The notes under the pieces: model-generated | Seen by the model: the letters and a program-made list of their open reading frames with translations, nothing else | Database searches by the model: none | Told to the model about the DNA's origin: nothing | Part shown: positions 1 to 42,985 of the stretch, piece by piece | Layout of the letters: the number at the start of each line of letters is the position of its first letter | How positions within the stretch are numbered: the first letter of the stretch is position 1 | Program-made: the position numbers and the translations under genes | Assembly (NCBI GenBank): GCA_905479815.1 | Contig: CAJQOA010000116.1 | Location: 1-42,985, forward strand | Direction of reading: 5' to 3' | DNA length: 42,985 nucleotides | From: an uncultured Psychroserpens sp. | GTDB lineage: Bacteria > Bacteroidota > Bacteroidia > Flavobacteriales > Flavobacteriaceae

Positions 1-17
1 AAATAAAATAGGAAACA

Positions 18-215
18 ATGCCTAAAATGAAAACAAAATCTAGTGCTAAAAAGCGTTTTAAGCTTACAGGTACTGGTAAAATTAAAAGAAAGCATGCTTT
101 TAAGAGTCACATCTTAACAAAGAAGTCTAAAAAGCGTAAGCTTAAGTTAACTCATGATGGTTTAGTACATAAAGCAGATGAGAACAATATTAAAACAATG
201 TTACGTTTAAAGTAA
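18..215 (+). CDS. rpmI: 50S ribosomal protein L35
   Basis: 65-aa basic protein [27 protein letters not shown], typical L35; followed by L20. Confidence 0.97.
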
Positions 216-254
216 TCTAGTTTTAATCGGTTAAAACAAATTTATAAACCCTGG

Positions 255-299
255 AGTTAGGCAAAAAAATTTAGCAAGTGTCATAAAAGACCGCCTACT
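255..299 (+). promoter_or_regulatory. Possible structured rpmI-rplT intergenic leader (AG-U-UAGGC...GCCUACU helix enclosing GUC-AUAAAA-GAC)
   Basis: Complementary TAGGC (258-262) and GCCTA (293-297) with flanking pairing around a bulge; inner GTC/GAC hairpin; ends ~20 nt before rplT ATG. Confidence 0.35.
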
Positions 300-318
300 A
301 CAAAAAACAATTAAAAAA

Positions 319-663
319 ATGCCAAGATCAGTAAATTCAGTAGCAAAGAGAGCCAGAAGAAAAAAGGTTCTTAAGCAAGCAAAAGGTTACTTTGGAAGAC
401 GTAAAAACGTTTGGACAGTAGCAAAAAACGCGGTTGACAAAGCGATGCAATATTCGTATAGAGATCGTAGAGTAAAGAAAAGAAATTTCCGTTCATTATG
501 GATTATGCGTATTAACGCAGGAGCTAGACAGCACGGAATGAGCTATTCAAGATTTATGGGAAAACTTAAAGCTAATAATATCGAATTGAACCGTAAAGTT
601 CTTGCAGATTTAGCGATGAATAATCCTGCAGCTTTTGAAGCAATAGTAAACAAAGTAAAATAA
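319..663 (+). CDS. rplT: 50S ribosomal protein L20
   Basis: [32 protein letters not shown] is the canonical L20 N-terminus. Confidence 0.98.
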
Positions 664-699
664 GGCGTTTGCCTAATTAATAACAACAATTCGCTTATA

Positions 700-730
700 A
701 AAACCGACTCAGAAATGAGTCGGTTTTTTT
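700..730 (+). terminator. Rho-independent terminator after rplT
   Basis: AAAACCGACTC-AGAAAT-GAGTCGGTTTT followed by T-run. Confidence 0.9.
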
Positions 731-830
731 ATGCAATAGTTTTTCCAAATATAAACAGCAACACCAAAACAATATGGGCAAATACTTTTCTTATTTTTAA
801 GTAACTTACAGTACAATAAAAACTAACCAA

Positions 831-3800
831 ATGATACGTAATCAATTAATCACAACCCTAATTCTACTATTTTCAATAATCGCATTCAGCCAAGATAAAG
901 ATAAAGAAAAGAAAATCCCTTGGGATGTTTCTAACCCAGAAGGAAATTGGGATTTCAAAGAATTAAAACTATCTACCAATGAAGGTACATGGATGAATCT
1001 TGACGTAAGTCCAGATGGTAAACATATCGTTTTTGATTTATTAGGAGATATCTACAAACTAGACATTAATGGAGGAAATGCTAAAATCTTAAGGGAAGGA
1101 TTACCATTCGAAATTCAGCCACGTTTTAGCCCAGATGGAAAACATATCTCTTTTACAAGTGATGCTGGTGGAGGCGATAATATTTGGATTATGAATACTG
1201 ATGGTTCCAACGCTAAACAAATCACTAAAGAAAGTTTCAGATTATTAAACAATGCTATTTGGACACCAGACGGAAATTACCTTATCGCCAGAAAGCATTT
1301 TACTTCAGGTCGTTCACTTGGTGCTGGAGAACTATGGATGTATCACAAAACTGGTGGAAGTGGTATTCAGCTTACAAAAAAGAAAAACGACCAACAAGAT
1401 CTTAACGAGCCAACATTATCTCCAGACGGTAAACATCTATATTATAGTGAGGATGTATATCCTGGTGGCTTCTTTCAGTATAACAAAGATCCTAACAGTC
1501 AAATCTATGTGATTAATCGCTACGACATGGACACTGGGAAGATTGATAGAATTACAGGTGGACCAGGTGGTGCTGCACGTCCTCAGATATCTAGAGATGG
1601 TAAGAAATTAGCTTTTATAAAACGTGTACGAACAAAATCTGTTTTATATATACATGATTTAGAAACCGGAGAAGAATGGCCAATTTATGATCAACTTAAT
1701 AAAGACCAACAAGAAGCTTGGGCTATTTTTGGTGTATACACCAACTTCAACTGGATGCCAAATAATGAAGACATTATCATATGGTCTGGAGGGAAAATAA
1801 ATAAGATAAACATAAGTTCGCTTAACGTTTCAGATATACCATTTCAAGCTAATGCAACAATTAAGATTGCAAAAGCTATTGAGGTTGATACACCTGTTGC
1901 TCCAGATACCTTTGATGCCAAAGTTATTAGGCATGCAATAACTTCTCCTGACGGAAAGTCTATTGTATTTAATGCACTTGGTTACTTATATACACAGAAG
2001 TTACCAAACGGGACAGCAAAACGATTAACCACTGGAACAGATTTTGAATTTGAACCTACCTTCTCTCCTGATGGAAACACTATTACTTATGTCACTTGGA
2101 ATGACAAGAACTTAGGAGCTATACAATCAATTTCAGTAAATGGAGGAACTCCTACACAATTATCTTCGGAAAAAGGCATCTATAGAAATCCGTCATATGC
2201 ACACAATGGCAAACATATCGTCTATCGTAAAGAAGGCGGAAATAATGAACAAGGAAGAACATTTGCTAAGAAAACTGGATTATATTTAATGAATGCTAAT
2301 GGTACGAATTCAAAACGTGTATCAAAAGAAGGCGATTATGCGATGTTTAACACTGATGACACGAGAATCATATACCAAAAAGGTGGTCAGTTTTTTGGTG
2401 CATTGACCAAAGAATTAAAAAGTGTAGATCTTAACGGTTTTGATGAGCGTATTCACGTAAAATCTAAACACGGAAATCGTCTTGTCCCAAGTCCTGATGG
2501 AAACTGGATAGCCTTTGTTCATTTACATAAAGTCTATATGGCTCCAATGCCTAAAGCTGGAAAAACCTTGGACTTCACAGACAAATCTAAATTTGTTCCT
2601 ATCACTAAATTATCTAAAGATGCTGGTATCAATTTACACTGGTCAAAAGACAGTAAAATAATTCATTGGACGCTCGGAAATCAATATTTTTCAGCAAACG
2701 CTTCCAAAGACACTAAACTTGTAGAGTCTGGAATAAAGATAAACTTAGAAGTAAAAACGGATAAGCCACAAGGAAAGATTGCTTTAAAAGGTGCTCGAAT
2801 TATTACAATGGAAGGTGATGAAATTATTGAAAACGGAACCATTATTATCAACAACAATAGAATAGAAGCTATTGGAACCACTTCGGATGTTTCAATTCCG
2901 TCAGGTACAAAAGTGTATGATGTCACAGGAAAAACAATTATGCCAGGAATGGTTGATGCACATGCACATATTGGCGGTTTTAGATATGGTCTAACGACAC
3001 AGAAGCACTGGCAATTTTATGCAAATTTAGCTTATGGTGTGACGACTGCCCATGATCCTTCAGCAAATTCTGAAACAGTTTTTGCACTTTCCGAATTACA
3101 AAAAAATGGAACACTCGTGGGACCTCGCCTCTACTCTACTGGATTTATATTATATGGAGCTGATGGCGATTTTAAAGCTGTTATAAATAATCTCGAAGAT
3201 GCACGCTCTTCAATTAGAAGAACAAAAGCTTTTGGAGCATTATCAGTTAAAAGTTACAATCAACCTCGAAGAGAACAACGACAACAAGTATTACAAGCTG
3301 CTCGTGAAGAAGGTATATTTGTAGTTCCTGAAGGTGGATCGACATTTTACCATAATATAACTATGGTCATGGATGGACACACTGGAGTTGAACATAATAT
3401 CCCAGTAGCTCCTGTTTATAAAGATGTACTAGAACTTTGGGGAAATAGCAATGTAGGTTATACGCCTACACTTATTGTGAATTATGGAGGAATGAATGGT
3501 GAAATGTTTTGGTATCAAAAAACGAATGTATGGGAAAATGAAAAACTTCTAAAATATACACCTAGAAGTATTATAGATGCGCGATCAAGACACAGAGTTA
3601 TGATTCCTGATGAAGAATATGAAAATGGACACATCCTCGTTTCAAAAACAACTAAAGCGTTAAGTGATGCTGGAGTTAAAGTAAATCTTGGTGCTCACGG
3701 ACAATTACAAGGTCTTGGTGCTCATTGGGAATTATGGTTATTACAACAAGGCGGCATGTCTAATCATGAAGCCTTGCAAGCTGCTACTATTAATGGCGCA

Positions 3801-4094
3801 AATTATATAGGTGCCGGAAATGATGTTGGATCTCTTAAAAAAGGCAAATTAGCAGATTTAATTGTTATGGATAAAAACCCATTAGAAAATATACAAAACT
3901 CCGAAAGTATAATATATACTATGATTAATGGTAGATTATATGATACAGAAACTATGAATGAAATTGGAAACGAACCAAAAGAACGAGGAAAATTCTATTG
4001 GGAAAATTCTAAATACAATCTAGCTTTTCCTTGGCATGAAGAAACACAAAGCTTCACAAGAGGTGCTTGTGGTTGTCATGTAGGATCACATTAA
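831..4094 (+). CDS. Secreted amidohydrolase-family protein with N-terminal TolB/WD40-like beta-propeller repeats
   Basis: Signal peptide; repeated SPDGKHI motifs; C-terminal metal-dependent hydrolase signature GKTIMPGMVDAHAHIGG and KGKLADLIVMDKNPLENI. Confidence 0.9.
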   Translation: MIRNQLITTLILLFSIIAFSQDKDKEKKIPWDVSNPEGNWDFKELKLSTNEGTWMNLDVSPDGKHIVFDLLGDIYKLDINGGNAKILREGLPFEIQPRFSPDGKHISFTSDAGGGDNIWIMNTDGSNAKQITKESFRLLNNAIWTPDGNYLIARKHFTSGRSLGAGELWMYHKTGGSGIQLTKKKNDQQDLNEPTLSPDGKHLYYSEDVYPGGFFQYNKDPNSQIYVINRYDMDTGKIDRITGGPGGAARPQISRDGKKLAFIKRVRTKSVLYIHDLETGEEWPIYDQLNKDQQEAWAIFGVYTNFNWMPNNEDIIIWSGGKINKINISSLNVSDIPFQANATIKIAKAIEVDTPVAPDTFDAKVIRHAITSPDGKSIVFNALGYLYTQKLPNGTAKRLTTGTDFEFEPTFSPDGNTITYVTWNDKNLGAIQSISVNGGTPTQLSSEKGIYRNPSYAHNGKHIVYRKEGGNNEQGRTFAKKTGLYLMNANGTNSKRVSKEGDYAMFNTDDTRIIYQKGGQFFGALTKELKSVDLNGFDERIHVKSKHGNRLVPSPDGNWIAFVHLHKVYMAPMPKAGKTLDFTDKSKFVPITKLSKDAGINLHWSKDSKIIHWTLGNQYFSANASKDTKLVESGIKINLEVKTDKPQGKIALKGARIITMEGDEIIENGTIIINNNRIEAIGTTSDVSIPSGTKVYDVTGKTIMPGMVDAHAHIGGFRYGLTTQKHWQFYANLAYGVTTAHDPSANSETVFALSELQKNGTLVGPRLYSTGFILYGADGDFKAVINNLEDARSSIRRTKAFGALSVKSYNQPRREQRQQVLQAAREEGIFVVPEGGSTFYHNITMVMDGHTGVEHNIPVAPVYKDVLELWGNSNVGYTPTLIVNYGGMNGEMFWYQKTNVWENEKLLKYTPRSIIDARSRHRVMIPDEEYENGHILVSKTTKALSDAGVKVNLGAHGQLQGLGAHWELWLLQQGGMSNHEALQAATINGANYIGAGNDVGSLKKGKLADLIVMDKNPLENIQNSESIIYTMINGRLYDTETMNEIGNEPKERGKFYWENSKYNLAFPWHEETQSFTRGACGCHVGSH

Positions 4095-4100
4095 AACAAT

Positions 4101-4133
4101 AAAAACCGACTTAGAAATGAGTCGGTTTTTTAT
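4101..4133. terminator. Bidirectional terminator between convergent genes
   Basis: AAAAACCGACT...AGTCGGTTTTT hairpin with A/T tracts on both sides. Confidence 0.85.
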
Positions 4134-5206
4134 TTTTCATTTATGGCTATAATATTTAATACATCTTGTTTTCCTTTGAGTAAAATATTACCTAAACTCT
4201 TTGAAGTGTATTTCGGTTTTAATGGCATTCTATCTAAAAGTTCATCAGATATTAATATAGATTCACCATACTTATTGCATTCACCTTGTATTCTTGCGGT
4301 TGTATTAATAACATCTCCATGAAATGCCAACTCCTTTTTAACTGTACCAACTTGGGTAATTATTAATTCTCCTCCATGTACACCAGCTTTAAAAAAAGGC
4401 TCTAGATTATAGTTTTTTATATAATATTTTGAACGCTTTTTTAATTGTTTTACAAATGCAAAGTATAATTCTATGCAATTATTATTTTTCAAACCCTTTT
4501 TAAGTTTCCATGTGATTACTGCTTCATCTCCAACATACTGATATATGTCACCATCAAAGCGAGATAAAACTTTGTTTAAATCAAAGAAGCAATCCTGCAA
4601 TAACCTACTATACCTTTTATGACCAATCGCTTCTGCAATTGTTGTTGATGATTTTAAATCAATAAACATAAAAATTCGCTCTTCTTCAGTTGGTTTATTG
4701 TATTTACCAATAAGCATATTTATCAATACACCTCTCCCAAATTTCTCTAAGGTCAATTTTAGAAATAAAAAAATAAAGGATGCTAAGAAAAAATAGGATG
4801 TTGCTAACCAGAATAGCGAACTGGTTTTCCACCAACCACGTTCATTTTGCAAATTAATGTCCATATCGCTTTCTATTAAAGCGATTATAAAACTTAAAGA
4901 CACTATTAGAACTAGGATGTAAATTGCGATTTTCAATACTATAGATAACCCTAGATATATATTATTAGTAATTAACTTTTCAAATATAAATTCAATGATT
5001 GCATAAAAAATTCCAACTAAAATACCGAGTATAATAGCAAAATGAAGCCACTCTGTAATGGGTATAATATTTTTAGGGTTTACAAATGAAACGCCTTGCT
5101 CTTCTCCATGAGCTATAAAACGAATCATTATAAAAATAGAAAACGCTAAAACCCAAAAGATAATAGCGAAGAATAATTGTTTGATAAATAGTTTGAAACT
5201 ATACAT
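4130..5206 (-). CDS. Membrane-anchored class III adenylate/guanylate cyclase
   Basis: Several N-terminal TM segments, then FMFIDLKSST, YQYVGDEAVITW and HGDVINTTARIQ (metal-binding Asp pair, catalytic N..R). Confidence 0.88.
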   Translation of the reverse strand: MYSFKLFIKQLFFAIIFWVLAFSIFIMIRFIAHGEEQGVSFVNPKNIIPITEWLHFAIILGILVGIFYAIIEFIFEKLITNNIYLGLSIVLKIAIYILVLIVSLSFIIALIESDMDINLQNERGWWKTSSLFWLATSYFFLASFIFLFLKLTLEKFGRGVLINMLIGKYNKPTEEERIFMFIDLKSSTTIAEAIGHKRYSRLLQDCFFDLNKVLSRFDGDIYQYVGDEAVITWKLKKGLKNNNCIELYFAFVKQLKKRSKYYIKNYNLEPFFKAGVHGGELIITQVGTVKKELAFHGDVINTTARIQGECNKYGESILISDELLDRMPLKPKYTSKSLGNILLKGKQDVLNIIAINEK

Positions 5207-5215
5207 TATGTGTTT

Positions 5216-5497
5216 TTACGTCTTGCTTTTTCCTAAAATTTCACCAATAGCAACTTTAAACTCTTTCCAATCTACAAGACCATCTCCATCATTATCGTAA
5301 CCTTCGATTAGCTTTGAAGCGACCAAACCTCTAATAAACCCGCTAATTTCTGCCTGCTTTAAAAGCTTAACAATTTCACCTTTTGATAATTTACCATCAC
5401 TTCCTTTATCAAAAAAAGCAAATGCTTCTTCTGGAGAACTGAAATGATTAGTAATTACAATTTGTATCTTTTTAAGAATTTTCTTTTTTGAAGCCAT
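5216..5497 (-). CDS. EF-hand domain protein
   Basis: Two EF-hand loops: DKGSDGKLSKGE and canonical DNDGDGLVDWKE. Confidence 0.88.
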   Translation of the reverse strand: MASKKKILKKIQIVITNHFSSPEEAFAFFDKGSDGKLSKGEIVKLLKQAEISGFIRGLVASKLIEGYDNDGDGLVDWKEFKVAIGEILGKSKT

Positions 5498-5531
5498 ACT
5501 ATTTCATTTTAATGCAAATAAATTTAAATAG

Positions 5532-5564
5532 AAAAAGCCATTTAAGAACCTTAAATGGCTTTTT
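5532..5564. terminator. Terminator hairpin, 15-bp perfect stem with 3-nt loop
   Basis: AAAAAGCCATTTAAG-AAC-CTTAAATGGCTTTTT. Confidence 0.88.
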
Positions 5565-5588
5565 AATTTATAATTAAATGTCTAATAA

Positions 5589-5876
5589 TTAATTTTCTTC
5601 TACATTAACATCATCAACTGAGCAATCACCAAGACCATCAATAATAGTTTGAATTGTACCACTAGAATCACCACAAGCATCTTTTTGTTGTTGTAATGTT
5701 AATTTATAAGCGTTACAAAATGCTTCATAATCACCTGATGTAGCATCTGTAAAGTTAGTCAAGGCTGCTGCAGTATTTTGAGTTGCTTCTGAACAAGAAA
5801 GTGCTGATTGAATATCGTCTTCACTGCAAGAAAAAGCCAGTGCTAAGCAAAATATAGAAATATAAATTTTTTTCAT
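5589..5876 (-). CDS. Small Cys-containing putative lipoprotein of unknown function
   Basis: MKKIYISIFCLALAFSC lipobox-like signal; short acidic mature part with several Cys. Confidence 0.6.
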   Translation of the reverse strand: MKKIYISIFCLALAFSCSEDDIQSALSCSEATQNTAAALTNFTDATSGDYEAFCNAYKLTLQQQKDACGDSSGTIQTIIDGLGDCSVDDVNVEEN

Positions 5877-5923
5877 TTTATAGTTTTAAGTTATAAGTGG
5901 TTAAATATAAGGTTATAATTTTA

Positions 5924-7183
5924 TTATGTTTTTTGTTTTTTCTTTTTAGCTGCAGGGAAGAGTACATTATTGAGTATTAATCTATAGCCTGGCGATGTTG
6001 GATGCAAATCTAATTCGGTTTTAGGATCACCAACTTTATGTGTATAATCTTCTGGATCATGACCTCCATAAAAGGTAAAAAAACCTTTCCCTTTAATACC
6101 GTGAATGTATTTAGCTTCTCCATTAGTTTTATTCTCTCCCAGCACCAATACATTTGACTTAATTTCTTCGCGAGTAAAAGATGTTGTTTGTCCCATAAAA
6201 CCTTTCACTAAAGCTGTATGATTTTGGTTGAGCATTGATGGAATTGGATCCCATTTGGCTGAAAATTCCATGAGTGTAAAATAATCTGTAGTTTTTGGAA
6301 TGCGACGTTTTCTTGTCATATCAATAGAAGAAAATTCATAAACATTTGGACTTCTTTCTAATAAATAGTCTTTAAAAGCTAATGTTCTTGAATAATCAAT
6401 CTTATTTTGATATCCAGCATCACTTCCATCTCCATCAAACATAGGTTCGCAAATATCAACTCCCTCTGCAGACAATGCTATATCAAAACTATCTGTTGCA
6501 CTACACATGGCAAACATAAAACCACCTCCAATAACATATTCTCTAATTTTTTTGGCTACCGCTAATTTTTCTTCGGAAACTTTAGAATATCCTAAACTAA
6601 TAGCTAATTCTTCTGCTTCCCTTTTTTCTCTTATATACCAGGAAGCAGAACGATATGCTCTGTAAAATTTGCCAAACTGTCCCGTAAAATCTTCATGATG
6701 CAAATGCAACCAATCATAAAGTAGTAAAGCATCGTTTAGAACTTCTTCATCATAAATAGTATCATAAGGAATTTCAGCATACGTTAAAACCATTGTCACT
6801 GCATCATCCCATGGTTGTAAACCTTTTGGAGTATAAACAGCAATTTTTGGTGCTTTCTCTAAAACAACTGCTTCCATATTTTGTGACGGACTAGCAATCA
6901 TTTCTAAAATCTCTTCTGCTTTAGAGTTAGATATTACCTCAAAACTTACGCCTCTAATTTGACATTCTCGTTGAATTTCTTCAGAATCTGGCAATAAAAA
7001 AGAGCCCCCTTTATAATTTAAAAGCCACTTGACTTTTAATTGTTTTTCTAATGTCCAATAAGTAACACCATAGGCTTTTAAGTGGTTGTCTTGTCCTTCA
7101 GAATCCATAGGAATTAAAATGTAAGACGCATAAGAGTGTGCAACTACAAATAAAAATATGATTAGGGAAATTGTCTTTTTCAT
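5924..7183 (-). CDS. Secreted protein of the family often labelled 'asparagine synthetase B' in Bacteroidota; function unknown
   Basis: Signal peptide MKKTISLIIFLFVVAHSYAS; no cytosolic asparagine synthetase ATP-binding signature seen. Confidence 0.6.
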   Translation of the reverse strand: MKKTISLIIFLFVVAHSYASYILIPMDSEGQDNHLKAYGVTYWTLEKQLKVKWLLNYKGGSFLLPDSEEIQRECQIRGVSFEVISNSKAEEILEMIASPSQNMEAVVLEKAPKIAVYTPKGLQPWDDAVTMVLTYAEIPYDTIYDEEVLNDALLLYDWLHLHHEDFTGQFGKFYRAYRSASWYIREKREAEELAISLGYSKVSEEKLAVAKKIREYVIGGGFMFAMCSATDSFDIALSAEGVDICEPMFDGDGSDAGYQNKIDYSRTLAFKDYLLERSPNVYEFSSIDMTRKRRIPKTTDYFTLMEFSAKWDPIPSMLNQNHTALVKGFMGQTTSFTREEIKSNVLVLGENKTNGEAKYIHGIKGKGFFTFYGGHDPEDYTHKVGDPKTELDLHPTSPGYRLILNNVLFPAAKKKKQKT

Positions 7184-7209
7184 GTATTCATTATGTATTG
7201 TTTTCTAAC

Positions 7210-7274
7210 GGTCACATGCAATGCGCAATTAATCATTCTCTCGATTGATAAAGCTTTTCATCTGCTCGTTTCAT
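7210..7274 (-). promoter_or_regulatory. Conserved 65-nt leader element, copy A
   Basis: Minus strand ATGAAACGAGCA...AATGATTAATTGCG...CATGTGACC; same length as and 49/65 identical to 41677-41741; ends 26 nt before the downstream ATG. Confidence 0.5.
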
Positions 7275-7336
7275 ACTTGAAATATACTCAAAAATTATTC
7301 CGAAGCTTAACAGTTTAATATAGTTTTAAAGGTTTT

Positions 7337-8068
7337 TTAAGATAAGGCCAACTTCTGTAACTCATTATAATATGGAAGGCATTCTTTTAATAATGGTTCT
7401 AAATGCTTCGGAAATGGAGTCGTTTTAGGTTTGTATGCTGAAAAACCAGAAGATTTATGCACATTATCATACCAATATTTTGCCCATACGCCATCTTCTG
7501 GGCGCTTAGAAGGTTTCCATTTTAGCATATTTTCATCAAATGGCATTCCTATATGATCGCATAACTGCTTCAAAACACCTTCAGGATTTAATAAAACGTT
7601 CTTAGAGTCGAGTACAACGAAATCAATATCGTTTTTTCTGAATTCTTCAATTAAATCAATGTGCAATTTATAACCAACATCATCAATGGATGGGTTTTTA
7701 ATTACCTTATCAAATGAAGGTAACATGTCTACTGGATTTCTAGTAAGAATCACGTTGGTAAGATTTTTCATAAATGAACGATTCAAATCTAACAAGTGAT
7801 GTGTCATATTCTTAAAGAAAAGCACTTTACTTTCCGAAGAATTAATCATCATATCCACAACTTTATCACCATCATTATCCATAGATGCTAAAATATCTTC
7901 TGCTCCAGGATGATAGTCTTTAGCTTTAGATTTCTTAAGATAATACGCGTATAGAGGTTCATCAAAAACGGTTGTATCATTACGTTGAGCAAAACTATAC
8001 ATCAAGGCTGTTGATATATTTCGAGGACCAGACCAAACCGAAATTCGTTTTATATCATTACTTTTCAT
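7337..8068 (-). CDS. Sulfotransferase-like (P-loop) family protein
   Basis: ISVWSGPRNISTALMYSFAQR N-terminal motif, later VILTRNPVDMLPSF; start MKSNDIKR (8068) preferred over 8080. Confidence 0.72.
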   Translation of the reverse strand: MKSNDIKRISVWSGPRNISTALMYSFAQRNDTTVFDEPLYAYYLKKSKAKDYHPGAEDILASMDNDGDKVVDMMINSSESKVLFFKNMTHHLLDLNRSFMKNLTNVILTRNPVDMLPSFDKVIKNPSIDDVGYKLHIDLIEEFRKNDIDFVVLDSKNVLLNPEGVLKQLCDHIGMPFDENMLKWKPSKRPEDGVWAKYWYDNVHKSSGFSAYKPKTTPFPKHLEPLLKECLPYYNELQKLALS

Positions 8069-8978
8069 AAGCCACTGCATCTTCGATTAATTCGTGGTAC
8101 AAAACACTAAGCTTTCTAGTAAAATCGCCGTAAGATTGAGACCCAATTTGACGACCATCAATCTTAGTAACAGGTGTAAGACCTCCAAAAGTTCCAGTAA
8201 CAAAAGCTTCATCTGCACCATAGACATCAAATAGAGAAAAATCTTTTTGATGACATATTATTCCATTGATATGACAAGCTTCTATAACTTTCGCTCTAGT
8301 AATTCCGTTCATACAATATTGTCCAGTAGATGTCCATACTTCTCCATTTTTTATAATGAAGAAATTAGTTGCATTACATGTAGAAACAAATCCATTAGCA
8401 TCTAGCATTAACGCTTCATCTGCTCCAGCCTCAATTGCTTGAATAAGTGCTTGAACTTCGTGTAATTTACTATGACAATTGAGTCTTGGATCTAAATAAT
8501 CTGGCGATCCACGTCTTATTGTAGACGTAAAAAGAGTGATTCCTTTTTCTTTACTTTCTTCGGAAGCTTTTTTATACTCGGGAATAATAACAATATTAGG
8601 TCCAGAAATTGTTAATCTAGGATCTTGAGATGGTGTTTTTTTGATGCCGCGTGTAATCATAATTCGAACATGAATATGATCTGTCATATTGTTTTCATTA
8701 AGAACTTCCCAAACTATAGCGGTTAGTTCTTCTTTAGAAAACGGAAAGATCATACCAACAGTTGCTGCAGATGCCCATAAGCGATCCAAGTGATCGTCAA
8801 GAAATACTAGCACACCTTTATGTAAACGTAAGGCCTCCCATATGCCATCTCCTACGAGATAACCACTATCAAATACTGATATTTTAGCATCCTCACGTTT
8901 GAAGTACTCACCGTTGATATAGATTTTAATGTCTTTATTTCTGTCATCTGCGACAGCATTGTGCGTTCCATGAACCAT
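8058..8978 (-). CDS. Aminotransferase class IV (BCAT / D-amino acid aminotransferase-like)
   Basis: YINGEYFKREDAKISVFDSGYLVGDGIWEALR and EVQALIQAIEAGADEALMLDANGFVSTCNATNFFII, class IV PLP fold. Confidence 0.9.
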   Translation of the reverse strand: MVHGTHNAVADDRNKDIKIYINGEYFKREDAKISVFDSGYLVGDGIWEALRLHKGVLVFLDDHLDRLWASAATVGMIFPFSKEELTAIVWEVLNENNMTDHIHVRIMITRGIKKTPSQDPRLTISGPNIVIIPEYKKASEESKEKGITLFTSTIRRGSPDYLDPRLNCHSKLHEVQALIQAIEAGADEALMLDANGFVSTCNATNFFIIKNGEVWTSTGQYCMNGITRAKVIEACHINGIICHQKDFSLFDVYGADEAFVTGTFGGLTPVTKIDGRQIGSQSYGDFTRKLSVLYHELIEDAVAYEK

Positions 8979-9033
8979 GTTTTATAATTATATATGATTC
9001 TAGAAAGATAATTAAAAAACTAAAGATAACACT

Positions 9034-10080
9034 CTATCTTCTACGAGGTTTTAAACTTCGTTCTGGTCCAGATAGCAAGGACGCAATAACTTTGGTTGCA
9101 GGAAATTGTTCTAAGATAATTTTAATGAAAACTGTAATTGGAATTGCCATAATTAAACCTGGAATTCCCCATATAAATCCCCAAAGCATTAGCATAATTA
9201 ATACTGCAATAACGTTGATTGAAAAGGATTTCCCCATAAAAACAGGTTCTAATATGGCGCCAAATAAAACTTGAACTCCTGTAATAGATAGTATAAAGAA
9301 GAATAATGAACTTGTAGGATCTAATTCTACAAAGGCAAAAATTGAGAGTAGTATTACTGATATAAACGAGCCAACCATTTGAACAAAATTGATCAAAAAA
9401 GCAAAAAGGCCCCAAAATATTGGAAAACTCACATCAAAGAATACGCAAGCTAATCCTGTAAAAATCCCTGTTAATAAACTGACTAGAAACTTAACCTTAA
9501 TAAAAGTAATTAAGTCTCTTTCTATTTTCATAAATGCTTTGATAGACGTATGCTTTCGTTTTAGTATTGTATTATTTAAAACTTGATGCATATTTATAGA
9601 TTCTGATAACCAAAGAATCGTAAAAAAGGTAATCATCATGATATTAGTAAGAAATTTTCTTACGAAGTCAAAAGTAGAACCAATGCTTTCTTTTTGAAAA
9701 AATTGTGCTAAAAAGTTACCATCTGGATTGTACTCCATTCCAACCTTATCTTGCATGTACAACATCAAATCATTAATCTTAACTTCTGCCTTAGCAAAGA
9801 AACCAGTATCATTTGATAAAATCTGTTTACTTGATAATTGTACTAATTCTACTCCAATAAACACACCTAAACCAATAACTGCGACTACTATAATAATACT
9901 TAATAATCTAGGCACGTTACGTCTTCCTAACCAACGCATCAATGGTAAGAACAATAGTGCTATGAACATTGATGAAATCAACGGAATGAATATAAAAGAT
10001 AAAATCTTAAGTAAATAAAATATTATAGGAACTACAATAAATAGTAGTAATATATTAGTTGTACGTCTTTGTTCTAACAT
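9034..10080 (-). CDS. AI-2E family transporter (PerM-like)
   Basis: Multi-TM protein; topology and C-terminal ILEPVFMGKSFSINVIAVLIMLMLWGFIWGIPGLIMAIPITVFIKIILE are typical. Confidence 0.92.
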   Translation of the reverse strand: MLEQRRTTNILLLFIVVPIIFYLLKILSFIFIPLISSMFIALLFLPLMRWLGRRNVPRLLSIIIVVAVIGLGVFIGVELVQLSSKQILSNDTGFFAKAEVKINDLMLYMQDKVGMEYNPDGNFLAQFFQKESIGSTFDFVRKFLTNIMMITFFTILWLSESINMHQVLNNTILKRKHTSIKAFMKIERDLITFIKVKFLVSLLTGIFTGLACVFFDVSFPIFWGLFAFLINFVQMVGSFISVILLSIFAFVELDPTSSLFFFILSITGVQVLFGAILEPVFMGKSFSINVIAVLIMLMLWGFIWGIPGLIMAIPITVFIKIILEQFPATKVIASLLSGPERSLKPRRR

Positions 10081-10132
10081 GAGGCAATGTTTGTTTTCTT
10101 AATAGCAAAAGCAAATTTAAGGGAAAATGTTG

Positions 10133-10759
10133 TTATTCTCTGTCAATAAAATCATAATCTTTAGAAAGATGAAACCCAATAAAACCAATATTAAAAATTA
10201 TAGCTAATACAGAAAGCACAGGTATCCCTATAAAAAAATCAGGAACAAAAATACATATAGCAAACTCAAAAATAAATAGTACACCTCCAATTAACAACAC
10301 ATACTTAGCTATGCTACTTACTATCAATTTATGGATATCGTTACATATTAACATTTGAGCTAGACTTCCCAAAATAATGATGGATATTGCTGAGGAAAGT
10401 AAATAAAGCGTATTATCTTCATTTTCTTTTTGAGGAAAAAAGGCATAAGAACTCCATAAAACACCACATAATATAAAAAAAATAGCTCCTAGTTTATTAG
10501 TAACACTCTTTGGTAACAAAAGAAATAAGCCTAGTGCAAAAACTACAATTAAAGCACCCACAAGAAAATAAGTGAAATAACTAATTACAAATTGATTAGG
10601 TACACCTTCTAAATTATATGCAAAGAAAGAACCAAATTCTATAAAACTGAAAACAGCCTCATTTGAAGCAATAAAAACAGCAAAACTAGTCACAAAAATT
10701 ATTGGAATCAATATCCCAACAATAGATACAACTTTTCTAATGCGAATGGTATTCATCAT
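10133..10759 (-). CDS. Multi-TM membrane protein of unknown function
   Basis: About six hydrophobic segments; abuts dnaB. Confidence 0.55.
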   Translation of the reverse strand: MMNTIRIRKVVSIVGILIPIIFVTSFAVFIASNEAVFSFIEFGSFFAYNLEGVPNQFVISYFTYFLVGALIVVFALGLFLLLPKSVTNKLGAIFFILCGVLWSSYAFFPQKENEDNTLYLLSSAISIIILGSLAQMLICNDIHKLIVSSIAKYVLLIGGVLFIFEFAICIFVPDFFIGIPVLSVLAIIFNIGFIGFHLSKDYDFIDRE

Positions 10760-12297
10760 TAAAATGGTACATCATTATCATCTTCCTCTGGTGCTCCAAA
10801 AGCATCAGATGCAGATGGAAATTTATCAGGAGTAAATGTATCATCATTTGCAGCTGCATTCATTTTAGAATGAAATTCTCCAAACGGTGTATCAAAATCA
10901 TCTAAATTATCAAACTTACCTAAATGACCAATAAACTTTAATCGAATACTTTCTAATCCACCATTTCTGTGTTTTGCAACAATAAATTCTCCTTGACCTT
11001 CGGTTGGTGAACGCTCATCATCATCCCACTCATCAATTTTATAATATTCTGGTCTGTATATAAAGGATACAATATCTGCAGCTTGCTCAATCGCTCCAGA
11101 TTCGCGTAAATCTGAAAGCAATGGACGTTTACTTCCTCCACGTGTTTCAACAGCACGAGATAACTGAGATAACGCAATTACAGGAATTGCTAATTCTTTT
11201 GCTAATGCTTTTAGGTTTCGAGAGATGGTTGAAATTTCTTGTTCACGGTTACCTCCTTTTTGACTTCCACCAGCCGTCATTAACTGCAAGTAATCAATCA
11301 TGATCATTTTAATTCCGTATTGTGAGGCCAGACGTCTTGCTTTTGCACGCAAATCGAAAATAGACAACGAAGGCGTATCATCAATAAATAAAGGTGCTTT
11401 TTCTAATGTCTTTACCTTTACATTAAGTTGTTCCCACTCGTGCTTTTCTAATTTCCCTGTTCTTAACTTTTCTGAAGACAGATTTGTTTCCGAAGAAATT
11501 AAACGTGTTATTAATTGAACTGATGACATCTCTAGAGAGAAAAACGCAACTGGAATATTACTATCTACAGCAACGTTTCTTGCCATAGTTAACGTAAATG
11601 CAGTTTTACCCATACCTGGACGTGCTGCAATAATAATTAAATCACTTGGCTGCCAACCTGAAGTTAATCTATCTAATTTGGTAAACCCTGTTGGAATACC
11701 ACTCATGCCTTCTTTGTTGGATATTTCTTCAATCTTCTTTTTTGCTTGAATCACTAAACTTTGAGCAGACTCCGTTGATTTCTTAACGTTACCTTGGGTC
11801 ACTTCATAAAGCTTAGCTTCAGCAGTATCTAATAAATCAAAAACATCTTTAGTTTCGTCATAAGCTTCTTCAATAATTTCGTTGGAAATTTTAATCAAAC
11901 TTCTTTGAATGTATTTTTGAAGAATAATACGAGCATGAAACTCAATATGCGCAGAAGATGAGACACGTTGCGTTAAAGAAATTAAGTAAAAATCTCCTCC
12001 AATTAAATCTAACTTTGCGTCTTTCTTTAACTGACTAGAAACGGTTAATAAGTCAATAGGCTCACTATTTTCAAATAATTTGAAAATAGATTCAAAGATA
12101 TGTTTGTGAGCATCTTTGTAAAACGCATCTACACTTAAAATATCAATAACCTCATCAACACCCTTCTTGTCAATCATCATAGCTCCAAGAACAACTTCCT
12201 CTAAATCAAGAGCTTGAGGAGGTATTTTTCCTTTTTCAAGACTAATAATTGTGCTTTTATCTATTGGATAGCCTTGTAATTGGTTGGGTTGTTTCAT
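10759..12297 (-). CDS. dnaB: Replicative DNA helicase DnaB
   Basis: Walker A ARPGMGKTAFTL; MIDYLQLM; LSQLSRAVETRGGSKRPLLSDLRESGAIEQAAD; no intein. Confidence 0.97.
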   Translation of the reverse strand: MKQPNQLQGYPIDKSTIISLEKGKIPPQALDLEEVVLGAMMIDKKGVDEVIDILSVDAFYKDAHKHIFESIFKLFENSEPIDLLTVSSQLKKDAKLDLIGGDFYLISLTQRVSSSAHIEFHARIILQKYIQRSLIKISNEIIEEAYDETKDVFDLLDTAEAKLYEVTQGNVKKSTESAQSLVIQAKKKIEEISNKEGMSGIPTGFTKLDRLTSGWQPSDLIIIAARPGMGKTAFTLTMARNVAVDSNIPVAFFSLEMSSVQLITRLISSETNLSSEKLRTGKLEKHEWEQLNVKVKTLEKAPLFIDDTPSLSIFDLRAKARRLASQYGIKMIMIDYLQLMTAGGSQKGGNREQEISTISRNLKALAKELAIPVIALSQLSRAVETRGGSKRPLLSDLRESGAIEQAADIVSFIYRPEYYKIDEWDDDERSPTEGQGEFIVAKHRNGGLESIRLKFIGHLGKFDNLDDFDTPFGEFHSKMNAAANDDTFTPDKFPSASDAFGAPEEDDNDVPF

Positions 12298-12410
12298 AGT
12301 TACGAAAGTAAATAAAATGTATTCTAATTGTTGAGTTTGAAAATTCTCAATCTTAACAGGTCATCAACAATTTAACTGTTAATAACTTGATTATATTGTT
12401 AATAGCGACA

Positions 12411-12444
12411 AAAAAAACCGAAACAAAGAGGTTTCAGTTTTTTT
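12411..12444 (-). terminator. Terminator downstream of accA
   Basis: Minus-strand RNA AAAAAAACUGAAAC-CUCUUU-GUUUCGGUUUUUUU; the single mismatch is a U.G wobble only on the minus strand. Confidence 0.8.
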
Positions 12445-12464
12445 AGGCCTATATTTTAAAAGGA

Positions 12465-13418
12465 TTAGCCTTTATAAACTCCCATCTCTAAGTATTTATC
12501 CATACGTTGATTCACCAAATCTTTTGGTGATAAGTTTTTAAGGGCTTCATAATTTGCTTCTATTGCCTTTTTAACAGCTTCAAAAGTTGCAGCTCTATCT
12601 GTATGTGCACCTCCTAATGGTTCTTTGATAATCTCATCAATCAATTTGAGACGTTTCATATCTGGCGACGTCAATTTTAGAGCTTCGGCTGCTTGTTCTT
12701 TATATTCCCAGCTTCTCCATAAAATTGATGAACAAGATTCTGGTGAAATAACTGAGTACCAAGTGTTTTCTAACATTAAAACTTTGTTCCCTACACCTAT
12801 ACCTAATGCTCCACCTGATGCACCTTCTCCAATGATAATTGTTATGATTGGTACTTTAAGGCGAGTCATTTCTAATATATTTCTAGCAATTGCTTCTCCT
12901 TGACCACGTTCTTCTGCTTCCAATCCAGGGTAAGCACCTGGAGTATCAATTAAAGTCACTACAGGAATTCCAAACTTTTCAGCAGATTTCATTAAACGTA
13001 ATGCTTTACGATACCCTTCTGGGTTTGACATCCCAAAATTTCTATATTGACGTGTTTTGGTATTAAATCCTTTTTGTTGACCAATAAACATATACGATTG
13101 ATCACCAATCTTACCTAAACCACCAATCATGGCTTTGTCATCTTTAACATTTCGGTCTCCATGCAATTCTAAAAAAGAATCACCACATAACGCCTTAATA
13201 TGATCTAATGTGTATGGTCTTTCTGGATGTCTTGACATTTGCACACGTTGCCATGCCGTCAAGTTTTTATATATCTCTTTCTTTGTTTCGAGTAGTTTTT
13301 TTTCAATTTTCTTACACGTTTGTGTAACATCTACGTCGCTCTCCTCACCTATTAATTGGCATTTTTCAAGTTGATCTTGGAGTTCTTTTATGGGTAATTC
13401 AAAATCTAAATATTCCAT
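12465..13418 (-). CDS. accA: Acetyl-CoA carboxylase carboxyltransferase subunit alpha
   Basis: [69 protein letters not shown]. Confidence 0.97.
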
Positions 13419-13460
13419 AGAAATTTTGATTTGTTATAATTAGTGGTTAGTTAGTTGGTG

Positions 13461-13468
13461 CAAATATA
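13461..13468 (-). promoter_or_regulatory. Bacteroidota -7 element (TATATTTG) upstream of accA
   Basis: Minus strand TATATTTG matches TAnnTTTG; no well-spaced -33 TTG seen. Confidence 0.45.
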
Positions 13469-13474
13469 AAAACT

Positions 13475-14389
13475 TTAATCGGGTTTGTTTGTTAAGGCAC
13501 TTCGGTTTTTATGACTCTTATAGTTTTTAAGAATACCATCTGCTATTACAGTAGCTAATACCAAAAATGCACCATAGTAAAACTGTGTGCTCATTGTCTC
13601 AGTTTCAGGAAACAACAATAAAGCAAGCGCTATACCATACAATGGTTCTAAATTATAGGTTAGTATTACAGTGTATGGGCTTAAATGCCTCATTACATCT
13701 ACAGAACCTATAAATGCATAAGCTGTACAAACAGATGCTAGAATTCCAATATATAGCCAATCTAGCGGTTTTAAGATGAAAAAATCTATAGAAAATCCAC
13801 CTTGAAACACAAGTATAAATAAAGACAAAAACACAACACCACTTATAAATTCATAAAACGAGATGACTGTGGCACGATGCTCTGCGATAAATTTCCCATT
13901 AATGACAGCAAATAATGTTGAGAACAATGCCGATGAGATACCTAATAAAATTCCATTAAGGTATCTAATTTCACTTTGTGTGATTAGAAAAACGCCTAGA
14001 ATGACAATCATTCCGAAGAGAATTTCATACCAAATGATTTTCCTTTTATAAATCAAGGGTTCTATAAAGGATGCAAAAAAAGCACCTGTTGAAAACATCG
14101 CTAAAGTTATAGAAATGTTGGATTGATTTATGGCTTCAAAAAAAGTAATCCAATGCAAAGCAATGATGATTCCTGCTCCAAAAAATTTTAGCTTTGTTTT
14201 TGTAGATACTTTAATTTTAAGTTTGATAATTTTAATATACAAAAACATCAAAGCTCCAGCAATGAGCATACGATACCACACTAAGGCAGTAGAGCCAATA
14301 GAAATTAATTCTCCTAGAATAGCTGTAAAACCAGCTATAAAAACCAGAAAATGTAAATGAAGGTAATTTTTAAATTTATCGTTTGGCAT
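13475..14389 (-). CDS. EamA/DMT-family transporter
   Basis: ~10-TM protein with duplicated EamA topology. Confidence 0.88.
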   Translation of the reverse strand: MPNDKFKNYLHLHFLVFIAGFTAILGELISIGSTALVWYRMLIAGALMFLYIKIIKLKIKVSTKTKLKFFGAGIIIALHWITFFEAINQSNISITLAMFSTGAFFASFIEPLIYKRKIIWYEILFGMIVILGVFLITQSEIRYLNGILLGISSALFSTLFAVINGKFIAEHRATVISFYEFISGVVFLSLFILVFQGGFSIDFFILKPLDWLYIGILASVCTAYAFIGSVDVMRHLSPYTVILTYNLEPLYGIALALLLFPETETMSTQFYYGAFLVLATVIADGILKNYKSHKNRSALTNKPD

Positions 14390-15446
14390 TGTAAAGTAAA
14401 AAAGCAGCTAAAATACCAAAAACAATATTTGGTAGCCACACAGCTAAGATAGGTGAAAAGCTAGATTGTGCTGCCATTACACCGAAGACTTTATCAAAAA
14501 AGACAAATACCATGGCTACTGTAATCCCAAAGGCTAGATTAATCCCCATACCTCCTCGTCGCTTTATTGAGGATACAGAAACAGCAATAATCGTTAAAAT
14601 AAATACTGAAACAGGTAAGCTCCATTTTTTATATTTCACGACTTCGTAACGTCCAATATTAGATGAACCTCTTTGTTTTTCCTTTTCAATAAACTTTAAT
14701 AGGTCTCCGTATTGAAGTGTCTCAGCAATATATTCTTCTGGAGTTAAATCGTCTGTATCAAATTCAAACTCCATTTCCTTTCTGCTAGTCGTCTCAATAA
14801 TGTCATTATCTGCTCCAAAGGTTCTTTTTGTATAATTTATCAAACGGTATGTAGAATCAATATCAACAATTGAAGTTGCAGTAATTTTATAAACAAGTGC
14901 ATTACCTTCAAAATGTTCTAGAGTAAAGTTACTACCACGCTTTGTAACTGGGTTAAAACTACTTACATAAATGTAATCATTATCATTAATTTGCCTATAA
15001 ATATTGGTGGTCTGGGTGACATTAGCATTACTTTTTAAATACTTATACTTAAACTCATTAAACCCCTTACTTGCGTTTGGAGCTAGATACAATCCCATTA
15101 TTAAGGCTAAACTTGCAATAATTGTAGCTCCAATCATATAAGGTCTCAAAAATCTCCAAAATGAGACTCCTGAGCTTAAAAAGGCTACGATCTCTGTGTT
15201 ATTTGCAAGTTTTGATGTGAACCAAATTACAGATATGAATAAAAATATAGGGTATAATAGATTGGCAAAATAAATTGTAAAATCTAAATAGTATTGAGCA
15301 ACTGCTCCAAAAGGAACACTTCGTTCTAAAATCTTACCAATTTTCTCAGCGAGGTTTACTGTAATACCAATAGGAATAAACAGTAACAACATCATCAAAA
15401 ATGTGAACAGATAGCGTTTTAATATGTACCAATCAAGAATCTTCAC
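14376..15446 (-). CDS. LptF/LptG (YjgP/YjgQ) family permease
   Basis: MKILDWYILKRYLFTFLMMLLLFIPIGITVNLAEKIGK; C-terminal VFFDKVFGVMAAQSSFSPILAVWLPNIVFGILAAFLL. Confidence 0.93.
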   Translation of the reverse strand: MKILDWYILKRYLFTFLMMLLLFIPIGITVNLAEKIGKILERSVPFGAVAQYYLDFTIYFANLLYPIFLFISVIWFTSKLANNTEIVAFLSSGVSFWRFLRPYMIGATIIASLALIMGLYLAPNASKGFNEFKYKYLKSNANVTQTTNIYRQINDNDYIYVSSFNPVTKRGSNFTLEHFEGNALVYKITATSIVDIDSTYRLINYTKRTFGADNDIIETTSRKEMEFEFDTDDLTPEEYIAETLQYGDLLKFIEKEKQRGSSNIGRYEVVKYKKWSLPVSVFILTIIAVSVSSIKRRGGMGINLAFGITVAMVFVFFDKVFGVMAAQSSFSPILAVWLPNIVFGILAAFLLYNAKR

Positions 15447-16577
15447 CTATAATCTTTTATCCATTTGTTTTACCATTTTATCTTTCCAAGCTCTAAAATC
15501 TCCAGCTATAATATGTTTTCTAGCCTCTCGCGTTAACCACAAATAGAAACCTAAATTATGTATCGTTGCAATTTGTTTACCTAGCAATTCATTAACTGTA
15601 AATAAATGTCTAAGATATGCTTTACTATATTCAGTATCAACAAATGTAATTGCCATCTCATCAATAGGAGAAAAATCATCTGCCCATTTTAAGTTTTTGA
15701 TATTAATTGAGCCATGAGCTGTAAACAACATTCCGTTTCTAGCATTTCGTGTTGGCATCACACAATCAAACATATCAACACCTAAAGCAATATTCTCTAA
15801 TATATTTATTGGTGTACCAACTCCCATTAAATATCGTGGTTTGTCCCATGGTAAAATCTCACATACAACATCTGTCATCGCATACATTTCTTCTGCTGGT
15901 TCTCCAACAGATAGTCCGCCAATGGCATTTCCTTGTGCGCCTGCATTTGCAATATATTCTGCAGATTGTTGACGCAAGTCTTTATAACAACTTCCTTGTA
16001 CTATAGGAAAAAACGTTTGTTCATAATCATATTTAAAAGGTGTTTTATCTAAATGCGTTAAACAACGCTCTAACCAACGATGTGTCATATGCATAGAACG
16101 TTTTGCATAATTATAATCACATGGGTAAGGTGTACACTCATCAAATGCCATTATGATATCTGCACCAATACTACGTTGAACCTCCATAACATTCTCTGGA
16201 GTAAACACATGATAACTGCCATCAATATGTGATTTAAACTTCACTCCTTCTTCCTTGATTTTTCGGTTATCAGATAATGAATAGACTTGATAACCACCAG
16301 AATCTGTCAAAATATTACGATCCCAATTCATGAATTTATGCAAACCTCCTGCTTTCTCCAATATAGGCGTTTGAGGTCTTAAAAATAAGTGATAGGTATT
16401 CGCCAAAATAACATCAGGATTGATATCATTCTTAAGTTCGCGTTGATGGACACCCTTTACAGAGGCAACGGTACCAACTGGCATAAATATAGGCGTCTCA
16501 ATTGTACCATGATCTGTTGTAATTATACCTGCTCTGGCTTTACTTTGAGGATCGCTTGCTTTTAATTCAAAATTCAT
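15447..16577 (-). CDS. tgt: tRNA-guanine transglycosylase (queuine tRNA-ribosyltransferase)
   Basis: ANTYHLFLRPQTPILEKAGGLHKFMNWDRNILTDSGGYQVYSL; YLMGVGTPINILENIALGVDMFDCVMPTRNARNG. Confidence 0.97.
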   Translation of the reverse strand: MNFELKASDPQSKARAGIITTDHGTIETPIFMPVGTVASVKGVHQRELKNDINPDVILANTYHLFLRPQTPILEKAGGLHKFMNWDRNILTDSGGYQVYSLSDNRKIKEEGVKFKSHIDGSYHVFTPENVMEVQRSIGADIIMAFDECTPYPCDYNYAKRSMHMTHRWLERCLTHLDKTPFKYDYEQTFFPIVQGSCYKDLRQQSAEYIANAGAQGNAIGGLSVGEPAEEMYAMTDVVCEILPWDKPRYLMGVGTPINILENIALGVDMFDCVMPTRNARNGMLFTAHGSINIKNLKWADDFSPIDEMAITFVDTEYSKAYLRHLFTVNELLGKQIATIHNLGFYLWLTREARKHIIAGDFRAWKDKMVKQMDKRL

Positions 16578-16742
16578 AAATCATATTAGTAAGTGAGCAA
16601 AGATAATTATCTCGATGTATTATGGTCTTAAACATTTAATAAAATTATCACTTCGGAAACATTAAAACTAGTTTTCATATTTCATTTGAATAAAAATTGT
16701 TAGCAACTGATTGAAATCGTTAATAAGTGCATCCTCTCTATT

Positions 16743-16773
16743 TTTGATTCCCCTCTTGATTACTTTATTTTTG
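16743..16773 (+). promoter_or_regulatory. Bacteroidota housekeeping promoter for transketolase operon (TTTG-N19-TATTTTTG)
   Basis: Matches TTTG-N19-TAnnTTTG; 27 nt upstream of the ATG. Confidence 0.75.
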
Positions 16774-16799
16774 ATGCTTAAAATATTCACACCGTTTAT

Positions 16800-17645
16800 A
16801 TGCCAAACACACAACAATTACAAGACTTAACAACTCAAGTTCGTAGAGATATTTTACGAATGGTTCACAAAGTAAACTCTGGTCACCCTGGAGGCTCATT
16901 AGGATGTGCCGAATTTTTCGTAGCACTCTATCAAAACATCATGGATAGAAAGGATACGTTTGATATGGATGGAAAAGATGAAGATCTTTTCTTTTTATCA
17001 AACGGACATATCTCGCCAGTGTTTTATAGTGTTTTGGCTAGATCGGGATACTTCCCTGTTGAAGAACTAAACACTTTTAGATTAATCAACTCTAGACTTC
17101 AAGGTCACCCAACGACTCATGAAGGTTTACCTGGAATTAGAATGGCATCTGGATCACTAGGCCAAGGTTTTAGTGTTGCATTAGGAGCTGCTCAAACAAA
17201 AAAACTAAATGGAGATACCAATTTAATTTACAGTTTACATGGTGATGGCGAATTACAAGAAGGTCAAAACTGGGAAGGTATTATGTATGCTGCAGCAAAT
17301 AAGATGGATAATCTTATTTCTACAATTGATTTAAACGGACAACAAATTGATGGTTCTACAGACGATGTTTTAGCTATGGGTAGCTTAAGAGCAAAATTTG
17401 AAGCTTTCGGATGGACTGTTTTAGATATTGAAAAAGGAAATGATATTGATGCTATTTTAGAAGGAATGGCTAAAGCTAAAGCACTTACTGGACAAGGTAA
17501 GCCTATTTGTGTGTTACTACATACAGTAATGGGTAATGGTGTAGATTTTATGATGCATACACATGCTTGGCATGGTAAAGCACCTAATGATGAACAATTA
17601 GCAACGGGATTATCTCAAAATGCTGAAACCTTAGGAGATTACTAA
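16800..17645 (+). CDS. Transketolase, N-terminal (TPP-binding) subunit
   Basis: [42 protein letters not shown]-binding motif. Confidence 0.95.
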
Positions 17646-17664
17646 CCACCAATCAAGAAAAAAA

Positions 17665-18616
17665 ATGAAGACATATACAAATACAGGAAATAAAGATACA
17701 CGCTCAGGATTTGGAGCTGGTTTGACAGAATTAGGGCAAACTAATGAAAACGTTGTTGCACTTTGTGCAGATTTGATTGGTTCTCTTAAAATGGATGATT
17801 TCAAAAAGAATCATCCAGAACGTTTTTTTCAAGTAGGGATTGCCGAGGCTAATATGATTGGTCTTGCAGCAGGAATGACTATTGGTGGAAAAATTCCATT
17901 TACTGGTACATTTGCAAATTTCTCTACTGGTCGTGTTTATGATCAAATTAGACAAAGTATTGCTTACTCTGACAAAAATGTAAAAATCTGTGCATCTCAC
18001 GCTGGATTAACACTTGGAGAAGATGGAGCTACACACCAAATTCTTGAAGATATTGGTTTGATGAAAATGTTACCAGGAATGACTGTAATAAATACATGTG
18101 ACTACAATCAAACTAGCTGCAACTATCGCCATTGCAAAACATCATGGACCTGTTTACTTGCGTTTTGGAAGACCAAAAGTAGCCAACTTTACTCCAGAAG
18201 ATCAAACTTTTGAAATAGGTAAAGCAGTTAAATTAACTGAAGGTACTGATGTGACTATCGTTGCAACGGGACATTTAGTTTGGGAAGCTCTTGAAGCCGC
18301 AAAAACTTTAAATGAAAAAGGTATTTCGGCAGAAGTGATTAATATCCATACGATCAAACCTCTAGATGATAAAGCTATTATAGATTCTGTTTCAAAAACA
18401 GGATGTGTTGTTACTGCAGAAGAGCACAATATGCTAGGTGGTCTTGGAGAAAGTGTTGCTAGAGTATTAGCTCTAAACAAACCAGCTCCTCAAGAATTTG
18501 TAGCTACTAAAGATACATTTGGAGAATCTGGAACTCCTGCCCAATTAATGGAAAAATATGGATTAAATGCCAATGCTATTATAAATGCATCAGAATTGGT
18601 TGTAAAAAGAAAATAA
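17665..18616 (+). CDS. Transketolase, C-terminal subunit, interrupted by an apparent frameshift near 18109-18116
   Basis: 17665 ORF gives [24 protein letters not shown]...[12 protein letters not shown]; homology continues in the 18098 frame as [30 protein letters not shown] to 18616. Confidence 0.9.
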
Positions 18617-18639
18617 AAGTCTTCAAACGATAACAACTT

Positions 18640-18671
18640 AAAATCTAGCCTTTATTGGCTAGATTTTTTTA
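18640..18671 (+). terminator. Terminator after transketolase
   Basis: AAATCTAGCC-TTTATT-GGCTAGATTT + T-run. Confidence 0.9.
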
Positions 18672-18727
18672 TTTAAGCCTATTAATACTATCTGGTAAAT
18701 TTCAGAAAAAAAGAAATAATTATCGTT

Positions 18728-18743
18728 TGGCAACGTTTTTGAT
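18728..18743 (+). promoter_or_regulatory. Possible sigma-54-like promoter TGGCAACGTTTTTGAT
   Basis: GG-N10-GA spacing fits -24/-12 apart from GC to GA at -12; upstream of an outer-membrane beta-barrel gene. Confidence 0.3.
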
Positions 18744-18775
18744 ATTATACATCCAAATCACAAAAAACGAATATT

Positions 18776-19366
18776 ATGAAAAAATTAGTTATTAGTACGT
18801 TTTTATTAACGTTGTTTTGTTTCAGTGCTAAGGCGCAAAATGGAGGTTCATTTGGTATAAAAGGTGGACTTAATTACAGTGCTAACGGAGATTATTTTGA
18901 ATCTATTAGTGAAAACGCAAAGAATCCTGATCGCAATGTTGGTTTTCATTTAGGTGTCTTTGGAAAAATTGGAAACAAATTATACCTTAGACCAGAACTC
19001 ATGTACACAAGTACTAAAAGTGATTATGATAGTGATGAGTTCACTGTAAAGAAAATTGATGCACCTATACTCGTCGGTATTAAAGTTATTGGGCCTGTTA
19101 GTGTTTTTGCTGGACCATCATTTCAATATATTCTTGATACCGAATTTGAAGGTATAAACATTGATAATATAGAAAATGACTTTTCTGTTGGGTTGAACTT
19201 TGGTATTGGTGTGAGTTTAAACAAAATTGGTATAGACTTAAGATATGAAAGAGGATTTAGCCAGAACGAAGGAAATTTTATTGGAAATAATCTAGGTGAA
19301 GGTGTTATAAGTAGAATTGATACTCGACCAGATCAACTAATTCTGAGTTTATCTATTGCTCTTTAA
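18776..19366 (+). CDS. Outer membrane beta-barrel (PorT-like) protein
   Basis: Signal peptide; GSFGIKGGLNYS; alternating beta-strand pattern ending LILSLSIAL. Confidence 0.85.
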   Translation: MKKLVISTFLLTLFCFSAKAQNGGSFGIKGGLNYSANGDYFESISENAKNPDRNVGFHLGVFGKIGNKLYLRPELMYTSTKSDYDSDEFTVKKIDAPILVGIKVIGPVSVFAGPSFQYILDTEFEGINIDNIENDFSVGLNFGIGVSLNKIGIDLRYERGFSQNEGNFIGNNLGEGVISRIDTRPDQLILSLSIAL

Positions 19367-19388
19367 TTAAAAGCAAAAATATATTGAA

Positions 19389-19419
19389 CAAAAAAAGACG
19401 CTAAAAGCGTCTTTTTTTG
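19389..19419. terminator. Bidirectional terminator
   Basis: AAAAAAAGACGCT-AAA-AGCGTCTTTTTTT between convergent genes. Confidence 0.9.
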
Positions 19420-19444
19420 TTTTATTTTGAAAATAGAACCTCTA

Positions 19445-20392
19445 TTAACTATCTGTTTGATTAGATTCTGTAGAATCTTCATCTAAATAATTAGGTATTC
19501 CGTCTCCATCAGAATCGTCATTTGTTGGGTCTCCATCTCCATCTAAATCTTCGAATAATGTAAATACACCATCTCCATCATCATCAGCATCTAGAAAATC
19601 AGGTATTTCATCACCATCTGTATCATCATCAGTTATGTTTTCATTTCCGTTAGTATCTTCTAAGTGCGTAAAAACTCCGTCATTATCATGATCATTAGCT
19701 TCTGAAGCATATAATTCAAACTTAAATATCAAGTTTGAGTATACAGGAATTCCAAATGGAGGTGAATTAAAATAGGCTAAACCTGATGGCAAAAACATCA
19801 CACCAAGTCCATAATTATTATAGCTTATTGTTCCATCTTCATTTATAATTGGCCCATTTTCAGCAGTTTTAAAATCTTGCAAAACATCTCTCCAACCAGG
19901 AATCACATTAATTAAGTCTAATGTTGTTGGGTTTACATTACTATCAAAAATATCACCATCTTCTAAAAAGCCAGTGTAAGCGATACTTACATCATCTGTG
20001 AAGTTTGGTGTAGGTCCACCTATACCTGGATTTAAATCTAAAACATAATATTCGTAATCTTGACTTAAAAATGAGGCTTCATGAACAACAACATCAGTAA
20101 TCAATAGCTCATTATCATCTGGATCTGGAAGCGGTAGATAATTACCAGCATCGTCTTGTGGCAACTCCAAAATTATAATATCATCTTTAGAATAATCAGC
20201 ACTTGAATCACTAAAAAACGATTTGTTATAATAGTGAGTTTGCAAGTACTCTATAAGAGTATCACTGTCTTCCAACTGTTGTTCTGCTCTATCTCGTGCA
20301 GGTATTACTGTTATTTCTGTTTCATCTGGAGTACAAGCTCCAAATGTTGCAACCAAAATAACAATTAAGATTGTTATGTATTTAGTATTCAT
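19445..20392 (-). CDS. FKBP-type peptidyl-prolyl isomerase lipoprotein with C-terminal thrombospondin type-3-like Ca-binding repeats
   Basis: Lipobox [23 protein letters not shown]-terminal [13 protein letters not shown]...[37 protein letters not shown]. Confidence 0.82.
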
Positions 20393-20519
20393 AGTGAATA
20401 AATTTTTCTTTAATTCAAATAAAATTTGAATTGTTCAATATTGCTTATTTTTAACGCGCAAGATACAATAATATAATATTTTTGCACAATACAATTAACG
20501 TCAATTTCACAGTTTTAAT

Positions 20520-20900
20520 ATGCGAATAGATAAATATCTCTGGTGCACTAGATATTGTAAAACAAGAAGTATTGCAACAAATGCTTGTAAAAAAGGTCAT
20601 GTAAAGGTCAATGGTCAAGTTGTTAAACCTAGTAGAGATGTTTATGCAACTGATAAAATCGAATTTAGAAAAGACCAAATAAAGTATCAATTAGTAGTTA
20701 ATGACCTGCCTGAAAGCCGTGTTGGTGCTAAAATTGTTAATTTATACGTGACAGATGTGACTCCAAAAGAAGCTTTTGAAGCTAAAGATTTGCTTAAATA
20801 CTCTAAAGACTATTATAGAAAAAAAGGTATTGGTAGACCTACAAAAAAGGATAGAAGAGATATTGATGATTTTTATGAAACTCCTGAGGAAGAGTTATAA
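20520..20900 (+). CDS. S4-domain RNA-binding protein (Hsp15-like)
   Basis: MRIDKYLWCTRYCKTRSIATNACKKGHVKVNGQVVKPSRDV. Confidence 0.9.
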   Translation: MRIDKYLWCTRYCKTRSIATNACKKGHVKVNGQVVKPSRDVYATDKIEFRKDQIKYQLVVNDLPESRVGAKIVNLYVTDVTPKEAFEAKDLLKYSKDYYRKKGIGRPTKKDRRDIDDFYETPEEEL

Positions 20901-20942
20901 TTTAAACAAAACGCTTTATTATCTTTGAATAAATCAAAAAGC

Positions 20943-21446
20943 ATGAGCATTACTAAAGATATAATACTTAATCACCAAGAGATACAGCATAAAATAAAGC
21001 GCATTGCTTATCAAATTTATGAATGTAATGTCTATGAAGATGAAATTATTCTAGCAGGAATTGAGCACAATGGTTTCATACTAGCAAAAAAACTAAAACA
21101 AAGTCTTGAAAAAATCTCCAGTATTAAGCCAATTCTTTGTAAAGTGACTATTGATAAAAAGAATCCTCTATCTGAAGTAAAAACATCTTTAACAGAAAAA
21201 GAATACTCTAATAAATCAATTGTCTTAATTGATGATGTTCTTAACTCTGGTAGTACTTTGATATATGGTGTTAAACATTTTCTAGATGTTCCTTTAAAAC
21301 AGTTTAAAACAGCTGTATTAGTCAATAGAAATCATAAGAAATACCCAGTAAAAGCAGATTTCAAGGGGATTTCTCTATCAACTTCTCTTCATGAACATAT
21401 AGAAATTGATTTAACGGGAAAGTCACATCAAGCCTATTTAAAATAA
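20943..21446 (+). CDS. Phosphoribosyltransferase-domain protein (PyrR-like)
   Basis: SIVLIDDVLNSGSTLIYGV PRPP-binding motif; ATG at 20943 preferred over TTG 20925, which lies inside a -7 element. Confidence 0.85.
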   Translation: MSITKDIILNHQEIQHKIKRIAYQIYECNVYEDEIILAGIEHNGFILAKKLKQSLEKISSIKPILCKVTIDKKNPLSEVKTSLTEKEYSNKSIVLIDDVLNSGSTLIYGVKHFLDVPLKQFKTAVLVNRNHKKYPVKADFKGISLSTSLHEHIEIDLTGKSHQAYLK

Positions 21447-21956
21447 TTTTAAAATGAGTTTATCTACAATCTCGTTTACAGTTAAGCCATCAGTTTTGAT
21501 CGTAATTAAGGATTGCTCATAAAATGATGCTCTTTCAAATATGTGTTTTCCAATAAATTCATTAAGCTCATTTTTTGTTTTTAAATGAGCAATCAATGGT
21601 CTTTTAGATTTTTCTTCAAATAATCTATCTGATAACGTAGGAATCGTAGCTTTCAAATAAATACTTAATGAGTTTTCAGATTCTAACATTAAATTGATGT
21701 TATTACCATAACATGGTGTGCCTCCTCCTAAGGAAACTACAGTGTTTTTTATTTTAGTTAGCTCTTTAAGGTAGCGATTTTCAATTTTTCTAAAATATAT
21801 TTCTCCTTTTGTCTCAAATATATTTTTAATGGATGTGCCTTCTTTTAACTCTATATAATCATCTAAATCAATATAATTATACATCAAAATCTTAGCTAAT
21901 TTCTTGCCAATTACTGATTTACCAGATCCCATATACCCAACAAAAAAAAGCGTCAT
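21438..21956 (-). CDS. aroK: Shikimate kinase
   Basis: GYMGSGKSVIGKKLA P-loop; YIDLDDYIE; SLGGGTPCY. Confidence 0.93.
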   Translation of the reverse strand: MTLFFVGYMGSGKSVIGKKLAKILMYNYIDLDDYIELKEGTSIKNIFETKGEIYFRKIENRYLKELTKIKNTVVSLGGGTPCYGNNINLMLESENSLSIYLKATIPTLSDRLFEEKSKRPLIAHLKTKNELNEFIGKHIFERASFYEQSLITIKTDGLTVNEIVDKLILKLF

Positions 21957-22031
21957 ATTATTCTTATAAATTGATTATTAAAAACATAATCATAGTTTAA
22001 ACAAAAAAACAAAAAAATATCTAAAAATAGG

Positions 22032-22062
22032 TTTGGATTATTAATTAATCGTTTTATATTTG
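22032..22062 (+). promoter_or_regulatory. Bacteroidota housekeeping promoter for tRNA-Lys (TTTG-N19-TATATTTG)
   Basis: Matches TTTG-N19-TAnnTTTG 24 nt upstream of the tRNA. Confidence 0.85.
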
Positions 22063-22085
22063 CACCCTCGTTAGAGAAACTTATT

Positions 22086-22158
22086 GACCAGTTAGCTCAG
22101 TTGGCAGAGCATCTCCCTTTTAAGGAGAGGGTCCTGGGTTCGAGCCCCAGACTGGTCA
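22086..22158 (+). tRNA. tRNA-Lys (anticodon TTT)
   Basis: Acceptor GACCAGT/ACTGGTC, D-arm AGCTCAGTTGGCAGAGC, anticodon loop CTTTTAA, T-arm GGTTCGAGCC. Confidence 0.97.
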
Positions 22159-22162
22159 CAAC

Positions 22163-22196
22163 AAAAAAAGTTAAGCATTTGCTTAACTTTTTTTTT
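22163..22196 (+). terminator. Terminator between tRNA-Lys and tRNA-Leu
   Basis: AAAAAAAGTTAAGC-ATTT-GCTTAACTTTTTTT. Confidence 0.85.
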
Positions 22197-22213
22197 ACCT
22201 TTATTTAAATAAT

Positions 22214-22297
22214 GCGCACGTGGCGGAATTGGTAGACGCGCCAGCTTGAGGGGTTGGTGGACATTAGTCCGTGGAAGTTCGAGTCTTCTCGTGCGCA
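22214..22297 (+). tRNA. tRNA-Leu (anticodon GAG)
   Basis: Acceptor GCGCACG/CGTGCGC, anticodon stem-loop CCAGC-TTGAGGG-GTTGG, long variable arm, T-loop GTTCGAGTC. Confidence 0.96.
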
Positions 22298-22395
22298 CTT
22301 TTAATTTTTATTTCTTCATTTTTTTTAATACAATTGTCCTTTTTCGATAGTTATACTATTAAAATATTCTTAAAACGTCTTTCTATTCCAAAAAA

Positions 22396-22424
22396 AAGTT
22401 ACTTTTGTTTAACTTTTTTCAACT
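22396..22424 (+). promoter_or_regulatory. Promoter/operator-like block upstream of carH-like gene
   Basis: AAAGTTACTTTTGTTTAACTTTTTTCAACT closely matches the block upstream of crtI; contains TACTTTTG (TAnnTTTG). Confidence 0.5.
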
Positions 22425-22428
22425 AAAA

Positions 22429-23328
22429 ATGAACAACATAAAGAGTACCTTTAGCATCAAAGACCTAGAAAATCTAACTGGCATAAAAGCACATACCATT
22501 AGAATTTGGGAAAAGCGCTATAATCTTCTCCAGCCAGAACGTACAGATACTAATATTAGATATTACAGCTTAGTTAACCTTCAAAAGCTTTTAAACATTA
22601 GTTATTTAAATAATAATGGTTACAAAATATCAAAAATCGCCTCGCTTAATGTTAGGGAAATCCCTGAATTAGTTAAAGAAGTTGCTCAAAATGATCTTAC
22701 AAATAGTTACTCCATTGACACATTTAAGCTATCAATGTTAAATTTTGATCAAAAGCTCTTTTATGATACTTACGAGAGTTTAATTGAAGAGAAATCATTT
22801 ATTGAGATATTTTATCAAGATTTTATTCCTTTACTTTCTGAAATTGGCATGCTGTGGCAAACAGATACTATTACACCAGCACATGAACATTTTTTAACCT
22901 CTTTAATTAGGCAGAAAATTTTAGTGAATACTGAGAAAATTCAATCTCAAAATCAAGAGAAGACAGATAAAGTTTTTGTTTTATACCTCCCTGATAACGA
23001 AGTGCATGAATTAGGACTTATGATCATAAATTATCAAATAGTTGCAAGTGGCCATAAGTCTATTTTCTTAGGTCAAAGCGTACCTATTGAAGGCCTAAAA
23101 GATCTTCTCAATTATTATGATGACATCACATTTTTATCCTATTTCACTGTCAAACCAGAAAAAGAATATATCTCAGATTACCTTAAAGAATTTTCAGAGA
23201 AAATTCTAGTAAAAAAATCAATCAAATTCTGGGTTTTAGGAAGAATGCTAAATGAACTCGATTTAAATACACTCCCAAAACAAATTACACCTTTTGATTC
23301 TATTGAACATTTAGTTAAAAATTTGTAA
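22429..23328 (+). CDS. carH: MerR-family regulator with B12-binding domain (CarH/LitR-like)
   Basis: MerR HTH FSIKDLENLTGIKAHTIRIWEKRYNLLQPERTDTNIRYYS; W-x9-EH (WQTDTITPAHEH); ExHxxG-type motif NEVHELG; ATG at 22429 preferred over TTG 22405. Confidence 0.88.
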   Translation: MNNIKSTFSIKDLENLTGIKAHTIRIWEKRYNLLQPERTDTNIRYYSLVNLQKLLNISYLNNNGYKISKIASLNVREIPELVKEVAQNDLTNSYSIDTFKLSMLNFDQKLFYDTYESLIEEKSFIEIFYQDFIPLLSEIGMLWQTDTITPAHEHFLTSLIRQKILVNTEKIQSQNQEKTDKVFVLYLPDNEVHELGLMIINYQIVASGHKSIFLGQSVPIEGLKDLLNYYDDITFLSYFTVKPEKEYISDYLKEFSEKILVKKSIKFWVLGRMLNELDLNTLPKQITPFDSIEHLVKNL

Positions 23329-23351
23329 AAAAGCTTCAATAAAAGTTAATC

Positions 23352-23383
23352 TTGTTTAACTTTTATCTAACTTTGTTAAACAA
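23352..23383 (+). promoter_or_regulatory. Perfect 9-bp inverted repeat, candidate operator of crtI
   Basis: TTGTTTAAC-N14-GTTAAACAA, last base is the A of the crtI ATG; left arm also present upstream of carH. Confidence 0.55.
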
Positions 23384-24846
23384 TGACAAAACGCATCTCT
23401 ATTATTGGTTCTGGTTTTTCTGCTCTTTCGGCATCCTGTTATCTTGCTAAAGAAGGCTATGATGTGACCATTTTCGAAAAAAATAAAACTATTGGTGGAC
23501 GATGTCGTCAATTCAAAAAAAACGGCTTTACTTTTGATATTGGACCTAGTTGGTACTGGATGCCAGATATATTTGATAAGTTCTTCGCCGATTTTGGTAA
23601 AAAAACATCAGATTTCTATCAGCTAGACAAATTAAGTCCTGCATATCAAATTTTATTTAAAGACGAAGTAATTACCATAGGAGACACCTTAGAAAAAATA
23701 TGTATTGAGTTTGATCGTATTGAGCCAGGAAGCTCTATATCTTTAAAAAAATTCATTGATAAAGCTGCTACAAACTATGATATTGCCATAAATAAAGTAG
23801 TACTAAAACCAGGTATCTCGCCTTTTGAGTTAGTAACACCTGAGACAGCTATGCGTGTTGATCAGTTTTTTAAGACTATAAGTGGAGATGTTAGAAAAAG
23901 CTTTAATAATACTAAACTGATTTCTACATTAGAATTTCCAGTATTATTCTTGGGAGCTAAACCAAGTAAAACACCTTCATTTTATAATTTCATGAACTAT
24001 GCCGACTTTGGCCTAGGCACTTGGCACCCAAAAGGTGGCATGTATGAGATTATTAAAGCAATGCAAGCAGTTGCAGAGAGTTTAGGTGTCAAAATACATA
24101 CAGAAAGCCCGATAGATAAGATAAATGTAGATAACAGTAGTGCAACGTCTATACTATCAAATGGCATAGAATATAAAAGTGATATTGTTTTGAGTGGAGC
24201 AGATTATCATCATTCAGAAACATTATTAGACCAGAAGTATCGTCAATATTCAGAAAAATACTGGAGTAAAAAAACATTTGCACCATCTTCTCTTCTATTC
24301 TATATTGGTTTTGATAAGAAATTGAAAAACATTCAACATCACAACTTATTCTTCGACACAAATTTTGAAACACATGCCGAAGAAATTTATGATAATCCAA
24401 AGTGGCCAAGTGATCCTTTGTTTTATGCAAATTTCCCATCTGTTACAGATCAATCTATGGCACCAGCTAATTGTGAAACAGGATTCTTTTTGATTCCTAT
24501 TGCACCAGGAATTGACGACACAGAAGAATTAAGGTCTCAATATTTTGACATTATCATGTCAAGATTTGAAAAATTAACGCAGCAATCCATTAAAAATAAT
24601 ATTATATTTAAAGAATCCTTTTGTGTAAAAGACTTTATAAAGGATTACAATTCTTATAAAGGTAATGCTTATGGTATGGCAAATACGCTATCTCAAACTG
24701 CATTTCTAAGGCCCAAATTGAAAAGCAAAAAGGTTAACAACCTCTATTTCACAGGACAATTAACGGTTCCAGGACCAGGAGTACCTCCTGCTCTAATTTC
24801 AGGAAAATTAGTAGCAGAGCTCATTAAAAAATATCACAGTAATTAA
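23383..24846 (+). CDS. crtI: Phytoene desaturase
   Basis: KRISIIGSGFSALSASCYLAKEGYDVTIFEKNKTIGGRCRQF; C-terminal TGQLTVPGPGVPPALISGKLVAELI. Confidence 0.95.
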   Translation: MTKRISIIGSGFSALSASCYLAKEGYDVTIFEKNKTIGGRCRQFKKNGFTFDIGPSWYWMPDIFDKFFADFGKKTSDFYQLDKLSPAYQILFKDEVITIGDTLEKICIEFDRIEPGSSISLKKFIDKAATNYDIAINKVVLKPGISPFELVTPETAMRVDQFFKTISGDVRKSFNNTKLISTLEFPVLFLGAKPSKTPSFYNFMNYADFGLGTWHPKGGMYEIIKAMQAVAESLGVKIHTESPIDKINVDNSSATSILSNGIEYKSDIVLSGADYHHSETLLDQKYRQYSEKYWSKKTFAPSSLLFYIGFDKKLKNIQHHNLFFDTNFETHAEEIYDNPKWPSDPLFYANFPSVTDQSMAPANCETGFFLIPIAPGIDDTEELRSQYFDIIMSRFEKLTQQSIKNNIIFKESFCVKDFIKDYNSYKGNAYGMANTLSQTAFLRPKLKSKKVNNLYFTGQLTVPGPGVPPALISGKLVAELIKKYHSN

Positions 24847-24847
24847 T

Positions 24848-25687
24848 ATGAAGTCAATTTTTGATACTGTTTCCCACGAGTGTAGTAAGGTTGTTACAAA
24901 ATCTTACAGTACTTCCTTTTCATTAGCAACAAAAATGTTGTCTGACTCAATACGTCAAGATATTTATAACATCTATGGATTTGTAAGATTCGCAGACGAA
25001 ATAGTAGATACTTTTCATGATTATGATAAGCAGGTATTGTTTGATAATTTCACAAAAGACTTAGAACTCGCATTAGAACAAAAGATTAGTTTAAACCCTA
25101 TTTTGAATTCATTTCAAGAAACCTATCATAGATACAATATTGATAAACATCTCGTTGATGCATTTATGAAAAGTATGCGTACAGATTTACACAAAAGCAC
25201 ATATTTAACAGATGAAGAATACAAACAGTACATCTATGGATCTGCTGATGTTGTAGGATTAATGTGTTTAAAAGTTTTTGTGAAGGGTGATAACGAAAAA
25301 TATGAGTCACTAAAAGACTCTGCTATGAGTTTAGGGTCTGCATTTCAAAAAGTAAATTTCTTAAGAGATTTAAAAGCAGATTTTGAAGATTTAAGCCGAA
25401 CTTATTTTCCAAATACAGATTTAAATCATCTAGATGAAGTCTCTAAACAAGCTATCATAAGTGATATAGAAAATGATTTCGCACTAGGTCTACAAGGTAT
25501 CAAGCGTTTACCTATAGAAGCAAAATTTGGTGTTTTTATGGCGTATAGGTATTACAGCCAGTTACTCAAAAAGCTAAAGAAGACACCAGCATTAGAGATA
25601 AAATCGACCAGAATTAGAGTACCCAACTACAAAAAGTTTGAGCTACTCACAAGAAGCTATGTTAAATATCAATTAAACTTAATGTAA
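24848..25687 (+). CDS. crtB: Phytoene synthase
   Basis: YGFVRFADEIVDTFHDYD; YIYGSADVVGLMCL; AFQKVNFLRDLKADFEDLSRTYFP. Confidence 0.95.
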   Translation: MKSIFDTVSHECSKVVTKSYSTSFSLATKMLSDSIRQDIYNIYGFVRFADEIVDTFHDYDKQVLFDNFTKDLELALEQKISLNPILNSFQETYHRYNIDKHLVDAFMKSMRTDLHKSTYLTDEEYKQYIYGSADVVGLMCLKVFVKGDNEKYESLKDSAMSLGSAFQKVNFLRDLKADFEDLSRTYFPNTDLNHLDEVSKQAIISDIENDFALGLQGIKRLPIEAKFGVFMAYRYYSQLLKKLKKTPALEIKSTRIRVPNYKKFELLTRSYVKYQLNLM

Positions 25688-25691
25688 TCGC

Positions 25692-26141
25692 ATGCAAACT
25701 ATATACTGGATATTAATTTTTTTAGGTGTTTTTAGCACCATGGAATTTATGGCTTGGTTTACTCACAAATATGTTATGCATGGTTTTTTATGGAGTTTAC
25801 ATAAAGACCATCATCACAAAGATCATGATAGCTGGTTTGAGCGCAACGATGCCTTTTTTATATTTTATGCCATCGTGAGCATGACCTGTTTTTACTTATG
25901 GAGTTATGAAGGCGTATGGTATTGTTTACCAATAGGCCTAGGAATAATGGCATATGGAGCTGCATATTTTTTAGTTCATGATATTTTCATTCACCAACGT
26001 TTTAAGATGTTTAGAAAAGCTAATAACTGGTATGCTAAAGGCGTAAGACGTGCTCATAAAATTCATCACAAACATTTAGGAAAAGGAGATGGTGAGTGTT
26101 TTGGGATGTTATTTGTACCTTTCAAATATTTCAAAAAATAG
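25692..26141 (+). CDS. crtZ: Beta-carotene hydroxylase
   Basis: His-box motifs HKYVMHG, HKDHHHKDH, HDIFIHQR, RAHKIHHKH. Confidence 0.94.
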   Translation: MQTIYWILIFLGVFSTMEFMAWFTHKYVMHGFLWSLHKDHHHKDHDSWFERNDAFFIFYAIVSMTCFYLWSYEGVWYCLPIGLGIMAYGAAYFLVHDIFIHQRFKMFRKANNWYAKGVRRAHKIHHKHLGKGDGECFGMLFVPFKYFKK

Positions 26142-26156
26142 CAGATTACCTCACCT

Positions 26157-27302
26157 ATGACAACGCCTTCCCATTTCGATTTTATTATTATAGGGAGTGG
26201 ACTAGCAGGACTTCAATTAGCGCTTAAGTTAGCTTCGGAAACGTGCTTTGAATATAAAACAATAGCATTGATAGACCCTTCAGATAAGTCTACAAATGAT
26301 AAAACGTGGAGCTTTTGGGAAACTGAACCATCACAATGGAATGCAATTACTCACAAATCCTGGAACAAAGCATCTGTAATTACCTCAAACAAAATAACCC
26401 ATTTAAACCTCTCTCCATATTCATACAAAACCATACGTGCTATTGATTTTTACACAGAAGCTAAAACGCAACTCAACCACAGGGACAATATTTATTTTAT
26501 TAAAGAACAGGTGACCTCTGTTTTAGAAGACGAACATGTTACAGTAGCAACAAACAAGGACTCATATACAGCAACTCACGTTTTTGATAGTAGAGTGCCA
26601 AAGGCGTTTTCTACTGAAGAAAAAAACAGCATTTCTATTATTCAACATTTTAAAGGCTGGATAATAAAAACTGAGAATGACGTTTTTGATAAAAATAAAG
26701 TCATCATGATGGATTATCGTCTTAAAGACGGAAATCAAACCACATTCACCTATGTCTTACCATTTTCAAAAACCGAAGCCTTAGTAGAATTCACTTATTT
26801 TACTGAGCATACAGTAGAAGAAAGCGTTTATGACAATTACATTAAAACCTACATCAAAGACTATTTAAAAATAGACACCTACTCTATTCTAGAAACCGAA
26901 GCTGGTCAAATCCCAATGACTAATTATAATTTTGAACGTTTCAATACAGAGAAGATTACTAAAATAGGCACAGGAGGTGGATGGGTAAAAGGCTCTACAG
27001 GCTATTCCTTTAAACATACCGAAAAGAAAGTTGCTAAAATCATTGACAACTTAAAGGCCAATAGCTTGCCTTCCGAAGGGCTATTTCAAAGAAAATATAA
27101 GTTTTATGATAAGGTGTTTTTAAAAGTCCTCAAAGATGAAAACCATAAAGGCGAATGGATTTTTGAAAATTTTTATGCAAAAAACGCTCCTCAAACCATG
27201 TTCAGGTTTTTAGATGAAGAATCATCGTTTAAAGAAGAGTTTAAGATTATGATGTCTTTATTCTCTTGGAGTTTTATAAAGGCTTTTTTTAAAACGCTTT
27301 AA
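26157..27302 (+). CDS. crtY: Lycopene cyclase
   Basis: FDFIIIGSGLAGLQLALKLA; DKTWSFWE; FTYVLPFSKTEALVEFTYF; GTGGGWVKGSTGYSF. Confidence 0.94.
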   Translation: MTTPSHFDFIIIGSGLAGLQLALKLASETCFEYKTIALIDPSDKSTNDKTWSFWETEPSQWNAITHKSWNKASVITSNKITHLNLSPYSYKTIRAIDFYTEAKTQLNHRDNIYFIKEQVTSVLEDEHVTVATNKDSYTATHVFDSRVPKAFSTEEKNSISIIQHFKGWIIKTENDVFDKNKVIMMDYRLKDGNQTTFTYVLPFSKTEALVEFTYFTEHTVEESVYDNYIKTYIKDYLKIDTYSILETEAGQIPMTNYNFERFNTEKITKIGTGGGWVKGSTGYSFKHTEKKVAKIIDNLKANSLPSEGLFQRKYKFYDKVFLKVLKDENHKGEWIFENFYAKNAPQTMFRFLDEESSFKEEFKIMMSLFSWSFIKAFFKTL

Positions 27303-27867
27303 GTAACTCATCAATAGTAGAAATCACTTTATCACTATTCCAATCTGCAGCACCAGATTTATCAATAACAATCTCACTTTGCTTACTTATAATAAATGTT
27401 CTTGGTATTGAAGACACATTAAACTCTTGAGGATAATCACTTATTGGCTGGTAAGCATTGAAACTATATCCTTTCTTTTTAATAAAATTTCCAATGACTT
27501 CAGTTTCTTCATTTGACACAAATAGAACAACAACATCATCATTAGATTTATAATGTTGATACAGCTTATCTAGGCTAGGCATTTCGGCAATGCAAGGTGG
27601 ACACCAAGTTGCCCAAAAATTAATCACAATTACTTTTCCTTCAGCAGAAGAGAAATCAAAATTATTACCTTCAATATCTTTCAATCTCCAGTCATAGCTT
27701 GATAGTTTTAATCTTTCCGAAGCATCAATAACACTTGGCTTTACAACCATTGTAATTCCCTTTTGTAAAAACACTTGAATTGGTTGTCTTGTTTGTGGTA
27801 TAATCATCAACGCAATAACAATGAGAAGAACAAGATTAAATATTTTTGATTTTTTGGATTTTGCCAT
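27289..27867 (-). CDS. TlpA-like thioredoxin-family protein
   Basis: VIVINFWATWCPPCIAEMPSLDKLYQHY with WCPPC active site. Confidence 0.92.
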   Translation of the reverse strand: MAKSKKSKIFNLVLLIVIALMIIPQTRQPIQVFLQKGITMVVKPSVIDASERLKLSSYDWRLKDIEGNNFDFSSAEGKVIVINFWATWCPPCIAEMPSLDKLYQHYKSNDDVVVLFVSNEETEVIGNFIKKKGYSFNAYQPISDYPQEFNVSSIPRTFIISKQSEIVIDKSGAADWNSDKVISTIDELLKAF

Positions 27868-27883
27868 AACATATTATAATTAA

Positions 27884-27915
27884 GAAACGCATTACCATAG
27901 TCGGTAATGCGTTTC
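27884..27915. terminator. 13-bp perfect-stem hairpin between repeat lipoprotein and TlpA-like gene
   Basis: GAAACGCATTACC-ATAGTC-GGTAATGCGTTTC; lacks a clean T-tract, so terminator function is tentative. Confidence 0.55.
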
Positions 27916-27963
27916 AAATCTAACAACAAAAACTCTAAATGTTGTGTCTTACTAATCCCTAAA

Positions 27964-29364
27964 TTAGTTTCTTGTTACAGTAATTGAATTTGACAAATCA
28001 AAACAACCTCCAAGGTCATTAGCATTCATACCCATTGCAGCTCCTGTTAATCCATCTTCATATCGTAAATACCATATTAAACATGTTCCAACGCCTGCGC
28101 CATCAAAATCAACACCTTCTAAAGCTGCGGTAGTTGGTGGTAAACCTAAAATATTACCCATATCATCTGTAATAACAAATGTACTGTTGGTTCCTATAGC
28201 GTTTGAGTCTGTTGTAATTCCGCTTACAAAATCTGAAGTTCCATCAACTGTAAACGTAAATGGCCCACCAGATAATGTTCCTGCATCTGTTTGATTTCTA
28301 GTTACAGAGATTGAATTAGACAAATCAAATGTTCCACCTAAATTACTTGCGTTCATTCCCATTTCTGCTCCTGTTAAATCATCTTCATAACGTAAATACC
28401 AAATCAAACAAACTCCTGCTCCTGCACCATCAAAATCTACACCTTCTAAAGCCTCTAGCGTTGGTGGTAAACCAAGAATGTTGCCCATATCATCAGTTAT
28501 TACAAATGTTCTATTTGTACCTACTGCATTAGGATCTGTTGCAATGCCACTTACATTATCAACAGTTCCGTCAACACAAAATGTAAATGGTCCTCCTGTA
28601 ATCATTCCGGCATCTGGAGCTCCTAATCTATTTACTGTAATAGAATTTGAAAGGTCAAAAGATCCTTGAAGATCATTAGCATTCATTCCTACTTCTGCAC
28701 CTTGAAGTCCATCTTCATATCTTAAATACCATATTAAACATGTACCAACGCCAGCCCCATCAAAATCTACACCTTGTAGTGCATCATTAGTTGGAGGTAA
28801 ACCTAAAATATTACCTAGATCATCTGTTACTACGAAAGTTCTATTTGTTCCTACTGCGTTTGGATCTGTAGCTATACCGCTTACAAAATCTGCCGTTCCA
28901 TCTATTATAAAAGTAAATGGTCCTCCAGTAATTGTTCCTGCATCTGGAGCTCCTAATCTATTTACTGTAATAGAATTTGAAAGATCAAAAGATCCTTGAA
29001 GATCATTAGCATTCATTCCAACTTCTGCGCCTTGAAGTCCATTTTCATAACGCAAATACCAAATTAAACAAGTACCAACGCCAGCTCCATCAAAATCGAC
29101 ACCTTGTAATGCATCGTTAGTTGGTGGCAATCCTAAAATATTACCTTGATCGTCTGTTACTACAAAGGTTCTATTCGTACCTACTGCGTTTGGGTCTGTT
29201 GCTATTCCGCTTACAAAATCTGGTGTTCCATCAACTACAAAAGTAAATGGTCCTCCAGTAATTGTTCCTGCATTAGGAACAATAGCCTGCACATTGTCAT
29301 CATCATTACTACATGATGTTATTAGACCTAGTGCTAATACTACTAAAAACATTTTTTTAATCAT
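27964..29364 (-). CDS. Lipoprotein composed of four tandem ~110-aa repeats
   Basis: Lipobox ITSC; four copies of [N/D]AG.[IL][TS]GGPFTF..DGT.D.VSGI.TD.NA.GTN.TFV.TDD.GNILGLPPT..AL.GVDFDGAG.G.CLIWYLRYE. Confidence 0.9.
   Translation of the reverse strand: MIKKMFLVVLALGLITSCSNDDDNVQAIVPNAGTITGGPFTFVVDGTPDFVSGIATDPNAVGTNRTFVVTDDQGNILGLPPTNDALQGVDFDGAGVGTCLIWYLRYENGLQGAEVGMNANDLQGSFDLSNSITVNRLGAPDAGTITGGPFTFIIDGTADFVSGIATDPNAVGTNRTFVVTDDLGNILGLPPTNDALQGVDFDGAGVGTCLIWYLRYEDGLQGAEVGMNANDLQGSFDLSNSITVNRLGAPDAGMITGGPFTFCVDGTVDNVSGIATDPNAVGTNRTFVITDDMGNILGLPPTLEALEGVDFDGAGAGVCLIWYLRYEDDLTGAEMGMNASNLGGTFDLSNSISVTRNQTDAGTLSGGPFTFTVDGTSDFVSGITTDSNAIGTNSTFVITDDMGNILGLPPTTAALEGVDFDGAGVGTCLIWYLRYEDGLTGAAMGMNANDLGGCFDLSNSITVTRN
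27967..28287 (-). repeat. Protein repeat unit 4 (residues 360-466)
   Basis: DAGTLSGGPFTFTVDG...GGCFDLSNSITVTRN. Confidence 0.9.
28288..28614 (-). repeat. Protein repeat unit 3 (residues 251-359)
   Basis: DAGMITGGPFTFCVDG...GGTFDLSNSISVTRNQT. Confidence 0.9.
28615..28944 (-). repeat. Protein repeat unit 2 (residues 141-250)
   Basis: DAGTITGGPFTFIIDG...QGSFDLSNSITVNRLGAP. Confidence 0.9.
28945..29274 (-). repeat. Protein repeat unit 1 (residues 31-140)
   Basis: NAGTITGGPFTFVVDG...QGSFDLSNSITVNRLGAP. Confidence 0.9.
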
Positions 29365-29392
29365 CGCTTTATAATTTTTTAAATTTATACTT

Positions 29393-29400
29393 CAAAATTA
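29393..29400 (-). promoter_or_regulatory. -7 element TAATTTTG upstream of repeat lipoprotein
   Basis: Minus strand matches TAnnTTTG. Confidence 0.4.
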
Positions 29401-29421
29401 TAACATGCTAGATTCATAAAA

Positions 29422-29437
29422 TGTTAGCTAGCTAACA
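29422..29437. promoter_or_regulatory. 16-bp perfect palindrome TGTTAGCTAGCTAACA, candidate CRP/FNR-class site
   Basis: TGTTA-N6-TAACA geometry; 21 nt upstream of the -7 element, just after the Crp/Fnr gene. Confidence 0.5.
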
Positions 29438-29459
29438 CTAACCGAAAAAAATCAAAAAA

Positions 29460-30131
29460 TTATGCAGAAGCTTTTAGAATTCGTATTTCTTTTCTGTTGA
29501 AATTGATATAATTCTCCTCTTTAAGTTCATTGAGAAGAATATTAAGGGTAGGTCTAGATGTACCTATTAAAGATGCGATATCTTTTTGTGTATATGGATG
29601 TTTGATGACATGATCTCCCGTTTTAGGACAATCATACCCATAATCTGAGCACAATTCATCTAAAAACTCAACAAGTCTTGTTTTAGTATCTTTAAATAAG
29701 AGTAGTTGCAATCTGCGTTCTAACTTTTTAAATTTAAAACCAATAAACTTATACACCTTAAAACTGAAGGTTTGATTATCACGCATTAATTCGTGCATCA
29801 TTGTAACACCAATTGGGCAAATAGATGTTGTATTATCTATAGATTGAGCAAACTCATCTCTAACGTTATCACCAAGAATTGCTTTCTCACCAAACAACTC
29901 ACCTTTAGATAAAATAGCCTTTACGATTTCGTCACCTTTTTCATTATAGTAACCAATTTTGACTTTCCCTTTTTCTATGAGATATACTTTAGTTGCAGAG
30001 TCATCTTCAAAATAGATATAATCTTTCTTTTTATAAGCGTCAAAGTTGTGTTCTTTCTTGTATGCCTTGAATTTATGTGGACAAAGCACCTTAAAAAGGT
30101 TAACATCGTCAAAGAACCACAGTGACTGCAT
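29460..30131 (-). CDS. Crp/Fnr-family transcriptional regulator
   Basis: cNMP-binding-like domain VYLIEKGKVKIGYYNEKGDEIVKAILSKGELFGEKAILG and C-terminal HTH YTQKDIASLIGTSRPTLNILLNELKEE; start at MQSLWFF (30131) preferred. Confidence 0.88.
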   Translation of the reverse strand: MQSLWFFDDVNLFKVLCPHKFKAYKKEHNFDAYKKKDYIYFEDDSATKVYLIEKGKVKIGYYNEKGDEIVKAILSKGELFGEKAILGDNVRDEFAQSIDNTTSICPIGVTMMHELMRDNQTFSFKVYKFIGFKFKKLERRLQLLLFKDTKTRLVEFLDELCSDYGYDCPKTGDHVIKHPYTQKDIASLIGTSRPTLNILLNELKEENYINFNRKEIRILKASA

Positions 30132-30200
30132 TTGAGTGAGTTTTATTGTTAGATGTTTGAGCAGTCGTTTTAATACAAAATACCTTACAGAAATTTCCAT

Positions 30201-30228
30201 AAAAAAAGCCCTTGATTTCTCAAAGGCT
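30201..30228 (-). terminator. Terminator after aconitase
   Basis: Minus RNA AGCCUUUGA-GAAA-UCAAGGGCU-UUUUUU. Confidence 0.85.
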
Positions 30229-30253
30229 AATTTTAATTCAAAAATTGAAAACA

Positions 30254-32524
30254 CTAAGCAGCATTCTCTTTTTTAATTAGATTTAATGCAGAACCTTCAT
30301 TGTACCAATCAATTTGAGATTGATTATAAGTATGGTTGAGCATCACAGTATCTTTACTTCCATCGGCATGAACAACTTCTAGTGTCAATTGTTTACCTGG
30401 TGCAAATACATTTAAATCTGTAAAGTTAAATGTATCATCCTCTTGGATTAGATCATAATCTGCTTCATTAGCAAACGTTAAACCTAGCATTCCTTGTTTT
30501 TTAAGGTTTGTCTCATGGATACGAGCAAATGATTTTACAATCACAGCTGCAACACCTAGGTGACGAGGTTGCATTGCTGCATGCTCTCTAGAAGACCCTT
30601 CACCGTAGTTATGATCTCCAACAACTATAGAATTAATACCTGCTGCTTTATAAGTTCTTGCTGTATCTGGAACACCACCAAACTCACCAGTTAATTGGTT
30701 TTTAACAAAATTGGTTTTCTTACCAAACGCATTAACAGCGCCAATTAAAGTGTTGTTTGAAATATTATCTAAATGTCCACGGAAACGTAACCATGGTCCA
30801 GCCATAGAAATGTGATCTGTTGTACATTTCCCAAAAGCTTTGATTAATAGTTTAGCTCCTGTTATAGAACCTCCAAGTGGTGTAAATGGTGTTAATAATT
30901 GAAGTCTTTCTGAATCTGAAGCTACAGTTACTTGTACGCCACTTCCGTCTGCCATAGGTGCTAAATACCCATTATCATCAACTGCAAAACCTTTAGGTGG
31001 TAATTCCCATCCTGTTGGTTCGCTTAACATCACTTCTTCACCATTTTCATTGATTAATTTATCTGTCATTGGATTAAAATCCAAGCGACCTGCAATTGCT
31101 ATTGCTGCAGTTATTTCTGGTGATGCAACAAAGGCATGCGTGTTTGGGTTTCCATCAGCACGTTTTGCGAAATTTCTATTAAAAGAATGTACAATACTAT
31201 TTTTAGGTGCATTCTTTGGATCTTCATAACGCGCCCATTGACCTATACATGGACCACAAGCGTTTGTAAAAATCTTAGCATCTAGGTTTTCAAAAATCTC
31301 TAAAATCCCATCTCTTTCAGTGGTATATCTTACCATTTCTGATCCTGGATTAATTCCTAATTCAGCCTTCATTTTCAAGCCTTTATCTAAAGCTTGTTGT
31401 GCTACTGATGATGCACGAGATAAATCTTCGTAAGATGAATTAGTACAAGAACCAATTAATCCCCATTCTACTTTTAATGGCCACTCATTTTTTGTTGCTT
31501 TATCAGTCATAGAAGAACCTACAGCTGTTGATAAATCTGGAGTAAATGGTCCGTTTAATAACGGGTTTAATTCGGTTAAATTAATATCAATAACTTGATC
31601 AAAGTAGTGTTCAGGATTAGCATAAACTTCATCATCTCCTGTTAAGTATTCTTTTACTTGATTTGCTGCATCAGCAACATCTGCTCTATCGGTTGCACGC
31701 AAATAACGCTCCATAGATTCGTCATATCCAAAAGTTGAAGTTGTTGCTCCAATCTCTGCTCCCATATTACAAATAGTTCCTTTTCCTGTACAAGACATTC
31801 CTTTTGCTCCAGGGCCAAAATATTCTACAATAGCTCCTGTTCCTCCTTTTGCAGAAACAATACCAGCTACTTTTAAAATCACATCTTTTGGTGCAGTCCA
31901 ACCAGATAAGGTACCAGTTAACCTTACACCTATTAACTTCGGAAATTTCAACTCCCAAGCCATTCCTGCCATAACATCAACAGCATCTGCTCCACCTACT
32001 CCAATAGCAACCATTCCTAATCCTCCTGCGTTTACAGTATGAGAATCTGTACCGATCATCATGCCTCCAGGGAATGCATAATTTTCTAAAACTACTTGGT
32101 GAATAATTCCTGCTCCTGGTCTCCAGAAACCGATCCCGTATTTATTAGAAACAGATTCTAAAAAATTAAAGACTTCATTACTTGTGCTTATTGCATGTTG
32201 TAAATCTATAGAGGCACCATTTTTTGCTTGAATCAAGTGATCACAATGCACAGTCGTTGGTACAGCAACCTTTGTTTTACCAGCTTGCATAAATTGCAAC
32301 AATGCCATCTGAGCTGTTGCATCTTGACATGCCACTCTATCTGGCGCAAAATCAACATAATCTTTACCTCTTACTAATGCTTTGGTAGGGTTCCCTTCCC
32401 AAAGGTGTGAGTATAATATTTTTTCTGAAAGGGTTAATGGTTTACCAACAATATCACGAGCAGCATCTACGCGCGATGTCATATTAGAATAAACCTTCTT
32501 TATCATGTCAATATCAAATGCCAT
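30254..32524 (-). CDS. Aconitate hydratase (mitochondrial-type)
   Basis: [81 protein letters not shown]. Confidence 0.96.
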
Positions 32525-32715
32525 ATGTCTTATTTATAAGGGTTGATTTTTATTTTTTTAGTGTAGCAAATTTACGAATTTTAAAGCAGATTTTAAAATG
32601 TGTAACAAAATGTGAAAAAGGGTGCAGATACATCAATAAAACAGATGAAATTCACACTTATATTGATAATTTAACAATTTAATTGGGTCAAAATTATAAA
32701 ATTAACAACTATGCG

Positions 32716-33852
32716 TTATTTAAAACGATTCTTAATTTTAGCTGTATCTCGAAGATTAGTCATAGGTCTTTCAAAAAACACATAAAGCATATAAGAACCT
32801 ATTAACGTAATTATAAAATATATTGAAAGATATATCAAGAGATTTAAGTTAGATAACCCTTCCGTAGGAAAAACATGTTTCATCAATTGCATCACTACAG
32901 AATAGTGAATTAAATACATTGAATACGAGATTAAACTTATGATTGTAATGGGAACGACAATTAATTTTGGAGCCGACTTTATTTGTGATAATAACGGAAG
33001 CATAAAAGCAATGGCTATAGAATTAATAGGCAAATACAAGACATTCCAAAAGAACGGGTGCGTTTCAATAAAGATTTGTTGTGATGGGATAATAAAATTG
33101 AGTCCTAAAAATAATGCGCCACCAATTATTAAAAATAAAAACCTAAATCGCCTCCAAAAACTGGGTTTAATCAAAGATAAATAGGCTGCTAAAACGCCAT
33201 AATAAATAGCATCTATCCTGTAAATAGTGCCTGCTTTGATGTTAACGTTCCAAAACATCATATCTGTTTCTGGATGGCTTATGTTATAATACACCTTAGT
33301 CATAAAAAAGAAAACCACTATGAAACTTGTTATTAAGAAGAATAATCTTGACTTATTAATTTTCAATTTTAGAAATAATACGAGATAGAGTAATAATGGG
33401 CCAATGATATAGGCAAACTCTTCAATAGGCAAACTCCATGATTCACCAAAGAACAATGGCATTTCCCAAGAAAAATTTTGCATAAAAAAGAAATATTGCC
33501 ATAAATTATCTGGCATACTAGTTCCCAAGAACATTGCTAAAAGCACATTAAAAACAAGAATCAAATAGTAATTAGGTAAGGTTCTAAACCAACGTCTTAC
33601 CCAAAAATAGGTGATATCTTTTCGAGTAAATTCCGAAGACACAAAAAGGTTATAAATTAATCTTCCTATGAGGAACCCACTTAATACAAAAAAAATTTCG
33701 ACACCAATAACGCCAGCAATACTCATTAAATCAGTTAGCACATTCTTTGTCTGTGGAAAAATCCAGACGGCATGAGAACAAACTACTAACAAAATAGCAA
33801 TTGCTCTCATAATGTCAAGCCCAAAAATTCGTTTCTCGTAGTTAATCTTCAT
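32716..33852 (-). CDS. Acyltransferase family 3 (OafA/YrhL-like)
   Basis: FGLDIMRAIAILLVVCSHAVW; GVEIFFVLSGFLIGRLI. Confidence 0.92.
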   Translation of the reverse strand: MKINYEKRIFGLDIMRAIAILLVVCSHAVWIFPQTKNVLTDLMSIAGVIGVEIFFVLSGFLIGRLIYNLFVSSEFTRKDITYFWVRRWFRTLPNYYLILVFNVLLAMFLGTSMPDNLWQYFFFMQNFSWEMPLFFGESWSLPIEEFAYIIGPLLLYLVLFLKLKINKSRLFFLITSFIVVFFFMTKVYYNISHPETDMMFWNVNIKAGTIYRIDAIYYGVLAAYLSLIKPSFWRRFRFLFLIIGGALFLGLNFIIPSQQIFIETHPFFWNVLYLPINSIAIAFMLPLLSQIKSAPKLIVVPITIISLISYSMYLIHYSVVMQLMKHVFPTEGLSNLNLLIYLSIYFIITLIGSYMLYVFFERPMTNLRDTAKIKNRFK

Positions 33853-33899
33853 TTTTTTTATAAATGTGGTTTCATTACATTTGATTACACAAATGGGTT

Positions 33900-35042
33900 A
33901 TGAAAAGAAGATCTAAATTTATAGTAATTTTTCTAGTTTTGATTCTTGTTGGTGGATTTATTTATTTCAAATCTCTAAAGACAAGACATCAGGAATTAAT
34001 AAAATCTAAAGTGTATTATACTTTAGGTATAGTAGACTCTGAATGGAAAACAGATGTAACCGATAACAGTGTTACTTTTACGTCTCCAACCTTTGTGATT
34101 AGTAATATTTACAAATCTATGGAAGGTCCAAAATCTGACCAATACGTTGTAATAGATGCTAGTAAAGAAGAATTATTGTGGTTAACCTCTTTTAAAACGA
34201 ATGCTGTTTCATCAGACGAGCAACGTAAAATGTCTAATGATTTTGTGTGTCATACTAATTTTGAGTATCGTGATGCAGAGCATTACAATCGTTGGAATAT
34301 GACAGAGCGTATAAATTCTCAATACCCACGAATCACGTCTATTAGCAATGGTGTTGAAGCGTTTGAGTTACCAGATGGATTTGGTTTCCCCGTATTTTCT
34401 AACGAACGTCTTTTTATAAATGCTCAAGCTCTCAATCATAATATTACAGATTCTACTTTTAACATTAAACACAAAATAACAATTGGCTACACAAATCATA
34501 AAACAAAACCATTGATTCCTGTACAACCAAAAACGGTATTTATGATGTTTCCTTATGATCCACAAGATCCTTTTAAAGGTCCAACAGAATTGTTACCAAA
34601 TGCTTGTATTCCTGTAGAAACTAAAAACCATTCGTATCTTGATACTGATGGCAACGCTCTTTCTGGACACTGGATTATTGCACCCGGAAAACACCGTTAT
34701 ATTTATGATGCGTCGCAACAGTTACAGATAAAAGATAGTATACGATTACATCAAGTCACGTCACATTTGCATCCTTTTGCTGATCGTTTCAAATTAAGAG
34801 ACAAAACAACTGGTATCATTATTTATGATTGTAAGAGTGAAAACTTCACAGATAAGATTGGGTTAAAAAATACGCCATCCTTCTCTAGCCAAAAAGGGAT
34901 TTGGATGTACAAAGATCACACCTATGAAATGCTTTTAGAAGTTGACAATACCACAGATAGTGATCAAGAAATGATGGCTAGTATGGCCATATTTTATTAT
35001 GACCCAGAAATGCAAGAAAAAGTCAACGAACTAAAATTATAA
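33900..35042 (+). CDS. Membrane-anchored protein with possible PHM/DBH-like copper monooxygenase C-terminal fold
   Basis: Single N-terminal TM; HQVTSHLHPFADRFKLRDKTTGIIIYDC; C-terminal DQEMMASMAIFYYDPE; adjacent to SCO1. Confidence 0.45.
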   Translation: MKRRSKFIVIFLVLILVGGFIYFKSLKTRHQELIKSKVYYTLGIVDSEWKTDVTDNSVTFTSPTFVISNIYKSMEGPKSDQYVVIDASKEELLWLTSFKTNAVSSDEQRKMSNDFVCHTNFEYRDAEHYNRWNMTERINSQYPRITSISNGVEAFELPDGFGFPVFSNERLFINAQALNHNITDSTFNIKHKITIGYTNHKTKPLIPVQPKTVFMMFPYDPQDPFKGPTELLPNACIPVETKNHSYLDTDGNALSGHWIIAPGKHRYIYDASQQLQIKDSIRLHQVTSHLHPFADRFKLRDKTTGIIIYDCKSENFTDKIGLKNTPSFSSQKGIWMYKDHTYEMLLEVDNTTDSDQEMMASMAIFYYDPEMQEKVNELKL

Positions 35043-35046
35043 ACTA

Positions 35047-35640
35047 TTGAAATACAAAGGGATTCTTATGTTACTAGTAGTTTTGATGTCATGTAAAAAC
35101 CAGACATCAGAGCTTCCTATTTTGAGTTTTAATTATGTAGATGGAAATAAAGAACTCTACAAAATAGATAACTATGAATTTTTAAATCAGGATGGAGACA
35201 CTGTAACATCGGCTTCAAATGCAGGAAAAGTACACACTATGAATTTCTTTTTCACGAGTTGCCCTTCTATTTGTCCACCAATGCGAATTAAGCAACAGGA
35301 AATAGCTGAAACGTTCTCTGAAGACGACAATTTTATGCAATATTCAATATCTATAGATTTTCAAAATGACACTGTAAATAGACTTAGAAACTATAGTGAA
35401 CGTCATCGTATTAATTCAAAACAAATTAATCTACTACGAGCACCTTATGAAGAGCAGCTAAAATATATGGCTAATTTGTTAAAGACAAACTTCAAACCCA
35501 ATGACGATGGTACCGATTTTTACCACTCAAGCTTTGTCGCTTTAATTGATAAAGATCAATATATAAGAGGGTTTTATGATATTCTATTAGATGCAGATGT
35601 CATACTCTTAAAAGAAGATATTAAAAAGCTTTTAAATTAA
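35047..35640 (+). CDS. SCO1/SenC family copper protein
   Basis: Lipobox LMSC; TMNFFFTSCPSICPPMRIKQQEIAE (CxxxC); HSSFVALIDKDQYIRGFYD. Confidence 0.92.
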   Translation: MKYKGILMLLVVLMSCKNQTSELPILSFNYVDGNKELYKIDNYEFLNQDGDTVTSASNAGKVHTMNFFFTSCPSICPPMRIKQQEIAETFSEDDNFMQYSISIDFQNDTVNRLRNYSERHRINSKQINLLRAPYEEQLKYMANLLKTNFKPNDDGTDFYHSSFVALIDKDQYIRGFYDILLDADVILLKEDIKKLLN

Positions 35641-35642
35641 AA

Positions 35643-35834
35643 TCACTTCTTACGATACATTTTAATAAGCGCGATGATTGCTATCAATATAGCGATCATT
35701 TCTAAAAATGTTCCAAAGGTTAAAATCATTGCACCATAAGGCCAATGTTGGATTTTAAAAAGCGCACCTAATATGGTTGCTCCAATTCCCAAAAGAAGTA
35801 TGATTGCAGCAGGAATGAGTTGTCGTAAATTCAT
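35643..35834 (-). CDS. Short GldL-related membrane protein
   Basis: GATILGALFKIQHWPYGAMILTFGTFLEMI resembles the GldL N-terminal TM pair. Confidence 0.6.
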   Translation of the reverse strand: MNLRQLIPAAIILLLGIGATILGALFKIQHWPYGAMILTFGTFLEMIAILIAIIALIKMYRKK

Positions 35835-35855
35835 AATAAATTATAAATAATGTAT

Positions 35856-36434
35856 TTAAAACACAATGTAGCTCACATCAAATGTTCCAGAATGTTCGAT
35901 ATAAACTTCTTCTTCTCCTCCATTAAAATCTCTAAGCAACACATCAAACGTCCCAGTAATTCTCTTGTCTTGAGAGTTATTGCTTACAATTGTAATATCT
36001 CCAATGATATCACTATCATTTAATTCAGAAATATAAACATCGTTACCAATTAGATAAGTCACTAAAGCTTCATCACAAAACGTAATACTATCTATAGTTT
36101 CGCATTCTGTATCTGGACCCATATCTGTATTTGTATTGTATGATTTCTCAACAACACCTTCATCTGGCGGGTTTTGAAATTCCCAATTTGAAATAGATAG
36201 AACAAGTGTTCCTCCATCAAAATCACAACGCAAATCTAAGCGTCTAGCACCTTGATCATTTTGTGTTGTTCTAATTAATGTATTATTTATATTCTCACCT
36301 TGAAATGTAACTCCGTCTCTAATTACAGTAAAGGATTGCTCTTCATCATTTGAAGATGGTGCATTTCCGTCATCACTACTACAGGATACTATTGATAATG
36401 TGATAAGAACTAGGACTAAAAATTTAATCTTCAT
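35856..36434 (-). CDS. Lipoprotein of unknown function
   Basis: Lipobox IVSCSSDDG; no further motif. Confidence 0.75.
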   Translation of the reverse strand: MKIKFLVLVLITLSIVSCSSDDGNAPSSNDEEQSFTVIRDGVTFQGENINNTLIRTTQNDQGARRLDLRCDFDGGTLVLSISNWEFQNPPDEGVVEKSYNTNTDMGPDTECETIDSITFCDEALVTYLIGNDVYISELNDSDIIGDITIVSNNSQDKRITGTFDVLLRDFNGGEEEVYIEHSGTFDVSYIVF

Positions 36435-36476
36435 GGTTATATAAATTATTGAGTTTAAAAGCTAAAATATAAAAGT

Positions 36477-37430
36477 TTAGAATAAACTCTTAATGATTTG
36501 TTCATCTGTAATACCTTCTGCTTCTGCTTTGTAGTTTTTTATAATTCTATGACGAAGAATCCCAGAAGCTACTGCTTGTACATTCTCAATATCTGGAGAG
36601 AATTTACCATTAATAGCAGCATGTGTTTTTGCAGCTAGTATTAAATTTTGTGAAGCTCTTGGACCTGCTCCCCAATCTACAAACTCTGCAACAAGCTCTG
36701 ATGCTGTTGATGTTTTTGGTCGTGTTTTACTCACCATTTTCACAGCGTATTCAATCACATTATCAGCAACAGGAATACGACGTATAACATTTTGAAAATC
36801 TATAATTTCTTGAGACGTAAACAATGCATTTACTGTAGCTTTATGATCTGAAGTTGTTGCTTTCACAACTTGCACTTCTTCTGCAAAAGATGGGTATTCT
36901 AAATTAATAGCAAACATAAAACGGTCTAATTGCGCTTCTGGTAAAGGATATGTTCCTTCTTGCTCAATAGGATTTTGAGTTGCTAATACAAAATATGGTA
37001 AGTCTAATTTATAATTATGCCCAGAAACGGTTACAGAGCGTTCTTGCATTGCTTCTAGTAATGCTGCTTGTGTTTTTGGAGGTGTACGGTTGATCTCATC
37101 TGCTAATATAATGTTGGCAAAAATGGGACCTTTTATAAATTTAAATTGTCTATTTTCATCTAAGATTTCACTACCTAGAATATCACTAGGCATTAAATCT
37201 GGTGTAAATTGAATACGTTTAAAATCTAATCCTAAAGCTTGTGCAATCGTATTTACCATTAAGGTTTTTGCCAAACCAGGAACTCCAATCAACAGTGAAT
37301 GACCTCCAGAAAATATTGAAATCAAAATCTGATTTACAACCTCATCTTGACCAACAATAACTTTGGCAACTTCGGTTTTTAAGGCATTATATTTTTTAAC
37401 AAACTGTTCTATTGCAGCAACGTCAGACAT
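36477..37430 (-). CDS. MoxR-family AAA+ ATPase
   Basis: GQDEVVNQILISIFSGGHSLLIGVPGLAKTLM; ADEINRTPPKTQAALLEAMQE; LATQNPIEQEGTYPLPEAQLDRFMF. Confidence 0.96.
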   Translation of the reverse strand: MSDVAAIEQFVKKYNALKTEVAKVIVGQDEVVNQILISIFSGGHSLLIGVPGLAKTLMVNTIAQALGLDFKRIQFTPDLMPSDILGSEILDENRQFKFIKGPIFANIILADEINRTPPKTQAALLEAMQERSVTVSGHNYKLDLPYFVLATQNPIEQEGTYPLPEAQLDRFMFAINLEYPSFAEEVQVVKATTSDHKATVNALFTSQEIIDFQNVIRRIPVADNVIEYAVKMVSKTRPKTSTASELVAEFVDWGAGPRASQNLILAAKTHAAINGKFSPDIENVQAVASGILRHRIIKNYKAEAEGITDEQIIKSLF

Positions 37431-37431
37431 A

Positions 37432-38910
37432 TTATTCTTTTTCAGTTTTTAACCAATTACTTTTAAATTCACAGGTTTTATAATCATCATCAATTTTCAC
37501 ATAAGTATCAGAGATTTTTTCCTCTTGCCACTTTTCTATTTCCTTAAATTGCTTCTCTTGGAGAGCAAGCGCTTTAATCTTTAAGTAATCACGTGCAAAA
37601 TCTGCTTGATGATCTTCAGTCCTGTCTGTAACGGTTAATATTTTAAATTTGATTGGGTTTATTCTATCTTGATCTTGCAGTACTAAGCTAATCTCATTAT
37701 CCTTTAAATCTTGAATTTGACCATATAATTCAGGATCCATTTTTGTTAACTCTAAACTAGAATCTTGTGTATACGGGTTGATTAATTGTCCGCCTTCAAA
37801 CTTCGTTTCTTCTTCATCACTAAACTCACGTGCAGCATCTGCAAATGTTAAATCTCCAGACTCGATACGTTCTTTTACTTTAGAAATCTCTTCTTTTGCT
37901 GCTAATACAGAAGCATCTGTAATTTCTGGACGCAATAAGATGTGTCTTACATCATATTCTTGCCCTCTAATTTTTTCTAATAAAATGATGTGAAATCCAA
38001 AATCGGTTTCAAAAGGCTCAGAGATTTCACCTTCTTGTAAAGAAAATGCAACATCACGAAATTCTTTTACCATTTGTGGACGTTTTCTATTAAGTGTATA
38101 CATACCACCTTTAGCACGTGCAGCTTTATCATCTGAATAGAATACCGCTTTAGTTGTAAAACTAGCCCCATTTTCTACGACATCTGCCTTATATCCTTTA
38201 AGTCTATCAATAACATCTTGCTTTGCTTGTTCTGATACTTCTGGGATCACAACAATTTGAGCAACCTTAAGTTCTGTTCCAAATTCAGGTAATGAATCTT
38301 TAGGGATACTATTATAATATTCTCTTACTTCTTCTGGAGTTACCTCAACGTCTTCAATTATTTTACGTTGCATATCACCTGCTAGCTTCGCGTTCTTGTT
38401 TATTTCAAACATTTCTTCACGTAAACTTTGCTCGCTATCCTTGTTGTAGAATTTTAGAAGCTCTGTCATAGAACCACCTTTTTGTTCTAAGAACGCATTA
38501 ATTTGTTGTTCAATATTAGAGCGAATCTCTAATTCGTTAACTGTAATACTATCTTGGATAGCATGGTGGGCGTATAATTTATCTTCAAGTAATTTTCCGA
38601 AGAGTTGGCATCTTGTAATATCTTTTATAGATACACCTCTTGCTTGTAATTGAATATACTCTTTATCGATATCTGAATCTAGTACAACAAAATCTCCAAC
38701 TACTGCTGCAACACCATCTACTTTTTGGCGACCAGAAGTGTTTGTGGTATCTCTTTGTTTTTTAGATGTATCAACCACATCTTCAATAATTTCTTGTGCT
38801 ACAGATATATTCACAGCAAAGATTGTTACTACAAACGCTGTAATTACTGATTTATTTATAGATTTCAAATTGTTTATTTTTAATTGCATCTTTAGTAATA
38901 TCTTTTTCAA
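37432..38910 (-). CDS. SurA-like parvulin peptidyl-prolyl isomerase
   Basis: VDGVAAVVGDFVVLDSDIDKEY; two parvulin segments; EPFETDFGFHIILLEKIRG. Confidence 0.9.
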   Translation of the reverse strand: MKKILLKMQLKINNLKSINKSVITAFVVTIFAVNISVAQEIIEDVVDTSKKQRDTTNTSGRQKVDGVAAVVGDFVVLDSDIDKEYIQLQARGVSIKDITRCQLFGKLLEDKLYAHHAIQDSITVNELEIRSNIEQQINAFLEQKGGSMTELLKFYNKDSEQSLREEMFEINKNAKLAGDMQRKIIEDVEVTPEEVREYYNSIPKDSLPEFGTELKVAQIVVIPEVSEQAKQDVIDRLKGYKADVVENGASFTTKAVFYSDDKAARAKGGMYTLNRKRPQMVKEFRDVAFSLQEGEISEPFETDFGFHIILLEKIRGQEYDVRHILLRPEITDASVLAAKEEISKVKERIESGDLTFADAAREFSDEEETKFEGGQLINPYTQDSSLELTKMDPELYGQIQDLKDNEISLVLQDQDRINPIKFKILTVTDRTEDHQADFARDYLKIKALALQEKQFKEIEKWQEEKISDTYVKIDDDYKTCEFKSNWLKTEKE

Positions 38911-39703
38911 GTTGTTTAATCAACTCTAATTTTCTTTTGTTAATTACAATCTGTTTAATTGTAGGTTTTACATACTCCAAAGGCGCCAAATCGTTTTGAA
39001 AAAGGACGTCTTCAATTTGCATCAAATATAGGTCTAATGAATCTTTGAGTTGTACAAAATTAGATTTTTTTAACAGTTCTTTTTTGTTTTCAGAATTTAG
39101 AACTTTAATTTTCTCAGTTATCTGAGACGCTTTGATCCAAATCGAGTCATTTAGCGAATAACTTTTAAACTGAACAGATATAGAATCTAGGAAACGTTTG
39201 TCCTGATAATCAAAACGTTTAAAGCGTTTTTTTATATCATCTTCGTTAATTGCATTTTTTGGAATAGTGATATATCTAAACTTTACCAACTCTTCATTAA
39301 GCTTAAATGTTTCTTGATTAGCCTCATACACTGTTTGTGCTTGTGCTATAGTTACAGCTGTATCAATACTTTTTTTAACCAGAGCTTCAAGATAAGCCTT
39401 GGTATACAAGTCTTTTTTGTACTGCTCTACAAGTTTATTAAAATCGGCTTGTTTCTCCTCAGATAAGTTGCGCTCTGATCCATCTATCAACAGCTGTTGC
39501 GTTGCCCAACGGTTGATGAAACTATTGATAATTTGTAGGCTATCATTAGCAGGAGTCCCTTTAACGACTAGGCCTTCAATATCTTCTTGATACAAATAAT
39601 TCTCATCAACTCTAGCCAAAGGTATCCTGTCATCGGTTTCTTTAAAGAAATCGCACGACACTAATTGCAAAGTGAGTAATAGTAAAACAAAGTGTTGTCT
39701 CAA
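38852..39703 (-). CDS. Lipoprotein, probable periplasmic PPIase-family chaperone lacking a clear parvulin domain
   Basis: Lipobox LVSC; RVDENYLYQEDIEGLVVKG SurA N-domain-like; between two parvulin genes. Confidence 0.65.
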   Translation of the reverse strand: MRQHFVLLLLTLQLVSCDFFKETDDRIPLARVDENYLYQEDIEGLVVKGTPANDSLQIINSFINRWATQQLLIDGSERNLSEEKQADFNKLVEQYKKDLYTKAYLEALVKKSIDTAVTIAQAQTVYEANQETFKLNEELVKFRYITIPKNAINEDDIKKRFKRFDYQDKRFLDSISVQFKSYSLNDSIWIKASQITEKIKVLNSENKKELLKKSNFVQLKDSLDLYLMQIEDVLFQNDLAPLEYVKPTIKQIVINKRKLELIKQLEKDITKDAIKNKQFEIYK

Positions 39704-39704
39704 A

Positions 39705-41651
39705 CTAGTTCTTTAAAATTTGTTTTTTTACACGTTTTAGTACTTTCTTATCAACGTTAACTTCAAAGTTTTTATTGAGTGATTTCACCCAATTATCTTC
39801 AATATAATTTTGATAATCACTGACGACTTTACCTCGAGCCTCTTGCAATGTTTTCTTATTTGCAGGCAATACGTTATTCACAAGTATGACATGAAACGAA
39901 TCATTATGCTCATAAACTTGTGACACGCCTTCTTTAAATTCAAAATCTTTAGGCAATGCTTGATCACCTTGTTCAAAGGTGTCAGGCGTTGAAATCACAT
40001 TAAGATTATCATCTTTATTTATTGTTGCCATGATATTTTCTACGGAAACATCTTTTTGTAACTCTTCTCTTATCTTCTCTATTGCAGTTTTTGAAGCCGA
40101 AGATAAAATGACAGCATCTACTCTATTTTTCCAAACATAATTAGCGTTGTTGTTTTTAAAGAATTTTTCAAGACCAACAGAATCTTTTACTGCTGCATTC
40201 CAAACTTCTTTTTCCATAAGATCAAACAATAAGAGCCCGTCTCTATATTCTTTTAAAACAAAAGCAAAATCTTCATTCTCAAACTCTAGGTTATCTTCAT
40301 GGTATTTTAAAACTTGTTGTTCAAAAAAGTCTTCATATTCTGTTTTCAAAAGTGTTTTATAATCTACTAACTTATTATAATACTTTCTTTGGTTAGACAT
40401 CAATTGGTCTGCAAAGTCCTTATACGTAATTTTAGTATCACGTATTGTGATCAATGGCTCTTGTTTTATGTCTACTGGAGTTTTCCATGATTGTTTAAAA
40501 AACCCATCAGTAAGAATCGTTTCGATATACGCTAAGCCTTCTTTTCTATACGATTTAACATCATATTTAGCTACTAGCTTTTTCACCAATGCAGAGTTTA
40601 TAAGTTCTGATCTAGAATCTCGTTTCACTCTATTTTGGAGTTCATTTTTGACCTCCTCAAAAGGTTGGATTCCTTTCTTTTTTATTAATTTGGTAATATG
40701 CCATCCATAATCTGTTTTAAAAGGCTTAGACATATCACCTTTGTTTTCTAATGAGAACGCTACATTTTCAAATTCTTTAGAACGCAATTGACCTCCTGTA
40801 AAAGGTGACAACACACCTCCTTTTTTAGATGAGTTCTTATCATCTGAAAACTGTTTAGCCAAAGACTCAAACTTTTCACCTTGCTCCAGTTTTTTATAGA
40901 TTTGTTTGATACGCGTTTCTGGATTTATAGTGCTATCGTTTTGTTTAAGAGATACCATAATATGTGCAACCGTTACTTCTCCTAAAGATTGGCGCTTTTC
41001 AAAAACCTTAACCACATGATATCCAAAACGAGTTCTAAAAGGCATTGATACTTCTCCAACAGGTGTATTAAACGCAGCAGACTCAAAAGGATAAACCATT
41101 TTGAAACCACCAAAATACCCTAAATCTTCTGCAAAAACACTTTTGCCATCATGTACCTCTTTTTGAACTGCCTCAAAACCTTCATTAATAATACGTTCAC
41201 GTAATTTTAATACTTTATTGTAAACAGCTAACGTATCATCTATCACAGATTCATCTATACGAACCAAAATATGAGATGCTTTGACATCATTAGTTGTACG
41301 CTCATAAGCTTCTCTCACTAAAACATCTGTCACTTTATTATCTGACATGTAATTTTTAGTAAGCTGTTTTTTATAATTATTAAATTCTCTTATATATTTT
41401 GCATCGTCTTGTAAACCTAAACGACGTGCTTCTTTTACTTTTAACTGGTAATTGATAAACAGCTCTAGATATGCATCAACATCTTTTTGACTTTCATCTT
41501 TGACTAAGTCTAAGTTTTTATTGTATACTCTTACAAACTCTGAAGCCATTATAGGATCTCCATCAACAGTAAATAATACATCGTCTTTTTCTAATTGCGC
41601 TTGCGCCAAGAAAGTGAAACAGAAACAAACTAAGGTTACTAATAATTTCAT
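39705..41651 (-). CDS. Periplasmic parvulin-type peptidyl-prolyl isomerase with tandem rotamase domains
   Basis: KASHILVRID...PFRTRFGYHVVKVFEKR and VAHIMVSLKQ...PFKTDYGWHITKLIKKK. Confidence 0.92.
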   Translation of the reverse strand: MKLLVTLVCFCFTFLAQAQLEKDDVLFTVDGDPIMASEFVRVYNKNLDLVKDESQKDVDAYLELFINYQLKVKEARRLGLQDDAKYIREFNNYKKQLTKNYMSDNKVTDVLVREAYERTTNDVKASHILVRIDESVIDDTLAVYNKVLKLRERIINEGFEAVQKEVHDGKSVFAEDLGYFGGFKMVYPFESAAFNTPVGEVSMPFRTRFGYHVVKVFEKRQSLGEVTVAHIMVSLKQNDSTINPETRIKQIYKKLEQGEKFESLAKQFSDDKNSSKKGGVLSPFTGGQLRSKEFENVAFSLENKGDMSKPFKTDYGWHITKLIKKKGIQPFEEVKNELQNRVKRDSRSELINSALVKKLVAKYDVKSYRKEGLAYIETILTDGFFKQSWKTPVDIKQEPLITIRDTKITYKDFADQLMSNQRKYYNKLVDYKTLLKTEYEDFFEQQVLKYHEDNLEFENEDFAFVLKEYRDGLLLFDLMEKEVWNAAVKDSVGLEKFFKNNNANYVWKNRVDAVILSSASKTAIEKIREELQKDVSVENIMATINKDDNLNVISTPDTFEQGDQALPKDFEFKEGVSQVYEHNDSFHVILVNNVLPANKKTLQEARGKVVSDYQNYIEDNWVKSLNKNFEVNVDKKVLKRVKKQILKN

Positions 41652-41677
41652 GTGTTATATTTTATTATTTTTTGAAG
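41646..41677. repeat. 32-nt direct repeat, copy 1 (includes PPIase start codon)
   Basis: TTTCATGTGTTATATTTTATTATTTTTTGAAG, 31/32 identical to 41736-41767. Confidence 0.9.
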
Positions 41678-41741
41678 GTCACATGTTGTTCGCTATTAAT
41701 CATTGTACTGAGTAATAACGATTTTAACATGCTCGTTTCAT
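41677..41741 (-). promoter_or_regulatory. Conserved 65-nt leader element, copy B
   Basis: Minus ATGAAACGAGCA...AATGATTAATAGCG...CATGTGACC; matches 7210-7274; ends 25 nt before the ATG. Confidence 0.5.
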
Positions 41742-41767
41742 GTGCTATATTTTATTATTTTTTGAAG
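41736..41767. repeat. 32-nt direct repeat, copy 2
   Basis: TTTCATGTGCTATATTTTATTATTTTTTGAAG. Confidence 0.9.
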
Positions 41768-42104
41768 TCATGTATTACTATCTAATACCATGCTCATTTT
41801 GTGTGTTACTATTTAATTTAATAGTAATAGTACATCCATCATGCCAAAACATGTTTTGTGACGACTATTAAGTGTATTTCTAAAATTGACTTAACACATC
41901 TAATTTCAGCAAAAATAAAACAATTGTCATATAAAACAAGTCGCTTTTAACAAACGTTAAGATGATACCATTTCGTATGTATAATTACGGGTTATAAACA
42001 CAACTTTAACCACTTATCTAATATTATGGTTGTTGGGCTTTCAATCTACTGTTTATATTGAAAATACTGTATCTTCGAGTCTGAATAATCCCTCTAAATT
42101 CAAA

Positions 42105-42560
42105 ATGAAATATACTACAGAAATAAAGGTTAATGTTCCTTTACATGAGTTTATAAAAAAAATGGACAATGTAGAAAACATGAAACATTGGCAAAGCGGA
42201 CTCGTATCTGCAGAGCACATTTCTGGTGATCCTGGTCAATTAGGCGCTAAAATGAAGCTCAATTATCTTTTTGGAAAACGCAAAATGGAAATTATAGAAA
42301 CCATTACAAAGCGTAATTTTCCAAACGAATTTCATACCAATTACTCTACAAAAACCATGCACAATGTGCAACAAAACTATTTTGAAAAAACTAGTGATGG
42401 ATTCACAAAATGGACTTGCCAAAGTGAATTTATGCCTTTAAATTTCAGAATGAGAATCATACTGTTTTTTATGCCTAGAGCCTTTAAAAAGCAAACCTTA
42501 AACTACATGCAAGATTTCAAGAATTTTGCCGAAAATGGAACCTCTGTAACCAATGCGTAA
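42105..42560 (+). CDS. SRPBCC-family (polyketide cyclase/START-like) protein
   Basis: MKYTTEIKVNVPLHEFIKKMDNVENMKHWQSGL; ATG at 42105 preferred over TTG 42030. Confidence 0.75.
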   Translation: MKYTTEIKVNVPLHEFIKKMDNVENMKHWQSGLVSAEHISGDPGQLGAKMKLNYLFGKRKMEIIETITKRNFPNEFHTNYSTKTMHNVQQNYFEKTSDGFTKWTCQSEFMPLNFRMRIILFFMPRAFKKQTLNYMQDFKNFAENGTSVTNA

Positions 42561-42789
42561 ACTAAAACTCATTTGGGACTTTAGAGGTCCTGACGCTCAC
42601 AAAATTGCTGAGCACCACGAAAAACATCTCAAAGAATTTATCGCCATTAAAAACACCAACCTTAATATCACTGGTTTTGAACAACTCAGTGATTTGCATA
42701 GCATTGCATTTATGGTTGTAACAGACGATGAAATGAAACCCATTAGAGATGCTCTAAAACCACATCGAGGCACATTGTATCAAGACTAA
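42553..42789 (+). CDS. Small conserved-looking hypothetical protein, translationally coupled to the SRPBCC gene
   Basis: 78-aa ORF overlapping the upstream stop by 8 nt. Confidence 0.65.
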   Translation: MRKLKLIWDFRGPDAHKIAEHHEKHLKEFIAIKNTNLNITGFEQLSDLHSIAFMVVTDDEMKPIRDALKPHRGTLYQD

Positions 42790-42913
42790 TTTTGTGTTGA
42801 TTTTTCAATTTACTATCAAATAGCCTTTTATTTCCAGATAAAATATTTACTTTTCGCTGTGAAGTCATTTAGACTTTCTCATTATAAATTTCACGATTTT
42901 CAATTTGTATATT

Positions 42914-42985
42914 ATGAAGAAACACACTCTTTTATTTGCGCTAGTTATTCTTGCTTTTAATTGTGTTGAAGAAAAAAAAGAAACA
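42914..42985 (+). CDS. Partial CDS truncated by window end, probable lipoprotein
   Basis: MKKHTLLFALVILAFNCVEEKKE... lipobox-like Cys; open to end of window. Confidence 0.55.
   Translation, partial: MKKHTLLFALVILAFNCVEEKKET

Follow-up and report, generated by a model that had tools for sequence, protein, structure and literature searches.

Two segments of the window, the whole stretch of 42,985 nucleotides from an uncultured Psychroserpens sp. analysed here, are very probably copies of a mobile DNA element, non-autonomous and some 91 nt long, that inserts at a start-codon target, an assessment that leaves the class of the enzyme aside. The element consists of ATGAAAC, stem 1, CATGTGACC, an A-rich tract, and CAC, and enters in one orientation immediately 5′ of ATGAA, nearly always a start codon, leaving the gene intact and replacing its 5′ leader. 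An internal CATNNN pairs with the last three bases of the element and the target ATG, and because this junction stem unites the element end and the target in one helix, it is read as a putative guide that may choose the target during transposition. Insertions at start codons presumably survive since a new A-rich initiation region is supplied and the open reading frame (ORF) is left whole, and movement would be carried out by a transposase acting in trans.

The element in the window

The two minus-strand segments from which the original prediction started (7274–7210 and 41741–41677) are identical at 49 of 65 positions without a gap, exactly as first counted, and the next-best match to copy 1 in the whole window, on either strand, reaches 36/65. 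A repeat finder lengthened the match to 79 nt at 75% identity, and blastn within the host genome gave E = 4e-9 between copy 1 and copy 2. The repeat is therefore real, but the unit of 65 nt assigned to it was too short: aligned copies start with ATGAAAC, continue with GATTAATAGCGAACAGCATGTGACC and the A-rich tract, and end in CAC abutting the ATG of the gene, which gives true lengths of 91 and 90 nt in the window. The 25–26 nt once taken for a gap before the ATG belong to the element, as conservation continues across the A-rich tract and stops only at the start codon. The features are as follows.

7184..7274, minus strand: copy 1, with a length of 91 nt, ATGAAACGAGC...AATAC, ending right before the 419-aa ORF and its start codon
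7213..7218, minus strand: 5′ arm of the predicted junction stem of copy 1, CATGTG
7181..7186, minus strand: 3′ arm of the predicted junction stem of copy 1, TAC/ATG, with one G-U pair; the ATG is the start codon
7279..7286, minus strand: promoter-like TATATTTC (by inspection), slightly upstream of the copy 1 insertion and kept at the empty sites of sister species
5924..7183, minus strand: ORF downstream of copy 1, 419 aa, start ATGAAAAAG
41652..41741, minus strand: copy 2, with a length of 90 nt, ATGAAACGAGC...AACAC, ending right before the start codon of the PPIase gene
41680..41685, minus strand: 5′ arm of the predicted junction stem of copy 2, CATGTG
41649..41654, minus strand: 3′ arm of the predicted junction stem of copy 2, CAC/ATG
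41742..41800, minus strand: degenerate third copy, AAAATGAGCATGG...ATACATGAC...ATAGCAC, middle deleted, in tandem directly upstream of copy 2
39705..41651, minus strand: gene downstream of copy 2, PPIC-type PPIase (SurA-like), 648 aa

Copy 1 probably lies in the 5′ leader of its gene, because the promoter-like motif stands upstream of it and is retained where the element is missing. A leader peptide had been suggested from a mini-ORF sharing MKRA in both copies; frames and stops after MKRA differ between copies, and the shared residues reflect a fixed end of the element with no conserved peptide. A longer frame, M-L-K-x-L-S-x-K-x-M-I-N-S-E-Q-H-V-T, was discarded as well, being broken in many copies and, on inspection, explained by nucleotide conservation. 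The association with genes for exported proteins is indeed shared by the two copies, and it is traced to the target, because ATGAAA yields proteins starting with MK and signal peptides commonly begin with these residues. The ‘AsnB-like’ label given to the 419-aa ORF found no confirmation, as Pfam returned no match for it.

Two further repeats of the window were recorded: four direct repeats of about 330 nt each (27970–29256) inside one 466-aa ORF (27964–29364, minus strand), and near-identical 33-nt terminator-like hairpins (AAAAACCGACTCAGAAATGAGTCGGTTTTT) at 697–729 and 4099–4131, on both sides of a 1087-aa ORF.

Copy number and distribution

Where the original prediction knew of two copies, the host genome holds at least 20, about two dozen, and the BLASTN-type check that it had proposed also recovered many across the Flavobacteriaceae. 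With copy 1 as the query, one search found 17 further places in the host genome at E ≤ 1.4e-5 (18 copies), and other searches add more, tandem copies included. In the GTDB genome collection, an exact 22-nt pattern occurs in at least 115 stretches; the matches listed are from Bacteroidota, mostly Flavobacteriaceae, and the genera among them include Winogradskyella, Lacinutrix, Psychroserpens, Kordia, Polaribacter, Lutibacter, Formosa, Urechidicola, Aureibaculum, and others. Another family of the order, represented by the genus of G037 and G051, contributes about 36 element matches. Head-to-tail tandem units are present in L010, L070, L098, L335, L384, L402, and other loci. At the sensitivities used, no copies were found in plasmids, phages, or viral contigs. 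In a comparison with Rfam 15, nothing in the window reached the gathering score and nothing matched at E ≤ 5 over the element copies in six loci, and no description of the element family was found in the freely accessible literature searched.

Several variants were noted. In L391, L395, and L402 (genus of G037), the arrays comprise two to three units, and stem 1 is long and AT-rich in some (ACAAAATTTTAACA / TGTTAAAATTTTGT). A shorter diverged unit, ATGAAATTAGCCATGATAATTGGCGAATTGTATCTGGCC...AGATGAAA, precedes L108-like genes in L185, L186, and L188 (G057–G059) and is possibly an old third subfamily; a pattern search for this TATCT/AGATG type found one locus only, and it was dropped as evidence. 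REP-like palindromes (CCTGCCTGCC..GGCAGGCAGG, CCTGCACTGAGC..GTCGAAG, TCCCGATA..TATCGGGA) occur inside element copies at L098:1334–1647, L163, L385, L387, L269, L275, and L290, and in different genomes, they enter the element at or near one point, the CATG/CATC right before TG(T)GACC.

Empty and filled sites

Orthologous sites without the element provide evidence for mobility. The copy 1 insertion is common to the window and three congeners (G018, G010, and G009) and missing from at least six others (G006, G016, G021, G022, G020, and G015), in which the flanks align up to the start codon and a promoter-like ...TTTTTGAGTATATTTCAA, with small differences in some, leads almost directly to the start codon. 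At the copy 2 locus, G018, G016, and G009 are empty, G010 carries one copy, and the window has the same copy together with the degenerate tandem copy, which is absent from G010 and lineage-specific among the genomes compared. The window copies thus represent separate, old insertions.

Recent activity is evident in G030, a relative from another genus, in which 27 near-identical copies of the variant ATGAAACATCC... precede unrelated genes, which we take, by sequence recognition, to include serC, argG, and hisB. The variant is absent from the sister species at the sensitivity used, and at L157 and L112, the sister species have no insertion, leaving clean empty sites. One G030 copy (L221:7875–7970) sits between hisC and hisB of the histidine operon, directly before the hisB start codon. 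At both window loci and the two G030 loci, the comparison reveals clean insertions of about 90 nt immediately 5′ of ATGAA. The empty sites and the near-identical copies beside unrelated genes thus identify a mobile family, with no ancestral regulon, and bear out one option in the original prediction, that of a repeat family that inserts upstream of genes.

Target site and orientation

Placement with respect to genes and strand is far from random, which the original prediction had singled out as a point to check. When G030 is excluded, 182 of the 187 non-tandem copies adjoin an ORF of at least 60 aa in sense orientation, and the right flank is ATGAAA in 176 of the 187; as a baseline, of the ATGAAA sites that these loci contain in total, 29% are open for 60 codons. 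In G030, gene starts account for about 20 of the 27 copies, and several (L151, L153, L156, L161, and L162) are at ATGAAA that starts no gene. Loss of gene-breaking insertions can explain part of the start-codon pattern, though probably not all of it: the 69 ATGAAA sites of the window comprise 6 gene starts, 51 positions inside coding regions, and 12 other intergenic positions.

The L112 locus separates the two ends of the element. Both empty sisters read ATGAAT, as does the right flank of the filled site, whereas the left end is ATGAAA, and the left copy therefore appears to be encoded by the element, at least at base 6. Read most simply, the target is one-sided, with ATGAA on the right and the left ATGAAAC belonging to the element; the alternative, a 5-nt target duplication of ATGAA, keeps some residual weight.

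Fold and junction stem

RNAalifold returned no structure, and the fold was assessed with averaged pair probabilities and permutation. Over 185 copies, averaged pair probabilities indicate that the internal CATGTG pairs with the terminal CAC and the target ATG. Among the same copies, five double changes keep the pairing of the junction stem, a number reached in 0 of 2000 permutations (mean, 0.38), which leave the relatedness of the copies uncorrected. The compensations, CATCTG/CAG|ATG, CATGAG/CTC|ATG, CATCTA/TAG|ATG, CATTTG/CAA|ATG, and CATCAG/CTG|ATG, do not share one position or one sequence, which speaks for several events. In the genus of G037 and G051, CATCTG/CAG|ATG is the prevailing form of the stem, and inspection of that second family finds the compensations CATCTA/TAG in L394, CATTTG/CAA in L405, and CATCAG/CTG in L395. 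Stem 1, also judged by inspection, is Watson–Crick in G030 (AACATCC/GGATGTT) and in G037/G051 (GCATGAG/CTCATGC), and has GC/GC above tandem G-A mismatches in the main type.

The folding energy of the sense-strand RNA is under the shuffled mean in 90% of copies, and folding with DNA parameters gives a weaker signal on either strand. On the sense strand, G-U pairs outnumber A-C mismatches, which would favor sense-strand RNA or single-stranded DNA over the bottom strand. After insertion, such a covarying fold may also affect translation.

Search for the mobilizer

No autonomous copy came to light: 207 of 224 right halves have a left half within 60 nt and 9 within 150 nt, and none brackets a gene. 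One unpaired left half in G030 was taken up as a candidate and proved to be a normal copy in the his operon. The neighbors of 115 copies contain no recurring mobile-element gene family, only ordinary housekeeping families. Y1 transposases (PF01797) were undetected in G000, G018, G022, G009, and G029, and in a Lutibacter metagenome-assembled genome with many similar copies, gene absence being weak evidence in the host, whose assembly is about 89% complete. Around 25 Y1-family matches, no element copy is found within 1.5 kb. G030 harbors two IS200-like insertion sequence families in near-identical multiple copies (L195, L200, L204, L208, and L212–L215); they were rejected as the mobilizer because their ends and targets differ from those of the element, and the REP transposases or RAYT-like genes of relatives were set aside because they are flanked by other repeats.

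Comparison with known systems

The closest likeness is to the IS200/IS605 family, exemplified by IS608 and its TnpA Y1 HUH transposase. IS608 inserts 3′ to a fixed tetranucleotide that is read by a guide beside the hairpin foot (PMC5934647). Viewed on its bottom strand, the element would be a one-hairpin unit of this type, inserted 3′ to the target TTTCAT, which is kept as the left flank and followed by GTGTTT..., with a putative guide near the hairpin foot pairing with the target (compare PMC5934647) and one end of the element repeating the target. Head-to-tail arrays and the lack of a clear target duplication are further points in common. In contrast, the element is 91 nt without an ORF, has one hairpin region where IS200/IS605 members have two, and targets the start codon. 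For transposition like that of IS608, a bias to the lagging-strand template would be expected; element orientation relative to replication, by skew test, counts 22 versus 16. Strand agreement within G030 contigs was dismissed as a sign of such bias, since it follows local gene orientation. As a cognate Y1 transposase was not found, the element is withheld from IS200/IS605 membership, and the assignment of its enzyme to this type, argued by analogy, is tentative and the least certain step of the proposal.

REP/REPIN sequences mobilized by TnpA-REP (RAYT) are likewise short, non-coding, structured, multi-copy, and dispersed between genes. They differ in that the element consensus has no GT[AG]G at the foot of stem 1 (subclass 2.6 is reported to have atypical ones, PMC6006769), inserts precisely at start codons in one orientation, and coexists with RAYT-like genes that have other repeats. 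RAYT genes of subclass 2.6 are flanked by atypical structures that are copied elsewhere in Bacteroidetes genomes (PMC6006769), and because such Bacteroidetes-specific RAYTs have been reported, a diverged member may be involved. With MITEs and with BOX and RUP of pneumococcus (PMC3049150), the element shares small size, dispersal, non-autonomy, and intergenic position. Unlike MITEs, its ends, ATGAAACGAGC and ...ATAAACAC, form no terminal inverted repeats on inspection, and it is set apart from all three by a target duplication of at most ATGAA and by start-codon specificity.

Alternative explanations

Inheritance with the genes, as a cis-regulatory leader RNA (riboswitch-like or protein-binding) of a regulon, is highly improbable as the origin of the repeat, a role that the original prediction had entertained. 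The constant sense orientation next to the start codon, the covarying stem enclosing that codon, the RNA fold steadier than its shuffles, and the retention of some insertions at the same gene in several species would all suit a leader, but a regulon is left unsupported, given that no relationship links the downstream genes and that sister species lack the element at the same genes. Moreover, the recent identical copies of G030 include several at ATGAAA outside gene starts (L151, L153, L156, L161, and L162), and Rfam offers no match. Putative mobile promoters were reportedly described by Matus-Garcia et al. as near-identical sequences before unrelated genes, and the element resembles them in this respect. 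That it spreads by bringing transcription, for which its position directly upstream of genes and a body of work on mobile promoters cited in PMC8049555 could be adduced, is nevertheless given equally little credence: defined ends and target, a covarying fold, and empty sites distinguish the element, inspection of the consensus reveals no promoter of the Bacteroidota-type TANNTTTG, one insertion is inside the his operon, and in the window, the promoter-like motif is upstream of the element and persists at empty sites.

Two other explanations accept mobility and change its route. Site-specific recombination of a double-stranded circle by a tyrosine or serine recombinase or an IS110-like enzyme, with ATGAA as the crossover core, would account for the ATGAA direct repeats at the two ends, the head-to-tail arrays, and the single orientation; it is judged unlikely, as a conserved arm site is missing from the left flank and only one side is recognized, no recurring linked recombinase is found among the neighbors of 115 copies, and the covarying junction stem is left unexplained. 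An RNA intermediate, in which the 91-nt RNA is reverse spliced or reverse transcribed at mRNA start sites, would explain the strict sense orientation at start codons and would agree with the sense-strand RNA fold, the pairing of the putative guide with AUG, and the excess of G-U over A-C on the sense strand. This route is distinctly unlikely, given that G030 insertions also occur at ATGAAA that begins no gene and that selection against disrupted ORFs can account for the orientation without RNA.

Implications

As a rule, a mobile element in bacteria either disrupts a gene or comes to lie between genes. A mobile element that settles on translation start sites, brings its own initiation region, and leaves the gene intact could replace many 5′ leaders at once. 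To our knowledge, flavobacteria largely lack Shine–Dalgarno leaders, and the consequence of such leader replacement for expression in these bacteria can be put to the test. According to the prediction drawn from the covarying junction stem, the choice of target depends on a few bases of the element, as in IS608, and the mobilizer is now a concrete search target. Roughly an even chance is given to the broader picture, in which minimal guide-bearing elements of about 91 nt read the start codon by pairing an internal CAT with the target ATG and have spread in the Flavobacteriaceae through an enzyme or an RNA process yet to be described, rewriting 5′ leaders genome-wide and leaving the ORFs intact.
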